From Tenggerimyces flavus (GTDB lineage: Bacteria > Actinomycetota > Actinomycetes > Propionibacteriales > Actinopolymorphaceae), in assembly GCF_016907715.1 (NCBI RefSeq), contig NZ_JAFBCM010000001.1, positions 3,534,001-3,598,000 on the forward strand: a DNA stretch of 64,000 nucleotides, written 5' to 3'. The notes under the pieces were generated by a model. That model did not search any database. It had not been told where the DNA came from and was given only the letters and a program-made list of their open reading frames with translations. Numbering within the stretch: position 1 is the first letter of the stretch; every line of letters starts with the position of its first letter. Below, one piece after another: positions 1 to 64,000 of this stretch. The translations under genes were made by a program, and so were the position numbers.

Positions 1-3000
1 TGCCGTTCAGCCACGTCTGCGGGTCGAAGTCGCCGTACGGGTCGTCGGACAACGTGAGCCCGCTCGCGAGCGCGCGGGACGTCGCGGTGTCCTTGCCGCC
101 GAACGAGGCGTCGGTGTACTCCTTCTCGTTCGCGATCGACGTCAGGTCGGGGATCCGGCCCTGAGGCAGCGCGTCGTCGGCGCCGATCAGCACGATGCTG
201 CGGATGCCGGTGTACGTGCCGCGGACGTGGTCGACGACCTGGTTGATCGCGCCGACGACAGCGTTCGCCTTGGCCGGCGAGCACGGGTCGGCGTCCCAGT
301 CCGCGTACGCGCCGGAGACGTCGACGGTCGAGTCGCTCTCGACCGGGACGACGACGCCCGCGACGTCCGAACGCGCGGCGTACACGTCGAGCTTGTCCAG
401 CATGGGCTGGGTGGCCGACGCTCCGTACAGATCGCCCATCCGCTTGGCGTTCACCAAGATCAGCGTCTTTGCCGTCGCCGGGATCGGCAGCGACGGGAAC
501 GTGCCCGCGCTACCGCCGCCGACGAACGTGCGCGGCTGGCAGGGCAGCGGGTCGGGACCCGGCTGCACCGACGCGCGCAGGATGTACGGCTTGTCGTCGC
601 GCGCGCCGTTGTAGCCCGACACCTGGATCGTGAACGTGCCTTCGCGGTCGCTCTCCAGCACCGGGATCGACACCGACTCGGTGCTCGTCCCGCGCTGGAT
701 CGACGTTGTGCGCAAGGGGATTCCTAGCAGTGGCGTGTCCTGCAGGCCGTTCGGCGCCACGTTGTCGCCGTCGGTCGCCGCCTGGTTCGCGCCGTCGTCG
801 ACAGGCGTCGTACGGAGCGGCGTCGTCCGCAACGGCGTCGTCCGCAACGGTGTGCTCGGGATCGCCGCGCTCGGCCCGTACACGACCAGGTCGTAGTCGG
901 CAGGAAGGTGCGACACCGAGATCCGCAGCGTCGAACCGACCTCCGGGGCGCGCAGCGTGAACAGGTCGATGTCGTCGGCCGAGGAGATGTGCGGCGCGTA
1001 CAGCGTCTCCGGCTCGATCGCCTTCGCGCCCTTGGGGTCGGCGCCCTCGTCGTGGCTGTCGTCCACGAGCTCCGGCGCGGTCGCGCCCGACGTGGCGGCG
1101 ATGCCGGCCGACCGGTCGAGCATCGTCGCGACCGACGCGGACGCCTGGTAGCTGCCCATCGTGGACGTCGGCTCGGCCTGGAAGACCAGCGTCTCGGCGG
1201 TCTTCTCGCCCGGGTAGGCACCGCCGCAGATGCCGTCGCCGTCGATCTCCGGAGAGAACGTCAGCTTCGAGCCGTCGACCACGGGCTCCGGTATCGAGTT
1301 GTCCTGGGCGGCGGCCGAGAGGCGGAGCCCGATTACCCCACCGAGGCGCGCCGAGCCCGGCACGTACCGGAAGCCGGGCGCCAACGCGACGGCGATCTCC
1401 AGCCCGCTGACCTCGTCGCACTTGATGGAGAAGTCCGTCGTGTACTCGACCAGGTCGTCCTTGCGGATCAATGCGTTGTCGAGGATCGTCTCGATCGGCC
1501 CGTCCTCGTACGCGACCTCGGTGCCGACGACGAGACCGGCCAGCAGGTCGCCGAGCCCGAGCTGGGTCAGGCCTCCGGCCGGCAGCAGCGCGAGCAGGGT
1601 CGCGACGGTGGCGTCCGGCTTGATCGCGTTCGCCGCTTGGGCATCGGCGAGAGTGGGGCAGGAAGCCGGCGCACACGTGACGAGCGACGGAACGGCACTG
1701 GTCGCCAGCGCACCGATCGGCGTCTGCTCGAGTGCGATGTCGGCCAGGAGTATGTTCCCGAGCGGCGCGTCCGTGCCGGCCAGGTCGACGTCGACGAGGT
1801 CGATCTGCTGGTCGTAGTAGGCGGACAGGTCGTCGCCGGCGAGCTCGAGGTTGAGCAGTGAGGTCGTCGTGGGGTCGACCCCGTTGCCGCAGTTGCTCGG
1901 CTGGCTCGCGAGGTATGCGCACCAGTCGCCGCCTGGCGGGTCGGGCAGCCTGTCGAGGGCGACACCGGCGAGCAGCAACGCGGACAGCGAGGTGGTCCGC
2001 AGTGGGCTCTGGGACAGGTCGATGTCCGCGAGCGTGAGGGCCTGGACGGCGGCCGGAACGGGGGTGAGCGCGAAGACCTGCGCGAGCGTGACGGTCTGGA
2101 GCGGAACGTTCTCGTAGATCGTTCCCTGCAGAACCTCCTGCCAGGTCGTCGTCCGGAGCGGGATCGCCGACAGGTTGACCGGAGCGAGCTCGGTCGTCCG
2201 CAGGGGAGTGGTGCGCAGCGGGGTGGTCCGCAGGGGAGTTGTGCGCAGCGGGGTGGTCCGCAGAGGCGTGGTGCGCAGCGGGCTGGCCTGGAGCTGGCTG
2301 GTGTCCTGGAGTGCCGAGGCGGGGAGGTTGGCCGTCGGCGTCTGCTCATGCCCGGCGGCGCTCGCGGCCGGGGCGACGGTCAGCGTCACGCTCGAGGCGG
2401 ACGTCGGCTTGCTCAACGGCTCGATCCGGCCGACCTTGCCGGGGCCGCGTTCGGCGAACCACAGGTCCTTGGCCGCGCCGAGGGCGATGCCGTACGGCTG
2501 GGCGTTCGAGGAAGGAACGGCGTAGCGCTGGAACGAGCCGCTCGCCGCGACCCGGAGGATCGCGTTGCCCTTGCCCGCGGTGAACCACATACCGCCGTCC
2601 GGCCCGGCGGTGACCAGCCGCGGCTCGGTCGACGAAGACGATCCGGACTTCCCGCTCACCGAGTACTCGGTGACGACCGGCCGTTCGCCGGTGGTGATCG
2701 TGCCGACCTTGTCCTTGTTGGTCTCGCTGAACCACAGCCGGTTGCCGTCGAGTGAGGAGGCGATGCCGGTGAGGCCCGCGTTGGACGTGGGCACCCGCGT
2801 CTCTTGCAGCTTGCCGCCGACGAAGCGCCCGATCGCGTTGCGGCCTTGCAGGGTGAACCAGATGCGGCCGTCCGGGCCGAGCGCGAGCTCCTGCGGCCTG
2901 CCGTTCTCGCCGACCGAGTACTCGGTGAACCGTACGTCCGGGCCGCCGTAGCCGCCGCCATTGCCCTGCCCGCCCTTGGCGATCGTCTCGCCCGGCGGGT

Positions 3001-3484
3001 CGATGTCGACGCGACCGATCTTGTTCTTGTCCGGAACCGTGTACCAGAGATAGCGGTCGTTCTCGCGGGCGAGGCCGAGCGGCGATCCGTAGCTGGACGG
3101 GATCTCGTAGGTGTTGACCTTCCCGGCCGTGGTGATCCGGCCGATGCTGCCGCTGTCGTTGAGCGTGAACCACAACGCGCCGTCGCCGCCGGCCACGATG
3201 CGGGATGGCGCCTTGGCGCCGTACGGCAGCTTGAACTTCGTCACCCTGCCGTCGGGGGCGACGCGGTCGATCCGGTCGCCCTCGCGTTGTGCCACCCAGA
3301 GGTTGCCGTCCGGGCCGTACGCCACGCCCTCGGGTTTGTCCCCGCTGTTCCCCACCGGGTACTCGACGACGTCGCCAGGCGCGGCCTGGGACGTCATCGG
3401 GAAGCCGACCACCGCGACGACCGCGGAAACCACGGCGACAAGGGCGATCGGCATCCGGACCTGGTTCCGGATCAGGGTCATCAT
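1..3484 (-). CDS. Large secreted protein: Vgb-like propeller, PLRTT repeats, C25-like region (3' end missing)
   Basis: The frame is open from ATG 3484 to the window edge (1161 codons, no stop), so the C-terminus is missing. A GGGGGA ribosome site lies just upstream. The N-terminus (MMTLIRNQVRMPIALVAVVS) looks like a signal peptide or anchor. Residues about 45-370 hold about seven repeats of the type GPDGxLWFT...IGRI, the pattern of the seven-bladed virginiamycin B lyase/NHL propeller. A Leu-rich pentapeptide-like stretch follows with PLRTT units (six in tandem near 2195-2285, three near 800-850, three singles). Further on is a PPC-like beta domain. The last about 160 residues (VLIGADDALPQGRIPD, LSDDPYGDFDP) resemble gingipain-type C25 peptidase regions, but the catalytic His/Cys are not identifiable here. 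Probably an extracellular or surface protein. The domain calls are by eye, and the C25 call is the weakest. Confidence 0.8.
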   Translation of the reverse strand, partial: MMTLIRNQVRMPIALVAVVSAVVAVVGFPMTSQAAPGDVVEYPVGNSGDKPEGVAYGPDGNLWVAQREGDRIDRVAPDGRVTKFKLPYGAKAPSRIVAGGDGALWFTLNDSGSIGRITTAGKVNTYEIPSSYGSPLGLARENDRYLWYTVPDKNKIGRVDIDPPGETIAKGGQGNGGGYGGPDVRFTEYSVGENGRPQELALGPDGRIWFTLQGRNAIGRFVGGKLQETRVPTSNAGLTGIASSLDGNRLWFSETNKDKVGTITTGERPVVTEYSVSGKSGSSSSTEPRLVTAGPDGGMWFTAGKGNAILRVAASGSFQRYAVPSSNAQPYGIALGAAKDLWFAERGPGKVGRIEPLSKPTSASSVTLTVAPAASAAGHEQTPTANLPASALQDTSQLQASPLRTTPLRTTPLRTTPLRTTPLRTTPLRTTELAPVNLSAIPLRTTTWQEVLQGTIYENVPLQTVTLAQVFALTPVPAAVQALTLADIDLSQSPLRTTSLSALLLAGVALDRLPDPPGGDWCAYLASQPSNCGNGVDPTTTSLLNLELAGDDLSAYYDQQIDLVDVDLAGTDAPLGNILLADIALEQTPIGALATSAVPSLVTCAPASCPTLADAQAANAIKPDATVATLLALLPAGGLTQLGLGDLLAGLVVGTEVAYEDGPIETILDNALIRKDDLVEYTTDFSIKCDEVSGLEIAVALAPGFRYVPGSARLGGVIGLRLSAAAQDNSIPEPVVDGSKLTFSPEIDGDGICGGAYPGEKTAETLVFQAEPTSTMGSYQASASVATMLDRSAGIAATSGATAPELVDDSHDEGADPKGAKAIEPETLYAPHISSADDIDLFTLRAPEVGSTLRISVSHLPADYDLVVYGPSAAIPSTPLRTTPLRTTPLRTTPVDDGANQAATDGDNVAPNGLQDTPLLGIPLRTTSIQRGTSTESVSIPVLESDREGTFTIQVSGYNGARDDKPYILRASVQPGPDPLPCQPRTFVGGGSAGTFPSLPIPATAKTLILVNAKRMGDLYGASATQPMLDKLDVYAARSDVAGVVVPVESDSTVDVSGAYADWDADPCSPAKANAVVGAINQVVDHVRGTYTGIRSIVLIGADDALPQGRIPDLTSIANEKEYTDASFGGKDTATSRALASGLTLSDDPYGDFDPQTWLNG

Positions 3485-3690
3485 GTTCCCCCAAAGTGGC
3501 GCAAACGGGCATTCCCCCAGAACGCAGGGACCATGACACCACGGGATGCCGTGATCCGACTCGCTTATGGTGTGATTTTGTCGACCGGTCTCACGCCTGG
3601 TCGGAGCATTGCGCACTTATGGGAGAGACTTGCGCGCAGGGGAGTGAACAGAGCGGGCCGGATCCGCGACCAGAGGGAACAAGTGAGGCG

Positions 3691-6600
3691 ATGAGGTACG
3701 TCGCGCGGCGCCACGCACAGTGGCTGGCCGACGACCCGGGGGGCGCGGCCTGGACGGCCGCCGAAGGCACGTTGGTGTTTGCCGACGTCTCTGGATTCAC
3801 GTCGTTGTCCGAACGGCTCGCGCGGCGCGGCCGTGCCGGCGCGGAGGAGCTCACCGATCTGGTCAACCAGGTCGTGGGCGGCATCCTCGGCTGTGCCACG
3901 CCGCTCGGCGGCGACCTGCTCAAGTACGGCGGAGACGCACTGCTGTTGATGTTCGAGGGTCCGGACCACGAGGCTCGGGGAGTGGCTGCCGCCGCGGCGA
4001 TGCAGGCGGAGCTGCGGCGGTTCCGGGACTTCCGTTCGGAGTCGGGGCGCGTCACGTTGAAGATGTCGATCGGCGTCGAAGCGGGCCGGATCGACTTGTT
4101 TATCGGGGGAAACGCCCACCGAGAGCTGCTCGTGGCCGGCCGGACGGCCAGCCGCGTGGTCGATCTGGAGGGCCTCACCCGCGCGGGACAGATCGTGGTC
4201 GGGCCGTTGGCGGCGAAGGTGCTTCCGTCCCGTCATCGCGGTGCCGCGGTCGGTCCGGACGGTGCGGTGCTGGTCCGTTCGACGCCCACGGCGACGGCGG
4301 CCGGATCGCTCGAGCCCGTCCCGCCGACGCAGGACGAGCGCGGCATCCCGTTGGCGCTCCGGCCGCACCTCGGCCGCGTCGACGGCGAGCATCGGCAGGC
4401 CGCGGTCGCGTTCGTCCAGGTCCGCGGGCTCGACGGCCTGGTCGAACGGGACGGGACGAAGGCCGCCGCCGAGGCGCTGCACGAGATCGTCCTCGCGGTC
4501 CAGGCCGCGTGCACTGACCACGGCGTGACGTTCCTCGGCACCGACGTCGACATCGACGCGGCGAAGTTCATCCTCGTCACCGGCGCCCCGACCACGGTCG
4601 CCGATGACGAGGACCGGTTGGTCTCGGCCTGCCGCGCGATCCTCGAGGCGGAGCTGCCGCTGCCGGTACGGATCGGCGCCCACCGCGGCCGGGTCTTCGC
4701 GGTCGAGGTCGGCGACGCCGAACGCCGCGTCTATACGGTGCTGGGCGACGCCGTGAACGTCGCCGCCCGGGTGATGACCGCGGCTCCCGTCGGCCGGCTC
4801 CTCGCCACGTCGGCCTGCCTGGACCGGGTGGTGGCGTCGTACGCCCGCGAACCGGTCGAGCCTTTCGCGGTGAAGGGAAAGAGCGAACCGATCCAGGCCG
4901 CGTTGGTCGGTCCGATCGAACGCGCCGCCGAGTCGGTGCTCGCTCCGACCGACGGGCCGCTGATCGGCCGGCAGGAGGAGCTGCGGCTGCTGCTCGACGC
5001 CGTCGACGGCGCGCGGGCCGGGGAACGGCGGGTGGTGGAGATCCTCGGCGAGCCGGGCATCGGGAAGTCCCGGCTGCTCGCCGAGGTCTGCGCGCAGGTG
5101 GGCGATTTGCCGCTGGTCGTCGTGCAGGCCCGGCAGTACGCGTCGAACGAGCCGTACCGCGCCGTCCGCGACCCGCTGCGCTCGCTACTCGGGCTGCGGG
5201 TGACGGAGCCGGAGGACGAGGTCGCCGAGGCACTCGCCGCGAAGGTCCGCGAGTTCGTGCCGGACCTCGAACCGTTGCTGCCGCTGATCGGCGTTCCGTT
5301 CGGGGTGCATCTGCCGGACACCGAGGCGACAGCTGGGCTCGCGCCGGACTACCGGCGGTCCCAGCTGAGCGCGGCGACGTTCCGTCTGCTCGGGCGGCTG
5401 CTTCCGACGCCCGGCGTGCTGGTGGTCGAGGACGCGTACTGGCTGGACGACGGATCGGGGCAGCTGCTCTCCACCCTGATCGGCGCCATGCGCGGCAATC
5501 ACCACTGGGCGGTGTTCGTCGCCCGGCGCGGTGAGGGCAAGACGCTCGATCTGTCGGACGTGCCCGATCTCGTCCGGTTGGATCTCCAGCCGCTGCCAGC
5601 GAAGCACGCGCTCGCCTTGGCCAAGGCCGGTGGCTTCTCGGCCGCGGACGCGGAGGCGCTGGTCGAACGCAGCGGCGGAAACCCGCTGTTCCTCCGCGAG
5701 CTCGCCGCGGCGGCCGAACGGGGCACCGCGGTCGACGAGCTGCCGGACAACGTCGAGGCGGTGATCGCCGCGCACCTCGACACGCTCGACGTTCGCGCGC
5801 GAGATCTGGTCCGGGTGGCGGCGGTGCTCGGGTCGCACTTCCCGACCGACCTGCTGTTGAAGCTGGACGGGGACAGCCGCGAGGTCGCGCTGTCCGCGCT
5901 GCGCCGGCTGCGCGGGATCGTCGATCCGGACGGCGCGGACCGGTGCCGATTCGCGCACGCGATGCTGCGCGAGGGCGCGTACAACGGGCTGTCGTTCCGG
6001 CGCCGGCGCCAGTTGCATGGTCGCGCGGGCGACCTCATCAAGGCGTACGACGACGACACGGTCGAGCGCCGGGCCGCCGCGCTGTCGCTGCACTACCACG
6101 CGGCGGCACGGCATCAGGACAGCTGGCACTGGTCTCTGGTCGCGGGCGAGCAGGCGCAACGAGACGCCGCGCCCGTCGAAGCGGTGGCGCTGTTCAGCCG
6201 GGCGCTCGACTCGGCTCGCCCCGCCGAGGTCGGCACGCACGAGGTAGCGGCGCTGACTGAGCAACTCGGTGACGTTGCCGAGCTGGGCGGGCTGTTCCAG
6301 CAGGCCCAGGACGCCTACCGCCGAGCCCGTCGGCTGCGGTCAGGGGACCACGTCGCGGCGGGCGACTTGCTGCGCAAGCAGGGCCACGTCGCCGAGCGTG
6401 AGGGCCGGTACTCGTTCGCGCTCCGCCTGTATGGACGTGGGTTCCACGCGCTCGAGCAGGCAGGGGCGTCGACGGAGGTGGACCGCGTCAAGGCGGAGTT
6501 GACACTTGCGTACGGTGCGACCCGGCTCCGGCAGGGCCGGTACTCCGACGCCGTGCGCGTGCTCGAGGAGGCGGTCCGTCAGGCCGGGGCTCAGTCCGAC

Positions 6601-7446
6601 CGCGCGGCCTTGGCGCACGGGTACTACCTGCTCGACTGGGCACGGACCGACCTGGGCGCGCCCGATCCCTCCTTGCGGACGATGGCGCTGCCGATCTATG
6701 AGGAGCTGGGGGACTGGCTCGGGCAGGGGAACGTTCTCAACAACCTCGGTGTCGACGCGTACTACGAGGGGGAGTGGAGACAGGCGACCGACTACTACCG
6801 GCGGAGTCGTGAGGCGTTCGAACGCGTCGGGCACGCGGTGCTCGCGGCGACGGCGACCAACAACATCGGCGAGATCCTGTCCGACCAAGGGCAGCTGGAG
6901 AAGTCGCGGGCGGAGTTCCGGGAGGCACTTGGCACCTGGCAGCTCGCCGGCTACACGATCGGCGTGGGGATCGCGACGTCGAACCTCGGGCGTGCGGCGG
7001 CCCGTTCTGGTGACCTGGACGAGGCGGCGGCGCTGTTGGCCCGGGCGCGGTCGGACCTCGCGGAGATCGGCGCGGACTCCCTGGTGATCGACGCGGAGGG
7101 CCGGGAGGCCGAGCGGTTGCTGTTCGTACCCGATCCGGACTCGGCGCTCTCCGTGGCGTCGGCGGCTCGGGCGCGGGCGGACCAGCCGGTGCAGCGGGCG
7201 TTCCTGGACCGGACGATCGGCTGGGCGCTGGCGCAGCAGGGGCTGGTGTCCGAGGCGGTGGCGAAGCTGGAGGAGAGCCTTGCCGCGGCGGTGGCCTCGG
7301 GGACGCGGTACGAGGAGGCGCTGACCCGGTTGGCGCTCGCGCGCATCACCTCTGCCGACGATGCCGCTGCCTCGTCGATCCTCGCTGCTCTCGGCGTCGT
7401 CGCGGTGCCTTCGCCGCCGCTGCCCTCTCTGCCCTCACTGCCCTAG
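3691..7446 (+). CDS. Double class III cyclase-like/AAA ATPase/TPR regulator
   Basis: A 1251-residue protein. ATG 3691 was chosen because it lies about 30 residues before the first cyclase motif; an in-frame ATG at 3619 is possible. Cyclase-like domain 1 (about 25-200) has both metal Asp positions (FADVSGF D32, GGDALLLMF D82) but no N-x3-R motif. Domain 2 (about 235-400) has Q243 in place of the first metal Asp and keeps N356-x3-R360. The two halves could therefore form one composite site. Next comes a STAND/AAA NTPase with Walker A GEPGIGKS near residue 455, then TPR-like helices to the C-terminus. Proteins of this layout are cytosolic signalling or transcription-linked ATPases. There is no DNA-binding domain at the end. 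It stands alone, diverging from the giant secreted protein and converging on the NTF2-like pair. Confidence 0.9.
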   Translation: MRYVARRHAQWLADDPGGAAWTAAEGTLVFADVSGFTSLSERLARRGRAGAEELTDLVNQVVGGILGCATPLGGDLLKYGGDALLLMFEGPDHEARGVAAAAAMQAELRRFRDFRSESGRVTLKMSIGVEAGRIDLFIGGNAHRELLVAGRTASRVVDLEGLTRAGQIVVGPLAAKVLPSRHRGAAVGPDGAVLVRSTPTATAAGSLEPVPPTQDERGIPLALRPHLGRVDGEHRQAAVAFVQVRGLDGLVERDGTKAAAEALHEIVLAVQAACTDHGVTFLGTDVDIDAAKFILVTGAPTTVADDEDRLVSACRAILEAELPLPVRIGAHRGRVFAVEVGDAERRVYTVLGDAVNVAARVMTAAPVGRLLATSACLDRVVASYAREPVEPFAVKGKSEPIQAALVGPIERAAESVLAPTDGPLIGRQEELRLLLDAVDGARAGERRVVEILGEPGIGKSRLLAEVCAQVGDLPLVVVQARQYASNEPYRAVRDPLRSLLGLRVTEPEDEVAEALAAKVREFVPDLEPLLPLIGVPFGVHLPDTEATAGLAPDYRRSQLSAATFRLLGRLLPTPGVLVVEDAYWLDDGSGQLLSTLIGAMRGNHHWAVFVARRGEGKTLDLSDVPDLVRLDLQPLPAKHALALAKAGGFSAADAEALVERSGGNPLFLRELAAAAERGTAVDELPDNVEAVIAAHLDTLDVRARDLVRVAAVLGSHFPTDLLLKLDGDSREVALSALRRLRGIVDPDGADRCRFAHAMLREGAYNGLSFRRRRQLHGRAGDLIKAYDDDTVERRAAALSLHYHAAARHQDSWHWSLVAGEQAQRDAAPVEAVALFSRALDSARPAEVGTHEVAALTEQLGDVAELGGLFQQAQDAYRRARRLRSGDHVAAGDLLRKQGHVAEREGRYSFALRLYGRGFHALEQAGASTEVDRVKAELTLAYGATRLRQGRYSDAVRVLEEAVRQAGAQSDRAALAHGYYLLDWARTDLGAPDPSLRTMALPIYEELGDWLGQGNVLNNLGVDAYYEGEWRQATDYYRRSREAFERVGHAVLAATATNNIGEILSDQGQLEKSRAEFREALGTWQLAGYTIGVGIATSNLGRAAARSGDLDEAAALLARARSDLAEIGADSLVIDAEGREAERLLFVPDPDSALSVASAARARADQPVQRAFLDRTIGWALAQQGLVSEAVAKLEESLAAAVASGTRYEEALTRLALARITSADDAAASSILAALGVVAVPSPPLPSLPSLP

Positions 7447-7847
7447 GAGGGGAGGGCGGCGGCGAGGTAGTGGTCCTGGGCGGCCGGGTCGCTCGCGATG
7501 CCCCAGTACTCGACGACCTTGCCGTCTCGTACGGTCATCACCTCGGCGCGGAGGATGTCCAGTTTGCGCCCGGCGTGCTCGCCCCGTACCCGAAGGAAGA
7601 CGATCGCGCGGTCGTCGTTCACGAGGACCTCCTGCGGTGTGACCCACAGGCCCGGGATCTGCAGCTGGCGGCGGAACATGGCCAGGCCCTCGTCGCCCTC
7701 GAGGTCGCCGGAGAGCGCGTTGTCGCCACCGAAGTGCCAGCGGGTCTGCTTGGTGAACACGTGCGCCACCTCGTCGGTCGCGCCGGCGGCGATGCGTCCG
7801 ATCGCGGTCCGCAGCCGCTGGGCGTTCGGGTGCTCCGCACCGTTCAT
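7443..7847 (-). CDS. NTF2-like/SnoaL-type protein
   Basis: A protein of 134 residues, the normal size for a single cone-shaped NTF2-like domain. Typical features are an early conserved W-HFGGDNALSG segment and the C-terminal pattern KVVEYWGI. It is similar to the neighbour just upstream (GGxNALSGD versus GGQHALSGDYHG) and overlaps it by ATGA, so the two are tandem duplicates in one transcript. Its stop codon shares bases with the stop of the convergent cyclase gene. NTF2-like proteins can be small enzymes (ketosteroid isomerase or SnoaL cyclase types) or ligand carriers; nothing here fixes the substrate. Confidence 0.85.
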   Translation of the reverse strand: MNGAEHPNAQRLRTAIGRIAAGATDEVAHVFTKQTRWHFGGDNALSGDLEGDEGLAMFRRQLQIPGLWVTPQEVLVNDDRAIVFLRVRGEHAGRKLDILRAEVMTVRDGKVVEYWGIASDPAAQDHYLAAALPS

Positions 7848-8248
7848 ACCGGTTGCCCCCAGAACTCGTCGACCGCGCGCTGGTCGTTGGCGAGGCCGAA
7901 CCGCCTGGTCCAGCGCCCCTGGTCGTCGAACTGGATCGCGAGCGCGATCGTGACGTCGAGCGCGCGGCCGAGCCGGGTGCCGAACACCCGGTAGATCACG
8001 GCGCTGTAGCGATCGCTGGCGAGAACGTCCTCGATCGTCATGCTCAACGTTCCGTTGGCGAGGCGCTGGGCCTCGCGGAGATGTTCGATGACGTTCTCCC
8101 GTCCGTGGTAGTCGCCGCTGAGCGCGTGCTGACCGCCGACGTTCCAGACGATGTCGTCTGCGAACCGCGTCGACATCGCCTCGAAGTCGCCCCGTCCGTA
8201 GGCGACGAAGGCCGCACGGACGTTGATCGCATGGGGGTGTTCCCGCAC
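7844..8248 (-). CDS. NTF2-like/SnoaL-type protein, first of a tandem pair
   Basis: A protein of 134 residues starting MREHPHAINVRAAFVAYGRGD and ending in a WGQPV tail. FADDIVWNVGG and the LSGDYHG turn are typical of SnoaL-like proteins, where an early Asp/His/Trp cluster lines the pocket. It is translationally coupled to the downstream paralogue by a four-base ATGA overlap, consistent with a heterodimer or a recent duplication. The upstream region is shared with the divergent small gene at 8335 and holds the GGTTACAC/GTGTAACC motif. Function and ligand are unknown. Confidence 0.85.
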   Translation of the reverse strand: MREHPHAINVRAAFVAYGRGDFEAMSTRFADDIVWNVGGQHALSGDYHGRENVIEHLREAQRLANGTLSMTIEDVLASDRYSAVIYRVFGTRLGRALDVTIALAIQFDDQGRWTRRFGLANDQRAVDEFWGQPV

Positions 8249-8275
8249 GCTAAGGGGGTCGCGTACGGATCGGTT

Positions 8276-8313
8276 CGGTTACACGAGGCCGTCCACGACC
8301 TGCGGTGTAACCG
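8276..8313. promoter_or_regulatory. Inverted motif CGGTTACAC ... GTGTAACCG
   Basis: Two perfect 9-base inverted arms, CGGTTACAC at 8276-8284 and GTGTAACCG at 8305-8313, are separated by 20 bases. They lie between the NTF2-like pair (minus) and the small gene at 8335 (plus). The same core, GGTTACA/TGTAACC, lies upstream of the paralogous small gene that begins near 11875. This looks like a regulator binding site shared by the two paralogues. Which protein binds is not known. Confidence 0.55.
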
Positions 8314-8334
8314 ATTGCCGGGCCGTACGTCTAG

Positions 8335-8580
8335 GTGCATATCGACGCATTAGCTGCTGACCGCCTGGTCCAGAAGCTCCGCGAGTTCTCCCGTAGCGGC
8401 CTGGACGAAGACGAACGCGCCCTCTTCGCGGTCCTCCTGGCGCCTGGGATCGCCCAGGCTTATGCGCGAGACGACGTGTCGGGGTACTCGGTGACGGAGT
8501 GGGATCCCCGGACGTTCCCCGAGTCGTTGGCGACCGCGTTGCGCGACTCGGGCGTGATGGTCGTCGGCCTCGACGACTGA
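8335..8580 (+). CDS. Small uncharacterised protein, paralogue A
   Basis: An 81-residue protein with a GTG start and no ribosome site; the sequence CTAGGTGCAT at the start suggests a leaderless transcript. It aligns along its length with the protein encoded at 11660-11875: both contain LDEDERALFAVLLAPG, then QAY-DDVSGY-TEW, then PESLA-ALRD-GV-VVGLD at the C-terminus. It is acidic, without Cys, signal peptide or membrane segment. I do not recognise the family. The two copies flank the GAF-protease-sigma unit and share an upstream inverted motif, so a regulatory or substrate role linked to that unit is possible but unproven. Confidence 0.75.
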   Translation: MHIDALAADRLVQKLREFSRSGLDEDERALFAVLLAPGIAQAYARDDVSGYSVTEWDPRTFPESLATALRDSGVMVVGLDD

Positions 8581-8594
8581 CTACGCCGCTTGCC

Positions 8595-9173
8595 CTATCC
8601 GGAGACGGTGCGGCGCATCACGCAGTTTCCGATGCCCTTGCTCCGGACGAACTCGAAACCGGCGCGCTCGAACAGAGCCCGGCTGCCGTTGTAGAGGACC
8701 GACTTCCGCTTGCCGGCGTTGTCGTGCGGATAGCCCTCGACGACGCCGCCGCCCGCCGCCGCGATCAGGTCGAGGGCGCCCTGCAGCACGACCGCCGAGA
8801 GGCCGCTGCGGCGGTGGCGCTTGTCGACGAAGATGCAGGTGATCCGGTAGTCAGGCAGGAGGTCGAGCTCGGCGTCGTACTGCTTGCGGTGGTAGATGTT
8901 CGGGAGCTCGGCCGGGCTTCCGTACTCGCACCACGCGACCGTCTCGTCCCCGTCGTACGCGAGCGCCGCATGTGCCCGTCCCTCCTCGACCAGGCGTCGT
9001 TTGAGGGACCGGTTGGCGTCGTAGGTGCGTTCCTTCTCGTCGTTCATCGTGTGGAAGTAGGTGCACCAACAGCCGCCGAACACCCCGTTGTGCCGCTCCA
9101 CCATCGCGGCGAACCCGTCCCAGGTGTCCGCGTCGAGTGGCCTGACGACGTACGTGCTCAGCTGCTGCTCCAT
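8595..9173 (-). CDS. GNAT-family N-acetyltransferase
   Basis: A 192-residue protein starting MEQQLSTYVVRPLD. An N-terminal WDGFAAMVERHNGVFGGCWC block and a central acetyl-CoA loop (VDKRHRRSGLSAVVLQGAL, about 125-145) match GNAT proteins; the RxxG core is HRRSG. The C-terminus (LFERAGFEFVRSKGIGNCVMRR) is the usual last strand of this group. Actinobacteria often carry such proteins annotated only as GNAT; the acceptor is unknown. A longer open frame continues upstream but overlaps the region before the GAF gene and has no coding character, so the internal ATG at 9173 was chosen. Confidence 0.88.
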   Translation of the reverse strand: MEQQLSTYVVRPLDADTWDGFAAMVERHNGVFGGCWCTYFHTMNDEKERTYDANRSLKRRLVEEGRAHAALAYDGDETVAWCEYGSPAELPNIYHRKQYDAELDLLPDYRITCIFVDKRHRRSGLSAVVLQGALDLIAAAGGGVVEGYPHDNAGKRKSVLYNGSRALFERAGFEFVRSKGIGNCVMRRTVSG

Positions 9174-9380
9174 GGGCTCAGCATCGCAGCCAATCCGGAC
9201 GTTCCGCGTCCGAAATGACTGCCGACGCGGCCAGAGATCCGGGGGACCAGTTTCTCCGTCGTGACCAGGTCGGCTGCCAAAGACTTGCCCCGTAATGCGA
9301 CCGTCGGATGTCAGCATCCGGTGTAATACCCGGAGAGGCTTCCCGCGGGTGGCGGGGGTCGTTCGAGGAGGGGCGAAGTC

Positions 9381-10124
9381 TTGGCTGACGAGGTGGGTAC
9401 GCGTGTCCTTCCAGAGCTTGCTCGGATCGCCTCCGAGCTCGGGCCCGCACTCGCCCCGGCGGCACACAAGGAGCTGCTGACCTCGATCACGGTCGCCGCG
9501 CGGCGCCTGTTCCACGCCGAGGCCTGCTCGATCGCGCTGGTCAGCGACGACGAGACCGAGCTGGTCTTCCACGTCGCGACGGGCGGCGCCGAGGAGGACA
9601 TCGTTGGTATGCGGGTCCCCATCGGCGAGGGCATCGCCGGCTGGGTGGCGCTCGCCGGGCAGCCGCTCGCGATCGAGGACGTCTCCCAGGACCCGAGGTT
9701 CGCGGCCGACTTCGCCGCCAGTACGGGATACGTACCGCGCTCGATCCTCGCCACCCCGATGGAGACCGAACGGCAGATCATCGGCGTCATCGAGGTCCTC
9801 GACCGCGACCCCGAGGCCGACGGCAGCGCCGACATGGAGCTGCTCGCGCTCTTCGCCAACCAGGCGGCGCTCGCGATAGAGAACTCCCGGGCGTTCGGCG
9901 AGCTCGGCAAGACGCTCTTCCAGGCCGCCGCCCTCGCGAGCGACGACCACGGCGTACGGGCCGCGCTCGACCAGGTCGCCGCCAGCACGAATGGCCCGAC
10001 CCAGGAGCTCGCCGAGCTCTCCGCGGTGTTCGCCGAGCTGGGCCGGCTCGGCCCGGCGGAGCGGACCGCCGCGACCCGGCTCGTACGCCAGTTCCTCGAC
10101 TACGTCCGCGGAGAGTCGACGTGA
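9381..10124 (+). CDS. GAF-domain sensor protein
   Basis: A 247-residue cytosolic protein with a TTG start preceded by GGAGGGG. Residues about 30-185 form one GAF domain (VAARRLFHAEACSIALV, VPIGEGIAGWVA, ILATPM, GVIEVLDR, LALFANQAALAIEN), the small-molecule/redox-binding fold of phytochrome-like sensors. The last about 60 residues are helical (ELAELSAVFAELGRLGPAERTAATRLVRQFLDYVRG) and look like an interaction segment. There is no kinase, cyclase or HTH output domain. Its stop overlaps the start of the protease gene, and that gene overlaps the sigma factor gene, so the three are made together. The likely output therefore runs through those partners. Confidence 0.9.
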   Translation: MADEVGTRVLPELARIASELGPALAPAAHKELLTSITVAARRLFHAEACSIALVSDDETELVFHVATGGAEEDIVGMRVPIGEGIAGWVALAGQPLAIEDVSQDPRFAADFAASTGYVPRSILATPMETERQIIGVIEVLDRDPEADGSADMELLALFANQAALAIENSRAFGELGKTLFQAAALASDDHGVRAALDQVAASTNGPTQELAELSAVFAELGRLGPAERTAATRLVRQFLDYVRGEST

Positions 10125-10963
10125 AGCCGGCCTGGTCGGCACAGTTCGATGCGGGCGAGCTCGGTACCACCCAGGCGCTGCCCGTCGACGGCCCGATCAC
10201 GCGGGACTGGGCCATCGGCGGCGCGACCGGCGCGGGCGTCAAGGTCGCCGTGGTCGACAGCGGCATCGACGCGAGCCACCCCGCTGTCGGGGCGGTCCAG
10301 GGCGGCGTGGTCGTCGGGCTGAACGAACGCGGCGAGGTCCAGGTCGTCGAGGGCGAGCACGAGGACCTGTTCGGCCACGGCACCGCCTGCGCCGGGATCA
10401 TCCGCGGGATCGCGCCGGAATGCGAGCTCTACAGCGTCCGCGTCCTCGGCAGCCGGCTGTCCGGGAAGGGGCAGGTCTTCGCCGCCGGACTGCGCTGGGC
10501 GATCGAGAACGGGATGCAGGTCGTGAACCTGTCGCTGGGGACGGGCAAGCGCGATCACTTCGCAGAACTCCACGATTTGGCCGACGAAGCGTATTTCCGG
10601 CAGACCATGCTGGTGTCGGCGGTGAACAATGTCCCTGTGCCCTCCTACCCGTCCCAGTACTCGTCGGTCTTCTCCGTGGCCGCGCATGACCGGACGGATC
10701 CGTTCCATTTCGACTACAACCCCTCGCCGCCGGTCGAGTTCGGCGCCCCCGGGATCGACATCGAGGTCGCGTGGATGCGCGGTTCGACGATCCGGGCGAC
10801 CGGCAACAGCTTCGCCGCGGCACACGTCAGCGGGATGGTCGCGCTGCTCCTGTCCCGTCATCCGGGACTGACGCCGTTCCACGTCAAGACGGTCCTGCAC
10901 GCGCTCGCCGACAACGCGGCCCCGGCCGGAAGGGCCGCGGTCGCGAGTTCGGGGCGCCCGTGA
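10121..10963 (+). CDS. Subtilisin-like (S8) serine protease, intracellular
   Basis: A 280-residue protein with a GTG start overlapping the GAF gene. The catalytic triad is visible: D46 in VVDSGID, H86 in GHGTACAG, S230 in GNSFAAAHVSG. The oxyanion Asn is in the VSAVNN segment. There is no signal peptide, no inhibitor propeptide and no C-terminal extension; it is close to a bare S8 catalytic domain, so activity inside the cell is expected. Adjacent genes are a GAF sensor and an ECF sigma factor, both overlapping it by four bases. A model in which the protease acts on an inhibitor or on the sigma factor's own tail is an inference. Confidence 0.92.
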   Translation: MKPAWSAQFDAGELGTTQALPVDGPITRDWAIGGATGAGVKVAVVDSGIDASHPAVGAVQGGVVVGLNERGEVQVVEGEHEDLFGHGTACAGIIRGIAPECELYSVRVLGSRLSGKGQVFAAGLRWAIENGMQVVNLSLGTGKRDHFAELHDLADEAYFRQTMLVSAVNNVPVPSYPSQYSSVFSVAAHDRTDPFHFDYNPSPPVEFGAPGIDIEVAWMRGSTIRATGNSFAAAHVSGMVALLLSRHPGLTPFHVKTVLHALADNAAPAGRAAVASSGRP

Positions 10964-11631
10964 CGGAAAGCGGCGTTGCTGAGCTCGTACAGGCTGTCCG
11001 CGCGGGCGACCAGGACGCGTTTGCCCGTCTCTACCGCGAGAACGTGGGGGCGGTGCACCTCGCCGTTCGCGACAACCTGCGCGAACCGGACAGGGTGGCG
11101 GATGCCGTCCAGGAGACGTTCGCCCGCGCACTCGCGTCGCTGGACAAGCTGCGCGACCCGGACCGGTTCCGCCCGTGGCTGTTGGCGATCGCCCGGCACA
11201 CCGCGGTGGACCTGCGGCGGGTGGCGAGCCGGTACGGGACCGACGAGCTCGAGGACGACGCCGTCGTCACCTCGGACTCCGACGACCCCGCCGAGCTCGC
11301 AGCGCTGCGGGACGTCGCGGGCATGGTGCGCGGTCTGGTCGCCGGTCTGTCCCGGCGCGATGCGGTCGCGCTCAACCTCGTCACGCTCGGTTTCGACGTC
11401 GCCGACGTTGCGGCGGCGCTCCGGGTGAAGCACGGCGCGGCGAAGGTCGTCCTCCACCGAGCCCGGCGCCGACTCCGCGCGGCACTGGTGCTCCAGCTCC
11501 TGGCTGGGGGTACGGCGACCTGCCCGGAGCTCACGTCGATCCTGGACAAGAGCGGCGTGACCGCGGCGGGTAAGCATGCGGAGACCTGCCCCGAGTGCGA
11601 ACGTTCCGCACGTAAGGCGGTCTACGGGTAA
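10960..11631 (+). CDS. ECF-type sigma factor with C-terminal HxxxCxxC motif
   Basis: A 223-residue protein, GTG start overlapping the protease stop. Sigma region 2 spans about 10-85 (LYRENVGAVHLAVRDNL, ADAVQETFARALASLDKL, FRPWLLAIARHTAVDLRR). Region 4 is about 115-165 (LSRRDAVALNLVTLGFDVADVAAALRVKHGAAKVVLHRARRRLR). A tail of about 45 residues contains TCPEL and then KHAETCPEC. The HxxxCxxC pattern is the hallmark of zinc-binding anti-sigma (ZAS) proteins, here attached to the sigma factor itself. No separate anti-sigma gene is adjacent. A built-in redox or proteolytic control is plausible. The longer open frame upstream was rejected because it overlaps the protease. Confidence 0.9.
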   Translation: MTESGVAELVQAVRAGDQDAFARLYRENVGAVHLAVRDNLREPDRVADAVQETFARALASLDKLRDPDRFRPWLLAIARHTAVDLRRVASRYGTDELEDDAVVTSDSDDPAELAALRDVAGMVRGLVAGLSRRDAVALNLVTLGFDVADVAAALRVKHGAAKVVLHRARRRLRAALVLQLLAGGTATCPELTSILDKSGVTAAGKHAETCPECERSARKAVYG

Positions 11632-11659
11632 GTCGCGGCCTGGCTGGCGACGAGTGCCC

Positions 11660-11875
11660 TTACTCGTCCAGGCCGACGACTCGGACTCCCGCATCGCGCA
11701 GGGCCTCGGCGAGGGACTCCGGGAGCGCGGCTGGGCTCCATTCCGTCATCGCGTAACCGCTGACGTCGTCCTCGACATAGGCCTGTGCGACTCCGGGGGC
11801 CAACAGGACGGCGAAGAGTGCACGCTCGTCCTCGTCCAGAGAGGTCTTCGCGAAATCGCGGAGCTTCCGGACCAA
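11660..11875 (-). CDS. Small uncharacterised protein, paralogue B
   Basis: A paralogue of the protein at 8335-8580: LDEDERALFAVLLAPGVAQAY, EDDVSGYAMTEW, and a C-terminus ending RVVGLDE. The only conventional in-frame start is TTG 11875 (71 residues). Homology to copy A continues about 10 codons further upstream (ATC GAC ACT CAA ...), where the DNA reads CTAGGTATCGAC against CTAGGTGCATATCGAC in copy A. The true start is therefore unresolved; a non-standard start or a lost GTG are both possible. It converges on the sigma factor gene. Function unknown. Confidence 0.65.
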   Translation of the reverse strand: MVRKLRDFAKTSLDEDERALFAVLLAPGVAQAYVEDDVSGYAMTEWSPAALPESLAEALRDAGVRVVGLDE

Positions 11876-11927
11876 CCGGGCAGCAGCTTGAGTGTCGATA
11901 CCTAGATTGTCGCTGTAGGCCCGCTGT

Positions 11928-11985
11928 GGTTACATCCAGGTCCGCATTTCTCTACACACAGTTTCCGTTGGCGAGCCGTGTAACC
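11928..11985. promoter_or_regulatory. Second copy of the GGTTACA/TGTAACC inverted motif
   Basis: GGTTACAT at 11928-11935 and GTGTAACC at 11978-11985 lie upstream of small gene B. Copy A has the same arms 22 bases closer together. A difference of two helical turns would keep both half-sites on the same DNA face. The arms, the CTAGG block near the start and the downstream protein are all duplicated, which argues for a conserved regulatory module. Confidence 0.5.
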
Positions 11986-12117
11986 GGTCGGGCAGGTGAT
12001 CGTCTTGCTTATCGACGCCCGCCCGTATGGGGGTGTTGGGGATTCAGCTTCCGAGGGTCGGCCGCCTCAGCCCGGCTCTCGCGTTGCGGATCCGGGGGGA
12101 GTCGAGGGGGAGGGAGT

Positions 12118-12154
12118 GGGTCCGCGACGCGAGCGAGAAGCGTGTCGCGGACCC
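12118..12154. terminator. GC-rich hairpin between small gene B and the kinase
   Basis: A perfect 11-bp stem, GGGTCCGCGAC at 12118-12128 and GTCGCGGACCC at 12144-12154, with a 15-base loop. It lies immediately 3' of the minus-strand kinase stop at 12164. No U-run follows, as is usual in high-GC actinobacteria. The rest of the gap 11986-12117 shows nothing I can assign. Confidence 0.55.
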
Positions 12155-12163
12155 GCTTCCCAT

Positions 12164-12685
12164 TTACGGGCCCCGGTAGAGCAGCGAGCCGTTCTGGATC
12201 GCTAGCTGGAGCTGCTCGGTGGGGTCGTCGTCCGACCTCAGGACATGCCGCGGGTCGAACTCGGCGGCGGCGAACTCGCGGTGCAGCTGCCTGATCGCGT
12301 CGGCGTCCCGGAGACTGTCCTCGGAGCGGGCCAGCGCTCGCTCGACGCAGCACTCCACGGTGGGCAGCAAGACGACGTAGTGCAGCCTCGGCACGTTCGC
12401 GGCCTGAGCGAACGCCCCGATCATCCACGGTCCGACGACCCCGTCGTAGATCGTGGCGTAGCCGCCGGTGACGTACGCGTTGACGGCTGTCGCGGCGGCG
12501 CGGAGCACTGTCTCGTTCTGCGTGGCGGCTTCGGCCAGCCAGGGCTCGACGTAGCCGGTGCGCAGGAAGCCGAAGAACGCGTCACCCACGACGAGCGCGC
12601 TGGGCGCGTACTTCTCCGCGAGCAGCCGGGCGACCGTCGACTTGCCGGCACCCGGTGGCCCGGAGACCACGATCAGCTCGGACAT
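12164..12685 (-). CDS. P-loop kinase (AAA_33/zeta-toxin-like fold)
   Basis: A 173-residue protein beginning with a Walker A motif, SGPPGAGKSTVARLLAEKY (about 8-26). DAFFGFLRTGYVEPW probably reads the substrate, and YDGVVGPW is the second conserved Asp region. The RALAR motif near residue 115 looks like the lid arginine of small-molecule kinases. Family members phosphorylate gluconate, chloramphenicol, nucleosides or other small molecules. No neighbouring gene narrows this down. No paired antitoxin is seen, so a toxin role is unlikely. Confidence 0.87.
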   Translation of the reverse strand: MSELIVVSGPPGAGKSTVARLLAEKYAPSALVVGDAFFGFLRTGYVEPWLAEAATQNETVLRAAATAVNAYVTGGYATIYDGVVGPWMIGAFAQAANVPRLHYVVLLPTVECCVERALARSEDSLRDADAIRQLHREFAAAEFDPRHVLRSDDDPTEQLQLAIQNGSLLYRGP

Positions 12686-12700
12686 CCGCCCAGTGTGGCC

Positions 12701-13471
12701 CTATCCCTGCAGCGCTTGGGCTGAGGGGACGAGCACGGACACGCCGGTGGCGGTGGCCCAGCGCTCTACTTCGGCGCCGATCGCCTTGGCCGTCTGCTTG
12801 TCTCCCGCCTCCTGGGCCAGCACGCCGAGGAGCAGCTGTTGGGCCAGCGCGCCCGGGATGAAGCCCGCCGCCTGGCGCAGCGAGGTCGACCGTTCCCACT
12901 GCTCCCGCGCCCCGGCGACGTCGCCCGCGTCGTTGGCGTGGTCGCCCAGGTGCCGGAGCGGGTACGACGCCAGCAGGTCGTCGCCGTCCTCCGTGGCCAG
13001 CCGAAGGGACTCGGCGTAGTGCGGCGGCGCCGACGCGCGGTCCTCGGCGAGGTTGTCCGCGATCAGCCCGAGGTAGAACTCCACCCACCCCCGCGCCACC
13101 GGTGTCGGCGCGCCGGCGCCGAGCGCCGAGGCGGTCGCGGCCAGGGAGGCGGCCTGCTCCGGGGTCCCCGTTCCGCCGAACAGAGCCTGGCTGTAGTCGG
13201 CACGCAGCTCCATCCAGTCCAGCTCCCACGCCAGAGTGGGATCGTCGTCGAGCTGCTTGCGAGCAAGGGCGATGGCGTCCCCGCCGGACGAACCCGTCCA
13301 GAACCCGCGGTCCACCTCGGCCGAGGCGACGGCCACGGCGACGCGGGCCGCGTCGTGCGGAGACGAGACGGACGTCGAACGAAGCAGGGCTACGGCAACG
13401 TCCCAACGGGCAGCCAGGACGAGGGAATCGGCAGCGGACAGGACGGCGTCGAGCGAGCACGTAGTGGTCAT
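12701..13471 (-). CDS. Helical-repeat (TPR-like) protein
   Basis: A 256-residue cytosolic protein rich in Ala and Leu, with repeated helix pairs (LVLAARWDVAVALLRS, EFYLGLIADNLAEDRASAPPHYAESLRLA, LGDHANDAGDVAGAREQWERSTSLR). This is the look of degenerate tetratricopeptide repeats, as seen in many actinobacterial proteins with no assigned role. It diverges from the MarR gene across the palindrome at 13485-13515, which suggests MarR controls it. Confidence 0.8.
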   Translation of the reverse strand: MTTTCSLDAVLSAADSLVLAARWDVAVALLRSTSVSSPHDAARVAVAVASAEVDRGFWTGSSGGDAIALARKQLDDDPTLAWELDWMELRADYSQALFGGTGTPEQAASLAATASALGAGAPTPVARGWVEFYLGLIADNLAEDRASAPPHYAESLRLATEDGDDLLASYPLRHLGDHANDAGDVAGAREQWERSTSLRQAAGFIPGALAQQLLLGVLAQEAGDKQTAKAIGAEVERWATATGVSVLVPSAQALQG

Positions 13472-13484
13472 GGCGACGGACGAT

Positions 13485-13515
13485 ACTTCACCGGCGAACT
13501 ATTCGCCCGTGAAGT
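13485..13515. promoter_or_regulatory. MarR-type operator palindrome
   Basis: Arms of 14 bases (ACTTCACCGGCGAA and TTCGCCCGTGAAGT) flank CTA, with one mismatch. It lies in the 72-bp gap between the divergent TPR-like gene and the marR gene. The plus-strand -10-like TAGGTT (13532-13537) begins 17 bases after the end of the right arm's GTGAAG, so the palindrome covers the -35 position of the marR promoter. TAGGTT ends 6 bases before ATG 13544, which implies a leaderless mRNA. Binding by the adjacent MarR would repress both genes. Confidence 0.75.
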
Positions 13516-13543
13516 AACGCGAGAAGTGCGCTAGGTTCTGACG

Positions 13544-14035
13544 ATGCGAGACTCGGTCGACGAACGGGTGGAACGGCTGCATCGGGACTTCCCGACCATC
13601 GACCCCGTCGTCCAGGCGATCGCCGGCAGGATGCTGCTGATCGCCCGCGAGCTGGACCGACGCGCCCAGGCGGGACTCGACCAGTACGGCCTCGAGCTCT
13701 GGGCGTACAAGACGCTCATGGACCTCCGCCGCCGCGGCGAGCCGTACGAAGCCAAGCCGAGCGAGCTCGCCACCTCGCTCCGGATGTCGCCAGCCGCGAT
13801 GACCAAGCGGCTCGACTCGCTCGAGCGGGCCGGGTACGTACGCCGAGCGACCGACCCCCACGACCGGCGCAGCATCGTCGTCACGCTGACCGACGAAGGC
13901 CGGCAGGCCTTCGAGGGATCGGTCGAAGCTCAGTCCAGCGCCGAGGAGGAACTGCTCGGCACGCTCACTCCCTCCCAGCGCGGTCAGCTCGCGAGCACGT
14001 TGCGGAAGCTCGTTCTGGCGCTGGAACCGGACTAG
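13544..14035 (+). CDS. MarR-family transcriptional regulator
   Basis: A 163-residue protein. Dimerisation helices bracket a winged HTH at about 70-130: KPSELATSLRMSPAAMTKRLDSLERAGYVRR is the recognition helix region, and DPHDRRSIVVTLTDEG is the wing with the conserved DxRxxxVxLT pattern. The start is leaderless (see the palindrome). It is followed after 15 bp by ftsY on the same strand. MarR proteins usually respond to phenolic or oxidative signals and repress an adjacent gene; the divergent TPR-like gene is the likely target. Confidence 0.93.
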   Translation: MRDSVDERVERLHRDFPTIDPVVQAIAGRMLLIARELDRRAQAGLDQYGLELWAYKTLMDLRRRGEPYEAKPSELATSLRMSPAAMTKRLDSLERAGYVRRATDPHDRRSIVVTLTDEGRQAFEGSVEAQSSAEEELLGTLTPSQRGQLASTLRKLVLALEPD

Positions 14036-14050
14036 CCACCGTCTGCGAGT

Positions 14051-15220
14051 ATGGCCGACGTGGAGTTCCTGATCGCCGCCATCGCGCTCGTCGTCGTTGC
14101 CGCAGTCGTTCTCGGGTTCGTCGTCACCGGTCGCCGCCGCAAGTCGCTGCCCGGCTCGGACGCCCAGCCGACGCTGCCCGGAACGGGCATCCGGGACGAG
14201 TCGCCCGAGGGCTCACCAGCCGGTACGACCGCCACCGTCGAGGTGCCGGTCGCGCCGGAGACCGAGGCGACCGAGACGCCGACGCTCGAGAAGCCGGCTC
14301 CCGCGCAGGGCCGGCTGGTCAGGCTCCGCGCGCGGCTGGCCCGTTCGCAGACCTCCCTCGGCCGCGGCCTGCTCGCGCTGCTCTCCAAGGACCGGCTCGA
14401 CGAGGACACCTGGGAGGAGATCGAGGACGCGCTCCTCACCGCCGATGTCGGCGTCGCCCCCACCCAGGAGCTGGTCGAACGTCTCCGTACCCGCGTCCGC
14501 GTCGAAGGCATCTCCACCCCCGACCAGGCGAAGGCGATCCTCCGCGAGGAGCTGCTCACCCTCGTCGGCCCCGACACCGACCGTTCGCTGAACGTCGAGC
14601 GCGAGGGCCTCAACCCCGCCGTCGTCCTCGTCGTCGGCGTGAACGGCACCGGCAAGACCACCACCGTCGGCAGGATCGCCCGGGTGCTCGTCGCCGAGGA
14701 CAAGGACGTGCTGCTCGGCGCCGCCGACACGTTCCGCGCCGCCGCCGTCGACCAGCTCGTCACCTGGGGCGACCGGGTGGGCGTGCCGACCGTGCGCGGC
14801 CCCGAGGGCGGCGACCCGGCGAGCGTGGCGTTCGAAGCGGTGAAGGCCGGCGCCGAGCAGGAGGTCGACGCCGTACTGATCGACACCGCCGGCCGGCTGC
14901 ACACCAAGACCGGGCTGATGGACGAGCTCGGCAAGGTCAAGCGGGTGATCGAGAAGCAGGCGCCGGTGACCGAGGTGCTGCTGGTGATCGACGCGACGAC
15001 GGGGCAGAACGGGCTCACCCAGGCCCGCGTGTTCTCCGAGGTCGTCGACGTGACCGGCATCGTGCTGACCAAGCTCGACGGCACCGCGAAGGGCGGCATC
15101 GTGATCGCGGTCCAGCGGGAGCTGGGGGTGCCGGTGAAGCTGGTCGGGCTCGGCGAGGGCCCCGACGACCTCGCCCCGTTCGACCCCGCGGCGTTCGTGG
15201 ATGCCCTTCTGGGCGACTGA
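14051..15220 (+). CDS. ftsY: Signal recognition particle receptor FtsY
   Basis: A 389-residue protein. The N-terminal hydrophobic segment (FLIAAIALVVVAAVVLGFVV, about 6-25) is typical of actinobacterial FtsY. After an acidic/Pro linker come the N domain (about 90-180) and the SRP GTPase G domain: GVNGTGKTTTVGR (G1), DTFRAAAVDQL, DTAGRLHTK (G3), TKLDGTAKGG (G4) and a closing GLGEGPDDLAPFDPAAFVDALLGD. It receives the SRP-ribosome complex at the membrane and pairs with Ffh, encoded at 57387. Its last 24 codons are copied in the tandem array directly after the gene; the first copy's stop gives a normal-length protein. Confidence 0.98.
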   Translation: MADVEFLIAAIALVVVAAVVLGFVVTGRRRKSLPGSDAQPTLPGTGIRDESPEGSPAGTTATVEVPVAPETEATETPTLEKPAPAQGRLVRLRARLARSQTSLGRGLLALLSKDRLDEDTWEEIEDALLTADVGVAPTQELVERLRTRVRVEGISTPDQAKAILREELLTLVGPDTDRSLNVEREGLNPAVVLVVGVNGTGKTTTVGRIARVLVAEDKDVLLGAADTFRAAAVDQLVTWGDRVGVPTVRGPEGGDPASVAFEAVKAGAEQEVDAVLIDTAGRLHTKTGLMDELGKVKRVIEKQAPVTEVLLVIDATTGQNGLTQARVFSEVVDVTGIVLTKLDGTAKGGIVIAVQRELGVPVKLVGLGEGPDDLAPFDPAAFVDALLGD

Positions 15221-15545
15221 GGCGGCGCTGGGCGTGCCCGTGCTGCGTTCATGGGGCTCGGCGAGGGCCCCGACGACCTCGCCCCGTTCGACCCCGCGGC
15301 GTTCGTGGATGCCCTTCTGGGCGACTGAGGCGGCGCTGGGCGTGCCCGTGCTGCGTTCATGGGGCTCGGCGAGGGCCCCGACGACCTCGCCCCGTTCGAC
15401 CCCGCGGCGTTCGTGGATGCCCTTCTGGGCGACTGAGGCGGCGCTGGGCGTGCCCGTGCTGCGTTCATGGGGCTCGGCGAAGGCCCCGACGACCTCGCCC
15501 CGTTCGACCCCGGCCGCCTTCGTGGATGCGCTTCTCGGAGACTGA
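15149..15545 (+). repeat. 108-bp tandem array formed from the 3' end of ftsY
   Basis: Copies begin at 15149, 15257, 15365 and 15473, a period of exactly 108 bases. Each contains the last 24 ftsY codons, the stop and about 36 bases beyond. The first three copies are nearly identical; the fourth differs at several sites and has one extra base. The outermost (fourth) copy is therefore probably the ancestral gene end. A 114-codon open frame runs through the array only because 108 is a multiple of three; it is not called as a gene. Confidence 0.93.
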
Positions 15546-15576
15546 GTTTGCTGGAGTCGCATCGGTCGCCGGCATA

Positions 15577-15680
15577 GGCGTCGCCTGCTCGACGGATGGC
15601 ACCGATGGCGCCAGCTCGCTTCGCGCCTGACGCTGGTGCGCGAGCGCCATCGCTGCACCGGGGGTCGAGCAAGCAACGCC
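15577..15680. repeat. 104-bp structured intergenic element (copy 1)
   Basis: An outer stem pairs 15577-15593 (GGCGTCGCCTGCTCGAC) with 15664-15680 (two mismatches in 17). Inside is a 9-bp hairpin CGATGGCGC (15603-15611)/GCGCCATCG (15644-15652). A second element of almost the same length and the same outer ends (GGCGTCGCC ... GCAACGCCGCCG) lies at 57222-57326, just before ffh. No gene is visible in 15546-15732 apart from this element and the promoter of the next gene. Confidence 0.6.
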
Positions 15681-15732
15681 GCCGTCGACGCTTTTGCGAC
15701 TCGAGGACTCCCAACGGGAGTACTTTCAGCCC

Positions 15733-16635
15733 ATGAAGTTCAACCCGCGCGCCCGGCTGGACAGCTCCCAGGTCGAGGACACTCGCGGCCGGCGGATGCC
15801 CGGCGGCCGGTTGGCGCTGCCGGTGGGCGGCGGCGTCGGTGGACTCATCGTCCTGCTCGTCCTCGTGTTCCTGAACGGCGGCCAGCTCCCCGCCGGCCTC
15901 ACCGGCGAGCCGGAGCCGGCCCCCGACATCTCCAACGACACCAACCTCGAGGCCGTCTGCAAGACCGGCGAGGACATCCAGACGAACCGGGACTGCCGGT
16001 TCGTCGCCGAGATCAACTCGATCCAGGCGTTCTGGACCGACGAGTTCACCCAGCGGAACGCGACGTACGACAAGGCGCTCACGCACTTCTTCACCGACCA
16101 GGTCTCGACCGACTGCGGTGCCGCGTCGAGCGCGGTCGGCCCGTTCTACTGCCCGGTCGACGACAAGGTGTACGTGGATCTGGGCTTCTTCGACACGCTG
16201 GAGTCCCAGCTTGGCGCGCAGGGCGGCGACTTCGCCGAGGCGTACGTGATCGCGCACGAGTACGGGCACCACGTGCAGGACCTGCTCGGCACGATGGAAC
16301 AGGTCCGCTCGCGCCAGGGCGAGGAGAGCGACGCCGTACGGCTGGAGCTGCAGGCCGACTGCTACGCGGGCATGTGGGCGAAGCACGCGACCCAGGTGAC
16401 CGTGCCGGGAACGGATGAGCCGTTCATCATCGACCTCACCGCTCAGGACATCGCGCTCGCGCTCGACGCCGCCGAGGCGGTGGGCGACGACCGCATCCAG
16501 TCGAAGGCGCAGGGCCAGGTGACGCCCGAGACGTGGACCCACGGCTCGGCTCAGATGCGCAACCGCTGGTTCTCGACCGGGTACGAGTCCGGCGAGCTCG
16601 AGGCCTGCGACACCTTCGCCGCCCGCCAGCTCTGA
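15733..16635 (+). CDS. Membrane-anchored neutral zinc metallopeptidase (YpfJ family)
   Basis: A 300-residue protein. The N-terminus MKFNPRARLDSSQVEDTRG is the family signature. A single TM helix (about 35-55, GGVGGLIVLLVLVFL) follows, and the catalytic part lies outside the membrane. The zinc motif HEYGHHVQ is near residue 175, and LELQADCYAGMW supplies the downstream Glu. Cys residues in the exported part could form disulfides. ATG 15733 lies 6 bases after a -10-like TACTTT (15721-15726), so translation is probably leaderless. The physiological substrate is unknown. It is followed directly by a hairpin repeat. Confidence 0.93.
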   Translation: MKFNPRARLDSSQVEDTRGRRMPGGRLALPVGGGVGGLIVLLVLVFLNGGQLPAGLTGEPEPAPDISNDTNLEAVCKTGEDIQTNRDCRFVAEINSIQAFWTDEFTQRNATYDKALTHFFTDQVSTDCGAASSAVGPFYCPVDDKVYVDLGFFDTLESQLGAQGGDFAEAYVIAHEYGHHVQDLLGTMEQVRSRQGEESDAVRLELQADCYAGMWAKHATQVTVPGTDEPFIIDLTAQDIALALDAAEAVGDDRIQSKAQGQVTPETWTHGSAQMRNRWFSTGYESGELEACDTFAARQL

Positions 16636-16648
16636 CCGCAACCGACGC

Positions 16649-16704
16649 TTGGATGAAGGGCACCTTCATCCAATAGGTTGGGATCAAGGTGCCCTTCATC
16701 CAAA
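16649..16704. repeat. GAAGGGCACCTTC double-hairpin repeat, copy 1
   Basis: Two inverted units, GGATGAAGGGCACCTTCATCC and GGATCAAGGTGCCCTTCATCC, are separated by AATAGGTTG. Each folds on itself and each pairs with the other. The same double unit occurs at 21940-21995, and a spread version at 20260-20422. It lies just after the zinc-peptidase stop and may act as a terminator. It is likely a dispersed family (REP/MITE-like). Confidence 0.85.
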
Positions 16705-16766
16705 CCCGCAGGGGTCCGCTGGTCGGTCGTCACACGATCGAAATGCTTCCAATACCGGCCAGATTG

Positions 16767-16813
16767 TTGACCGCAAACAGTCTTCCACGTGATTTTCGAA
16801 GCATGCCTTCGAA
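16767..16813 (+). promoter_or_regulatory. Promoter and operator-like palindrome of the peptide-binding protein gene
   Basis: TTGACC (16767-16772), an 18-base spacer and GATTTT (16791-16796) form a plausible -35/-10 pair, with transcription starting near the ATG at 16803. TTCGAAG (16795-16801) and CTTCGAA (16807-16813) are perfect inverted arms around the start codon, separated by CATGC. This could be a repressor site. It is also possible that the arms are chance. Confidence 0.45.
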
Positions 16814-18605
16814 AACCGCGCTGACGAGACGTCGGGTACTCGAGCTCTTGGGCGCCGGAGCGGCGGGATCCGTGCTGCTGGCCGCCTGCGGGCAGAGTAA
16901 ACAAGCGCAGGAGAGCAAAGTCGCCGAGTTCCACGGCGGCACCGACTATGTCGTACCGCCCAAGGGGCACTTCAACCTGCTGACCGGCGTGACCGACGGC
17001 ATCCTCAGCGACAGCTACTTCGTCGACCTCGTGATCGCACCCAGCGCGATGTACAAGTGGAAAGAGCGCGAGTGGGTGCCGATGCTCGCCGAGAAGTGGA
17101 ACCTCGACAAGGCGGCCAACACGTTCACGCTCACGCTCAAGCAGGGCTTGAAGTGGAGCGACGGGAAACCGATTACTAGCAAGGACGTCCTCACCACGTT
17201 CTGGTGCCTGCGCGTCATGCGCAACGTCTCGTGGGACTACCTCGAGAAGGTCGAGGCACCCGACGAGCAGACCGTCGTGTTCACGATGAAGCGCCCCTCG
17301 ACCGTGCTGGAGCGGTACGTGCTCCGACAGCAGATCGTGAGCGACGCGTCGTACGGCACGTTCGCCAAGCAGGCCGAGGAGCTGTTCGGTGGCGGCGGCG
17401 ACCTGGACAGCCCGGAGGGCAAGAAGCTCAACACCGACCTGCAGGCGTTCCGCCCGGAGAAGGCCATCGCGTCGGGCGCGTTCGACTACGACTACAAGTC
17501 GATCACGAACGCCCAGCTGACGTTCGTCAAGAACGAGACCGGCTACGGCGCCGACAAGGTCGCGTTCGACAAGGTCGTCGTGTTCAACGGCGAGACGGCC
17601 GACATCACGCCGGTCGTCCTGTCCAAGGACGTCGACTACGCGACGCACGGCTTCCCGCCGGCGACGGAGAAACAGCTTGGCAGCAAGGGATTCCGCATCA
17701 TCCGCCCACCCGTCTACTCCGGCCCGGCGCTGCTGTTCAACCTGGACAAGGTCGCCGAGTTCAAGGACCTCCGGGTCCGGCAGGCGCTCGCCTACGCGAT
17801 CGACCGGACCGAGAACGGTGAGGTCTCGCTCGGCGAGTCCGGCAAGGGCGTGAAGTTCATGGCCGGCTTCTCCGACAACCTCGTCCCCGAGTGGCTGTCG
17901 GCGGAGGAGCAGGGCAAGCTCGCGACGTACGACCACGACCCCGACCGGGCGGCCGCGCTGCTGACCTCGGCGGGGTGGAAGAAGTCCGGCAAGACCTGGC
18001 AGAAGCCGGACGGCAAGCCGGCGACGTACGAGCTGATCTTCCCGGGCGAGTACGTCGACTGGGCCGCGGCGGGGACGAACGTCGGGCAGCAGCTCACCGC
18101 GTTCGGCATCGCCATCGAGCCGCGCGGCGTCAACCACATCCAGCAGCCGATCGACGTGGACAAGGGCAACTTCCAGCTCGCCATCCAGGGTTGGGGAACG
18201 TCCAGCCACCCGCACCCGCACTTCGCGTTCGTGCAGGACCTGTTCACGCACAACATCCCCACCGCCGCGAACAACGGCGGCCGCGGGATGGGCTTCGAGC
18301 TCGCGCAGACGACCGAGGCGCTCGGCAAGGTCGACCTGGAGAAGGTCGTGCTCGAAGCCGGCGAGGGCCTGGACGAGGCGCAGCAGAAGAAGAACGTGAC
18401 GACCGCTTCGATCGCGTTCAACGAGCTGCTGCCGATGCTGCCGCTGTTCGAACGGTACGGGAACAACCCCGCGCTCGAGGGCGTCCGCGTCGACAAGTGG
18501 CCGGCGGACGGCGACCCGTTGCTGATGAACTCGCCGTACGCTGACAACTTCACGATCATGCTGATGTACTCGGGCGAGCTGAAACCGGTGGCGACCAGTG
18601 GGTGA
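16803..18605 (+). CDS. Peptide/oligopeptide ABC-type substrate-binding lipoprotein (SBP family 5)
   Basis: A 600-residue protein. The N-terminus has a twin-Arg stretch (TRRRVLELLGAGAAG) and a lipobox LAAC, so it is a Tat-exported lipoprotein. Family-5 features are TFTLTLKQGLKWSDGKPITSKDV near residue 105 and DLRVRQALAYAIDRTE in the middle. Members bind di- and oligopeptides, nickel or sugars. There are no permease or ATPase genes next to it. The next gene, a gamma-glutamyltransferase, starts 8 bases before the stop (GTGGGTGA), so the pair is co-translated. That context favours a gamma-glutamyl peptide or similar ligand. The longer frame to 16689 was rejected because it runs through the upstream repeat. 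Confidence 0.92.
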   Translation: MPSKTALTRRRVLELLGAGAAGSVLLAACGQSKQAQESKVAEFHGGTDYVVPPKGHFNLLTGVTDGILSDSYFVDLVIAPSAMYKWKEREWVPMLAEKWNLDKAANTFTLTLKQGLKWSDGKPITSKDVLTTFWCLRVMRNVSWDYLEKVEAPDEQTVVFTMKRPSTVLERYVLRQQIVSDASYGTFAKQAEELFGGGGDLDSPEGKKLNTDLQAFRPEKAIASGAFDYDYKSITNAQLTFVKNETGYGADKVAFDKVVVFNGETADITPVVLSKDVDYATHGFPPATEKQLGSKGFRIIRPPVYSGPALLFNLDKVAEFKDLRVRQALAYAIDRTENGEVSLGESGKGVKFMAGFSDNLVPEWLSAEEQGKLATYDHDPDRAAALLTSAGWKKSGKTWQKPDGKPATYELIFPGEYVDWAAAGTNVGQQLTAFGIAIEPRGVNHIQQPIDVDKGNFQLAIQGWGTSSHPHPHFAFVQDLFTHNIPTAANNGGRGMGFELAQTTEALGKVDLEKVVLEAGEGLDEAQQKKNVTTASIAFNELLPMLPLFERYGNNPALEGVRVDKWPADGDPLLMNSPYADNFTIMLMYSGELKPVATSG

Positions 18606-20244
18606 GAAGGTGCTCGGATTCCCTTCTGACGTTGGCACTTCTCCTCATCCTTGGGCTCGGCGACGGCCGGCGCCGGTGTTCGGCAGCGGCGGCGTGGTGG
18701 CCACGGGTCACCCGTTGGCGAGCTCGGCCGGTTTGGCGGTCCTGCGCGCCGGTGGGAACGCCGTCGATGCCGCGGTCGCCGCGGGGTTGGTGTCGGCCGT
18801 CGTACTGCCGGAGATGTGCGGGCTCGGCGGCGACCTGTTCGCCGTTCTGCACGACCCGACCGGTACCCATTCCGTGCAGGGCAGCGGGATCGCGCCGCGC
18901 TCGTTGACGATCGACCAGCTGCGCGCGGCAGGCTCGGCGCGAAGCCGCGGCCCGTTGTCGGTCACGGTGCCGGGCATGGTGGACGCGTACTTCACGCTGC
19001 TCGCACGCTTCGGCACACGCTCGTTCGCGGACCTGGTGGAGCCGGCGATCGAGTACGCCGAGGGGCATCCGATCACGCCGGAACGCATCGTCTACATCGA
19101 CCGGTTCGCCTCGCTGCTGCGCGAGTATCCGTCCTCGGCTGCCGTGTTCCTCCCGGACGGGCGCGTGCCGCTTCCTGGTGAGGTGCTGCGTCAACCCGAC
19201 CTTGCCTCAACGCTGCGGCTGCTCGCTTCGGGTGGTCGGGACGAGTTCTACCGCGGCGAGCTCGCCGAACGGATCGGGGCGTTCATGGCTTCGATCGGCG
19301 GAGCGCTGTCCGCCGACGACCTGGTGACGCAAGCGACCGAGGTCACGGCGCCGATCTCGACGACGTACCGCGGGCACACCGTGTACGAGACGTGCCTGCC
19401 GAGCCAGGGGCAGATCGTCCTGGAGGCGTTGAACATTCTCGAGTCGTTCGACCTCTCCCTGGGGTCGGCCGAGGCCGTGCATCTGCAGGTGGAGGCGGTG
19501 AAGCTCGCCTTCGCGGACCGGCACGCGTACGCCAAGGACCCGGCGTTCGGTCCCAGCCCTGTGGACGAACTGCTGTCGAAGGACTGGGCAGCGCGGCGCG
19601 CGGCCGCGATCGGGCTCAAGGCCAGCGACGACCTGCCGCCGGGCGAGTTCGACCGCGGCGACACGAGCTACCTGTGCGTGATCGACGGCAACGGCACGAT
19701 GGTGTCGCTGATCCAGTCCGTCGCCGCCAACTTCGGCAGCGGGATCGTGGCAGGCGACACCGGCGTGGTGCTGAACAACCGGGCCTCGGCGTTCTCGTTG
19801 GACGACAACCATCCGAACGTGTTCGCGCCGGGCAAGAAGACCGTGCACACGCTGAACGCGTACCTCGTCGCCGATCCCTCCGGAACGCCCGTGCTGGTGG
19901 GCGGAACGCCGGGTGGGGACCGTCAGCCGCAGTGGAACGTGCAGTTTCTGACGGGCCTGATCGACGGTGGCTGGGACGTCCAGCAGACGCTGGAGCAGCC
20001 GACCTGGATCTCGTCCGTGGGCTCGGGCTCCGGCAGGACCGCGAACGAGTTCACCCTCGACCTCGAAGCCCGCTTCGGCCCTTCCGTCGCCTCGGCCCTG
20101 GAGGAGCGCGGCCACCGGGTGACGGTAGGCCCCGACTTCACCCCAGAGTCCTCGGTAGCCCAGCTCATCGCCCGCGACCCCACCTCGGGCGTCCTCGCCG
20201 GCGGCACCGACCCCCGCAGTGAAGGCGCAGTCCTCGCGTTCTAA
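18598..20244 (+). CDS. Gamma-glutamyltransferase/hydrolase family protein
   Basis: A 548-residue, GTG-started Ntn-hydrolase proenzyme. Features are GGNAVDAAVAAGLVSAVVLPEMCGLGGD near residue 52, SQGQIVLEALNILE near 270, and GDTSYLCVIDGNGTMVSLIQSVAANFGSG near 350, where the Thr begins the small subunit. In classical GGT this reads TTH; here it is DTS. GGTPGGDRQPQWNVQ near 440 matches the conserved GGPGG substrate loop. No signal peptide is visible. Enzymes of this branch include amidases and cephalosporin acylase-like hydrolases, so gamma-glutamyl specificity is not certain. It is co-translated with the upstream binding protein. Confidence 0.92.
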   Translation: MGEKVLGFPSDVGTSPHPWARRRPAPVFGSGGVVATGHPLASSAGLAVLRAGGNAVDAAVAAGLVSAVVLPEMCGLGGDLFAVLHDPTGTHSVQGSGIAPRSLTIDQLRAAGSARSRGPLSVTVPGMVDAYFTLLARFGTRSFADLVEPAIEYAEGHPITPERIVYIDRFASLLREYPSSAAVFLPDGRVPLPGEVLRQPDLASTLRLLASGGRDEFYRGELAERIGAFMASIGGALSADDLVTQATEVTAPISTTYRGHTVYETCLPSQGQIVLEALNILESFDLSLGSAEAVHLQVEAVKLAFADRHAYAKDPAFGPSPVDELLSKDWAARRAAAIGLKASDDLPPGEFDRGDTSYLCVIDGNGTMVSLIQSVAANFGSGIVAGDTGVVLNNRASAFSLDDNHPNVFAPGKKTVHTLNAYLVADPSGTPVLVGGTPGGDRQPQWNVQFLTGLIDGGWDVQQTLEQPTWISSVGSGSGRTANEFTLDLEARFGPSVASALEERGHRVTVGPDFTPESSVAQLIARDPTSGVLAGGTDPRSEGAVLAF

Positions 20245-20259
20245 CCCGCCCGCGTTGTT

Positions 20260-20422
20260 ATGAAGGGCACCTTCATTCGAACCTCCTCGAGGGAGGGGAC
20301 CCTCTGCCCTTCGCGAAAGTGTGGGGTTCTGGTGGCGACACGCTGGCGTGTCGCGACCAGAACCCCACAGTTTGATGGGACATGGTGGATGGGCCGGGCT
20401 ATCGAATGAAGGTGCCCTTCAT
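20260..20422. repeat. GAAGGGCACCTTC repeat, split copy with perfect 21-bp inverted ends
   Basis: ATGAAGGGCACCTTCATTCG at 20260-20279 and its exact inverse ending at 20422 (21 matching bases) enclose about 120 bases, against about 10 bases in the other two copies. The enclosed DNA contains CTCCTCGAGGGAGG and the long hairpin at 20321-20368. It separates gamma-glutamyltransferase from the convergent aldehyde dehydrogenase. It looks like one repeat split by, or carrying, another. Confidence 0.85.
20321..20368. repeat. 48-bp near-perfect hairpin inside the split repeat
   Basis: GTGGGGTTCTGGT (20321-20333) pairs with ACCAGAACCCCAC (20356-20368). After one G-G mismatch GCGACACGC (20335-20343) pairs with GCGTGTCGC (20346-20354) around a two-base centre. 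That is 22 paired bases of 23. It could work as a strong bidirectional terminator between convergent genes, or be the core of a small mobile repeat. Confidence 0.8.
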
Positions 20423-20440
20423 TCACATCGTGGCGCCGGA

Positions 20441-21877
20441 TCAGGCTTCGATGTTCGACATCACATGCTTGATCCGCGTGTAGTCCTCCAGCCCGTACAT
20501 CGACAGGTCCTTGCCGTAGCCGGAGTGCTTGAAGCCGCCGTGCGGCATCTCCGCGACCAGCGGGATGTGGGTGTTGATCCACACGCACCCGAAGTCCAAT
20601 CGCTTCGCCATCCGCATCGCGCGCCCGTGGTCCTTCGTCCACACGCTCGACGCGAGGCCGTACTGCACGCCGTTCGCCCAGCGCACGGCTTCGTCCTCGT
20701 CGGTGAACTGCTGCACGGTGATCACCGGCCCGAAGATCTCGTCCTGGATCGCCTCGTCGTCCTGCCGCAGACCGGACAGCACGGTGGGGGAGTAGAAGTA
20801 CCCGCGATCACCCACGCGCGACCCGCCGATCTGGAGCGAGGCGTGGTCGGGCAGCCGCGATACGAACCCCGTCACCCGGTCGAGCTGCACAGCGTTGTTC
20901 AACGGCCCGTACGCCGCCTCGGTGTCGGACGGCGGGCCGACCTTCGTGCCGCGGGCGTGTTCGGTCAACGCGGCAACGAAGTCGTCGTGTACGCGCGGCG
21001 ACGCGAGCACCCTGGTCGCCGCCGTGCAGTCCTGGCCGGCGTTGAAGTAGCCAGCAGCGGCGATCGCCTCAGCGGCAGCCGACAGGTCGGCGTCGTCGAA
21101 GATCACCACCGGCGCCTTGCCGCCGAGCTCGAGGTGCACGCGCTTCAGGTCAGAAGCCGCCGACGCTGCCACCTCGGCCCCGGCCCGCGGCGAGCCGGTG
21201 ATCGACACCATCGCCGGCGTCGGGTGCTCGACGAGCAGCCGGCCGGTGTCGCGTTCGCCGCACACCACGTTCAGGACGCCAGGTGGCAGGAACTCCGCGC
21301 ACAGCTCCGCCAACCAGACCGTGCTCGCCGGCGTCGTGTCGCTCGGCTTCAGGACCACGGTGTTGCCCGCGGCCAGCGCCGGCGCGAACTTCCAGATCGC
21401 CATCATGAACGGGTAGTTCCACGGCGTCACCTGCCCGACGACACCGACCGGTTCGCGGCGTACGTACGATGTATGCCCGGCCAGGTACTCACCGGCCGAA
21501 CGCCCCTCCAGCAGCCGCGCGGCCCCGGCGAAGAAGCGGATCTGGTCGGTCGACGGCGGCACCTCCTCGTCCAACGTCAGCTGGACCGGCTTGCCGGTGT
21601 TCTCCGCCTCGATCGCGACCATCTCCGCGGCCCGCGCGTCGATCGTGTCCGCGATCTTCAGCAACGCCAGTTGCCGTTCCGACGGTGTCGTGTCACGCCA
21701 CGTCTCGAACGCGGAAGCAGCCGCGCGGAACGCCCGGTCGACGTCCTCCGCACCCGAGTTCGGCGCGGTCGCGAAGACCTCTCCCGTCGACGGGTCGACG
21801 ATGTCGGTGTACTCACCGGCAACGGGAGCGACGTGCTCGCCGTTGACGAAGTTCGTCAGGGTGCGCTTGCCTGCCAT
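20441..21877 (-). CDS. NAD(P)-dependent aldehyde dehydrogenase (aminobutyraldehyde/betaine aldehyde type)
   Basis: A 478-residue protein starting MAGKRTLTNFVNGEH after a GAGGAGG ribosome site. It has the full ALDH set: TPWNYPFMMAIWKFAPALAAGN, ITGSPRAG, LELGGKAPVVIFDDAD (Glu base), FNAGQDCTAATRV (catalytic Cys) and EIFGPVITVQ. The closest style is gamma-aminobutyraldehyde dehydrogenase (FNAGQDCTA). It would turn an amino aldehyde into the acid in polyamine or amino sugar breakdown. It lies downstream of the amidohydrolase and LacI genes on the same strand, but the repeat at 21940 in between may end that transcript. Confidence 0.95.
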   Translation of the reverse strand: MAGKRTLTNFVNGEHVAPVAGEYTDIVDPSTGEVFATAPNSGAEDVDRAFRAAASAFETWRDTTPSERQLALLKIADTIDARAAEMVAIEAENTGKPVQLTLDEEVPPSTDQIRFFAGAARLLEGRSAGEYLAGHTSYVRREPVGVVGQVTPWNYPFMMAIWKFAPALAAGNTVVLKPSDTTPASTVWLAELCAEFLPPGVLNVVCGERDTGRLLVEHPTPAMVSITGSPRAGAEVAASAASDLKRVHLELGGKAPVVIFDDADLSAAAEAIAAAGYFNAGQDCTAATRVLASPRVHDDFVAALTEHARGTKVGPPSDTEAAYGPLNNAVQLDRVTGFVSRLPDHASLQIGGSRVGDRGYFYSPTVLSGLRQDDEAIQDEIFGPVITVQQFTDEDEAVRWANGVQYGLASSVWTKDHGRAMRMAKRLDFGCVWINTHIPLVAEMPHGGFKHSGYGKDLSMYGLEDYTRIKHVMSNIEA

Positions 21878-21939
21878 CAGATCCTCCTCGAGAGCCGTCC
21901 GCCGCGACGACCCACCGTCAACATACTCAGCCCGCCGCC

Positions 21940-21995
21940 TTGGGATGAAGGGCACCTTCATCCCATAGGTTGGGATGAAGGTGCCCTTCATCCAA
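21940..21995. repeat. GAAGGGCACCTTC double-hairpin repeat, copy 3
   Basis: TTGGGATGAAGGGCACCTTC... and its inverse around ATAGGTTG; near-identical to copy 1 at 16649-16704. The TGA stop of the minus-strand amidohydrolase (21988-21990) lies inside the right unit, so the repeat supplies the end of that reading frame. The last few amino acids may have changed when it inserted. Confidence 0.88.
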
Positions 21996-23178
21996 CCCGC
22001 CGTCCAGCTGTGAGGACTGTCGTCACGCGCGTCAGGGCGCCGAGATCCGCGGTGAGATCGCCGTCGAGTACGACGAGGTCGGCGGCGAGGCCGGGGGAGA
22101 GGCGACCGTAGGAGTCGCTCACCTCCAACGCGTCCGCGGCCAGCCCGGTCACCCGCCACACCAGCTCCTCCGCCGGCAGTCGCCAGTGCTGCCCGACCGA
22201 CACGAGCTGGGCAGGGAAGCCGGCGATGCCGGGCCCGAAGCCGTCGCTGCTGAAGTAGACCCGGTCGGCGAGGCCAGCACCGCGGAGCAGCTCCCACCGG
22301 TCGGCCGGTACGTCGGACGGATCGTGGTCGCGCGCGTCGCGCCGGGTGAGCGGAGCCGTCGCCGCCCCGAGGTTGAGGTCGACGTACGTCCCCTGCTCGA
22401 GCATCGAAGCCACCACGGCCGGATCCACGTCGAGCCGGCCGGCAGCGGTGGCGAGGAAGTTGCAGTGCGCGATCGTACGTACGCCGGCCTCGACCGAGCG
22501 GCGGATTCCCTCGGTGGCGTTGGCATGTGCGACGACGTGCAGACCGAAACGGTCCGCTTCGTCGACCACCGCGCGGAGCTCGTCGACGGTGTACTGCGCG
22601 CGCCGGCGGTTGGTGTGCGGGTCCATCGAGCCGCCGGTCGCCATGACCTTGATCGCGTCCGGACGCCGGGCGGCGAGCGACCGGATCGCGAGCCGCAGCT
22701 CGTCCGCGCTGTCGGCGGTCACGCCGAGGAAGTCGCCGTGCCCGCCCGTCGTGGTCAGGCACGGACCCACAGCGAGCACGCGGCTCGCCAACACCACGCC
22801 GGTGGCGACCAGGTCCCGCAGCTCGAGCGTCACGCCCTCCGGCGCGCCGCAGTCGCGTACGGTCGTCACGCCAACGTCAACCGCGGCTTGCACCGCGGCG
22901 AGAGCCCACGCGGAGTACTGCGCCGTCGAGCCGGCGATCGCCTGCCAGGCTTGGTCGTTCGCCAGTCCCCACGCGAGATGTACGTGCCCGTCGATCAGTC
23001 CGGGGATGACGGTGTGCGCGTGAAAGTCGAGCACCTCCGCGCCAGCCGCGGGCACGTCCGAGCGCGGTCCTACTGCCGCGATCCGCCCGTCGGCGACGAG
23101 GACAGCCGCGTCGCGCAGCGGAGGTCCGCCCGTCCCGTCGACGAGCACGCCGGCGAGCAGCAACAGGGGATCAGCCAC
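21988..23178 (-). CDS. Metal-dependent amidohydrolase (imidazolonepropionase/prolidase-like)
   Basis: A protein of 396 residues with GTG start overlapping the LacI stop by 8 bases (GTGGCTGA). Motifs of the amidohydrolase superfamily are present: GLIDGHVHLAWG (first metal His pair), KVMATGGSMDPH (Lys position), VVAHANATEGIRRSVEAGVRTIAHC (two His) and YFSSDGFGP (Asp). C-terminal beta-sheet: GLAADLVVLDGDL. Relatives hydrolyse cyclic amides, dipeptides or guanidines. It is translationally coupled to LacI and thus likely belongs to the same regulon as the divergent import operon. Confidence 0.92.
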   Translation of the reverse strand: MADPLLLLAGVLVDGTGGPPLRDAAVLVADGRIAAVGPRSDVPAAGAEVLDFHAHTVIPGLIDGHVHLAWGLANDQAWQAIAGSTAQYSAWALAAVQAAVDVGVTTVRDCGAPEGVTLELRDLVATGVVLASRVLAVGPCLTTTGGHGDFLGVTADSADELRLAIRSLAARRPDAIKVMATGGSMDPHTNRRRAQYTVDELRAVVDEADRFGLHVVAHANATEGIRRSVEAGVRTIAHCNFLATAAGRLDVDPAVVASMLEQGTYVDLNLGAATAPLTRRDARDHDPSDVPADRWELLRGAGLADRVYFSSDGFGPGIAGFPAQLVSVGQHWRLPAEELVWRVTGLAADALEVSDSYGRLSPGLAADLVVLDGDLTADLGALTRVTTVLTAGRRVG

Positions 23179-24316
23179 GTTCGTGGGCCTCGGCGGCACG
23201 CTTGTGCAGCAGGTCGAGCTCCTCGGGGTTGCGTGCCACGGTCTCCTCGGGATGCTCCGGATAGGTCCGGCGGAAGCCGCAGGAGTCGAGCACGATCAGC
23301 TGGGTGGACGCGAACCGCTGCTGCGGCTCGGCCGTCCGGTCCTCGATCAGGTCCATGAGCATGTTCGCCGCGTCGCGCGCTGCCTCGTACATCATCATCG
23401 CGACCGTCGTCAGCCGCGGCGTCGCGAAGCGGATGAAGTCCATGCCGTCCGCGCCGATCACCGCGAGGTCGTCGGGAACCCGGACGCCGCGCGAACGTGC
23501 CTCCGCCAGTACGCCGATCGCCATCCGGTCGCCGCCGACGAACACCGCGGTCGGCGGGTCGTCGCGGGACAGCAGCCGCCCGATCGCGGAGATGCCGGTG
23601 TCCTCGAACCCGTCGCCGGACTCGACGACGGGCTCCCATCCGGCGGCCGCGCAGAAGTCGTCGTAGGCCCGCCGGCGTTCGGTCGCGTTCCAGTTGTCCG
23701 CCGGCCCGGCGATGTGCGCGACGCGCGTGTGCCCGAGCCGCGCGAGGTGCTGGAGCGCGAGCGTCGAGCCGGGATGGTCGTCGGTGTTGACCACGCCGAT
23801 CTCCCCGCGCCCCGCGGAGGCGGCGACCGCGTTCACCGCGACGACCGGAAGCGGAAGCTGCTCGACGTCGCGCAGCGGCTCCCAGCACCACAAGATGCCG
23901 TCCACCGCGCCACTGGCCCAGACCTGCCGGTGCCGCGGGTCGTCGAACGGGTCGCCCGCGGTGATCTGCAGGATGACGTTGTAGCCGCGGGTGGACGTGG
24001 CGCGGTCGATGCCGCTCAGCGCCTCGGAGATCTTCAGGTTGGAGAACCGGCGCTCGTGGTGGCCGGGGCTGCCGGACGGTACGACGACCGCGATCGTGTC
24101 GGTCCGCTGCCGGCCGAGCGCCCGTGCGGCCGCGTTCGGCTGGTAGTCGAGCTGTCGCGCCGCCTCCCACACCTTCTCGACCGTGCGCGGGCTGATCTGG
24201 ATCGCGCCGACGTTGCGGCCGATGATGCGCGAGACGGTGCTCTTGGAGACGCCCGCCAGCTTCGCGACGTCGTCCATCGTCGCCCGCCCGGAACGACTCG
24301 CCTCGCTCTCCGGCAC
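23171..24316 (-). CDS. LacI-family transcriptional regulator
   Basis: A 381-residue protein, GTG start after GGGGGAGG. The HTH is at about 13-60: TMDDVAKLAGVSKSTVSRIIGR and the hinge helix DYQPNAAARALGRQRTDTIAVVVP. The rest is a periplasmic-binding-like sensor domain (GVVNTDDHPGSTLALQHLARLGHTRVAHIAGP, FVGGDRMAIGVLAEARSRGVRVPDDLAVIG). It diverges from the ABC import operon, and the 14-bp palindrome in between is the obvious site. An effector sugar or sugar acid is expected; its identity is unknown. Confidence 0.95.
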   Translation of the reverse strand: MPESEASRSGRATMDDVAKLAGVSKSTVSRIIGRNVGAIQISPRTVEKVWEAARQLDYQPNAAARALGRQRTDTIAVVVPSGSPGHHERRFSNLKISEALSGIDRATSTRGYNVILQITAGDPFDDPRHRQVWASGAVDGILWCWEPLRDVEQLPLPVVAVNAVAASAGRGEIGVVNTDDHPGSTLALQHLARLGHTRVAHIAGPADNWNATERRRAYDDFCAAAGWEPVVESGDGFEDTGISAIGRLLSRDDPPTAVFVGGDRMAIGVLAEARSRGVRVPDDLAVIGADGMDFIRFATPRLTTVAMMMYEAARDAANMLMDLIEDRTAEPQQRFASTQLIVLDSCGFRRTYPEHPEETVARNPEELDLLHKRAAEAHERG

Positions 24317-24348
24317 CGCGCCTCCCCCTGTTGATCTTCAAGCACCTC

Positions 24349-24407
24349 TCGACAAAGCGTAACCGCAGGCCTAGTCTGGGGCAACCGCGACACCGCAACC
24401 GGTTGCG
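24349..24407 (+). promoter_or_regulatory. Import-operon promoter with LacI operator CGCAACCGGTTGCG
   Basis: TCGACA (24349-24354), 17 bases, TAGTCT (24372-24377): a good -35/-10 pair pointing into the binding-protein gene. The perfect 14-bp palindrome CGCAACCGGTTGCG at 24394-24407 starts about 17 bases after the -10. A symmetrical site with a central CG is the standard operator form of LacI-family proteins. Binding there would block the operon and possibly the divergent lacI-amidohydrolase transcript. Confidence 0.8.
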
Positions 24408-24478
24408 CGCCACCGGTTTCATCACCGGAACTCACTCCAACGAAGCGTTCCAAGCCCAGTGCCAGGAGAGGACGTGAC

Positions 24479-26260
24479 ATGGGGCAGGACAGCGAACGGT
24501 CTGGTCGCATCGGCCGGCGCGGCTTCCTGAAGGGCGTCTCCGTCGCCGCCGGGATCGGCCTCGCACCGTGGCTGGCGGCGGCGTGCGGCAACGGTCCGAA
24601 GGCCGCGCCCACCAAGGCGGGAGCCGGTCTCGACGCCGCGTTCTTCGAGCGGCCGGACGGCGCGATCAAGGACCTGTCCCTGGACCAGGTGCCAGCGGCG
24701 CAGCAGAAGACGAGCTACGAGCAGTGGGTCGCGCGAGCCGAGGGCGCGTACGACCCGCCGATCAAGCTCACAACAGTCGCGCAGACGTCGCCGGTGACGA
24801 AGTACCCGAAGGGGGACACGCTCGCGAAGAACGTCTGGACGCGTGCGTACGAGAGCAGGTACGGGATCAGCGTCGAGACCAAATGGTCGGTCGACCAGTC
24901 CCAGTGGGAACAGCGCACGAACCTGATGATTGGGTCCGGCGACCTCCCCGACTTCTTCCTCGCCAGCCAGAGCCAGCTCGACCAGCTGATCCGCGCGGAC
25001 CTCATCGCAGATCTCACCGCGACCTACAAGGATCACGCCACCGACCAGGTGCGCGCGACGATCCTCGAGGCCGGGCCGACCGCGCTGGAGTCCGCGGTGT
25101 ACGGCGGCAAGCTGATGGCGATCCCGTTCGTGGAGCAGAACGAGACCGCGCCGCACTGGTTCATCCGCAAGGACCTGCTGGACAAGGCCGGCCTGGGCGT
25201 ACCGAAGACCATGCGGGAGCTGCTCGACGCCTGTGCGGCGTTCACGTCGAACGGCACGTACGGGCTCGCCGTCGGCCCGAGTCCGAACCAGGACCTCGGC
25301 TACCTGCAGGCGTTCTTCAACGGCTACCACGCGTACCGCGGCCTCTGGATCGAGAAGGACGGCAAGCTCGCGTACAGCAGCGTGCAGCCGGAGATGCGAG
25401 CCGCGCTGGAGCAGCTCCAGCGGATGTACAAGGCGAAGCAGATCCATCCGGAGTTCGGGACCCGTACCGAGGAACAGGTCTTCGAGGACTGGGCGAACGG
25501 CAAGGTCGGCCTCATCCAGGGCCGAGGCTCCGGACCGAACGGCACCGACATCCTGAAGACCAACAACCCGAAGGCCGAGGTCGTCGCGCTCCCGGTCCTG
25601 TCGATGGACGGCGAGCCGGCCAAGGCGCAGGTGGACCAGCCCAACGTGCGTGGGTACTGGGTCGTCCGCAAGGGCGCCGAGCATCCCGAAGCCCTGTTGA
25701 AGATGCTGGACTTCTGGGTCAGCACGTTCTACCTCACGCCCTCCGACGAGGTGCAGGCCGCGTTCATCTCCGACGGCGAGGAACCGAACCTCTGGACGCT
25801 CAACAAGATCGCGCTGTACCGCGCCTACAAGAACACCGATGTGCACAACACGTTGACCAAACTGCTCGACAGCAAGTCGGCCGACGTCGCGAGCTACCGG
25901 CCCGAGGTGCGGTTCTGGTACGACTACCTCAAGCCGGCCTTCACCGGCGGGAAGATCGACGGCTACCAGTACCGCAGCCTGGTCGGCTACTACGGTCCGA
26001 ACAGTGGGCGCGCGGTGCAGGACCTGTACCGCAAGCAGGATCTCTACATGCCGGACGGCTTCTTCGGCGTACCCACGGCCACGATGTCGCGTCGTCAAGC
26101 GAGCCTTGACAAGATCGAGGCAGAGACGTTCACCAAGGTGATCCAGGGCAGCCCGATCGCGGAGTTCGACACGTTCGTCAAGGAGTGGAAGAGCGTCGGT
26201 GGCGACCAGGTGACGCGGGAGGTCAACGAGTGGCGAGAACAGCAACGAGCTCGCCGGTGA
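24479..26260 (+). CDS. Extracellular sugar-type ABC substrate-binding lipoprotein
   Basis: A 593-residue protein. Ribosome site AGGAGAGG. The N-terminus has the Tat motif GRRGFLKGVS and lipobox LAAAC. It is longer than the usual 430-residue family-1 binding protein; such long forms (LipO-like) accompany LplB/LplC-type permeases, which follow here. Recognisable features are DLPDFFLASQSQLDQLIRADLIADLT near residue 160, and PHWFIRKDLLDKAGLGVPKTMRELLDA near 225. Family members bind oligosaccharides of plant or host polysaccharides. First gene of the main operon. Confidence 0.95.
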   Translation: MGQDSERSGRIGRRGFLKGVSVAAGIGLAPWLAAACGNGPKAAPTKAGAGLDAAFFERPDGAIKDLSLDQVPAAQQKTSYEQWVARAEGAYDPPIKLTTVAQTSPVTKYPKGDTLAKNVWTRAYESRYGISVETKWSVDQSQWEQRTNLMIGSGDLPDFFLASQSQLDQLIRADLIADLTATYKDHATDQVRATILEAGPTALESAVYGGKLMAIPFVEQNETAPHWFIRKDLLDKAGLGVPKTMRELLDACAAFTSNGTYGLAVGPSPNQDLGYLQAFFNGYHAYRGLWIEKDGKLAYSSVQPEMRAALEQLQRMYKAKQIHPEFGTRTEEQVFEDWANGKVGLIQGRGSGPNGTDILKTNNPKAEVVALPVLSMDGEPAKAQVDQPNVRGYWVVRKGAEHPEALLKMLDFWVSTFYLTPSDEVQAAFISDGEEPNLWTLNKIALYRAYKNTDVHNTLTKLLDSKSADVASYRPEVRFWYDYLKPAFTGGKIDGYQYRSLVGYYGPNSGRAVQDLYRKQDLYMPDGFFGVPTATMSRRQASLDKIEAETFTKVIQGSPIAEFDTFVKEWKSVGGDQVTREVNEWREQQRARR

Positions 26261-27204
26261 CCGAGTCCCCCGCCGAGGCGGGGGAGCAGGTCGCCACACC
26301 ACCGAGGCGCCGGAAGAGGCGCACCAACGCACGGGCTCTCCATCTGATGCTCGTGCCCGGAATCCTCGTCGTGCTCGTCTACGAGTACGGACCGATCCTG
26401 GGCACGGTGATGGCCTTCCAGGACTACCTGCCCGCGTTCGGCTTCCTGAACTCGGAGTGGGTCGGCCTGGAGAACTTCCGGTTCGTGCTCAGCCTGCCGG
26501 ACACCTGGGAGGTCGTCTGGAACACGGTCTCGATCGCGAGCATGAAGATTGTGGCCGGGCTGATCGCTCCGCTCGCGACGGCGCTGCTGATCAACGAGGT
26601 CGGCAAGAAGTACTTCCGGCGCGGTGTGCAGACGATCATCTACCTGCCGCACTTCCTGTCCTGGGTGATCCTCGGCGGCGTCCTGATCGAGATTCTCTCG
26701 CCCACGTTCGGGATCGTGAACCAGTTCCTCGGGCTGTTCGGTGTCGAGCCGATCTACTTCCTCGGCGACAACTCGTGGTTCCCGGCCACGCTGGTCGGGT
26801 CGGACACGTGGAAGGAGTTCGGCTTCACCACCGTCGTCTACCTGGCCGCGATCGTCACGATCGACCCGACGCTGTACGAGGTGGCGTCGGTGGACGGGGC
26901 GGGGAAACTGCGCCAGGCGTGGCACATCACGCTGCCCGGGATGATGCCGGTCATCGTGCTGATGGCGACGCTGAGCCTCGGCAACGTGCTCAACGCGGGC
27001 TTCGAGCAGGTGCTCGTGCTGTACAGCCCGCAGGTCTACGACAGCGGCGACATCATCGACACGTTCGTCTACCGCATGGGCCTGATCGACTTCCAGTACA
27101 GCGCTGCCGCAGCAGTGGGGCTGTTCAAGAGCATGGTCGCGCTGGTGCTGATCTCCACCTCGTACTACCTGGCCTACCGGTTCGCGAAGTACCGGATCTT
27201 CTAG
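26230..27204 (+). CDS. ABC transporter permease, LplB type
   Basis: A 324-residue protein with six predicted TM helices after a basic N-terminus (PPRRRKRRTNARALHLMLVPGILVVLVYEYGPI). The EAA loop, which docks the ATPase, reads DPTLYEVASVDGAGKLRQAWHITLPGM near residue 225. GTG 26230 was chosen because GGGAGG lies 7 bases before it; another GTG at 26257 would give GTGA overlap with the binding protein. As is common for this class, no ATPase gene is nearby, so a shared MsiK-like ATPase is expected. Confidence 0.93.
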   Translation: MARTATSSPVTESPAEAGEQVATPPRRRKRRTNARALHLMLVPGILVVLVYEYGPILGTVMAFQDYLPAFGFLNSEWVGLENFRFVLSLPDTWEVVWNTVSIASMKIVAGLIAPLATALLINEVGKKYFRRGVQTIIYLPHFLSWVILGGVLIEILSPTFGIVNQFLGLFGVEPIYFLGDNSWFPATLVGSDTWKEFGFTTVVYLAAIVTIDPTLYEVASVDGAGKLRQAWHITLPGMMPVIVLMATLSLGNVLNAGFEQVLVLYSPQVYDSGDIIDTFVYRMGLIDFQYSAAAAVGLFKSMVALVLISTSYYLAYRFAKYRIF

Positions 27205-27213
27205 GGGGAGGGA

Positions 27214-28092
27214 ATGAAACTACTCGACAGCCGCCGCGTCTTCGTGGTGTTCAATTACCTCTTCCTCGGCGCGTTGGCGTTGCTCTGCCTGTTCCCGTTG
27301 GTGCACACGCTGGCGCTGTCGTTCAGCGCGAGCGCGGCAGCGGACGCCGGACGAGTGACGATCTGGCCGGTGCAGTTCACGACCGCGGCGTACGAGTACG
27401 CGTTCACCAACCCGCAGTTCCTCCGCTCGTTCGGGACCTCGATCGAACGCGTCGTCCTCGGGGTCACTGTCAACATGGTGTTGACGATCCTGGTCGCCTA
27501 CCCGCTCTCGAAGGCGCCGGGTGTGCTGCGCGGGCGAACGGCGTACGTGTGGTTCTTCGTGATCACGATGCTGTTCGCCGCCGGGCTCGTGCCGACGTAC
27601 ATGGTCGTCCAGGCCACCGGTCTGCTGGACAGCATCTGGGCGCTGATCCTGCCCAAGGCCGTTCCGGTGTTCAACGTCATCCTGCTGCTGAACTTCTTCC
27701 GGAGCCTGCCGAAGGAGCTCGAGGAGGCGGCGTTCGTGGACGGCGCCGGCCACTGGACCGTGCTGCTGCGGATCTACCTCCCGCTGTCGAAGCCCGCGCT
27801 GGCGACGATCACGCTGTTCACGATCGTCGCGCACTGGAACTCGTGGTTCGACGGCATCATCTACATGAACTCACCGGAGCACTATCCGCTGCAGAGCTAC
27901 CTGCAGACGCTGGTCGTGCAGGACTCGCTCAGTGTCCGTTCGCTGAACGAGATGGACCTGCTGCAAGAGGTGTCCAACCGGACGTACAAGGCCGCGCAGA
28001 TCTTCCTTGCGGCGTTGCCTGTCCTCGCGGTCTATCCGTTCCTGCAGAGGTACTTCATCAAGGGCATCAACCTGGGCAGCGTGAAGGGCTGA
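27214..28092 (+). CDS. ABC transporter permease, LplC type
   Basis: A 292-residue protein, ribosome site GGGGGAGGG. Six TM helices (LGALALLCLFPLVHTLALSFS at the start). The EAA loop is PKELEEAAFVDGAGHWTVLLRIYLPLSKPALATI near residue 170. The C-terminus ends YPFLQRYFIKGINLGSVKG, the pattern of carbohydrate permeases (FLQRYFVKGL). It pairs with the LplB-type permease 9 bp upstream to form the channel. Confidence 0.95.
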   Translation: MKLLDSRRVFVVFNYLFLGALALLCLFPLVHTLALSFSASAAADAGRVTIWPVQFTTAAYEYAFTNPQFLRSFGTSIERVVLGVTVNMVLTILVAYPLSKAPGVLRGRTAYVWFFVITMLFAAGLVPTYMVVQATGLLDSIWALILPKAVPVFNVILLLNFFRSLPKELEEAAFVDGAGHWTVLLRIYLPLSKPALATITLFTIVAHWNSWFDGIIYMNSPEHYPLQSYLQTLVVQDSLSVRSLNEMDLLQEVSNRTYKAAQIFLAALPVLAVYPFLQRYFIKGINLGSVKG

Positions 28093-28093
28093 C

Positions 28094-29107
28094 GTGCACG
28101 AGTTTCGGGTCGCCATCATCGGCTGCGGCGCGGTCGGCAGGATCCACGCCGAGTGCCTCGCCAAGCTCGACGGGGCGCGGGTCGTCGCGTTCTGCGACGT
28201 GGTCGGGGCCAAGGCGTTGGTGCTGGCGAACGAGTTCGGCGCGGAGTACGCCACCGCCGACTCGGCTCGGATCCTCGCCGACGAGTCGATCGACGTGGTG
28301 TACGTCGCCACCCAGCACGACTCGCACGCCGAGTTGTGCGTCCGCGCGCTCGACGCGGGCAAGCACGTGCTGGTGGAGAAGCCGCTCGCCCTGAACCTCG
28401 AGGACTGCAAGGCCGTCGCGGCCGCGGCGGAGCGCAGCACGCAACGGTTCATGGTGGCGTTCAAGATGCGCTACTTCGACATGGTCGAGAAGGCGAGGGA
28501 GCTCGTGCCAGAGCCGCTCGTCGTCACCATGCAGATGATGGACAATCCGTGGCCGCCGGACAGCTGGACGAACGACCCGCTTCGCGGCGGCGGGAACGTG
28601 CTCAGCCAGGGTTGCCATTCCGCCGACCTGCTGCGCCACCTCGCGCGCCAGGACCCGGTGGAGGTCTACGCCGTCGGGGGCAACTACTACCAGCCGTCCG
28701 GAGTGACCGACAACGTGACCGCGGTGTTCCGCTTCGACGGCGGCGTTTCGGCAAGCCTCGTTCAAGGAGACGCGAGCCGACCGCCGGTCGTGGGCAAGAT
28801 GTTCCTGCAGCTCTTCGCGCGAGATCGCTCGGTCACGTTGACCGATCGGCTGACGACGTTGACGTTCGCCGAGCTCGGTCGCCCTGCCCAGGTGTTCCAC
28901 GGCTCCGAGACGGGCTACCTGGAGGAGAACCGTGCGTTCCTGCGCGCTCTTCGCGACGGCACGGATCCACCGACGGGCTACCGGGACGGGCTGTACGCGA
29001 CCGCGATGATGCTGCAGGCCGTCGCGTCCACGCGGAGTGGGCGAGCAGAGTCCGTCGAAGCCCTGGTGTCCGGATGGCAGAACTCACCAGTGGGAGGGCG
29101 AACATGA
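28094..29107 (+). CDS. Gfo/Idh/MocA-family oxidoreductase
   Basis: A 337-residue protein, GTG start 1 base after the permease stop. Rossmann motif VAIIGCGAVGRIHAECL (5-21), the EKPLAL motif near residue 98, and the C-terminal alpha/beta domain with GGNVLSQGCHSADLLRHL near 170 (the catalytic His region). Such enzymes oxidise sugars, inositols or sugar acids with NAD(P). It overlaps the beta-helix gene by ATGA. It probably handles the sugar delivered by the importer. Confidence 0.94.
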   Translation: MHEFRVAIIGCGAVGRIHAECLAKLDGARVVAFCDVVGAKALVLANEFGAEYATADSARILADESIDVVYVATQHDSHAELCVRALDAGKHVLVEKPLALNLEDCKAVAAAAERSTQRFMVAFKMRYFDMVEKARELVPEPLVVTMQMMDNPWPPDSWTNDPLRGGGNVLSQGCHSADLLRHLARQDPVEVYAVGGNYYQPSGVTDNVTAVFRFDGGVSASLVQGDASRPPVVGKMFLQLFARDRSVTLTDRLTTLTFAELGRPAQVFHGSETGYLEENRAFLRALRDGTDPPTGYRDGLYATAMMLQAVASTRSGRAESVEALVSGWQNSPVGGRT

Positions 29108-31788
29108 GGATCAAGCGACGTACGGTCCTGCAGGGGTCGGTCGGCCTCGCGGCGGTCGCCGGGCTCGAGCAGCGCATGACAAGGTCGTACTTCGTCGACA
29201 GCGTGCACGGCGACGACGCGAACAGGGGCACGCGCGAGGACCGGGCGTTCGCCACGCTCACCCGTGCGCTCGCGGAGCTGAGGAACGGCGACACGCTGAA
29301 CCTCAAGCGGGGCAGCGTGTTCCGTACACCGCTCGACCTCACGGGCAGGGCGGCGGGCACGACCGTGCAGGCGTACGGCAACGGGCCGGACCCCGTCGTC
29401 GACCTGCTCGCGACCTGCCTAGGTGCCGCGGCGGACTGGACCGCGACGGGCACGAACGTCTGGTCGCGGACGCTCCCCGTCCCGCCGGGTGGCTGGAGCG
29501 GCTTCCTGCTGGTCCTGGACGGGAGAGCGGGCAACTACATCAAGCCCGCCACAGCGTTTGTGCTCGCGCCGGGCGACTACCACTTCCTCCCCGCCACCAG
29601 CACGCTCACCGTGTACGCCGAACAGAACCCGGCGGAGGCGTACGCCTCGTTGCAGTACGTTCCGCAGAACCTCGGCGCGCGGAACGACATCGGCCTGCTG
29701 ATGGGACCGCCCGACGACCCGCGGGGCGCGAGTGCCGCGAAGGGCTGCACGGTGAAGAACCTCGTGATCCAGGGAGCGCGCCGCAACATCCAGCTCCGCG
29801 CCGACGCCACACTGGTCGACGTCACCGCACAGTTCTCCGCGACGACGAACATCCAGCTCAACTACGAGGGCACGTACCGGCTCACCCGCGTCAAGGCGCT
29901 GGACGCCGGATCGAGCCTGCTCAGCGGCGAGCACTGCCTGCTGGTCGCGGGCAACGGCTCGACGAACGTCCGCGGCACGGTCGCCGACTGGACCGACGAG
30001 GGGAACGGCGCCTGGTCGCGGTCGCTGAGCGGACTCGGGTCGCCGGCCGGGAACCACAACGTGCGGGACTGGCTGGACTTTCCCTCACGAAGGTACGTGT
30101 CGCCGCGCCGCACGCTGGCCGAGGTGACCGGGCCTGAGCACTGGCACGTGGCCGGCGACCAGCTCTCGGTGTACGCCACAGGCAACCCGGCGACCACGTA
30201 CACCGTGCTGCTCGGCGGCCGGTTCGAGCGCATGCGCGTCACGCTGACCGACTGCGAGCTCGACCACGCGGGCGAGGACGCCTTCCAGGTAGGCGGAAAC
30301 ACCCATCCCACCTCGCGCATCGACGTCGTGCGGAGCAGGATCAGCCGCGGCTTCGAGAACGCCGTCGACCTCAAGAGCGCGAACGTGTCGTTCACCGACA
30401 GCTGGATCTGGCACGACAGCCCGGCACCGTCGTCGGCGCTCGGACCCACGATCACGATCCAGGGGCACACCCGCGACGTCGACTACGCCGGTTGCGCGAT
30501 CTCGTGCGCGCTGCCGACCAAGGGCACGATGGACGTGCAGGAGTTCGTTCCGAGGATCACGTCCGAGCGGACCCTGTGGTACGCGCGGAATCAGGCGGCA
30601 ACCGGCGTCGTGCTGAGCCACTACAACGGGCAGCGGCACCGGTACGCGTTCGACCTGTTCTACAACGACTCTCGCGAGGCGCAGGGGTTGCCGGTCGTCG
30701 CGATCAGCGGCGACCACGACTTCACGCACTGCGCGTTCCACTCCTCGAGCACGAACGGCACGGTCCGCGGGCTGTCGTTCCGCGGCAACTCCACGCTCGC
30801 GGCGAACTGCAAGGCCGTGACGGTGGACTCGTCCGTTGTCGTCGAGGGGCACTACGTCGCGACGATCCAGTGGGACGGAAGCGAGGTCTACCTCGGATCG
30901 GGCGCGCGGTTCCTGTTCGGCGGGCTGACCGGGGAGTCGGCGGCGTTCAACGGGGTCTGGTCGGTACGCGACGCGTGGTACGCCTACAACGGAACGTCCG
31001 GGACGCGGAGCTTCTCGACGTTCCTCGTGCCGGTCTCCGCGGCACCGCCGGCCAGCGCCGACCTCACCGGACTGACCATGCGGTACTGGGCGCGGCTGCT
31101 TCGCCTGCGTGGGTGCGTGATCGCGGGCAAGACCGAGCTCGTCCGGATCGACGCCGACCTCGGCGCGCCCGGAGCGGCGTTCCCGATCGACTGGGACGAG
31201 GTCGTTCCGGCGCCGCTCGACGCGAACTACTGGGCGCAGCGGGCGTCGTCGACGCAACGCCTCGTCACCGCGGTCCGCGACGGTGTGCAGCGGCACTACA
31301 GCAGCGCGCAGGTCGTCGCCGACGCACCGGTCCCGGGCAACCTGGTCGCCGACACCGCCGGCAAGTGGGGCGGGTCGCGGAACAGGTACGACGCGACGCC
31401 GACCGACAGCCAGCACGCGTTCGACGAGCCGGAGATCACCGCGATCGTCGTGTCGAACGGAACGGCGACGGTCACCTGTCCGGGGCACGGGCTCCGGCGT
31501 GGCGGCAAGGTGATCGTCACCGGCGTCGCGACTCCGGCCAAGGGTCTGGAGGGCGCGTTCTTCGTGGCCGGCGTGATCGACGCCGACACGTTCACCTATC
31601 GCGCGGTCCGCGGCACACCGGACGGGCCGGCGACGCTCGCGGGAGCGCGGGCGGTCACGGGCCGGGTGAAGCAGACGTCGGCGGCCTACCACTCGGCGCC
31701 GGCGTACGACCTGGCGCCCGGCCAGCGCGACCTGCAGGGCAACCGGGTGCCGCGCGCCGGCCGCCACTTCGGGCCGGTCACCGGATGA
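29104..31788 (+). CDS. Tat-exported right-handed beta-helix protein with FCCH-like tail, paralogue 1
   Basis: An 894-residue protein; the start ATGA overlaps the previous stop. The N-terminus KRRTVLQGSVGLAAVAG is a Tat signal, with no clear cleavage site. YFVDSVHGDDANRGTREDRAFATLTRAL opens the beta-helix fold typical of polysaccharide lyases and hydrolases, and short beta-repeats run through about 700 residues. Near the C-terminus, TVTCPGHGLRRGGKVIVTGV ... DADTFTYRAV resembles the small FCCH-like modules of phage tail proteins. The protein at 36158 is similar over its entire length. Catalytic residues cannot be assigned, so a depolymerase role is an inference from fold and context. Confidence 0.88.
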   Translation: MRIKRRTVLQGSVGLAAVAGLEQRMTRSYFVDSVHGDDANRGTREDRAFATLTRALAELRNGDTLNLKRGSVFRTPLDLTGRAAGTTVQAYGNGPDPVVDLLATCLGAAADWTATGTNVWSRTLPVPPGGWSGFLLVLDGRAGNYIKPATAFVLAPGDYHFLPATSTLTVYAEQNPAEAYASLQYVPQNLGARNDIGLLMGPPDDPRGASAAKGCTVKNLVIQGARRNIQLRADATLVDVTAQFSATTNIQLNYEGTYRLTRVKALDAGSSLLSGEHCLLVAGNGSTNVRGTVADWTDEGNGAWSRSLSGLGSPAGNHNVRDWLDFPSRRYVSPRRTLAEVTGPEHWHVAGDQLSVYATGNPATTYTVLLGGRFERMRVTLTDCELDHAGEDAFQVGGNTHPTSRIDVVRSRISRGFENAVDLKSANVSFTDSWIWHDSPAPSSALGPTITIQGHTRDVDYAGCAISCALPTKGTMDVQEFVPRITSERTLWYARNQAATGVVLSHYNGQRHRYAFDLFYNDSREAQGLPVVAISGDHDFTHCAFHSSSTNGTVRGLSFRGNSTLAANCKAVTVDSSVVVEGHYVATIQWDGSEVYLGSGARFLFGGLTGESAAFNGVWSVRDAWYAYNGTSGTRSFSTFLVPVSAAPPASADLTGLTMRYWARLLRLRGCVIAGKTELVRIDADLGAPGAAFPIDWDEVVPAPLDANYWAQRASSTQRLVTAVRDGVQRHYSSAQVVADAPVPGNLVADTAGKWGGSRNRYDATPTDSQHAFDEPEITAIVVSNGTATVTCPGHGLRRGGKVIVTGVATPAKGLEGAFFVAGVIDADTFTYRAVRGTPDGPATLAGARAVTGRVKQTSAAYHSAPAYDLAPGQRDLQGNRVPRAGRHFGPVTG

Positions 31789-32822
31789 CCACGCTGACGC
31801 CGCCGGAGCTGGCGGCCGCCCTCGAACGGCTGCCGAGATTCCCGCTCGCGGCGACGCCGACGCCGTTGGAGGAGCTGCCCAGGCTCGCCGGAGAGCTGAA
31901 CGTGCCACGCCTGTTGGTGAAACGCGACGACCTCACCGGGCTCGCGTTCGGCGGCAACAAGGTCCGCATGCTCGAGTACTTCGTCGGCGACGCGCTCGCC
32001 CAGGGCTGCGACGTGTTCGTCGGCGGTGGGGGAGCGGCGCAGTCCAACCACGCCCGGCTCTGCGCGGCCGCGGCCAGGCGAGCGGGCCTTGACCCTGTCA
32101 TCGTCATGCGCACCGGCACGGAGTCCGCTGGCGACGCGACCGGCAACCGGCTCGTCACCGAGCTCCTCGGTGCGGAGATCCGGTGGCTCGACAAGGACCC
32201 GGAGATGCGCGACCGGTTCGCCGCGTCGACGTTCATGGACGAGCTCGCGGCGGAGCTGGAGGCCGCCGGCCGTCGCCCGTACGTCCTGTACTCGTCGGTG
32301 CACGCGCTCGGCATCGCCGCGTACCTGTGGTGTGCGCTCGAGCTCGCCGCCCAGCTGGACGCGCTCGGGATCGAGAAGGCGACGGTCGTCGCCACGTCGG
32401 AGGGCTCGGTGACGGCGGCGCTGCTGCTCGGAGCCCGGCTGCTCGGCCGAGACTGGCAGGTCCGCGGCGTCTCCTGCCGGCCGTTCGCCGAGGACGACGC
32501 CGAACGACTGCCGCACCAGCTCACCGAGCTGGCCGAACAGGCTGCCGAGCTGATCGGTGTCAAGGGCCCGTTGACGGCTGCCGACTTCGATCTCGTCGAC
32601 GAGGGTGCGCCAGCGTACGGCACGGCCAGCGAGGAGACCTGGCACGTCATCTCGCAGTGCGCACGGACGGACGCGCTGCTGCTCGACCCGGTCTACACGG
32701 GCAAGGGGATGACCGGCCTCGTCCGCATGATCCGCACCGGACAGGTGCCGGACGGCCGCACACCGGTCTTCGTCCACACGGGTGGGCTTCCTGCCTTGTT
32801 CGCACGAAGGGGGACGCGATGA
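31785..32822 (+). CDS. PLP-dependent ACC deaminase/D-cysteine desulfhydrase-family enzyme
   Basis: A 345-residue protein of fold type II. LLVKRDDLTGLAFGGNKVRMLEYFVGDALAQGCD near residue 38 has the PLP Lys (GGNK). VGGGGAAQSNHARLCAAAARRAGL near 80 binds the substrate carboxylate. VVATSEGSVTAALLLGARLLG near 200 is the phosphate-binding loop, and LDPVYTGKGMTGLVRMI is near the end. The family eliminates or deaminates small amino acids. Start ATGA overlaps the upstream beta-helix stop; the stop overlaps the SDR start. A link to an amino sugar or amino-acid-bearing glycan is a guess from the operon. Confidence 0.92.
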   Translation: MTTLTPPELAAALERLPRFPLAATPTPLEELPRLAGELNVPRLLVKRDDLTGLAFGGNKVRMLEYFVGDALAQGCDVFVGGGGAAQSNHARLCAAAARRAGLDPVIVMRTGTESAGDATGNRLVTELLGAEIRWLDKDPEMRDRFAASTFMDELAAELEAAGRRPYVLYSSVHALGIAAYLWCALELAAQLDALGIEKATVVATSEGSVTAALLLGARLLGRDWQVRGVSCRPFAEDDAERLPHQLTELAEQAAELIGVKGPLTAADFDLVDEGAPAYGTASEETWHVISQCARTDALLLDPVYTGKGMTGLVRMIRTGQVPDGRTPVFVHTGGLPALFARRGTR

Positions 32823-33556
32823 GCAAGGAACTGGACCGACAGGTCGCCGTCGTGACCGGCGGCGCCCAGGGCATCGGGCTCGCCATCCGTACGGCTTTGG
32901 AGGAGGCCGGCGCACGGGTCGCGGTGTTCGACGTCGACACCGGCCCGGCGCCCGACGACGCGCTGCTGAAGGTCGACGTCACCGACGAGGCGCAGGTACG
33001 TTCCGGCGTCGCGGAGGTGATCGACCGGTACGGCCGGCTCGACGTGCTCGTCAACAACGCCGCGATCACCGCGCGGCTCGCCCACCTGTTCGGCCAACCG
33101 GCGCTCGACGTCTCCGTCGAGGACTGGCGCCAGGTGCTCGACGTCAACCTCACCGGCGCGTTCGTCTGCGCCCAGGCCGCGGCTCGCCGGATGGAGAGCG
33201 GCGGCCGGATCGTCAACGTGGCTTCGGTCCAGGGCCTGGTCGCGACCGGAGGAGCGATCCACTACTCGGTGAGCAAGGCCGGGCTGATCATGCTGACCCG
33301 CAGCCTGGCCGGCGAGCTCGCGCAGCGCGGCATCCGGGTGAACGCCGTCGCGCCCGGACCGATCGCCCTCGCCCGTACGGCACCGAACACCGCGCCCGTC
33401 GACACGCTGTCCGGCGAGTGGGGCCAGCCCGAGGACGTCGCCGCGGCGGTCACCTTCCTCGTGTCGCGAGCGGCGGTTTTCGTCAACGGGCACGTGCTTT
33501 CCGTCGACGGCGGCGTCTCGGTGCGGTACCGCAACCAGGTGGGCCGGGAGTCGTGA
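32819..33556 (+). CDS. Short-chain dehydrogenase/reductase
   Basis: A 245-residue classical SDR: TGGAQGIGLAIRTAL (cofactor site, near 14), NNAAITARLAHLF, catalytic Ser in VNVASVQGLVATGG, YSVSKAGLIML (Tyr-x3-Lys near 153), and VNGHVLSVDGGVSVRY at the end. Acidic residue after beta-2 (FDVDTG) favours NAD. Together with the Gfo/Idh enzyme and the lactonase-like hydrolase it could form a sugar-to-sugar-acid oxidation branch. It overlaps both neighbours. Confidence 0.95.
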   Translation: MSKELDRQVAVVTGGAQGIGLAIRTALEEAGARVAVFDVDTGPAPDDALLKVDVTDEAQVRSGVAEVIDRYGRLDVLVNNAAITARLAHLFGQPALDVSVEDWRQVLDVNLTGAFVCAQAAARRMESGGRIVNVASVQGLVATGGAIHYSVSKAGLIMLTRSLAGELAQRGIRVNAVAPGPIALARTAPNTAPVDTLSGEWGQPEDVAAAVTFLVSRAAVFVNGHVLSVDGGVSVRYRNQVGRES

Positions 33557-34404
33557 TGAGGCCGACGTGGCGGATCGGCGGACCGATCGTGGTCGACGCG
33601 CACGCCCACGTCTGGTCCGGCGACACCACCACGTTCCCACCCACGCCCATCGACGGAGTGTCAGCACCGAAGACGCCGCGGCCGGTCGACGACCTGCTCG
33701 GCCGGCTCGACACGGCACACGTCGACCGGGTTGTGCTGATCCAGCCCAGGAGCTACGGCCACGACCACACCTACCTGGCCCACGTTCTCGCCAGCGAGCC
33801 GGAGCGCGTCGCCGGCGTCTGCCTCGTCGATCCGCTGCGCCCGGACGCGCCGGGGGAGCTGCGGCGCCGGTGCCGTGAGGACGGCTACCGCGGGCTCCGG
33901 TTGGTCGGCCTCGGCCACGGCGACGCGGACTGGCTCTTCGACGATCGCACGGCACCCATGTGGAAGGCCGCCGAAGACCTCGAGATCGTGGTGAGCCTGT
34001 TGATCGAGCCGCATCAGCTGGCGGGCGTCGCCACGGTCGCGGCGCGGCGTCCCTGGCTGAGCATCGCGATCGACCATCTCGGCCGGTGCCAGCCGGGAAC
34101 GACCGCCATAGCGGACCTACTGGCGTTGGCCGTTCGCCCGAACGTGTCGGTCAAGGTCTCCGCGCTGTCGTGGCTGTCTGCCCAAGGCCCGCCGCACGCC
34201 GATCTGCGGCCGATGGTCGAGTCCTGTCTCGCGGAGTTCGGCGCTGGCCGGCTGCTCTGGGGTACGGACTACCCGCACGTTCTCGCCGCCGGTCCCTATC
34301 CAGATCCGTTCGAAGAGCTGGCGGGCGTCCTCCCGCAGGCGTCGGAGGCCGAGCTGGCGATGATCGCGGGCGGGAACGCTGCCCGCCTCTACGGGCTGCT
34401 ATGA
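33556..34404 (+). CDS. Amidohydrolase-2/lactonase-like metal hydrolase
   Basis: A 282-residue protein. Start ATG 33556 (TGATG with the SDR stop); GTG 33553 is possible. VVDAHAHVWSGD is the first metal motif, SIAIDHLGRCQPG near 178 and LLWGTDYPHVLAAGPYP near 235 contain later His and Asp ligands. COG3618 relatives such as fuconolactonase and rhamnonolactonase open sugar lactones. With two dehydrogenases before it, that activity fits best; a decarboxylase role is an alternative. It is the last gene of the plus operon and converges on the AraC gene. Confidence 0.9.
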   Translation: MRPTWRIGGPIVVDAHAHVWSGDTTTFPPTPIDGVSAPKTPRPVDDLLGRLDTAHVDRVVLIQPRSYGHDHTYLAHVLASEPERVAGVCLVDPLRPDAPGELRRRCREDGYRGLRLVGLGHGDADWLFDDRTAPMWKAAEDLEIVVSLLIEPHQLAGVATVAARRPWLSIAIDHLGRCQPGTTAIADLLALAVRPNVSVKVSALSWLSAQGPPHADLRPMVESCLAEFGAGRLLWGTDYPHVLAAGPYPDPFEELAGVLPQASEAELAMIAGGNAARLYGLL

Positions 34405-35249
34405 CGCTGCTGTTGACGAAACCGGCCCGGCGGCATCCCGGTGCGGCGGGTGAAGAGCCGGCTGAAGTAGCCCGGGTCGTCGTACCCCGTGCGGAGCGCG
34501 ACGGCCGCGACGGGCAGCTCGGTGGTGGCGAGCAGCTCCTTCGCGCGGCTGAGCCGCACCCGCATGACGTACTCCTTCGGCGTACAGCCGGCCGCGCGGC
34601 GGGTGACCTCGCGCAGCTCCGGCTCCGAGACCCGCAGCTCCTTCGCGAGCGCCGCGATGGTGAGCGGGCGGCAGGCGTGCCGGTGCAGAGCAGCGAGGAC
34701 CGGCGCGTCCGTCGGCGTCTCCGGCTCGCCGCACCGGCGGGACGCGACGAGGAGCTGGTGCATCGCGGCGGCCGCGGCGACGTCGGTGTCCGCGGCGTCC
34801 GTGCGGAGCGCGCGCGCCACCTCGGCGAACGCGAGCTCCAGGCCGTCCGGATCGCTGACCGTCGTGACCAGCCGGTCGCGTGGGACGTAGCCGAGGTCCT
34901 CGTACGCCCGCGCGGCATCGCCGTCGAACAGCGTCCACCACTCGTTCCAGCCCGCCTTGTCCGGCGCGTAGGAGTGCTCGACGCCGGGCAGCAGCCAGAA
35001 CAGTGCCGGCGCGGAGAACGTGGCGCGCCGCCCGCCCGACTCCAGCCAACCGCGGCCGCGGGAGACGTAGACCAGCGCGTAGCAGTCGAGCGTGCGGGCG
35101 TCGAGCGCGGCGTGCTTGTCGGCGGCCGTACCAACGCCGAGGCACACCAGCCCGAGGCGCCGGTGGAGGGGACCCGGGGTGAGGTAGCGGGTCCAGGAAG
35201 CCTGCATCGAGAAGTCCACGTTCGTTCGCGGTTTTGTCCATGGTCTCAT
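34389..35249 (-). CDS. AraC-family transcriptional regulator
   Basis: A 286-residue protein starting MRPWTKPRTNVDFS. An N-terminal cupin-like sensing domain (LVYVSRGRGWLESGG, APALFWLLPGVEHSYAPDKAGWNEWWTLFDG) precedes two HTH motifs near the C-terminus: TIAALAKELRVSEPELREVTRRAAG and AVALRTGYDDPGYFSRLFTRRTGMPPGRFR. These are standard for sugar-responsive AraC activators. It is divergent from the PhyH-beta-helix pair (26-bp gap), which it probably controls. The longer frame to 35309 overlaps the PhyH gene and was rejected. Confidence 0.94.
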   Translation of the reverse strand: MRPWTKPRTNVDFSMQASWTRYLTPGPLHRRLGLVCLGVGTAADKHAALDARTLDCYALVYVSRGRGWLESGGRRATFSAPALFWLLPGVEHSYAPDKAGWNEWWTLFDGDAARAYEDLGYVPRDRLVTTVSDPDGLELAFAEVARALRTDAADTDVAAAAAMHQLLVASRRCGEPETPTDAPVLAALHRHACRPLTIAALAKELRVSEPELREVTRRAAGCTPKEYVMRVRLSRAKELLATTELPVAAVALRTGYDDPGYFSRLFTRRTGMPPGRFRQQQRHSSP

Positions 35250-35275
35250 GACGAATCCGGCGGGAGGGTGACGAC

Positions 35276-36136
35276 ATGTTGACCTCGAACGGGTACGAGC
35301 TGTCCGCACGCCCCGACCGGATCGGCGAGCTGGAACCGGTCCCAGAGCGCGACCTGCGCGACCGATCCGCGTTGCGGCAACGACTGATCGATCACGGCTA
35401 CCTCTACCTCAAGGGCGTCCTGGACCGCGAGGTCGTGCAGTCCTTCCGCCGCTACTACTTCGGCATGCTCACCGCGTGCGGCCTTGTCCGCGCGGGGACC
35501 AACCCCGAGCTCGGCATCGTCGGCGAGCCCGAGGACGTGGACCACGGGAAGCTGCGGCACCTGCTGTACGGCGAGATCGTGCCCGGACCGGAGTACGACG
35601 CGTTCTGTACGCAGCCGGCGATCCGCGGCTGGTACGAGTGGTTCCTCGGCGGCCCCACGTACCTGCACAAGCGGAAGATCATCCGGCACCTGCGGCCGCG
35701 CGAGAAGGGTGTCGGCTCGGCCACGCAGGCGCACTACGACCTGCTCTACCTCCGCGAGGGCACCGACCACGTGCTGACGTCGTGGATCCCGCTCGGCGAC
35801 TGCACGCCCGAGCGCGGCGGGCTGATCTATCTCGAGGGCAGCCACCACCGTACGCGCGCCGAGGAGGAGGCCACGCCCCGCGAGGAGCGCCGGCCCGCCG
35901 CCTCGATCACGGCCGACCTCCCGCTGCTCGCTGACCAGCACGACGCGCGCTGGCTGATCGCGGACTACGCGGCCGGTGACGTGGTGATCCACACGCCGTA
36001 CCTCGTGCACGCCTCCCTCGACAACCAGGCCAGCGACGGCGTGATGCGGCTGTCGACCGACATTCGTTACCAGCGGGCCGACGACGACATCGACCAGCGC
36101 TGGCGGAACCACTGGCACGACAAGGATTTCCTGTGA
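35276..36136 (+). CDS. Phytanoyl-CoA dioxygenase (PhyH)-like Fe(II)/2-oxoglutarate oxygenase
   Basis: A 286-residue protein. The iron site is visible: QAHYD (H153-x-D155) and the distal His in DVVIHTPYLVHASLDNQ, followed by R in VMRLSTDIRYQ for 2-oxoglutarate. GGLIYLEGSHH is typical of PhyH proteins. The family hydroxylates small molecules, including sugars, quaternary amines and natural products. It diverges from AraC and lies 21 bp before the second beta-helix gene, so a role in modifying a component of the same polymer is possible. Confidence 0.92.
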   Translation: MLTSNGYELSARPDRIGELEPVPERDLRDRSALRQRLIDHGYLYLKGVLDREVVQSFRRYYFGMLTACGLVRAGTNPELGIVGEPEDVDHGKLRHLLYGEIVPGPEYDAFCTQPAIRGWYEWFLGGPTYLHKRKIIRHLRPREKGVGSATQAHYDLLYLREGTDHVLTSWIPLGDCTPERGGLIYLEGSHHRTRAEEEATPREERRPAASITADLPLLADQHDARWLIADYAAGDVVIHTPYLVHASLDNQASDGVMRLSTDIRYQRADDDIDQRWRNHWHDKDFL

Positions 36137-36157
36137 ACTAGAGCAAAGGGGTGGGGC

Positions 36158-38878
36158 ATGGGCGTATCGCGTCGTGCGGTCATCGGCGGTGGCGTGGGGC
36201 TGGCAGTCCTGGGAGTGCCACGGATCGCCGCGGCGGCCGTCTCGTACTTCGTGGACAGCGTCGCCGGCAACGATGGCAACGCGGGCACGAGCACCGCGAC
36301 ACCGTTCGAAACGCTCCCCAAGGCCGTCTCGGTCATGGCGGCCGGAGACACCCTGAACCTCAAGCGGGGCAGCGTGTTCCGCACCCCACTCAACCTGACC
36401 GGCAAGGCCGGCGGGACGACGGTCCAGGCGTACGGCACCGGGACCGACCCGATGATCGACCTGCTGGCCGACGCGCTCGGCGTCGCCACGAACTGGACCC
36501 GCGACGGCACCGCCAACCGGTGGTTCCGCACGTTGCCCGCGCCGTCCGGTGGGTGGAACGGCTTCCTGCTCGTCCTCAACGGGAGCGCCGGCAACTACAT
36601 CAAGCCCGACGCCGCGTCGGTCCTCGCGCCCGGCGACTGGTTCTTCCAGCGCACGACGAACACGCTCTCCGTCTACGCCACCCAGAATCCGACCTCGCAC
36701 TACACGTCGCTGCAGTACGTCCCGCAGGCACTCGGCGCGACGAACGACATCGGCCTGCGGATGGCCGCTGCCGACGACCCACGCGGCGTCGGCGTCGCGG
36801 CCGGCTGCAGGGTCAGCAACCTCGTCGTCCGCGGCGCCCGGCGCAACGTCCAGCTGGTCGCCGACGCCACGCTCACCGACGTCACCGCGCAGTTCTCCGC
36901 GAGCACGAACATCGTGGTGAGCTACGAAGGCACGTACACGCTGACCCGCGTACGCGGACTCGACTCCGGCTCCGCTCTCACCAACGGCGAGCACGGAATC
37001 CTCTTCGCTGGTTCGGGATCCACGACCGTGCTCGGCACGACCTCCGACTGGACGACGTCCGGGGGCAACGTCTGGTCGCGGTCGCTCGCCGGGCTCGGCT
37101 CGCCGGCCGGCAACCACCTGATCCGCGACTGGCTGGACTTCCCCTCGCGCCGGTACGTTCCGCCGCAGTCCTCGCTCGGCGCGGTCACCGGCCCGGAGGA
37201 CTGGTTCGTCAACGGGACCACGTTGTCCGTCTTCGCGACGGGCAACCCGGCGAGCGTCTACACCGTCCTGCTCGGCGGCCGCTGGGAGCTCATGGACGCA
37301 TTGCTCGTCGACTGCGAGTTCGACTACGCGGGCGAGGACGCCTTCCAGGCTGGGGGAAACGTCCATCCGGACTCCGAGATCACGGTGGCCTCGTCGATCC
37401 CCGGGCCGACGCGGATCAGCCGCGGCTTCGAGAACGCCGTCGACATCAAGAGCGGCAGCGTGACGTTCTCCAACGCGTGGATCTGGCAGGACACGACCGC
37501 GCCCTCGTCGCGCCGCGGCCCGACCGTCACGATCCAGGGCAACTCGCGCGACATCGCGTTCGCCGGATGCGCGGTCTCCAACCTGCTGACGACCAAGCAG
37601 ACGATGGACGTGCAGGAGCTGCGTCCGAAGATCGCGTCGGAACGCACGATGTGGTACTCGAAGAACCAGTCGAGCACGGGCGTCGTCCTCAGCCACTTCA
37701 ACGGCCAGCCGCACTCGTTCCTGTTCGACTTCTTCTACAACGACGCGGGAACGGCGCAGGGCTTGCCGATCGTCGCGATCTCCGGCGACCACGACTTCAC
37801 CCACTGCGCGTTCCACTCCTCGACGATGTCGAGCACGGTGCGGTCGATGCACTTCCGCGGCAACTCGACGTTCGCGGCGAGCTGTTCGGCGATCACCTGC
37901 GACCTGAGCACGATCATCACCGAGGGCGGCGTGCAGTACCGGCTCGCCACCGTGCGGTGGGACGGCGTGGAGATCTACCTCGGTCCGGGCGCGATCTTCG
38001 CCTTCGACGGGCTGGCGAACGCGTCGGCGAAGTTCAACGGCGTGTGGCGGGTGCGGGACGCCTGGTATGCGTACAACGGCACGTCGGGCACGCGGAGCTT
38101 CTCGACCTTCCTCGTTCCGTTGGACGACGACCCACCGGCGACGGCCAACCTCACCGGTCTGCAGATGCTGCTCTGGGCTCGGCTGACCGGGCTGCGTGGG
38201 TGCTCGCTCCTCGGCAAGAGCGAGCTCGTCCGCCTGGACGCGGACACCGCTCCGCTGCAGGACACGTTCGCGCTCGACTGGCACGACCTGGTGCCCAACG
38301 CGCTCGGGCTGAACTACTGGGCGCAACGCGCGACGTCCACGCAGAAGCTCGTGACGCAGCTGCATGCCGGTGCGCAGCGCAGCTACACGAGCGCCCAGGT
38401 GCTCGCCGACGCGTCGACAGCAGGCAACCTGATCGCCGACACCGCCGGCACGTGGGGTGGCTCGGGCAACAGGGTCAACGTCAACAGTGCCGACAGCCAG
38501 GACGCGTACCTCGAGCCGGCCGTCACGGCGATCTCGGTCGCGAACGGCGTCGCGACCGTGACCTGCCCGGGGCACGGGGTCGTCAAGGGCAGGAAGGTGA
38601 TCGTCACCGGAGTGACGGCTCCGACGTCCGGGCTGGAGGGCGCGTTCTTCGTCGACTCGGTGGTCGACCCGAACACGTTCACGTACCGGGCCGTCCGCGG
38701 GACCCCGAGCGGCGCGGCCGCGCTCTCGGCCTCGGCGCGGATCCTCTGGGGCCGGATGAAGCCGACCGCCGCGGGCTTCCAGTCGGCGCCGAGCTACGCG
38801 CTGCCGGCAGGTCAGAAGGACCTTCAGGGGACGACCGTCCCCGCCACGAGCAGGTGTTTCGGCCCGGTGATGCAGTGA
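36158..38878 (+). CDS. Tat-exported right-handed beta-helix protein with FCCH-like tail, paralogue 2
   Basis: A 906-residue protein closely similar to the one at 29104 from end to end (shared blocks: DTLNLKRGSVFRTPL, WLDFPSRRYV, AISGDHDFTHCAFHSS, WYAYNGTSGTRSFSTFLVP). The signal SRRAVIGGGVGLAVLGVPRIAAAA has a twin-Arg and a clear AAA cleavage region. It differs by short insertions (VASSIPGPT) and in its tail. Two such exported paralogues under separate regulators in one locus suggest sequential or complementary action on one polymer. The specific linkage attacked is not known. Confidence 0.88.
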   Translation: MGVSRRAVIGGGVGLAVLGVPRIAAAAVSYFVDSVAGNDGNAGTSTATPFETLPKAVSVMAAGDTLNLKRGSVFRTPLNLTGKAGGTTVQAYGTGTDPMIDLLADALGVATNWTRDGTANRWFRTLPAPSGGWNGFLLVLNGSAGNYIKPDAASVLAPGDWFFQRTTNTLSVYATQNPTSHYTSLQYVPQALGATNDIGLRMAAADDPRGVGVAAGCRVSNLVVRGARRNVQLVADATLTDVTAQFSASTNIVVSYEGTYTLTRVRGLDSGSALTNGEHGILFAGSGSTTVLGTTSDWTTSGGNVWSRSLAGLGSPAGNHLIRDWLDFPSRRYVPPQSSLGAVTGPEDWFVNGTTLSVFATGNPASVYTVLLGGRWELMDALLVDCEFDYAGEDAFQAGGNVHPDSEITVASSIPGPTRISRGFENAVDIKSGSVTFSNAWIWQDTTAPSSRRGPTVTIQGNSRDIAFAGCAVSNLLTTKQTMDVQELRPKIASERTMWYSKNQSSTGVVLSHFNGQPHSFLFDFFYNDAGTAQGLPIVAISGDHDFTHCAFHSSTMSSTVRSMHFRGNSTFAASCSAITCDLSTIITEGGVQYRLATVRWDGVEIYLGPGAIFAFDGLANASAKFNGVWRVRDAWYAYNGTSGTRSFSTFLVPLDDDPPATANLTGLQMLLWARLTGLRGCSLLGKSELVRLDADTAPLQDTFALDWHDLVPNALGLNYWAQRATSTQKLVTQLHAGAQRSYTSAQVLADASTAGNLIADTAGTWGGSGNRVNVNSADSQDAYLEPAVTAISVANGVATVTCPGHGVVKGRKVIVTGVTAPTSGLEGAFFVDSVVDPNTFTYRAVRGTPSGAAALSASARILWGRMKPTAAGFQSAPSYALPAGQKDLQGTTVPATSRCFGPVMQ

Positions 38879-38975
38879 CCACGGCGTAATCCGGTGGCTA
38901 TCGGGTGGCACCGACCAGTGAGAATGGGGGAGGGATCGCAGGCGTCGGGCACGCTTGGTACGCGAAAGTAGGGCA

Positions 38976-41738
38976 ATGCCAGGGGACCAGCTGTTCGGCC
39001 GTCAGGCGGAGCTCGCCGCCGTGCGCTGGCTGCTCGACGCTGCCGCGAACGAGCCGGCGGGTCTCGCGATCGAAGGCGAGCCCGGCATCGGCAAGTCCGC
39101 GATCATCCAGGCCGCGGTCGCCGAGGCGACCCGGCGCGGGTTCCGGGTGCTGTTCTGCCGCGGCGCTCCGGCTGAGGCGCGGTACGGGTACGCCGGCCTC
39201 GCCGACCTGCTCGAGTCGGTCCCTGAGCTGTCCGCTCCCTCGTTCCCGCTGTCCGAGGCGCAACGGCACGCGCTCGCGGTCGCGATGCTCGAGGCCGACG
39301 CGACTGGCCCGGTCGACGCGGCGGCGATCGCGAACGCGACCTCGACCGTCCTGCGGCACCTCGCCGGCCAGCAGCCCGTGCTGCTCGCGATCGACGACCT
39401 GTCCTGGCTGGACGCGTCCACGCTGACCGCGCTGGCGTTCGCCGTCCGCCGGCTCGCCGGCTGTCCGGTCGCCGTGCTCATCGCCCGCCGCCTGGACGCC
39501 CCGAACCCGACCGTCTGGGACCTGCACCGGATGGTCGACACGTTCCGCCAGCTCGAGCTCGGGCCGCTGCGGCCGGCGGATCTGCACGAGACGTTGCGTG
39601 CCGGGCTCGGCGTGCACCTCGGCCGTCCCGCGCTCCGCCGCATCCACGCCGCGACCGGCGGCAACCCGCTCTACGCGGTCGAGCTGGTGCGCGCGCTCGG
39701 GCCGGACGCCGCGTCGATCGGCTCCGATCCGCTCCCCGTGCCCGGCTCGCTGATCGAGATCGTCGCCGACCGGCTGTCCAAGGTGGACGCCGCCGAGCAC
39801 GGCGACACCGGGCTGCCGATGTTGTACGCCGTCGCGGCCGCCGCCCGCCCGACCATGAGCCGGCTGACGGAGGTCCTCGGCGACGGCGTCCAGGCCCGGC
39901 TGGAGTCCGCTCAGGAGGCGGGCGTCGTCCGGATCGTCGAGGGCCGGGTCGAGTTCACGCACCCCCTGCTCGCGTCCGTCGTGCTCGACCGCACGCCGCC
40001 GATCCAGCGGCGCGAGATCCACAGCCGGCTGGCCGCCGTCGAGTCCGAGCCGGAGGCGCGGGCCCGGCATCTCGCCCTCGCCACGCTCGGGTCCTCGGCG
40101 GAGGTCGCGGAGGCGCTGGATACCGCGGCGAGGCAGGTCGTCGAACGAGGCGGCGCCGCCGCCAACGTGGCCGAGCTGCTCCGCCTCGCGCTCGCCCGTA
40201 CGCCCGACGCGGACGAGTCCGGTCACGTGCGCCGCGCGCACGAGCTCGCGGTCGCGCTGTACGAGGCGGGTGACCTCTCCGGCTCGTCGGCGGAGCTCGA
40301 GGCGATCATCCCGCGGCTGCCGGACGGCCCGGAGAAGGCTCGCGCGCTGCTCCGCGACGGCACGATCGCCTGGCTGCAGGAGCCGTCGGAGGCCGCCCGT
40401 TCGATCACCGCCGAGGCGTTGCCGTACGCGGTCGGCGACGACGCGCTGCTCGGCCAGATCCACGGCCGGTTGTCGGTGTTCTACAACACCGACCGGCACC
40501 GTTCGGCCGAGCACGCGGCGAAGGCGGTGGAGGCGTTGGAACGTACCGACGCCCACGAGCTCTACGCCGCGGCGCTGTGCAACCTGTTCCACACCGAGGT
40601 GCTGCTCGGCCAGCCGCCGCGCGTCGAGCTGATCGAGCGGGCGATCGAGCTCGAGGACCCGATCGGCTCGCCGGACCAGAGCACGGTGCCCGGAGTCTGG
40701 TACCTCGCGCTCGACCAGTGGGACGCCGCGCGGGACCGGTTCGCGACGATGATCGCCCGCGATCGGGCACGCGGCGACCTGTCCAGCGAGGCCGGCATGC
40801 TCGCCCGGCTCGCCGAGGTCGAGCTCGTCGCCGACGACTGGCCGGCCGCGATGCGGATGGCGGACGAGGCACGGGCGGCGGCCCGGCTGTCCGGCTCGGG
40901 CTCGGTGGACCGGGCGGCCGCGATCCGCGCGCAGGTGCTCGCTCACAGCGGTGACCATGCCGCGGCGCGTACGACGTCCTCGGCAGGGCTGGATCGGGCC
41001 GAGTCGAAGGGCAACCGGGTCGACGCGATCGTCTGGCTGTCGGTGCTCACCTCGATCGCCGCGGCGGAGGGCGACTCGGCGGAGGTCGTCGCGCTCACCG
41101 GCCGGGCGGCCGACCACTACGAGCAGATCGGCACGATCGAACCGTTGGTGCGGCTGGACCCCTCGCAGGAACGCGCGTCGGCGCTGGTCGAGGTCGGTGC
41201 GCTGGACGAGGCCGCCGCGCTGTTGGACGCGATCGAGGTGCGGCACCGACGGATCCCGCGGCCGTTCCTCGCCGCCGCGCTGTCCCGCGGCCGGGGGTTG
41301 CTGCTCGCGGCGCGAGGCGACCTCGACGGGGCGCTCGCCGCGTCCGACGTCGTGCTGACTGAGGGGCTCACGTGGCGTAGGTACGACCGCGCCCGCACGC
41401 TGCTGGAGCGCGGCCGGCTGCAGCGCCGTGCCCGTCGTACGGGTGCCGCGGCGGAGTCGCTGGAGGAGGCGCTGTCGATCTTCACCGCACTCGGGGCGTC
41501 GGTGTGGTCGACGGTCGCGAAGGCCGAGCTCGAACGGCTGGGCCGGCGCCGCTCGGTCGGCACCGAGCTGACGCCGACCGAGCGCCGGGTGGCGGAGCTG
41601 ATCGCGACCGGGCGGACGAACCGGGAGGTCGCGACCGAGCTGTACATGAGCCCGCGTACCGTCGAGGCGCACGTGACGCATATCTATCGCAAGCTCGGCG
41701 TACGCACGCGGGCGGAGTTGGGACGGGTGTTCAGCTGA
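38976..41738 (+). CDS. LuxR-family (LAL-type) ATPase transcriptional regulator
   Basis: A 920-residue protein. An AAA/STAND ATPase occupies the first third (LFGRQAELAAVRWLLDAAA, Walker A EGEPGIGKSA, Walker B VLLAIDDLSWLDAS). Helical repeats fill the centre, and a LuxR HTH is at the end: LTPTERRVAELIATGRTNREVATELYMSPRTVEAHVTHIYRKLGVRTRAELG. ATG 38976 was chosen because AGTAGGG precedes it. LAL regulators are large ATP-binding activators of sugar use or secondary metabolism. A target cannot be read from the sequence. Confidence 0.94.
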   Translation: MPGDQLFGRQAELAAVRWLLDAAANEPAGLAIEGEPGIGKSAIIQAAVAEATRRGFRVLFCRGAPAEARYGYAGLADLLESVPELSAPSFPLSEAQRHALAVAMLEADATGPVDAAAIANATSTVLRHLAGQQPVLLAIDDLSWLDASTLTALAFAVRRLAGCPVAVLIARRLDAPNPTVWDLHRMVDTFRQLELGPLRPADLHETLRAGLGVHLGRPALRRIHAATGGNPLYAVELVRALGPDAASIGSDPLPVPGSLIEIVADRLSKVDAAEHGDTGLPMLYAVAAAARPTMSRLTEVLGDGVQARLESAQEAGVVRIVEGRVEFTHPLLASVVLDRTPPIQRREIHSRLAAVESEPEARARHLALATLGSSAEVAEALDTAARQVVERGGAAANVAELLRLALARTPDADESGHVRRAHELAVALYEAGDLSGSSAELEAIIPRLPDGPEKARALLRDGTIAWLQEPSEAARSITAEALPYAVGDDALLGQIHGRLSVFYNTDRHRSAEHAAKAVEALERTDAHELYAAALCNLFHTEVLLGQPPRVELIERAIELEDPIGSPDQSTVPGVWYLALDQWDAARDRFATMIARDRARGDLSSEAGMLARLAEVELVADDWPAAMRMADEARAAARLSGSGSVDRAAAIRAQVLAHSGDHAAARTTSSAGLDRAESKGNRVDAIVWLSVLTSIAAAEGDSAEVVALTGRAADHYEQIGTIEPLVRLDPSQERASALVEVGALDEAAALLDAIEVRHRRIPRPFLAAALSRGRGLLLAARGDLDGALAASDVVLTEGLTWRRYDRARTLLERGRLQRRARRTGAAAESLEEALSIFTALGASVWSTVAKAELERLGRRRSVGTELTPTERRVAELIATGRTNREVATELYMSPRTVEAHVTHIYRKLGVRTRAELGRVFS

Positions 41739-41755
41739 CTGCGTTGTCGTTCCGC

Positions 41756-43039
41756 ATGGTCGACCGCCAGGTCGACAGCGAAGCCGCGTTCGCCGCCCTG
41801 TTCGGTGGCTCGCCGTACGCGTTCTGGTTGGACAGCTCGCGGGACGGGCGGTACTCGTTCGCCGGCGCCGGGGACGAGGTGCTGTTCGCGCCGCAGGGCT
41901 CGCCGTTCCTGTCGCGGCTCGCCTCGCGGCTGGCCGAGCCGGCGTCGTTCGGCGACCTGCCGCCGGAGCTGGCGCTCGGGTACGTCGGGTACTTCGGCTA
42001 CGAGCTCGAGGCTTCCGACGGCGCTCGCTCCGTGCACCGGTCTCCGTTGCCGGACGCGGTGTTCATCGCGCCGTCGCGGTGCTTCGTCGTCGACCACCTC
42101 TTGCGGCAGACCTGGGTGGTCTCGACCGCCGACGACTGGGTGGACTTCGCCGCCACGTTCGTGTCTTCGCTGCCCGACGCTGGCGGTTTGGAGCCGGTGG
42201 TGGGTGGGGGCGTGGATCCCGAGCCGCACCTGGTGCGGCCGCGGTCGACGTACCTGCGCGACATCGAGGCGTGCCTGGAGTACCTGCGGCGCGGCGAGAG
42301 CTACGAGATCTGCCTGACGAACACGGTGGAGCTGCCGTTCGCGGGCGATCCGTTCGCGACGTACTGCCGGCAGCGGCGGGCGAACCCGTCGCCGTACTCG
42401 GCGTACCTGCGGTTCAGCGACCTGCACGTGCTGTCGTCGTCGCCGGAACGGTTCCTCGCTGTTTCGCCTTCTGGTGTTGCCGAATCGCGCCCAATCAAGG
42501 GGACTGCGCCGCGTTCACCGGACCCGGACGCCGACGGGTCGTTCGCGAAGACGCTGCGGTCGAGCCCGAAGACGCGCGCGGAGAACCTGATGATCGTCGA
42601 CCTGCTGCGCAACGACCTGGGGCGGGTGTGCGAGCCGGGGTCGATCTCGGTTCCGGACTTCCTCGCGGTGGAGTCGTACGCGACCGTGCACCAGCTCGTG
42701 TCGACCGTGCGCGGGCAGCTGCGGTCGGGTGTGTCGGCGGTGGACGCGGCGGCGGCGTGCTTCCCGCCGGGGTCGATGACCGGCGCGCCGAAGGTCCGCA
42801 CGATGCAGCTGCTCGACGGTTTGGAGACGCGGGCACGCGGCATCTACTCCGGTGCGCTGGGCTACTTTGGCCATGCGGGGCAGGCGGATCTGTCGGTGGT
42901 GATCCGTACGGCGGTCATCCATCGCGGTCAGCTCACCGCCGGCGCCGGTGGCGCGATCGTGCTCGACTCGGACCCGGAAGAGGAGTACGCGGAGATGCTG
43001 CTCAAGGCCGCCGTTCCGCTGCGCGGCCTACAGCGCTAG
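41756..43039 (+). CDS. Aminodeoxychorismate synthase component I (PabB-like)
   Basis: A protein of 427 residues from ATG 41756 (TTG 41744 also possible). The N-terminal part (DSEAAFAALFGGSPYAFWLDSSRDGRYSFAG) and the chorismate-binding core (GESYEICLTNTVELPF, SSSPERFL, IKGTAPRSPDP, RAENLMIVDLLRNDLGRV, CFPPGSMTGAPKVRTMQLLD, RGIYSGALGYFGHAGQADLSVVIRTAV) are complete. PIKGTA is the PabB-type motif with the Lys. It makes 4-amino-4-deoxychorismate using ammonia from a PabA partner, which is not in this window. The end of the gene lies at the edge of an intergenic repeat. Confidence 0.94.
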   Translation: MVDRQVDSEAAFAALFGGSPYAFWLDSSRDGRYSFAGAGDEVLFAPQGSPFLSRLASRLAEPASFGDLPPELALGYVGYFGYELEASDGARSVHRSPLPDAVFIAPSRCFVVDHLLRQTWVVSTADDWVDFAATFVSSLPDAGGLEPVVGGGVDPEPHLVRPRSTYLRDIEACLEYLRRGESYEICLTNTVELPFAGDPFATYCRQRRANPSPYSAYLRFSDLHVLSSSPERFLAVSPSGVAESRPIKGTAPRSPDPDADGSFAKTLRSSPKTRAENLMIVDLLRNDLGRVCEPGSISVPDFLAVESYATVHQLVSTVRGQLRSGVSAVDAAAACFPPGSMTGAPKVRTMQLLDGLETRARGIYSGALGYFGHAGQADLSVVIRTAVIHRGQLTAGAGGAIVLDSDPEEEYAEMLLKAAVPLRGLQR

Positions 43040-43117
43040 CCGCGAGTCGTTCGTCCGGCGCCTGGTTCGACCCGGTCCGGCCCGGGGCTAATGATCATGT
43101 TACATGATCATTGGCCC

Positions 43118-44464
43118 GGCGGATTCAGCCGGTCGAAGCAACGCCGACCTTGACAGGTGGTGTTGTTGATGCCGAAGAGGCATGTGCCGTATGTGGATCG
43201 GGAGGAGTTTTTCGCTCTGGTGTGTTCGGGGGTGCCGCTTCAGGTTGCTGCTGCCGCGGTCGGCGTGTCGGTGTCGTCGGCGGGGCTGTGGTGGCGAGCC
43301 TCGGGTCTCATGGAGCCAGCGATTCAGATCGGCAGGTGTGGAGGGCTGCCCGGGACGGCGCCGCGGCCGGTGCCGGGCGCGCACGGGCCGGCCGGCCCGA
43401 AGCGGCAGCGGCGGTCGTTGAGCAGTGAGGATCGGTCGGTGATCGCGGCCGGGCTGCGGGCGGGGTTGTCCTACGCCCAGATCGCTGGTCTGGTCGGGCG
43501 GGACAAGTCGGTGGTCTGCCGGGAGGTGGCCCGCAACACCGGCCCGGACGGCTCTTACTGGGGGCCGGTCGCGCACCGGTCCGCGCATGAGCGACGGCAC
43601 CGTCCGAAGGCGTTCAAGCTGGTGGACAACCCGGCCCTGTGTCGGCGGATCGAGGCCTGGATGGACCAGGGCTGGTCCCCGAAACTGATCGCCGAGGTCC
43701 TCGCGAAAGACCATCCACACATCAACCCGGGCGGGAGTATGGACAGGAGTATGGACAGGAGTATGGATCGGGTGTCCCACGAGACGATCTACCAAGCCCT
43801 GTATGTGCAAACCCGCGGCCAGCTACGCGCCGACCTGCACAAACAGCTCAGTCTGAAACGGCGCCACCGCACGTCGCGGGACACCCCGCGGCAAGGCTCC
43901 ACCCGCTACGCCGAAGCGTTCACGATCAGTCAGCGCCCACCCGAGGTCGACGACCGCGCGGTGCCCGGCCACTGGGAAGGCGACCTGATCCTGGGCACCG
44001 GCTGCGGATCAGCGATCGGCACCCTGGTCGAACGCACCACCCGGTTCACCATCCTGCTGCACCTGCCCCACCGGCACGACGCTCAGACGGTAGCGGCCGC
44101 GATGATCGCCCAGATGCGCAACCTGCCCGACCACCTACGCCGCTCCATCACCTGGGACCGCGGCGTCGAACTGGCCAACTACGAACAGATCCAACTCGAG
44201 CTGGCCACCACCGTCTACTTCTGCGACCCCCACTCACCCTGGCAACGCGGCACCAACGAGAACACCAACCGGCTCCTGCGGCACTGGTTCGCCAAGGGCA
44301 CCGACCTGTCGGTCCACACCGCCACCGACCTCCAACGCATCGCCGCCACCCTCAACCAACGACCCCGCCCTACACTCAACCTACGAACCCCAGCCCAAGC
44401 CCTCAACGAACTGCTCGCCAACCCGGCAGCAGCCTGACCGTTGCTTCGACCGGTTGACCTCGCC
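43118..44464 (+). mobile_element. IS30-family insertion sequence, 1347 bp
   Basis: Terminal inverted repeats of 26 bases: the left one begins GGCGGATTCAG at 43118, the right one read inward begins GGCGAGGTCAA at 44464. They match at 22 of 26 positions with a shared core CCGGTCGAAGCAACG. CCC flanks both ends (43115-43117, 44465-44467). Removing the IS and one CCC gives ATTGGCCCCTTTACG, which lines up without gaps with ATTAGCCACTTTACG in the intact repeat copy at 50342-50356. A 3-base target duplication is normal for IS30. Confidence 0.92.
43169..44437 (+). CDS. IS30-family transposase
   Basis: A 422-residue protein (ATG 43169 after AGGTGG; GTG 43157 also possible). N-terminal HTH: SLSSEDRSVIAAGLRAGLSYAQIAGLVGRDKSVVCREVARN. 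The catalytic core is intact with a DD(33)E arrangement: D in GHWEGDLILG (272), D in TWDRGVELANY (330), E in RGTNENTNRLLRHWF (364). Unusual is a short in-frame duplication GSMDRSMDRSMDR at 43734-43769, three units of SMDR, in a loop between HTH and core; it may not impair folding. The gene appears complete and the ends match, so the element may still be active. Confidence 0.95.
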   Translation: MPKRHVPYVDREEFFALVCSGVPLQVAAAAVGVSVSSAGLWWRASGLMEPAIQIGRCGGLPGTAPRPVPGAHGPAGPKRQRRSLSSEDRSVIAAGLRAGLSYAQIAGLVGRDKSVVCREVARNTGPDGSYWGPVAHRSAHERRHRPKAFKLVDNPALCRRIEAWMDQGWSPKLIAEVLAKDHPHINPGGSMDRSMDRSMDRVSHETIYQALYVQTRGQLRADLHKQLSLKRRHRTSRDTPRQGSTRYAEAFTISQRPPEVDDRAVPGHWEGDLILGTGCGSAIGTLVERTTRFTILLHLPHRHDAQTVAAAMIAQMRNLPDHLRRSITWDRGVELANYEQIQLELATTVYFCDPHSPWQRGTNENTNRLLRHWFAKGTDLSVHTATDLQRIAATLNQRPRPTLNLRTPAQALNELLANPAAA

Positions 44465-44518
44465 CCCCTTTACGTGGGGTGTACGCCAGGTAGAGGGGCC
44501 ACTGGCCGTGTGAGGCGA

Positions 44519-45742
44519 TCACCGGCCACCCAACCCATCGCGAACTCCCGAGGCTAGGCGTTCCTGCAGGAGGTCCTGCTGGGCGGGGTTGTGGGTGAGT
44601 TCGAGCGCTCGTGCGTCCGCTTCCTTGGCCTCCTCTAGGCGGTCGAACTCCCTGAGCAGCTGGGCCTTCGTCGCGTGGAAGAGCGGGTAGCGGTCGAGGG
44701 CCTCTTCGAGCTTCTCGAGCTCGGCGAACGCCTGCTGGCGGCCGTGCGCGTACTTCACCGCGATCGCGCGATGCAGGCGCGTCACGGGTGACGGCTGGAC
44801 GGCGAGCAGGACGTCGTAGAGGACGACGATCTGCGCCCAGTCGGTGTCGGCCCAGCTCGTGGCTTCCGCATGGCAGGCGGCGATGGCGGCCTGGAGCTGG
44901 TACGGGCCGGGCTGGTGGTGGCGCCTCGCCGCCTTGGTGAGCAGGCGAATCGCGTCGTCGATCGCCGCGCGGTCCCACCTGGCGCGGTCCTGGTGCTCGA
45001 GCAGGACGAGCTGTCCGTCGGCGGTGAAGCGGGCCGACGTACGGGCTCGGTGCAGCCTGATCAGCGCGAGCAGACCGGCGACCTCGGGCTCGTTCGGCAG
45101 CAGCCCGGCGAGCATCGCGGTGAGCCACTCGGCGTCGTCGACGAGATCGCGCGAATGCGCTCTTTCGGCCGTGCTGGACAGGTAGCCCTCGTTGAAGAGG
45201 AGGTAGATGACGGCGAGAATCTCGTTCAGGCGTTCGGGAATCTCGGCATCGGGTGGGATGCGGTACGGGATGGCGGCGTTCGTGATCTTCGTCTTGGCGC
45301 GGGTGATGCGGCGCGCGACCGTGGTCTCCGGGACGACGAACGCGGCCGCGATCTGCGCGGTGGTGAGGCCGCAGACCACGCGCAGGGTCAGGGCGATCTG
45401 GGCCTGCTTGGCGAGCGCGGGATGGCAGCAGGTGAAGATCAGCCGCAGCCGCTCGTCCGGCGGGGGAGGGGTGGGCCACGTCAGCTGCGCGAGTTTCTGC
45501 CGGTAGTTCTGCTGCCGGCGCAGCTGGTCCAGGCCGCGGCGGCGGGCGACGGTGAACAGCCACGCGTCGGGCCGGTCGGGGATGCCGTCGATCGGCCAAC
45601 GGTGCAAGGCGGTTTCGACCGCGTCCTGGACGAGATCCTCGGCGGCGGAGAAGTCGCCGAGCATCGAGACGAGCGACGCGGCCAGCCGGCCCGCGTGATC
45701 CCGTACGGCACGGGCGAGCTCGTCGGTGACCGTTCCCGTCAC
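44519..45742 (-). CDS. ECF42-type sigma factor with C-terminal TPR-like extension
   Basis: A protein of 407 residues. GTG start 2 bases after the stop of the DGPF gene. Sigma region 2: MLGDFSAAEDLVQDAVETALHRWPIDGIPDRPDAWLFTVARRRGLDQLRR. Region 4: RVVCGLTTAQIAAAFVVPETTVARRITRAKTKI. The long C-terminal extension (LNEILAVIYLLFNEGYLSS, FAELEKLEEALDRYPLFHATKAQLLREFDRLEEAKEADARALELTHN) is the signature of the ECF42 group, which lacks an anti-sigma and travels with DGPF/YCII proteins, as here. The C-terminal domain is known to be needed for activity in studied members. Confidence 0.93.
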   Translation of the reverse strand: MTGTVTDELARAVRDHAGRLAASLVSMLGDFSAAEDLVQDAVETALHRWPIDGIPDRPDAWLFTVARRRGLDQLRRQQNYRQKLAQLTWPTPPPPDERLRLIFTCCHPALAKQAQIALTLRVVCGLTTAQIAAAFVVPETTVARRITRAKTKITNAAIPYRIPPDAEIPERLNEILAVIYLLFNEGYLSSTAERAHSRDLVDDAEWLTAMLAGLLPNEPEVAGLLALIRLHRARTSARFTADGQLVLLEHQDRARWDRAAIDDAIRLLTKAARRHHQPGPYQLQAAIAACHAEATSWADTDWAQIVVLYDVLLAVQPSPVTRLHRAIAVKYAHGRQQAFAELEKLEEALDRYPLFHATKAQLLREFDRLEEAKEADARALELTHNPAQQDLLQERLASGVRDGLGGR

Positions 45743-45744
45743 GG

Positions 45745-46086
45745 TCAGAACATCGCCGGGCGGATCTCGACGATCGGGCAGCCCGGCCACGTACGTACCA
45801 TCCGCAACGCCTCGTCGAGGTCCTCGACCTCGATCTCCTGGAAGCCGCTGATGACCTCCTTGCCCTCGACGAACGGGCCGTCGGTCACGAACGGCTCGGA
45901 GCCGTCGAGCCGGACCGTGGTCGCCGTGTCGGGATGTTGCAACCTGCTCCCGCCGCGGAGCTTGCTGGCGTGCTCGGTGAGCCAGTTCGTGACCCGCCCG
46001 AGCGACTCGGCCTTCTCCTGCGGCGTCATGGCCTCGAAGTCCTGGGCGAACTTCTCGGTCTCGATGAACATCAGCACGTACTTCAT
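45745..46086 (-). CDS. YCII-related DGPF-domain protein, ECF42 partner
   Basis: A 113-residue protein starting MKYVLMFIETEKF after AGGAGGAG. The motif that names the group is seen as TDGPFVEGKEVISGFQEIEVEDLDEALRMVRTWPG. YCII-like proteins are small dimers with a possible hydrolase-like pocket; the function of DGPF proteins is not settled, and they are typical targets of the ECF42 gene beside them. Upstream on the minus strand, TGTCCGA and CGATCGTC are spaced like an ECF promoter, but this is weak. Confidence 0.92.
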   Translation of the reverse strand: MKYVLMFIETEKFAQDFEAMTPQEKAESLGRVTNWLTEHASKLRGGSRLQHPDTATTVRLDGSEPFVTDGPFVEGKEVISGFQEIEVEDLDEALRMVRTWPGCPIVEIRPAMF

Positions 46087-46230
46087 GCGGGTCAGTCTCC
46101 TCCTTTGGTCGGTCCTCAGGAGGGAGACGATCGGCGGCCCGGCGGATCGGACACCTGTCGCGCTTGTGAAACGTCTCACATTCGCCCCGATCCCCCTGAC
46201 GTGATCCCGTTCGCCCCGTAGCTTCGATAT

Positions 46231-46248
46231 CGAGACCTCTCAGTCTCG
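46231..46248. promoter_or_regulatory. TetR-type operator candidate CGAGAC-N6-GTCTCG
   Basis: Perfect 6-base inverted arms with a 6-base centre, 28 bp before the MFS start. TTCGATATCGA overlaps it on the left. The downstream pair is MFS exporter plus TetR, and such a site just before the exporter is where a TetR repressor would act. A second inverted repeat, TGTGA-N6-TCACA at 46165-46180, lies closer to the divergent DGPF gene. Confidence 0.55.
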
Positions 46249-46275
46249 TAATGGGTGAGGGAAGGGACACGCTCC

Positions 46276-47913
46276 GTGATCAACACCGACCAGGTCCACC
46301 GCCGGCGGTGGGCGACCCTCGTCGTCCTCTGTCTCGCGCTGGCGATCATCGGGCTCGACACCACCGTGCTGAACGTGGCGCTCCCCACCCTCCAGCGCGA
46401 GCTCGACACCTCCGCCAGTGAGCTGCAGTGGATCGTCGACGCGTACACGGTCGTGTTCGCCGGCCTGCTGCTGATCGCCGGCGCGTTCGGCGACAAGTAC
46501 GGGCGCAAGCGCTGGCTGCTCCTCGGCCTCGGCATCTTCGGCGTCGCCTCGGTCTGGGGCGCGCTCTGCACCACACCCGAGCAGCTCATCGCGGCCCGCG
46601 CGGTCATGGGCGTCGGCGGCGCGGTGATCATGCCGAGCACGCTGTCGATCCTCACCAACGCGTTCACGAACCCGAAGGAACGCAAGACCGCCATCGGCAT
46701 CTGGTCCGGCGTCTCCGGCCTCGGCATCGCACTCGGCCCGGCGCTCGGCGGTTGGCTGCTCGAGCACTTCTCCTGGGCGAGCGTGTTCGTCATCAACATC
46801 CCGGTCGCCGCGGTCGCGTTCGTTCTCGGCGCCGTGATCGTGCCCGAGTCGAGGGCCGAGAACGCGGCGCGCATCGACTTCGTCGGCGGGCTGCTCTCCG
46901 TCGTCGGCCTGGTCGCGCTCGTGTGGTCGATCATCGAGGCGCCGGAACGCGGCTGGTCCGACCCGCTGGTCATCGCCGGGTTCGCGGCCGCCGTCCTGAT
47001 CCTCGTCGCGTTCGCCCTGTGGGAGCTGAGAGTTGAGCATCCGATGCTCGACATCCGATTCTTCAAGAACCGCCGCTTCTCGATTCCGACGATCTCGATC
47101 ACGCTGGTGTTCTTCGCGCTGATGGGGTCGGCGTTCTTCCTCTCGATCTACCTGCAGACCGTGCAGGGGTACGACGCGCTCGGTGCGGGCATCCGGATCC
47201 TGCCGCTGGCGTTCGGTCTGACGCTCGGCGCGCCGCTCGCGATGGCGGTCGCGCAACGGGTCGGGGAGAAGATCCCGGTCGTCGCCGGGCTGGCGATGCT
47301 CGCGGTCTCGTTCGTGGTGATCGCGGGGACGAGCGTGGACTCGACGTACGGGCGCGTGCTGCTCTCGATCCTGCTGATGGGTTTCGGCATGGGCTTCGCG
47401 ATGAGCCCGGCGACCGAGGCGGTGATGGGGTCGCTGCCGAAGGAGAAGGCCGGCGTCGGCTCGGCGGTGAACGACGCCGTACGCCAGGTCGGCGGCGCGC
47501 TTGGCGTGGCCGTACTCGGGTCGATCCTGAACTCCGCGTACGCGAACCGCATGGCTTCCGACGTCGCCGGGCTGCCGCCCGAGGCGGCCGAGGCGGCCGA
47601 GGCGGCGCAGGACAACATCCAGAGCGCGGTGCACGTCGCTTCCCAGCTGCCGGGCGGCGCGGGTGCGGCACTGGTGGACGCCGCCGAGCAGAGCTTCGTC
47701 GGTGCGATGGACGTCACGGTGATCGTCGCCTGCGCTGTCGTTCTGGCGGGCGGGCTCCTCGCGTTGCTGTTCCTGCCGCACCACGCGTCGCCGGCCGGGA
47801 AGCACGCCGGTGAACCGCCGGCCGAGGGGGAACACACCTCCGAAGATGGCAGCGGTACGGGCCGGCATGCGGCATCCTCGGAGGAATCCGACCTTGTGGA
47901 GGCAGAACGGTGA
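46276..47913 (+). CDS. MFS drug exporter, DHA2 (14-TM, EmrB/QacA) type
   Basis: A 545-residue protein. GTG 46276 was chosen because GAAGGGA precedes it at good distance; GTG 46255 is in frame too. TM1 is followed by the motif LDTTVLNVALPTLQRELDTSASELQWIVDAYTVVFAGLLLIAGAFGDKYGRKR, including the DHA2 motif and motif A (GDKYGRKR). Motif C-like SGVSGLGIALGPALGGWLL is in TM5. The hydrophilic C-terminus is rich in Glu. It is translationally coupled to the TetR gene. Substrates are probably toxic hydrophobic cations or antibiotics. Confidence 0.95.
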   Translation: MINTDQVHRRRWATLVVLCLALAIIGLDTTVLNVALPTLQRELDTSASELQWIVDAYTVVFAGLLLIAGAFGDKYGRKRWLLLGLGIFGVASVWGALCTTPEQLIAARAVMGVGGAVIMPSTLSILTNAFTNPKERKTAIGIWSGVSGLGIALGPALGGWLLEHFSWASVFVINIPVAAVAFVLGAVIVPESRAENAARIDFVGGLLSVVGLVALVWSIIEAPERGWSDPLVIAGFAAAVLILVAFALWELRVEHPMLDIRFFKNRRFSIPTISITLVFFALMGSAFFLSIYLQTVQGYDALGAGIRILPLAFGLTLGAPLAMAVAQRVGEKIPVVAGLAMLAVSFVVIAGTSVDSTYGRVLLSILLMGFGMGFAMSPATEAVMGSLPKEKAGVGSAVNDAVRQVGGALGVAVLGSILNSAYANRMASDVAGLPPEAAEAAEAAQDNIQSAVHVASQLPGGAGAALVDAAEQSFVGAMDVTVIVACAVVLAGGLLALLFLPHHASPAGKHAGEPPAEGEHTSEDGSGTGRHAASSEESDLVEAER

Positions 47914-48506
47914 AAACCGCCGCCGCGCCCGCGCGCAGAGGTCGGCCGCGCGATCCCGCGGCCGACACCCGCATCCGCGCGGCCGCGGCGGAGCTGCTGC
48001 TGGAGCGCGGCTTCGAACGGATGACCGTCGACGACGTCGCGCTCAAGGCCCATGTGGGCAAGGCGACCGTGTACCGGCGCTGGGAGAGCAAGGAGGCGCT
48101 GGCGTACGACGCGCTCGCGCACCTCGTCGACCACAACGTGCCGCACCCTGATCATGAAGGGACGATCGAGGCGAACCTCGCGCAGGTCTACAGCGACCTG
48201 ATCGAGTTCCTCGGCAACGCTCGCGGCACCGCCTTCCTCCGGATCGCCGCGAGCGAGTCGGGCCGCGACGAACGGATCGGCCGGCTCTACCGGACGGCGC
48301 TCGACCAGCACCTGGAGCAAGCCCGCGAGGTCTTCGCCGTGGCAGTCTCGCGAGGCGAGGTGCGGTCCGACGTTGACGTCCGCGCGACGGTGGAAGGCCT
48401 GATCGGCACCATGCTGCTGCGGGCGATCACCGGCACCCCGATGCCCACCGCGGACGACGTGCCGGGCCTGGTCGCGCTCACGTTGGACGGAATTCGCTCC
48501 CGCTGA
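47910..48506 (+). CDS. TetR-family transcriptional regulator
   Basis: A 198-residue protein, GTGA overlap with the exporter. HTH near the N-terminus: IRAAAAELLLERGFERMTVDDVALKAHVGKATVYRRWESKEALAYDAL. The C-terminal ligand domain (TetR_C_16-like; LIEFLGNARGTAFLRIAASESGRDERIGRLYRTAL) is typical of efflux regulators. It most likely represses the exporter until a substrate binds. Confidence 0.95.
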   Translation: MKTAAAPARRGRPRDPAADTRIRAAAAELLLERGFERMTVDDVALKAHVGKATVYRRWESKEALAYDALAHLVDHNVPHPDHEGTIEANLAQVYSDLIEFLGNARGTAFLRIAASESGRDERIGRLYRTALDQHLEQAREVFAVAVSRGEVRSDVDVRATVEGLIGTMLLRAITGTPMPTADDVPGLVALTLDGIRSR

Positions 48507-48568
48507 GCCAACCTTTCGCACGGCCGTCGCGTTGAGGAGGATGTCGGGGCGGGACGGGGAGGGCGCGC

Positions 48569-49087
48569 GTGGAGCGATATCCGGGCTTCCGGGAGTTCGT
48601 GGAGGCGCGCCGCGGCGCGCTTTCGCGGACGGCGTTCTTCCTCACCGGCGACACCTCGGCGGCCGAGGACCTGCTCCAGGAGGCGTTGACCAAGACGGTC
48701 GCTCGCTGGGGCAACGTCACGGCGGGCGGCTACCCGGAGGCGTACGTCAAGCAGGTCATGCTGAACGAGATCCGTACCCGCTGGCGCCGGCGGCAACGAC
48801 GGCTTGTCGTCAGCGTCGCCGACGTCCCCGACCAACCGCACGACGGCGACGTCTCTGACGCCGTCGACCGCACGGCCCTCGCTCGTGCGCTCCGACAGCT
48901 CGCCCCCCGCCAGCGCGCTGCGTTGTACCTGCGCTACTACGAGGACCGCAGCTACGCCGACATCGCCCGCCTGCTCGACTGCTCGGTCGGCACCGTCAAG
49001 AGCCAGTTGCACGGCGCCCTCGAACGGCTTCGCGTCATCGCGCCCGAGCTCCTCGCCGACGCCGAGCTCTCGGAGGTTCTGCCATGA
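48569..49087 (+). CDS. ECF sigma factor, SigE-like actinobacterial type
   Basis: A 172-residue protein, GTG start. Region 2: LSRTAFFLTGDTSAAEDLLQEALTKTVARWGNV, with EAYVKQVMLNEIRTRWRRRQRR. Region 4: LRQLAPRQRAALYLRYYEDRSYADIARLLDCSVGTVKSQLHGALERLR. The pattern GTVKSQ and TRWRRR is that of the short SigE-family factors. Overlap ATGA with a membrane protein gene that is probably its regulatory partner. Confidence 0.94.
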   Translation: MERYPGFREFVEARRGALSRTAFFLTGDTSAAEDLLQEALTKTVARWGNVTAGGYPEAYVKQVMLNEIRTRWRRRQRRLVVSVADVPDQPHDGDVSDAVDRTALARALRQLAPRQRAALYLRYYEDRSYADIARLLDCSVGTVKSQLHGALERLRVIAPELLADAELSEVLP

Positions 49088-50265
49088 CCACCAGAGAATC
49101 CGGCCTGAAAGACGCCTACGAGACGGTCGGCGAACACGTCCCTGCCCTGGGCGACATCGACCTCGCGATCCGCACCGCCCGCCGCCGCCGTCTCCGCACC
49201 GTCATCGGCGTCCCCTTGCTAGCCGCCGCCGCGGCAGTGGCCGTGGTGCTCAGCCTCACCGTCCCGCGCTGGAGCGCCGAGCCGGAACCCGCCGGCACGA
49301 AGAGGCCGCCCGTGACCGTGTCGTTCACCGACTGGGTGCCGAACGGGAACCGCGGAGCGCCCGCCGAGTTGGGATCCCTCATCTACCGCGATTGCGCGGA
49401 CTGCCCCCTCCGCCTACGTCGGCCGGACGGGCAGTCCTTCGCGTTGTCGGACTTGAAACCCGACCTCGCGGACAAGCTGCCTGCCACCGGGATGACTGGT
49501 CTCTACCTGTCCTGGAATGGCAGGTGGCTCGGTGTGCCCCGTGGGACCGCCTACGAGTTCCACGATCTGGCCGTCTCGTGGGACAACAAGGAAACGCTTC
49601 CGGCCGGGCCCCGCGGCTCGCGGTGGAAGCCGGTCGGCACCGGCATCGTCTACTCCTTCGCCCGGTGGGAGGGCGACCGGGTGACCGCGTACGCGTACGC
49701 CAATCCACCGGAGAAGCCCGAGGTCTACAAGCTCCCGAAGGGCTACGACCGGCTCCCGGTGCGATCGGTGTTCGACAGCGTGGTCGACGCGGTGCCGGTC
49801 GGTGTTGGCGAACGAGTGATCGTGGCCGGCACGGACGCCCTCACCATCCGCAGGGGCCAGGATCCCGGCTCGCGGTGGAAGGAGATGTCACCTGACGACT
49901 TCGGGCTCAGGCTACGGCGGGACGAGACGTTGATCGGACCTTGCGGCGTGCCGACGGTGGCCGTGCCCATCAGCCCTGACAGCGACGTCGACCGGTACTG
50001 GCAGGTGGCCACGGTGTACTCGTTCCGGGGTGGCGCAGTCGTGCCGAGCGCTGTCCTGCGGCTGGGGGCGGGCGTGGATGTGGGTCGGATCGAGATCCCG
50101 GCGGGGTGGGAACTGCTCGGCCCGCTCGATCGCGACCAGGTGGCGATGAGCCACCGGACTGACGAGGGGCTCGAGGTGGTCGCGCTCGGGTTCGACGGCA
50201 AGCGGCGGGTGCTGCACCGTCTCGGCCCCGACGCCGAGGTTCTGCTGCCGGGGATCGGGCGCTAG
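49084..50265 (+). CDS. Single-pass membrane protein coupled to the sigma factor
   Basis: A 393-residue protein. The first about 35 residues are cytosolic, then one TM helix (TVIGVPLLAAAAAVAVVLSLTV, about 39-60), and a large outside domain with beta-propeller-like segments (GMTGLYLSWNGRWLGVP, YEFHDLAVSW, RYWQVATVYSFRGG). Position and topology match sigma-factor partners with an extracytoplasmic sensor, although the N-terminus has no zinc HxxxCxxC motif. A role as an anti-sigma factor is an inference. The outside domain contains a Cys pair (CADC). Confidence 0.82.
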   Translation: MTTRESGLKDAYETVGEHVPALGDIDLAIRTARRRRLRTVIGVPLLAAAAAVAVVLSLTVPRWSAEPEPAGTKRPPVTVSFTDWVPNGNRGAPAELGSLIYRDCADCPLRLRRPDGQSFALSDLKPDLADKLPATGMTGLYLSWNGRWLGVPRGTAYEFHDLAVSWDNKETLPAGPRGSRWKPVGTGIVYSFARWEGDRVTAYAYANPPEKPEVYKLPKGYDRLPVRSVFDSVVDAVPVGVGERVIVAGTDALTIRRGQDPGSRWKEMSPDDFGLRLRRDETLIGPCGVPTVAVPISPDSDVDRYWQVATVYSFRGGAVVPSAVLRLGAGVDVGRIEIPAGWELLGPLDRDQVAMSHRTDEGLEVVALGFDGKRRVLHRLGPDAEVLLPGIGR

Positions 50266-50403
50266 CCTCGATCTTTTCGTCCGGCCGATGGTTCGACCGG
50301 TCCGGCCCCTCCCTGGGGCAATCGATCATGTTTACATGATCATTAGCCACTTTACGTGGGGTGGACGCCAGGTAGAGGGGCCCGTGGCCGTGTAAGGCGA
50401 CCA
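50258..50403. repeat. Intergenic repeat copy B, intact
   Basis: Intact counterpart of the IS30-interrupted repeat at 43034. It starts at the stop of the sigma-partner gene and contains GATCATGT (50324-50331) and ACATGATC (50334-50341), then TTTACGTGGGGTGGACGCC. It sits between convergent genes, suggesting a bidirectional terminator function. The rest of the gap, 50404-50462, shows nothing. Confidence 0.88.
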
Positions 50404-50462
50404 CGACGCTCTGTGAACCTCCTTGGGGCCGCGCGCCATCGCGCGGAGCGCGATGACCGGCG

Positions 50463-50855
50463 CTACTTAAGAGACACGGCCTGGTCCTTCGCGACCAGGT
50501 GGACGACGCCGGCGGGGTTCTTGATCCAGTGGGCCTCGAAGCCCGGCGGTAGCGGCTCGACCTCGTCGCACGGTTCGATGCCGGCCTCGCTCAGCCGCGC
50601 CATGGCGGCGGCGAGGTCCGGGGTGCGGACCTGGAGCCAGACGTCCGGCTGCGCGTAGTTGTCGATCCGGTCCAGCCAGAGCACACACGGGCCGAAGTCG
50701 ACCTTGTGCACCTGTGCCACCGTCGGCTGGTCCGACTTCTCCTCAGTGACGGGCAGCCCCAGGACGTCGCGATAGAACGCCACCGTGGCGTCGTAGTCCG
50801 CGGCCGGGATCTTCATCGCGATGTTGACGGCGCCGGCGAACGTGGCTGTGGTCAT
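50463..50855 (-). CDS. VOC/glyoxalase-fold protein
   Basis: A 130-residue protein starting MTTATFAGAVNIAMKIPAADYDATVAFYRDVLGLPV, after GAGGAGG. The two beta-alpha-beta-beta-beta units of the VOC fold are visible (VAFYRDVLGLPVTEEKS ... ; MARLSEAGIEPCDEVEPLPPGFEAHWIKNPAGVVHLVAKD). Metal ligands are not clear; the expected His near the start is absent. It could be a resistance protein, an enzyme or a ligand binder. Operator-like sites lie just upstream. Confidence 0.9.
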   Translation of the reverse strand: MTTATFAGAVNIAMKIPAADYDATVAFYRDVLGLPVTEEKSDQPTVAQVHKVDFGPCVLWLDRIDNYAQPDVWLQVRTPDLAAAMARLSEAGIEPCDEVEPLPPGFEAHWIKNPAGVVHLVAKDQAVSLK

Positions 50856-50877
50856 CTTTGGCCTCCTCGAAGTTTGA

Positions 50878-50931
50878 TGTGCAACTCGATCGTTGCACAT
50901 CGAGCGCTGGCGATGCAACCGATGAGTTGCG
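50878..50931. promoter_or_regulatory. Two operator-like sites TGCAAC-N6-GTTGCA/G
   Basis: TGTGCAAC-N6-GTTGCACA at 50878-50899 is perfectly inverted (8 bases per arm), and TGCAAC-N6-GTTGCG is at 50914-50931. Their centres are 34 bases apart. They lie in the promoter region of the VOC gene and upstream of amtB. The spacing and symmetry are those of a small HTH repressor (ArsR or TetR); no such regulator is encoded next to it. Confidence 0.6.
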
Positions 50932-50963
50932 CGAGGGAGGTCGGGAGCCATTGGCCTGGCGGT

Positions 50964-51010
50964 GTTACGCAGATGTCACACGCCACCGCATCGCGTCATC
51001 GGATCGCAAC
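50964..51010 (+). promoter_or_regulatory. Possible GlnR boxes upstream of amtB
   Basis: GTTAC-N6-GTCAC at 50964-50979 fits the actinobacterial GlnR half-site pattern GTnAC-N6-GnnAC. GTCAT-N6-GCAAC at 50995-51010 is a poorer second copy. The amtB-glnK-glnD operon is a known GlnR target in Streptomyces, which supports the reading. The spacing between the two (31 bases) is not the classical 22. Confidence 0.4.
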
Positions 51011-51124
51011 ACGCAGGCGCGCCTGAAGAAACAAAGCCGCACCAACCTGGTCGCACGACGATCCGCCGCACCCGGAGACAGAGTTGTTGCCGGGCGACGG
51101 CCCATTTCCTCGGGAGGAGACGCG

Positions 51125-52827
<1,703 letters not shown>

Positions 52828-52938
52828 GTGGTCCGGATCGTCGAAGAAGCCCAAACCGAACATCGGGACGCCGCCCTGCAACGGTGGCGTGCGGCGAAAC
52901 TGAGCGATCCGGATCTACGACCAGAAGGCCCAGCATGA
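52828..52938 (+). CDS. Possible 36-codon ORF bridging glnK and glnD
   Basis: GTG 52828 follows the glnK stop directly (TGAGTG), and the TGA at 52936-52938 overlaps the glnD start (ATGA). The peptide begins VVRIVEEAQTEHRDAALQRW and is charged and helical. The perfect fit to both neighbours is what would be expected of a coupling ORF, but third-position GC is lower than in real genes here. It could also be the eroded N-terminus of GlnD in another frame. Confidence 0.35.
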   Translation: MVRIVEEAQTEHRDAALQRWRAAKLSDPDLRPEGPA

Positions 52939-55187
52939 ACAGTCGCGAGGAGAGGACGGAGGCGGCCGACGGTCGCCTCCGTTCCCTTCTCGCGGACGGC
53001 CTGAAGCAGGCCGATCTTCCGCCCACCGGCGTCGCCGTCGTTGCGGTCGGCGGGTACGGGCGGGGCGAGCTGTCCGCCGCCAGCGACCTCGACGTGATGC
53101 TCGTCCACGACAACCGGCTGCCCGACGTCGGCGCGATCGCCGAGGCCCTCTGGTACCCGCTCTGGGACGACGGCGTCGCGCTCGACCACAGCGTCCGTAC
53201 GGTCGAGGAGACTCGCGACGCCGCCGACCAGGACCTGCGTACGGCGATGTCCGTCCTCGACGCGAGGCACGTCGCCGGCGACCCCAGCCTCACGATCCGG
53301 CTGAGAACGACGCTCCTCGCCGACTGGCGCCGCGCCGCCCCGCGCCGGCTGCCCGAGCTCGAAGCGAGCTGCCGCGAACGAGCCGCCCGCGTCGGCGAGC
53401 TTTCCTCCCTGCTCGAACCCGACCTCAAGGAGGCCCACGGCGGCCTCCGCGACGGCGTCGTCCTGCGCGCGCTCGTCGCGACCTGGCTGGTCGAGCTCCC
53501 GCACGCCACGCTGGCCCGCCTCAGGGGCGAGCTGCTCGACGTACGCGACGCCCTCCACGTCGTCAGCGCGCGGCGCCCCACGGACAAGCTGCTCGCCGAG
53601 CTGCAACCCGACGTCGCCTCCGCCCTGGGCCTGCCCGACCGGGAGACACTGCTCCGGCGCGTCTACCAGGCCGGTCGTACGCTCGCGCACACCTCCGACA
53701 TCGCCTGGCGCCGCATCACCCGAGCCCGCGCGGTGAAGACCAACCGGCGCAACCGTTCGCCGGTCCGCCCCGGCCCACTGCTCACGCCGGTCGCGACCGG
53801 CGTCGCGATCTCCGACGGCGAGGTCGTGCTCACCCCGGACGCCCGCATCGGCCAGGACGCGCAGCTCCCGCTCCGCGCCGCCGACGCCGCCGCCCAACGG
53901 GGCCTGCTCCTGAACCCGTTCACCGCCGATCGGCTGTCCCGCGAGTTCCTGCCGCTGCCGAACCCCTGGCCGGACGAGGCCCGCCGGCTGTTCTCCGCGC
54001 TGCTCGGCACCGGCGCCGACCTGCTCCCGGTCTGGGAGACGCTCGACCAGTCCGGGCTGATCGAGCCGCTGCTGCCGGAGTGGGCGCACGTACGCTGCCG
54101 GCCGCAGTACTCGCCCGCCCACCGCCACACCGTCGATCGCCACCTGCTGGAGACCTGCGTCCAGGCGTCCGCGCTCGTACGACGCGTGGCCCGTCCGGAC
54201 CTGCTGCTCGTCGCCGCGCTGCTGCACGACCTCGGCAAGGGACACGACGGCGACCACAGCGATGTCGGCGCCGCGCAGATCCGCCAGATCGCCACCCGGT
54301 GGGGCTTCCCGCCGCGCGACGTCGCCACGTTGTCGCTGCTGGTACGCCACCACCTGCTGCTGTCGGAGACCGCGACCAGGCGTGACCTGGACGACCCGGC
54401 GACGATCAAGCGCGTCGCGATCGCGGTCGGCGACGCCGACACCCTCGACCTGCTCGCCGCGCTCACCGAGGCCGACTGCCGCGCGATCGGCTCGGTCGCG
54501 TGGACGCCGTGGCGCGCGAGCCTGTTGGCCCGGCTGGTCGAACGGGTCCGCTCGCGGCTCGAGCGCGGCGCCGTACCCGCGCCGCAGCCCCTCGACGCGG
54601 CCCAACGCCTGCTCGCCGCCCGCGTCGCCCAGTCCAGGGAGCTCGACGTGGTCGTCGAGGCCGGCGGCGACGGCAGCCGCGTCACGGTCGCGGCGCCGGA
54701 CCGCGTCGGCCTGCTCGCGACCGTCGCCGGCGTGCTCGCGCTCGGCCGGCTGGGCGTCCGTTCGGCCTCGGTCGACACCATCGACGACGCCGGGATCTCG
54801 GTCTGGGCCGTCACCGGAGACCGGCCGGACCCGGCGGTGCTGCGGGAACGGATCACGACCGCGCTCGCCGGCGGCCTCGACCTGGCCAAGCGGCTCGGCT
54901 CGGTCGACGACGCCTACGCGAAGCCGGGCGACGCGATTCCGCCGCGCGTACGCCTCGTCCCCGGAGCGTCCGCGCACGCGACCGTGGTCGAGATCCACGC
55001 CAAGGACCGGCCGGGCCTGTTCTACCGCCTCTGCGCCGTCCTGGCCGCCCACGACTGCTCGGTCCGTTCGGCCCATGTGAGCACCTGGGCCACCGAAGCG
55101 GTGGACGTCTTCTACCTGCAACCCCTGACAGAACCCGACCAGGTCGCGGTCATCCGTGCCTTAGAGGCGGCGCTAGCGGCAGGATGA
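52935..55187 (+). CDS. glnD: PII uridylyl/adenylyltransferase GlnD
   Basis: A 750-residue protein. The nucleotidyltransferase motif GGYGRGELSAASDLDVMLVH is near residue 39. After the NTase come a GlnD-specific helical domain (EPDLKEAHGGLRDGV), an HD domain (LLVAALLHDLGKGHDGDHSDVG near 430) and two ACT domains (VTVAAPDRVGLLATVAGVLALGRL near 575; VEIHAKDRPGLFYRLCAVLAAHDCSV near 685). It modifies PII in response to glutamine. ATG 52935 was preferred over GTG 52884. Confidence 0.95.
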   Translation: MNSREERTEAADGRLRSLLADGLKQADLPPTGVAVVAVGGYGRGELSAASDLDVMLVHDNRLPDVGAIAEALWYPLWDDGVALDHSVRTVEETRDAADQDLRTAMSVLDARHVAGDPSLTIRLRTTLLADWRRAAPRRLPELEASCRERAARVGELSSLLEPDLKEAHGGLRDGVVLRALVATWLVELPHATLARLRGELLDVRDALHVVSARRPTDKLLAELQPDVASALGLPDRETLLRRVYQAGRTLAHTSDIAWRRITRARAVKTNRRNRSPVRPGPLLTPVATGVAISDGEVVLTPDARIGQDAQLPLRAADAAAQRGLLLNPFTADRLSREFLPLPNPWPDEARRLFSALLGTGADLLPVWETLDQSGLIEPLLPEWAHVRCRPQYSPAHRHTVDRHLLETCVQASALVRRVARPDLLLVAALLHDLGKGHDGDHSDVGAAQIRQIATRWGFPPRDVATLSLLVRHHLLLSETATRRDLDDPATIKRVAIAVGDADTLDLLAALTEADCRAIGSVAWTPWRASLLARLVERVRSRLERGAVPAPQPLDAAQRLLAARVAQSRELDVVVEAGGDGSRVTVAAPDRVGLLATVAGVLALGRLGVRSASVDTIDDAGISVWAVTGDRPDPAVLRERITTALAGGLDLAKRLGSVDDAYAKPGDAIPPRVRLVPGASAHATVVEIHAKDRPGLFYRLCAVLAAHDCSVRSAHVSTWATEAVDVFYLQPLTEPDQVAVIRALEAALAAG

Positions 55188-55193
55188 GGTCAC

Positions 55194-55991
55194 GTGACCG
55201 ACGACGCGTATGACCTCGTCCAAGAGCTCGGCGCCTGGGCCGTCGACTACCTCGCCGACCGCCGACCGACCTCCGTCCGCACGAAACGGGACCCGGCAGA
55301 CCTCGTGACCGAGACCGACGAGGCGGTCGAACGGCACGTCCGCGCGGAAATCTCCAAGCGCTTTCCCTCCCATCGCATCGTGGGAGAGGAGTACGGCACG
55401 ACCGGCGCCGACGACGCGCCGACCTGGTACCTCGACCCGGTCGACGGCACGACGAACTTCGTCAACGGAGTGCCCTGGTTCTCGTTCTCCCTCTCGCTCG
55501 CCGACGCCCCGACCGGCCCCGACTGCGTCGTCGCGGGCGTGGTCGCCGACCCCTCGCGCGGCGAGGTCTTCACCGCCCAGCGTGGCCGCGGCGCGTTCGT
55601 CAACGGCACTCCGGTCAAGGTGTCCGCCGCGACGACGCTCACCGGCGGCGTCGTGCTCACGGAGTGGTCGGCGAGCAAGCCGTGGCCCGGCATGTCCGCG
55701 TTCGTCGAGCAGCTGTCCTCGCGGCACTGCACGATGCGGATCATGGGCTCCAGCGCGCTGACGCTGGCGAGTATTGCCGCGGACCGGGGAACGGCAGCGG
55801 TCAAGGGCTCGTTCCACCCGATCGATGATCTGGCCGGCGCGTTCATCGCCAGCGAGGCCGGCGCGATCACGCTGGACGAGGCTGGCACCCGGACGTTGCT
55901 GCCGGAACGTGGCGGCCTGCTTGTCGCCGCGCCTGGCGTGGCCCAGGATGCGTGGCACGCATGGACCGACGGACTGGGAGGCTCTTCGTGA
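55194..55991 (+). CDS. Inositol monophosphatase-family phosphatase
   Basis: A 265-residue protein. Lithium-sensitive phosphatase motifs: [33 protein letters not shown] (Glu70 region), [27 protein letters not shown] (DPxDGTxN), and [20 protein letters not shown] in place of the usual WDxAAG. The change from W to I in that last motif is unusual. Substrates include inositol-1-phosphate, histidinol phosphate and bisphosphates. GTGA overlap with the next oxidoreductase. Confidence 0.93.
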
Positions 55992-57190
55992 CGACTGGAC
56001 ACCGTGTCGCCGTACTCGGCACCGGCCTGATCGGCGACTTCTACACCGCGAGCCTGAACGGGCGGCGCAGCGTCGACCGGGTCGAGGTCGTGTATTCGCG
56101 AAGCACCGAGCGCGCCACCGCGTTCGCCGAACGGCACGGCGTCCCTGTCGCCACGACCAGCCTGGAAGAGGCGGTCCAGCACCCCGACATCGACACGGTC
56201 GTCGTCGGCCTGCCGAACCACCGCCACGAGGAGGCGATCGCGCTCGCCGCGGCCGCTGGCAAGGCGATCCTCTGCACCAAGCCGCTCGCCCGGAACGCCG
56301 AGGAGGCTCGCCGCATCCTGGCGATCGTCGAGGACGCGGGCGTCTTCCACGGCTACCTCGAGGACCTCGTCTACACCCCGAAGACGCTCAAGGCGCTGGA
56401 GGCTGTCCGTGCCGGCGCCGTCGGCGACGTGCTGTGGGCCCGTTCCCGCGAGACCCACCCCGGCCCGCACAGCGCATGGTTCTGGGACAAGGAACTCGCC
56501 GGCGGCGGCGCGATCGTCGACCTGGCCTGCCACTGCATCGAGATCGCGCGGTCGTACGTCGGCAAGGACAACCGCCCGGTCGAGGTCATGTGCTGGGCCG
56601 ACACGCTCGTGCACCCGATCGACGCCGAGGACCACGCGATCGGGCTGATCAAGTTCGCGAGCGGCGCGGTCGGCCAGTTCGAGGTGTCGTGGGCGTTCCG
56701 CGGTGGCATGGACCTGCGCGACGAGGTCGCGGGCACCGAGGGGACGATCTGGACGAACCACTCGTTGCGGACAGGCTTCGAGATGTTCACCTCAGGCGCA
56801 GGTGCGGGCTACGTCGCGGAGAAGGCCGAGACCGACTCGGGCTGGCTGTTCCCGGTGGCGGACGAGCTGGCGGAGTACGGCTACTTCGAGATGTTCGGCG
56901 ACATGTTCGAGGCGATGGAGGCCGGCCGGGAGCCGGTCGAGACGTTCTACGACGGGTACGTGGTCAACGCGATCATGGACGCCTGCTACCGCTCGGCGGA
57001 GTCGAAGAAGTGGGAGCCGGTCGAGCTCGAATGGCGCGGCGGCGACGTCCAGCGGATCGCCCGGGCCGCCCAGACGTTGGACGGGAAGACCGTGATCAAG
57101 CAGGAGCTGCTGCCCGACGGCCGGGTCAAGCTCATCCTGAAGGACGAGACCACCGGTCAGTACGAGGATCGGGTGGTAAGCGGCGCCTGA
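55988..57190 (+). CDS. Gfo/Idh/MocA-family oxidoreductase (second)
   Basis: A 400-residue protein, GTG start overlapping the phosphatase stop. Rossmann motif [33 protein letters not shown] replaces EKP by TKP; catalytic region [21 protein letters not shown]. It is longer than the 28094 enzyme and of a different subgroup. Coupling with an inositol-phosphatase-like enzyme suggests a cyclitol or sugar phosphate pathway, in which the phosphatase frees the polyol and this enzyme oxidises it. That is an inference. Confidence 0.93.
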
Positions 57191-57221
57191 TCTGCTTGAG
57201 GCGCACCAGTCGGCGGCCGAA

Positions 57222-57326
57222 GGCGTCGCCATCCCTAGTCGCCGCGCACGACGGCGCGACCTCGCCATCACAGCAGGCCATCCCGCCTGGGCGCCGTCGG
57301 CGCGTCGCCGTCAGGATGGCAACGCC
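57222..57326. repeat. 105-bp structured intergenic element (copy 2)
   Basis: GGCGTCGCCATCC (57222-57234) pairs with GGATGGCAACGCC (57314-57326), 12 of 13. Inner GC-rich arms CGACGGCGCG and GCGCCGTCGGCGCG pair too. Length and outer ends match the element at 15577-15680 after ftsY. It occupies the 196-bp gap before ffh; the rest contains only the ffh promoter region. Confidence 0.6.
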
Positions 57327-57386
57327 GCCGCCGACCTCTTGCGCCTGGGGTAGCCTGGCCAGACTGACGACTGACAGAGGATTCCA

Positions 57387-58970
57387 TTGTTCGCCACGCT
57401 TTCCGACCGCCTTGAAGCGACGTTCAAGAAGCTTCGCGGCAAGGGCCGGCTGACCGAAGCCGATATCGACACGACCGCGCGTGAGATCCGCATCGCCCTG
57501 CTCGAGGCGGACGTCGCGCTGCCGGTGGTGCGCGAGTTCATCGCTCAGGTCAAGGAACGCGCGCGCGGCGCGGACGTCCACCAGGCGCTGAATCCGGCCG
57601 AGCAGGTCGTCAAGATCGTCAACGAGGAGCTCGTCACGATCCTCGGCGGCGAGACCCGCACGCTCCGGTACGCCAAGACCCCACCGACCGTGATCCTGCT
57701 CGCCGGCCTCCAGGGCGCCGGTAAGACCACGCTCGCCGGCAAGCTCGGCCGCTGGCTCAAGGGCCAGGGGCACACGCCGATGCTCGTGGCGGCCGACCTG
57801 CAGCGCCCGAACGCGGTCGACCAGCTGAAGGTCGTCGGCGACCAGGCCGGCGTCGCGGTGTTCGCGCCCGAGCCGGGCAGCGGCGTCGGCGACCCGGTCG
57901 CGGTGGCGCGGCAGAGCATCGACCACGCCAAGCGGCAGCTGCACGACGTCGTGATCGTCGACACCGCTGGCCGGCTCGGTGTCGACGCCGACATGATGCA
58001 GCAGGCGATCGACATCCGCGACGCGGTGAAGCCGGACGAGATCCTGTTCGTCGTCGACGCGATGGTCGGCCAGGACGCGGTCACGACCGCCGAGGCGTTC
58101 CGCGACGGCGTCGGCTTCGACGGCGTCGTTCTGTCCAAGCTCGACGGCGACGCCCGCGGTGGCGCGGCGCTCTCGGTGCGGTACGTCACCGGCAAGCCGG
58201 TCATGTTCGCGTCGAACGGCGAGAAGCTCGACGACTTCGACGTCTTCCACCCCGACCGGATGGCGTCGCGCATCCTCGGCATGGGCGACGTCCTCACGCT
58301 GATCGAGCAGGCGGAGAAGGCGTTCGACGCCGACGAGGCCGAGAAGGTCGCGGAGAAGATCCGCAGCGAGCGCGGCTTCACGCTCGAGGACTTCCTGGCG
58401 CAGATGCAGTCCGTACGCAAGATGGGCTCGCTGCAGAAGATCCTCGGCATGCTCCCCGGCATGGGGGACATCCGCGAGCAGTTGGACCAGTTCGACGACC
58501 GCGAGCTCGACCGCGTCGAGGCGATCATCCGTTCGATGACGCCGTCCGAACGCGACGACCCCAAGCTGATCAACGGCTCCCGCCGCATGCGCATCGCGCG
58601 CGGCTCGGGCACCGAGGTGTCGGACGTCAACCGGCTGGTCGAGCGGTTCCTCGAAGCCCGCAAGATGATGAGCCAGCTCTCCCGCGGCAAGGGCCTCCCC
58701 GGCATGCCCGGTCTCCCGCCCGGCATGCAGGCCGCGATGGGTGGCAGCGGCGGCAAGAAGAAGGGCAAGGGCAAGAAGCAACGCGGCAAGGCTCGTTCGG
58801 GCAACCCCGCCAAGCGCGCCGCCCAGAACGCCGAACAAGCCCAACGCGCCGCCTCCGGAGCCCCGGGCGCTGCCTTCGGTGTCGAGCCGGAGCCGAACGG
58901 CCAGAGCGAGGAGAACTTCGAGCTGCCGAAGGAGTTCCGCCACCTCCTCGGCAACAAGGACGGCCAGTAG
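57387..58970 (+). CDS. ffh: Signal recognition particle protein Ffh
   Basis: A 527-residue protein, TTG start after AGAGGA. N domain (FATLSDRLEATFKKLRGKGRLTEADI), GTPase G domain (LLAGLQGAGKTTLAGKL near 103, DTAGRLGVDADMM, SKLDGDARGGAAL), and M domain (GFTLEDFLAQMQSVRKMGSLQKILGMLPG; SRRMRIARGSGTEVSDVNRLVERF), which binds 4.5S RNA and signal sequences. The C-terminal Gly/Lys/Ala-rich tail (GGKKKGKGKKQRGKARSG) is typical of actinobacteria. It partners with FtsY encoded at 14051. Confidence 0.98.
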   Translation: MFATLSDRLEATFKKLRGKGRLTEADIDTTAREIRIALLEADVALPVVREFIAQVKERARGADVHQALNPAEQVVKIVNEELVTILGGETRTLRYAKTPPTVILLAGLQGAGKTTLAGKLGRWLKGQGHTPMLVAADLQRPNAVDQLKVVGDQAGVAVFAPEPGSGVGDPVAVARQSIDHAKRQLHDVVIVDTAGRLGVDADMMQQAIDIRDAVKPDEILFVVDAMVGQDAVTTAEAFRDGVGFDGVVLSKLDGDARGGAALSVRYVTGKPVMFASNGEKLDDFDVFHPDRMASRILGMGDVLTLIEQAEKAFDADEAEKVAEKIRSERGFTLEDFLAQMQSVRKMGSLQKILGMLPGMGDIREQLDQFDDRELDRVEAIIRSMTPSERDDPKLINGSRRMRIARGSGTEVSDVNRLVERFLEARKMMSQLSRGKGLPGMPGLPPGMQAAMGGSGGKKKGKGKKQRGKARSGNPAKRAAQNAEQAQRAASGAPGAAFGVEPEPNGQSEENFELPKEFRHLLGNKDGQ

Positions 58971-59027
58971 CGGGCACTGGCCGCGTGCGGCCGAAGCATG
59001 ACCTATCGGGAGGAATCGCCTTGTGTA

Positions 59028-59043
59028 GTTGACGAAAGTCAAC
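59028..59043 (+). other. Small GAAA tetraloop hairpin upstream of the kinase operon
   Basis: GTTGAC-GAAA-GTCAAC, a 6-bp stem with a GNRA loop, lies in the 133-bp gap between ffh and the sensor kinase start. Just before it GGGAGGA precedes TTG TGT AGT TGA, a possible three-codon leader. It may be a regulatory RNA structure or the ffh terminator. No other structure was seen in this gap. Confidence 0.35.
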
Positions 59044-59103
59044 CACGAGGCGAGGTTTCCGGAGCAGACTAAAAGGCCACGGGGCCCCAACGAGGGAGCT
59101 CCG

Positions 59104-61302
59104 GTGCCTGAGAATGCGGCCATCGGCCGCGACCATGACGAGCAGCTCCGCCGTGACCTCACCGATGTCAGTGAGCAGCTCGCGGCGACGAACGAGATCC
59201 TCGCCGCCCTCGGTCGGGGCTCGACCGACCCGGACGCGGTGCTCACCACGATCGTGGAGACCGTACGCCGGCTCTGCCGCGCGGACTCCGCCTTCGCCTA
59301 CCTGCTGGAGAGCGGGGAGTTCCGCATCGCGAAGTCGCTCGGCGTCGCGGGCGAGGTCGCCGACTACCTCGTCCACCATCCGCCGACGCTCGACCGCGGT
59401 GTGCTCATCGGCCGTGTCGCGATCGCTCACCACACCGAGCAGATCGTCGATGTGCTCGTCGATCCGGAGTACGCGCGGATGGACCTGCAGGAGCTCGCCG
59501 GCTTCCGGACCACGATCGGCACACCCATGCTCGTCGACGGCGAGGTCGTCGGCGTCCTCAACCTCTGGCGCAACACCGTGGACCCGTTCGACGAGCGTGA
59601 GACCGCTGTGCTGGAGGCGTTCTCGGCACCAGCCGCGATCGCGATCCGCACCCTCGACCTCGTCACCACCCTCGCGCGCAAGGTCGAGCAGCTCGAGGCG
59701 CTCGCCGAGGTCGGGGAGGCCGTCACCTCCAGCCTCGACCTCGACGAGGTCCTCGCCACGATCGTGATGAACGCCGTCCGCATGTCCGGCGCCGACGGCG
59801 GCTCGATCATGCAGTACGTCGAGGAGGACCGCGGCTTCTCCGTTCGGGCCGCGTACGGCACCAGCGCCGAGCTGCTCGCCAAGCTGCGCGGCATCCGGAT
59901 CGACCTCGCCACCACGCTGGTCGGCCGGTCCGCGCTCGAGGGCCGGCCCCTGCAGGAGCCCGACATCTCCTCCGTCGACCGCGACCCGCACCTGCAGCTG
60001 ATGTACGAGGACGGTTGGCGCTCGGTGCTCGTCGCGCCGATGCTGCGCCAGGGCAGCTACGTCGGCGCGTTCGTCGTACGCCGCAAGACACCCGGCGGCT
60101 TCCCCGCGAGCACGGTCGACCTGCTCGAGACCATTGCCAGCCAGTCCGCGCTGGCGATCCACAACGCCGGCCTGTACCGCGAGCTGGAGCTGAAGACGCA
60201 CGAGCTCGAGGTCGCGAGCCGGCACAAGTCGGAGTTCCTCGCGAGCATGTCGCACGAGCTGCGCACGCCGTTGAACGCGGTCATCGGCTTCTCCGAGGTG
60301 CTACTGGAACGCATGTTCGGCGACATCAACGACCGCCAGGAGGAGTACCTGCGCGACATCCGCAACTCCGGCAGGCACCTGCTCGAGCTGCTGAACGAGA
60401 TCCTCGACCTGTCCAAGGTCGAGGCCGGCCGCATGGAGCTCGAGCCGACGACGTTCTCGGTCCGCCAGGCACTCCAGTACGCGCTCGCGATGGTCCGCGA
60501 ACGCGCCGCGAACCACGGCATCGACGCGGTGCTGGTGATCGGCGACGGCGTGGACCTGGTCGAGACCGACGAGCTCCGCTTCAAGCAGGTCGTGCTCAAC
60601 CTGGTCAGCAACGCGGTGAAGTTCACCCCGGACGGCGGCCACGTGACGGTCCAGGCCAAGGTCGACGGTTCGGAGCTGCGGATCAGCGTCACCGACGACG
60701 GTCCGGGCATCCCGGTCGAGGACCGCGAGCGCATCTTCGAGTCGTTCCACCAGGGCGGCCGCGGCGCGCCGAAGGAGGAGGGCACGGGTCTCGGCCTCAC
60801 CCTGTCGCGGCGCATCGTGGAGCTGTTCGGCGGCGAGATGTGGCTCGACACCGAGGTCGGTCGCGGCAGCACGTTCGGCTTCACCGTCCCGCTCGACCGC
60901 GCACCGACGTTCGTGCCGGACGCGCCGGTGCGGAGCACGGTGGTCTTGATCGAGGACGACCGGACGTCCGCGGACCTGTTCTCGGCGTACCTCGAGGGCA
61001 CCGGCATCGACCTGGTCAAGGTCCGCGACGGCGACGACGGTCTCGCGAGGGTACGCAAGGTACGACCATCGGCAGTGCTGCTCGACATCCGCCTGCCGGG
61101 CATGGACGGATGGGACGTTCTCTCAGCCCTGCAAGGCGATCCGAGCACGGCGGACATCCCGGTCATCGTCGTGTCGATCGTCGACGAACGCAGCCGCGGC
61201 CTGGCGATGGGAGCGCGGGAGTACCTGCTCAAGCCCGTCGGCCGGGACGACCTGCGGCGCGCCCTCGCCCGCACCGGAGCGCTTCCGAAGGAGGTGCGAT
61301 GA
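59104..61302 (+). CDS. Hybrid histidine kinase: GAF-GAF-HisKA-HATPase-REC
   Basis: A protein of 732 residues from GTG 59104 (GAGGGAG 5 bases upstream; TTG 59029 lacks a site). Two GAF domains (about 25-180, 205-360), dimerisation helix with the phospho-His (ASMSHELRTPLNAVIGFSEVL, H384), ATPase (ETDELRFKQVVLNLVSNAVKFTPDGG, DDGPGIP, GTGLGLTLSRRIVELFGG), and a C-terminal receiver (VLIEDDRTSADLF, LLDIRLPGMDGWD). There is no TM helix, so it is a soluble sensor. Three further genes follow with four-base overlaps. Confidence 0.96.
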   Translation: MPENAAIGRDHDEQLRRDLTDVSEQLAATNEILAALGRGSTDPDAVLTTIVETVRRLCRADSAFAYLLESGEFRIAKSLGVAGEVADYLVHHPPTLDRGVLIGRVAIAHHTEQIVDVLVDPEYARMDLQELAGFRTTIGTPMLVDGEVVGVLNLWRNTVDPFDERETAVLEAFSAPAAIAIRTLDLVTTLARKVEQLEALAEVGEAVTSSLDLDEVLATIVMNAVRMSGADGGSIMQYVEEDRGFSVRAAYGTSAELLAKLRGIRIDLATTLVGRSALEGRPLQEPDISSVDRDPHLQLMYEDGWRSVLVAPMLRQGSYVGAFVVRRKTPGGFPASTVDLLETIASQSALAIHNAGLYRELELKTHELEVASRHKSEFLASMSHELRTPLNAVIGFSEVLLERMFGDINDRQEEYLRDIRNSGRHLLELLNEILDLSKVEAGRMELEPTTFSVRQALQYALAMVRERAANHGIDAVLVIGDGVDLVETDELRFKQVVLNLVSNAVKFTPDGGHVTVQAKVDGSELRISVTDDGPGIPVEDRERIFESFHQGGRGAPKEEGTGLGLTLSRRIVELFGGEMWLDTEVGRGSTFGFTVPLDRAPTFVPDAPVRSTVVLIEDDRTSADLFSAYLEGTGIDLVKVRDGDDGLARVRKVRPSAVLLDIRLPGMDGWDVLSALQGDPSTADIPVIVVSIVDERSRGLAMGAREYLLKPVGRDDLRRALARTGALPKEVR

Positions 61303-61676
61303 CCCAGCGGATCCTGGTCATCGAGGACAACGCCATGAACCTCAAGCTGGTGCGCGACGTGCTCCAGTACGCCGGCTACGAGGTCGTCTCGGCGCGTACG
61401 GGGGAGGAAGGACTCGCCGCCGCGGAACGGTACGAGCCCGACCTCGTCCTGATGGACCTGCAGCTCCCCGGGATCGACGGAACCGAGGCGCTCCGGCGGC
61501 TCCGCGAGAACGACGAGCGCCGCGTCCCCGTGGTCGCCGTCACCGCGTTCGCGATGCAGGCCGATCGCGACCGCGCGTTCGAAGCGGGCTTCGACGGCTA
61601 CCTGGAGAAGCCGATCAGCATCCGTGCGCTGCCCGCACAAGTGCAGAGTTTCCTCAACGGTGGAAAGCGGAAATGA
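61299..61676 (+). CDS. Single-domain response regulator (DivK-like)
   Basis: A 125-residue protein, only a receiver domain: ILVIEDNAMNLKLVRDVL, phospho-Asp in LVLMDLQLPGIDG (D53), VTAFAMQ with the conserved Thr, and EKPI with the Lys. No output domain. Such proteins shuttle phosphate or bind partners allosterically. It is placed between a hybrid kinase and a receiver-cyclase, so it could be the intermediate or a phosphate sink. ATGA overlaps on both sides. Confidence 0.96.
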   Translation: MTQRILVIEDNAMNLKLVRDVLQYAGYEVVSARTGEEGLAAAERYEPDLVLMDLQLPGIDGTEALRRLRENDERRVPVVAVTAFAMQADRDRAFEAGFDGYLEKPISIRALPAQVQSFLNGGKRK

Positions 61677-62797
61677 CCGAGACGACGGTGCTGGTCGTCG
61701 ACGACCAGCCACAGAACGTACGACTCCTCGACGCCGTGCTCTCCCCACGCGGCTATCGCGTCCTCCGGGCGGACTCCGGCACGGCCGCGCTGGACCAACT
61801 GGAGACCGAGGACGTCGACCTCGTCCTGCTCGACATCGTGATGCCGAAGATGGACGGCTACGAGGTGTGCGAACGCATCCGCGCGAACGAGGCGACCGCG
61901 TTCCTGCCCGTCGTGATGATCACGGCGAGCGGGGACCAGGAGAAGCTGCGCGCCCTGCAGAGCGGCGCGGACGACTTCGTGACGAAGCCGTTCAACCAGG
62001 CCGAGCTGCTGGCGCGAGTGGCGTCGCTGGCGAAGGTGAAGCGCTACCACGAGACCGTACGCAAGCAGGCCGCCGAGCTCGCGGCCTGGAACCGGGAGCT
62101 GGAGAACCGCGTCGCGACACAGGTCGCGGAGCTCGAACGGGTCGGGCGGCTACGCCGGTTTCTCTCGCCCCAGTTGGCTGGTCTGGTCATCGACTCCGGC
62201 GACGAGTCGTTCCTGGAGAGCCATCGGCGGGAGATCGTCGTGGTCTTCTGCGACCTGCGCGGGTTCACCCCGTTCGCCGAGTCGAGCGAGCCGGAGGAGG
62301 TGATCGGCGTCATCCGCGAGTACCACGCGGCGCTCGGCGACCTGGTCTTCCGCTTCGAGGGAACGCTGGAACGCTTCACCGGCGATGGGCTGATGGTGTT
62401 CTTCAACGACCCGCTGCCGTGCGACGACGCGCCGCAGCGCGCGCTGCGGATGGCGGTCGCGATGCGGACCCGCGTACGCGAGCTGGCCGAGGGCTGGACC
62501 CGCCGCGGTCACGAGCTGGGCTTCAGCCTCGGCGTCTCGCAGGGGTACGCGACGCTCGGCCGGATCGGGTTCGAGGGACGCTTCGACTACGCCGCGATCG
62601 GCAGTGTCACCAACCTCGCGGACCGGTTGTGCTCGGCGGCCAAGCCCTGGCAGATCCTCACCACCCAACGCGTGCTGTCCGAGGCGGACGGCGTGGCGGT
62701 CGGCGACGCGGTGGGCGAGCTCATGCTGAAGGGCTTCAGCCGGCCGGTGAAGACGTACGACGTGAAGGGCCTGGACGAGTCGCGGGTGCCGCGATGA
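61673..62797 (+). CDS. Receiver-linked class III adenylate/guanylate cyclase
   Basis: A 374-residue protein. Receiver at 1-120 (VLVVDDQPQNVRLLDAVL, phospho-Asp D54 in LVLLDIVMPKMDGYE, VTKPF). A coiled coil follows (ETVRKQAAELAAWNRELENRVATQVAELERV). Class III cyclase at about 185-365: VVVFCDLRGFTPFAE (metal Asp), RFTGDGLMVFFND (second Asp), FDYAAIGSVTNLADRL (N-x3-R). All key catalytic residues are present. The kinase operon thus makes a cyclic nucleotide, or the domain has another triphosphate role. It overlaps the ATP-grasp gene. Confidence 0.95.
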   Translation: MTETTVLVVDDQPQNVRLLDAVLSPRGYRVLRADSGTAALDQLETEDVDLVLLDIVMPKMDGYEVCERIRANEATAFLPVVMITASGDQEKLRALQSGADDFVTKPFNQAELLARVASLAKVKRYHETVRKQAAELAAWNRELENRVATQVAELERVGRLRRFLSPQLAGLVIDSGDESFLESHRREIVVVFCDLRGFTPFAESSEPEEVIGVIREYHAALGDLVFRFEGTLERFTGDGLMVFFNDPLPCDDAPQRALRMAVAMRTRVRELAEGWTRRGHELGFSLGVSQGYATLGRIGFEGRFDYAAIGSVTNLADRLCSAAKPWQILTTQRVLSEADGVAVGDAVGELMLKGFSRPVKTYDVKGLDESRVPR

Positions 62798-64000
62798 CCG
62801 GCATGCTGCGCGGCGACGTCTCCGCGAAGCCGTTGACGCTGTCCCAGTTGAACGAGACGGCGCGGTACGAGCGCTTCGACGAGCTGCAGCGGCGGATGCC
62901 CGCGGTGTGGGACGCGATGCGGCTCAACCACGCCGACGAGAGCGTGGTCGTCGTTCCGTCGGTGAGCATCGACCGCGCGGTCGCGTACCCGGGCAGCCTG
63001 AGCCAGGCGTACGAGGAACGCCTGCTGTTCTTGCTGCTGTTGCTGCGACAGCCCCGGCTGCGGATGACGTACGTGACCTCGATGCCGATCGCGCCGGGGA
63101 TCGTCGAGTACTACCTCGCGCTGCTGCCCGGCGTGATCCCGAGCCACGCGCGCGCCCGGCTCGATCTGGTGTCCGTCGACGACGCGTCGCCCGCGTCGCT
63201 GAGCGAGAAGCTGCTCGCCCGGCCACGGCTGCTCGCGAAGATCGCGGCGGGCATCGCGAACCCGCGGCGCTCGCACCTGATCCCGTACAACACGACCACG
63301 CTCGAACGCGACATCGCGATCTCGCTCGGCATCCCCATGTACGGTGCCGATCCGCGACTCGCCGAGCTCGGCACGAAGACCGGCTGCCGGCGGCTGTTCG
63401 CCGAGACCGGTGTGCCGTACCCGCTCGGCTTCGAGAACCTGCACGACGTCGAGGAGGTCGTCGAGGCGATCGGGTCGATGCGCCGCACCCGGCCGACGAT
63501 CGCGGAGGTCATCGTCAAGCTCGACGAGGGGGTCGCGGGCGCGGGCAACGCGACCGTCGACCTGCGCGGGCTGCCGGAGCCCGGCTCCGCGGGGGAGCGC
63601 GACGCGGTGCGCGAACGGGTCCTGGGCATGCGGCTCGAAGCGCAGGGGACGCCGCTCGACACGTACCTCGCCAAGCTCACCGAGGGAGGGATCGTCGAGG
63701 AACGCATCACCGGGCAGGAACTGCGCAGCCCGAGCGTGCAGCTGCGGATCACGCCGAACGGCTCGGTCGAGCTGCTCTCGACGCACGACCAGCTGCTCGG
63801 CGGGCTGACCGGGCAGACGTACCTCGGCTGCGTGTTCCCGGCCGAACCCGCGTACGCGCGGACGATCTCCACGCACGCCGCGGCGATCGCCGACCGGCTC
63901 GTGGGGCTGGGCGTGCTCGGGCGGTTCGCGATCGACTTCGTGGTGGCGCGCGAGCGGGACGGGTCGTGGTCGGCGTACGCGATCGAGGTCACCTGCGCAA
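62794..64000 (+). CDS. ATP-grasp peptide ligase, PGM1-related (3' end missing)
   Basis: The frame is open from ATG 62794 (ATGA overlap) to the window end, 402 codons, no stop. N-terminal domain: LNETARYERFDELQRRMPAVWDAMRLNHADESVVVVPS. Middle: LIPYNTTTLERDIAISLGIPMYGADPRLAELGTKTGCRRLFAETGVPYPLGFENLHD, where the ATP-grasp fold begins, with VIVKLDEGVAGAGNATVDLRG as the nucleotide-binding Lys segment. The layout is that of the ligases related to pheganomycin PGM1, which join an amino acid-like group to a peptide. Linkage to a phosphorelay with cyclase is unusual. The substrate is not predictable here. Confidence 0.85.
   Translation, partial: MTGMLRGDVSAKPLTLSQLNETARYERFDELQRRMPAVWDAMRLNHADESVVVVPSVSIDRAVAYPGSLSQAYEERLLFLLLLLRQPRLRMTYVTSMPIAPGIVEYYLALLPGVIPSHARARLDLVSVDDASPASLSEKLLARPRLLAKIAAGIANPRRSHLIPYNTTTLERDIAISLGIPMYGADPRLAELGTKTGCRRLFAETGVPYPLGFENLHDVEEVVEAIGSMRRTRPTIAEVIVKLDEGVAGAGNATVDLRGLPEPGSAGERDAVRERVLGMRLEAQGTPLDTYLAKLTEGGIVEERITGQELRSPSVQLRITPNGSVELLSTHDQLLGGLTGQTYLGCVFPAEPAYARTISTHAAAIADRLVGLGVLGRFAIDFVVARERDGSWSAYAIEVTCA

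Follow-up and report, generated by a model that had tools for sequence, protein, structure and literature searches.

What does a cytosolic subtilisin cut when its gene is located between those of a GAF-domain protein and a sigma factor? The question is raised by three overlapping genes (Table 1) of Tenggerimyces flavus, within a stretch of 64 kb that was analysed as a whole and is referred to here as the window. The initial annotation of this stretch proposed that the GAF domain licenses the protease (S8), and that the sigma factor becomes active once its ZAS-like tail has been cut or released by this protease. We consider it more likely that the protease trims small peptides carrying a common motif, rather than the adjoining sigma factor, because the GAF-S8 pair spans phyla and is usually found beside genes for such peptides. 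The reading that we favour, with modest confidence and from sequence comparison, is that GAF and S8 constitute a conserved module of RiPP-like peptide systems, one that acts in cytosolic processing, with two small proteins that flank the triplet, A and B, as its substrates and the sigma factor as a neighbour.

Table 1. Features of the locus, with positions in the 64 kb window
Feature	Position	Strand	Remarks
Class III cyclase-AAA-TPR protein, possible further component	3289..7446	+	Guanylate_cyc, AAA_16 and TPR matches; true start probably downstream of 3289
Inverted repeat TCGGTTACAC-N20-GTGTAACCGA, upstream of gene A	8275..8314	.	10/10 pairs
Small leader-type protein A, 81 aa, DDVSGY; candidate protease substrate	8335..8580	+	Leader profile match 0.0013
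GAF-domain protein	9381..10124	+	TTG start; first gene of the GAF-S8 pair; Pfam GAF 1.3e-18
Cytosolic subtilisin-like protease (S8), without propeptide or signal peptide	10121..10963	+	GTG start; Pfam Peptidase_S8 5.4e-30
ECF-like sigma factor with fused short ZAS-like tail	10960..11631	+	GTG start; Sigma70_r2 7.7e-10 (Pfam)
Sigma tail, residues 188-223, C-x17-HxxxCxxC	11521..11628	+	Four putative ligands, invariant in four orthologues
Small leader-type protein B, 71 aa from TTG, DDVSGY; candidate protease substrate	11660..11875	-	Leader profile match 0.0007
Inverted repeat GGTTACA-N44-TGTAACC, upstream of gene B	11928..11985	.	Paired pattern, genome-wide search

The gene triplet and its protease

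The gene-level description in the initial annotation was borne out. The four-base overlaps are exact in the ORF coordinates at both junctions (GAF/S8 and S8/sigma), and the protease has a complete D/H/S triad (D46, H86 and S230), which is invariant in the alignment of 78 relatives, as is the oxyanion asparagine N170. The S8 domain starts approximately 35 residues in, which leaves no room for a signal peptide or propeptide, and a conserved PAWS motif is found at the N terminus. The HxxxCxxC at the C terminus of the sigma factor is likewise present, and we add Cys188 as a fourth likely ligand. The two small paralogous genes on either side of the triplet had been overlooked. No sigma-70 consensus promoters were found across positions 9100-12200.

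The AlphaFold model of S8 is that of a confident subtilisin (mean pLDDT 93), and its best PDB matches were subtilisin BPN', in engineered and native forms. The best NCBIfam match was the QhpE family NF049966 (9.1e-36), and membership of this family was rejected at 123.3 bits versus a curated cut-off of 165. A precedent for leader removal by a cytosolic subtilisin is QhpE, of quinohemoprotein amine dehydrogenase maturation, whose substrate loses a leader of 28 residues (PMC7876137). The window protease resembles QhpE as a cytosolic S8 enzyme with no secretion signal. QhpE is encoded beside its leader-bearing peptide substrate, and the small leader-type genes flanking the triplet encode candidate substrates. 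Unlike QhpE, the triplet has no recognized qhp genes alongside, and a near-universal GAF partner is a feature of the GAF-S8 loci.

Assignment as a type VII mycosin was also rejected, at 122 bits versus the TIGR03921 cut-off of 278.75 (NCBIfam). With respect to the secreted, membrane-anchored form of the mycosins, the N terminus of S8 is too short to hold a signal peptide, and after residue 262 there is no C-terminal helix of hydrophobic character. A defence system and a phage origin were considered and set aside: PADLOC returned just a generic subtilase profile, and tblastn against phages gave no match.

The sigma factor tail does not track the protease

The ligand pattern of the sigma factor tail is C188-x17-H206xxxC210xxC213; the protein ends 10 residues after C213 and contains no cysteine before C188. 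Pfam made no zf-HC2 call on the tail. Short helices are predicted there (pLDDT ~72-82) by an AlphaFold model that is of low confidence overall (pLDDT 55) and was used for the tail helices only. Orthologues from three genomes of the same family (G001, G005 and G007) share 68-74% identity and each have a complete tail, with all four residues invariant across the four sequences. They are encoded near ftsY, as in the window. Neither GAF nor S8 was found beside any of the three, and no close member of the S8 family was found anywhere in their genomes, in which the best S8 matches had 34-36% identity and E values of 1e-15 to 1e-20, versus 1e-187 for the window gene. At 1e-28, no orthologue of the sigma factor was detected in the 394 other genomes of a 395-genome Actinomycetes sample.

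Two observations concern the surroundings of these genes. All three orthologues (L027, L028 and L029) are preceded by a mini-ORF of 25-28 codons, unconserved in sequence, that overlaps the start of the sigma gene by the same GTGA. In the window, the 3' end of ftsY (15146-15546) holds a tandem repeat with a 108 bp unit (3.7 copies, 97% matches), the copies of which re-encode the C-terminal end of FtsY.

The model of tail cleavage had led to the expectation that the tail would be kept only where the protease is present. Instead, the tail is complete in three orthologues from genomes without a close protease of the S8 family, and the sigma factors that adjoin GAF-S8 at two other loci (L053 and the Miltoncostaea plasmid L064) have no such tail. 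Since the tail occurs without the protease, and protease-linked sigma factors occur without the tail, the two are independent of each other. The search for the triplet in other genomes, suggested together with the model, gave a linked sigma gene at only 3 of 79 GAF-S8 loci, the window included, leaving 76 without one. Furthermore, the motif common to the small proteins described below is absent, even in relaxed form, from the sigma factor, as it is from GAF and S8 of the window. In support of tail cleavage, the four-base overlaps imply co-expression, activation by proteolysis has been proposed for fused-ZAS ECF sigma factors (ECF52; PMC8999054), and the three loci with an adjoining sigma gene are spread over two or more distant branches of the protease tree. 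Taking both sides together, we regard activation of the sigma factor through GAF-licensed cleavage of its tail as very improbable.

The best reading of the gene product is a family-specific ECF-like sigma factor that is a lineage-specific neighbour of GAF-S8. The tail is probably the sigma factor's own metal or redox switch, a role documented for further sigma factors whose extensions contain Cys (PMC8999054). The fused-ZAS groups ECF52, ECF48 and ECF53 are defined by transmembrane helices and a regulatory extension that can reach 400 residues (PMC8999054); the window sigma factor shares with them a ZAS-like zinc-finger motif (C...HxxxCxxC) after sigma region 4, but its tail is a soluble stretch of 36 residues with no transmembrane or extracytoplasmic part. 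It shares with CorE-type sigma factors (ECF238) a short, soluble, Cys-containing C-terminal extension, which is Cys-rich and metal-sensing in CorE, whereas it lacks the CXC motif in the sigma2-sigma4 linker by which that group is defined (PMC8999054). As a soluble sigma-ZAS fusion of minimal size, the family would allow zinc or redox control to be studied without a membrane partner. In related genomes, two loci (L005 and L012) encode sigma factors in which a fused C...HxxxCxxC domain precedes a long extension, similar to ECF52.

GAF-S8 pairing and a motif in neighbouring small proteins

We read 79 GAF-S8 loci in their genomic context, and used 47 control loci for motif counts. GAF adjoins S8 at 75 of the 79 loci, in several phyla and in either order (GAF-S8 or S8-GAF); the four without GAF comprise two loci cut by a contig end, one where the 3' flank extends for only ~440 bases, and a distant match of 42%. 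The earlier view of the three genes as one unit therefore survives for GAF and S8, and fails for the sigma factor. Close relatives of S8 (~46-68% identity) were found in 11 of 396 sampled Actinobacteriota genomes, in 27 of 395 Actinomycetes and in 35 of 301 from the phylum to which G433 belongs (recorded as Chloroflexi), as well as in records under the names Dormibacterota, Thermoleophilia and Verrucomicrobia. In the protease tree, the window belongs to a clade of 18 members (support 0.985) where CRP genes are frequent, and lies 2.3-2.8 from the other two sigma-linked loci. With so few linked loci, and the window so far from the others, linkage of a sigma gene to GAF-S8 was rejected as a general rule. 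Because of the distance between the window clade and the other sigma-linked loci, the linkage probably arose more than once.

The companions of the pair were MFS exporters (41 of the 79 loci), CRP-type regulators (40), cyclase-AAA-TPR proteins related to that of the window (23, in several cases immediately before S8) and radical SAM proteins (5). By NCBIfam, the L050 transporter is close to NHLM and further exporters of peptides, the cyclase of L203 is close to the TOMM kinase/cyclase, and small proteins of L058 and L203 match a curated aroma-sacti RiPP domain (5e-21 and 2e-23, respectively). In their precursor, exporter, cyclase and radical SAM genes, many GAF-S8 loci resemble RiPP systems whose precursors are NHLP-type or aroma-sacti, whose exporters are NHLM-type and which contain relatives of the TOMM kinase/cyclase. 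They differ from these systems in the GAF-S8 pair itself and in a single motif common to unrelated precursor types, and the window differs further in that no exporter or modifying enzyme was recognized beside the triplet.

Some individual loci carry additional features. L098 encodes an MFS exporter (2555-4261, minus strand) with a C-terminal domain resembling cyclic-nucleotide-binding domains (residues ~422-548), and several exporters at other GAF-S8 loci are similar to it. Upstream of GAF in L103 and L115, from Chloroflexi-phylum genomes, are tandem NHLP-like precursor genes (~7 in L103). In L058, a repeat peptide (EPEVVAH...WCGVHQ; 14666-15001, minus strand) is encoded near a radical SAM-like gene (13364-14632, minus strand), ~6 kb from GAF-S8, and the two may be another RiPP cluster, one that has a related motif.

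Small proteins beside the pair carry the motif [DE][VT][EQ][GA][HY], which was found in 51 small ORFs at 41 of the 79 loci, whereas the reversed motif gave 5. A single ORF held at least two copies at 27 loci (reversed motif, 0), and the control loci gave a single motif ORF and none with repeated copies. The motif mostly follows acidic residues and is often repeated (DDDVEGH). In the leader-type precursors of L099, L100, L101, L104, L106 and L119, it is positioned at the presumed leader/core junction, as in DVQGY/AKGNGNFYY (L099), DVQGY/WSLCFGSVIVG (L104), DVEGY/TYTVSWLTCCC (L106) and EVQGY/LSPSCGLTVLF (L119). Because one motif is found in unrelated precursor types next to one adjoining protease, we infer that it may be a common recognition or cleavage site for that protease.

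Alternatively, GAF-S8 could be a general regulated cytosolic protease of quality control or stress proteolysis, with the motif proteins as inhibitors, adaptors or unrelated neighbours. In the stretch examined, approximately half of the loci lack an ORF with the strict motif, as this alternative would allow, and the role of the motif proteins as substrates is deduced from sequence. The repetition of the motif, its leader-core placement and the co-occurrence of RiPP-type genes and exporters at these loci argue against a general protease, which we consider unlikely. Returning to a peptide-processing module, no relevant papers on aroma-sacti, on DVEGH-type motifs or on GAF with a subtilase in RiPP clusters were found in a literature of partial coverage, and to that extent the module appears undescribed.

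The profile of the GAF family finds cyclic-nucleotide-binding GAF domains as its best matches (CyaB2, 1ykd, 1.7e-36; cGMP PDE, 5w10), and the closest solved GAF domains bind cAMP or cGMP. The family is thus related by homology to the GAF domains of Anabaena CyaB2, PDE2A and PDE5, but the window protein keeps their NKFDE motif only in part (D141, R142, G148 and D151, with D141-R142 in place of NK and no F at 148). At the corresponding sites the family has D in 72 of 73 sequences, K/R, F in 41 and D in 62. A cyclic nucleotide is our leading guess for the ligand, given these profile matches and the CRP-type and cyclase genes at the same loci. Ligand control of S8 by GAF, as first proposed, is accordingly a plausible part of the original scheme, judging from the solved relatives; the licensing of a cut in the sigma tail is not upheld.

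Small proteins A and B and a model for the locus

The two small proteins of the window are 71% identical and both contain KLR(E/D)F...LDEDERALFAVLLAPG...DDVSGY; homology of B extends to ~11902. Among ORFs of 50-200 aa in the window, only A and B contain the relaxed motif, and they fit the relaxed pattern only, with S in DVSGY where the strict motif has E/Q. A leader profile was built from leaders chosen by eye at L100, L101, L052 and L022, with no window sequences among them. When searched against all ORFs of the loci, it returned a new match in L021 (8e-7) together with A and B, the similarity of which to the other leaders is weak (E ~1e-3, with eye-picked seeds). The region after DDVSGY is conserved between the paralogues, and may be a folded domain, less like a variable core. 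Between the cyclase gene and gene A are two overlapping SnoaL-like genes (7443-8248, minus strand).

Genes A and B also share an upstream inverted repeat, of short form GGTTACAC-N-GTGTAACC. A search of the 8.52 Mb genome for GGTTACA-N16-46-TGTAACC gave exactly two occurrences, one in front of each small gene, whilst the reversed control occurs nowhere. The shared repeat is operator-like. Among 37 relatives, the only homologue of A and B was found in G005, 3' of the sigma orthologue, and is preceded by GGTTACAC-N58-GTAACC.

The G005 locus is open to two interpretations. It keeps a sigma gene, a convergent small gene and the repeat with no GAF-S8, as would be expected if A and B were a separate local system, perhaps that of the sigma factor, with GAF-S8 inserted between them and its substrate encoded elsewhere. 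However, G001 and G007 have the sigma gene and no small gene, the leaders of A and B resemble precursors at other GAF-S8 loci, and DDVSGY is found in both window copies and is absent in G005. The absence of DDVSGY where GAF-S8 is also absent fits with a motif that is kept for the protease, in this single case. We judge a separate system to be improbable, though less so than cleavage of the sigma tail.

We therefore retain the processing module as the preferred reading and suggest the following sequence of events. A signal, probably a cyclic nucleotide or a similar molecule, would reach GAF, which would control its partner subtilisin; S8 would then cut small precursors at or near [DE][DE][VT]x[GA][HY]. 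In the window, the likely substrates would be the two flanking DDVSGY proteins, the transcription of which may be set by their common operator-like repeat. The module would have come to lie in front of a sigma gene native to the family, with which it would now be co-transcribed. The targets of the sigma factor may include the locus itself, which it would regulate instead of the CRP regulator of related loci, while its tail would act as its own metal or redox switch.

Beyond this locus, we tentatively put forward, as a possibility rather than an expectation, that GAF-S8 represents an undescribed and widespread class: a cyclic-nucleotide-gated cytosolic subtilisin that recognizes one D-[VT]-x-[GA]-[HY] tag on unrelated precursors (multi-repeat, NHLP-type, aroma-sacti type and leader-type) and frees peptides for export under the control of CRP, a cyclase or, in some lineages, a sigma factor. 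If this is true, a substrate tag would be predictable for a protease family present in ~12% of sampled Chloroflexi-phylum genomes and 7% of Actinomycetes, opening genome mining for a large set of unrecognized peptide products, and the maturation of these peptides would be tied to cyclic-nucleotide signalling.

Follow-up and report, generated by a model that had tools for sequence, protein, structure and literature searches.

Among described systems, graspetide and branch-6 ATP-grasp loci have adenylate cyclases among the neighbours of one branch, and PGM1 is called distantly related to branch 6 (both according to the portion of PMC8939145 considered here). That portion contains no operon that joins a kinase, a receiver, a cyclase and a ligase. 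The preliminary description of the locus presented below knew of no described system of such composition; searches of open-licence PubMed Central agree with it, having returned neither such a system nor any description of a module uniting kinase, receivers, cyclase and ligase.

The window is the whole stretch of 64,000 nucleotides of the Tenggerimyces flavus genome that was analysed; the locus in it was read in the sequence L009 (window position = L009 position + 55999). The locus carries four genes on the same strand which are chained by three ATGA overlaps, as had been described from the sequence:

57387-58970, + strand: ffh, left flank of the cassette (Pfam, family-genome comparison)
59104-61302, + strand: hybrid sensor kinase of 732 aa, with GAF, GAF, HisKA, HATPase_c and a C-terminal receiver (Response_reg) (Pfam)
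61299-61302, + strand: ATGA start/stop overlap of kinase and lone receiver (sequence; same in 22/27 loci)
61299-61676, + strand: lone receiver domain of 125 aa, sharing ATGA with both neighbours (Pfam)
61673-61676, + strand: ATGA overlap of lone receiver and receiver-cyclase (sequence; same in 19/28 loci)
61673-62797, + strand: receiver-linker-class III nucleotide cyclase of 374 aa (Response_reg, Guanylate_cyc) (Pfam, alignment)
62794-62797, + strand: ATGA overlap of receiver-cyclase and ligase (sequence; same in 32/38 loci)
62794-64000, + strand: 5' part of the gene of a BesA/PGM1-like ATP-grasp ligase, which extends to about 64,382, past the window (Pfam, profile searches, sequence)

In the 7 other genomes of the family (7/7), ffh adjoins an amidohydrolase gene, from which it is separated here by the cassette (amidohydrolase gene at 64523, past the window). 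The cassette was acquired by insertion in the Tenggerimyces flavus genome.

The signalling proteins carry the elements of a two-component system, namely HisKA, HATPase_c and receivers with phospho-acceptors (the Asp of the receiver-cyclase was aligned, that of the lone receiver identified by eye only). The phospho-His is kept in 37/37 aligned kinases and the kinase receiver Asp in 33/37, the other 4 having Glu; no HPt domain was detected by Pfam in the four cassette proteins. The Guanylate_cyc domain of the receiver-cyclase scored 49.7 bits (cut-off 21.9). Its metal Asp pair and Arg are kept in 37/37 sequences and its Asn is invariant in an 11-row alignment; we take these two Asp, Asn and Arg to fill the class III catalytic roles. 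The canonical ATP-selecting Lys is replaced by Arg (32/37) or His (5/37), and the place of the canonical Thr/Asp is occupied by Ala (30/37), Ser (6/37) or Thr (1/37). Since these places, presumably those of the base-picking residues in known class III enzymes, are atypical, the nucleotide choice of the cyclase, and even its activity, are considered as putative only. The nearest solved cyclase was CyaB (3r5g, E 7.5e-33), with 2w01 at E 1.5e-25.

The ligase had been assigned to the PGM1 type, and this holds as far as it is an ATP-grasp protein with a PGM1_C domain (PF18105, in the second frame; 44.5 bits for a cut-off of 22.5). Searches of solved structures nevertheless weaken PGM1 as its type: BesA (8yi6) was the nearest solved relative, with full-length homology (E 6e-65, profile of 17 ligases, positions 48-506 of 517), whereas the solved PGM1 (3wvq) matched at E 0.22 on profile positions 126-258. 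The score for the BesA NCBIfam equivalog, computed on the N-terminal ligase frame only, was 95.3 bits and thus below the cut-off of 750. In Tenggerimyces flavus, the ligase frame is broken by one base near 63,991, within the E-x-N motif. All 15 orthologs of the ligase in the order align only up to query residue 403, and eight genomes (G116, G110, G113, G074, G101, G115, G377 and G416) give a second match around residues 398-428, in a different frame of the relative. The final 129 residues continue in a second frame, with 67% identity to Kribbella and a stop at about 64,382. The break is either an assembly error or a recent one; programmed frameshifting was also considered, and no slippery run was seen when the ligase sequence was inspected by eye. 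The catalytic residues said to be visible in the ligase are so only in part, because the break puts the Asn and the remainder of E-x-N-L-R-K into the other frame; so close to the end of the window, this was scarcely visible in the preliminary description.

Relatives of the ligase were the best 80 of at least 506 obtained from a genome-contig scan, and clade counts refer to these 80 loci and the window. The tblastn map was the basis for dividing them into 40 clade loci and 41 outside loci (L090 and L126 were placed by closeness, their contigs beginning at or inside the ligase), and the ligase tree served as an independent check. In this tree (quick search, no bootstrap, midpoint root, L117 and L126 left out), the signalling-linked ligases, including that of the window, form one clade with an SH-aLRT of 99. 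The cyclase is immediately 5' of the ligase in 38/38 testable clade loci, window included, and overlaps it by 4 bases in 32 of these; the kinase is 5' on the same strand in 36/38 and not beside the cyclase in 2, and the lone receiver is present in 28/38 and missing in 10. Outside the clade, the 35/41 relatives with enough upstream sequence are all without cyclase, the six others (L116, L118, L119, L120, L121 and L131) having less than 1,200 bases upstream. Cyclase and ligase are co-inherited: their distances correlate at 0.909, and 20/21 strong cyclase splits reappear in the ligase tree.

The search for co-occurrence of ligase and receiver-cyclase proposed in the preliminary description was performed on 293 genomes of the order, using the C-terminal 255 aa of the cyclase as query; orthologs exclude distant ligases (35-44% identity), matches with E 1e-5 or worse, and a cyclase match of 44% in G096. 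A ligase ortholog was found in 16 genomes, a cyclase in 17, and both in 15 (hypergeometric p 4e-22, a figure that overstates the evidence because related genomes are not independent). The exceptions are G104, with a ligase without cyclase beside it, and G135 and G284, with a cyclase without ligase ortholog. The same description had held that the arrangement would be local chance if homologous ligases were nearly always found without the signalling genes and conserved synteny were lacking. Ligases without these genes do account for 41/81 loci (six with short upstream sequence), but all 41 are outside the clade, across which the arrangement is kept and co-inherited. Conservation, overlap, tree and co-occurrence together are more than chance would give, and the union of kinase, cyclase and ligase is thereby confirmed as real.

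A further gene is found directly 3' of the ligase in 17/40 clade loci and in 0/41 outside loci (L135 outside, and L079 and L086 in the clade, have less than 700 bases downstream, insufficient for this gene); the distance from the ligase stop to its start is -8 to +19 bases. Its product matched no Pfam or NCBIfam family, and its sequence matched gamma-glutamylcyclotransferase (GGCT) at E 0.1 only. The predicted model (pLDDT 91) aligned to human GGCT (2rbh/3cry) in VIA-align with Z 13.7 and an rmsd of 2.7-3.0 over 145-146 residues, in a list from which the absence of a protein does not exclude that protein; Foldseek matches to the GGCT fold had E 5e-7 and TM of 0.53 and 0.65. Modelling thus shows a gamma-glutamylcyclotransferase fold for this partner, with putative cyclotransferase activity; its invariant residues Tyr9, Asn12 and Glu98 presumably correspond to the YGSN motif and the catalytic Glu of GGCT. 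A profile of the family gave no match at E 1e-8 in the window genome, and a motif scan for GGCT-like ORFs returned 0 in the 41 outside loci. The family occurs in 57/293 genomes of the order and is not dedicated to the ligase, since 44 of these 57 are without ligase ortholog.

Other neighbours were scanned with Pfam on chosen exemplars, which cover part of the recurring families. A CRP-family gene is near six loci, with cNMP_binding and HTH_Crp_2 domains in one exemplar. A common partner of the outside-clade ligases was also sought, and the scanned neighbours were mixed (DEAD helicase, class-V aminotransferase, MOSC, cupin, BTAD-AAA-TPR regulator, alpha/beta hydrolase, NusA and others). In Vicinamibacteria L133, a HATPase protein with a weak receiver match is just 5' of the ligase, and in L122 a cyclase-AAA protein is divergent from the locus.

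The explanation that we tentatively favour, with slightly less than even confidence, is an actinobacterial signalling cassette in which a phosphorelay controls a cyclase and a gamma-glutamyl-type ligase is produced alongside, in many loci next to an enzyme potentially undoing the ligase product. On sensing some internal state or small molecule, the GAF-GAF hybrid kinase would pass phosphate to the lone receiver and the receiver-cyclase, and phosphorylation of the receiver would toggle synthesis of a cyclic nucleotide. From one mRNA, coupled translation would also yield the BesA-type ATP-grasp ligase, which may use a common metabolite to form an amide, probably of gamma-glutamyl type. The GGCT-fold enzyme that the next gene encodes in many relatives could reverse this amide in a make-and-undo pairing, and the CRP-family regulator present in some could detect the cyclic nucleotide. 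The path of phosphate, the nucleotide, the ligase substrate, the make-and-undo pairing and the way in which the two outputs connect are inferred, whereas gene content, overlaps, the single ligase clade, cyclase-ligase co-inheritance, the insertion and the modelled fold of the partner are shown. Counting against this explanation are the broken ligase frame and the missing GGCT-fold match in the window genome, the GGCT-fold family not being dedicated to the ligase, the low BesA equivalog score, the atypical base-picking residues of the cyclase, the lack of an HPt hit in the four proteins, the exceptions G104, G135 and G284, and the loci missing the lone receiver or the adjacent kinase. The signal-controlled modification or small-molecule product first suggested for the locus remains plausible. 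A more elaborate form is considered as unlikely: the phosphorelay would have two outputs, the cyclic nucleotide and a new small-molecule signal, the latter being a gamma-glutamyl-type amide that the ligase produces and the GGCT-fold enzyme breaks down, and the GAF domains would take feedback from one of them.

An ordinary two-component and cyclic-nucleotide regulator, with the ligase as a merely co-regulated metabolic enzyme and outputs that never meet, is a possible if not a likely alternative: it agrees with the outside-clade ligases without module and with G104 (L019), which keeps ligase and GGCT-fold gene without adjacent cyclase, whereas the clade-wide cyclase-ligase overlap and the matched trees argue against it, although they attest co-inheritance rather than contact. 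The PGM1_C domain would suit a peptide natural-product locus, where the ligase, like PGM1, would cap a ribosomal peptide, with kinase, receivers and cyclase as pathway regulators. This reading is doubtful: the junctions are overlapping or nearly so, and a precursor gene therefore cannot fit among the four genes; no transporter or tailoring set recurs among the scanned clade neighbours; and PGM1 is far more distant (E 0.22) than BesA (6e-65). Of the precursor peptide, transporter or GNAT that the preliminary description had thought would be telling, a precursor has no space between the overlapping genes, and no common transporter or GNAT was seen among the Pfam-scanned neighbours; the neighbours that are telling are the GGCT-fold gene and, at some loci, the CRP regulator. 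RimK is a ligase that adds amino acids to a protein, and a RimK-like tagging of a signalling protein (receiver or cyclase) would fit cyclase and ligase as a physical pair, these being the most tightly co-inherited genes, with overlap in 32/38 loci; we hold it improbable, as we know of no BesA-like enzyme acting on proteins and as ligase relatives outside the clade are without the module. Local chance or hitch-hiking beside ffh, to which the cassette inside the ffh-amidohydrolase pair could point, is extremely improbable and was ruled out by synteny, overlap and tree, because synteny is conserved, the arrangement being kept in many families with no ffh match within the 80 named loci (tblastn map, ffh among queries).

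All parts of the cassette come from known families; an account of their lasting union is what the searches of open-licence PubMed Central did not return. This union suggests that in some bacteria the making of an amide, and perhaps its breakdown, is embedded in a circuit of phosphorelay and cyclic nucleotide. An uncharacterised ligase clade gains a testable set of partners, and the Kribbella loci, with genes intact, make the module directly testable.

Compared with known systems, the ligase shares with BesA, a glutamate ligase (L-propargylglycine--L-glutamate ligase, 8yi6), motifs such as GxKSG, SPS, HDQ, FPAD, DFVV and E-x-N-L-R-K, but differs in being far from the equivalog cut-off and in its placement in a signalling operon. 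PGM1 of pheganomycin (3wvq) is likewise an ATP-grasp ligase with a PGM1_C domain above the Pfam cut-off; it differs in its match of E 0.22 only and in that a precursor gene has no space among the four genes here. The cyclase domain aligns along its length with CyaB (3r5g) and 2w01, but has its presumed base-contacting Lys replaced by Arg or His, and Thr mostly by Ala or Ser, and is joined here to a receiver input domain and a ligase partner. The downstream protein resembles human GGCT (2rbh/3cry) in its predicted fold and, by a correspondence which we assume, in its Tyr, Asn and Glu residues, but its sequence match is only at E 0.1 and it falls in no Pfam or NCBIfam family. The branch-6 loci, in the portion of PMC8939145 considered here, also have ATP-grasp enzymes with adenylate cyclases nearby, and differ in their YcaO, radical SAM and polyketide genes.

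The window (bases 3534001-3598000) belongs to a single contig of 8.52 Mb, and the sequence continuing beyond 64000 was obtained as locus L009, so that genes past the window edge could be read. Sequence and domain searches agreed with the preliminary description on the four genes, their domains and the three ATGA junctions. These genes and the next one downstream are:

59104-61302, hybrid GAF-GAF kinase
61299-61676, lone receiver
61673-62797, receiver-cyclase
62794 onwards, ATP-grasp ligase
64523 onwards, amidohydrolase gene, starting 140 bases past the end of the ligase C-terminal frame

Just beyond the window, the ligase and amidohydrolase genes flank a roughly 130-base element containing a strong hairpin (L009:8384-8523, about 64383-64522; z -4.1); searching this genome with it gave 26 listed matches, counting the element itself and its own reverse, and they differ greatly in length and strength.

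Relatives were searched in one genome per species using the clade ligase alignment as query, and the best 80 of at least 506 were named as loci. Mapping the window proteins onto these and the window gave 40 actinobacterial clade loci, which have the module or are close to it in sequence, and 41 outside loci, mostly from other phyla plus a few deep-branching actinobacterial MAGs. Since the sequence begins at or inside the ligase in L090 and L126, the upstream side could be tested in 38 clade loci. Within this set (best 80 of at least 506, plus the window), the receiver-cyclase was directly upstream of the ligase in 38/38 testable loci, 36 had the kinase upstream in the same orientation, and the lone receiver was in place in 28, those lacking it there being nine mycobacterial loci and L089. 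Start/stop overlaps joined cyclase and ligase in 32/38 loci, kinase and receiver in 22/27, receiver and cyclase in 19/28, and kinase and cyclase in 6/9. Module-bearing genera include Kribbella, Nocardioides, Cellulomonas, Microbacterium, Agromyces, Knoellia, Intrasporangium and Mycolicibacterium. The module was found in none of the 41 outside loci from the best 80 of at least 506, of which 35 had at least 1,200 upstream bases and six too few.

Regarding the two testable clade loci that lack an upstream same-strand kinase, the mapping of window proteins found no kinase in L094, and in L089 the kinase and receiver lie downstream on the opposite strand, grouped with a CRP gene (L089:12906-16218); this kinase is closest to those of L075 and L077, and the locus is read as a rearranged cassette. 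In L097, L099, L100, L102 and L106, mostly Intrasporangiaceae cassettes, an additional receiver-like match follows the kinase and probably belongs to an extended kinase ORF (883-1032 aa). Outside the clade, the gene directly upstream of the ligase in a Vicinamibacteria MAG (L133:7676-8524) encodes a HATPase protein whose receiver match falls under the Pfam cut-off; this may be another, independent connection to signalling.

A quick maximum-likelihood tree was built from 82 ligases. The 38 that are linked to signalling genes, together with that of L090, grouped in a single clade (SH-aLRT 99) containing no other row. As the 40/41 split had been made using neighbours, the ligase tree is independent evidence: the clade stands by ligase sequence alone, and the cyclase is present wherever visible. 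Across 37 loci, tree distances of the cyclase tracked those of the ligase most closely (correlation 0.909), followed by the kinase-cyclase (0.824) and kinase-ligase (0.801) pairs, against permutation maxima of 0.18 to 0.23. The ligase tree repeated 20/21 strong cyclase splits and 15/24 strong kinase splits, which makes cyclase and ligase the core of the cassette. Among 293 genomes of the order, ligase orthologs (at least 59% identity) occurred in 16, cyclase orthologs (at least 61%) in 17, and both in 15 (p 4e-22, a statistic that ignores the relatedness of genomes). Apart from the window's own, 14/15 order orthologs had the cyclase directly upstream, the exception being genome G104; in the phylum sample, two close ligase orthologs (G305, G377) had it upstream and a 58% ortholog (G438) did not. 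Co-occurrence of ligase and receiver-cyclase in other actinobacteria, a check proposed in the preliminary description, is borne out.

The ffh and amidohydrolase genes are side by side in 7/7 other genomes of the family, the cassette lies between them only in this genome, and the ligase was found in none of the seven; the cassette was therefore acquired, and is without relation to ffh function. The ligase frame opening at 62794 runs to a stop at 64080. Matches to it end at residue 403 in 15/15 order orthologs, and eight genomes give a further match that places the residues past 403 in another frame. This second frame holds the final 129 residues (67% identity to Kribbella) and the PGM1_C domain, and stops at about 64,382. 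Relative to close relatives, whose copies are intact, the one-base break falls at about 63,991, inside an E-x-N-L-R-K motif; across 17 aligned ligases the Glu of this motif never varies, and its Asn, Leu and Arg hardly do. A single lesion in a gene otherwise well kept is consistent with either a mistake in the assembly or a recent break.

The cyclase has CyaB (3r5g) and the cyclase solved as 2w01 as its closest solved relatives. All 37 cyclases compared retain the Arg and both metal-binding Asp residues, and the Asn is invariant in an 11-row alignment; the Lys position holds Arg in 32 and His in 5, the Thr position Ala in 30, Ser in 6 and Thr in 1, and neither yields a call on ATP versus GTP. 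In known class III enzymes the Lys contacts the base, and both positions take part in its selection. The second kinase GAF weakly matches two solved proteins, the dual sensor histidine kinase 6oap (E 3.8e-8) and the cGMP-specific phosphodiesterase 5w10 (E 2.6e-5), a slight hint that it may sense a ligand or nucleotide. A CRP-family gene lies near six of the best 80 of at least 506 loci (Nocardioides L075, L077, L089; Intrasporangiaceae L100, L102, L106), one exemplar carrying cNMP_binding and HTH_Crp_2, which supports a cyclic nucleotide as output. Recurring gene families stand upstream of the kinase in mycobacterial loci (L082, L083, L086, L088, L093, L096, L141), with a PP2C-like phosphatase, a VWA protein and an FHA protein as exemplars in L141.

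A gene of about 210 aa directly follows the ligase in 17/40 clade and 0/41 outside loci (best 80 of at least 506, plus the window; downstream sequence too short to judge in two and one, respectively), with its start at -8 to +19 bases relative to the stop codon of the ligase, and stands beside 13/15 order orthologs. A Pfam search of one exemplar gave no match, and an NCBIfam search of 11 members nothing but one chance-level match. The model (pLDDT 91) has a gamma-glutamylcyclotransferase (GGCT) fold (Foldseek E 5e-7, TM-scores 0.53 and 0.65; VIA-align Z 13.7, rmsd 2.7-3.0 over 145-146 residues), the sequence-level match reaching only E 0.1. Tyr9, Asn12 and Glu98, invariant in 11 sequences, are presumably the known GGCT YGSN motif and catalytic Glu. 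The family occurs in 57/293 genomes of the order, and as 44 of these have no ortholog of this ligase, it has other roles too; it was not found in the window's own genome.

On the most economical reading, the phosphorelay would switch synthesis of a cyclic nucleotide, coupled translation would supply the ligase along with the signalling proteins, and a partner enzyme could undo the amide product of the ligase; the ligase substrate, the direction of control and any ligase-cyclase contact are what we infer. A PGM1-like ribosomal peptide system, to which the PGM1 type first assigned to the ligase would point, is spoken against by the overlapping genes, which leave no space between the four for a precursor gene. 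PGM1 is not the nearest solved relative: the profile of 17 ligases matched PGM1 (3wvq) only at E 0.22 versus E 6e-65, nearly full length, for BesA (8yi6), with another ATP-grasp peptide ligase (8ynd) at E 1e-4. The N-terminal frame (62794-64000) also matches Pfam ATP-grasp_IQCH (E 1.2e-18), a family whose name comes from an animal protein.

BesA, whose equivalog cut-off this ligase does not reach, joins glutamate to propargylglycine according to its entry name, through what we take to be a gamma-glutamyl bond. No description of the module was found in open-licence PubMed Central, which largely misses subscription papers. The nearest is PMC8939145, which describes adenylate cyclases in the neighbourhood of a different branch of ATP-grasp enzymes and terms PGM1 distantly related to that branch.
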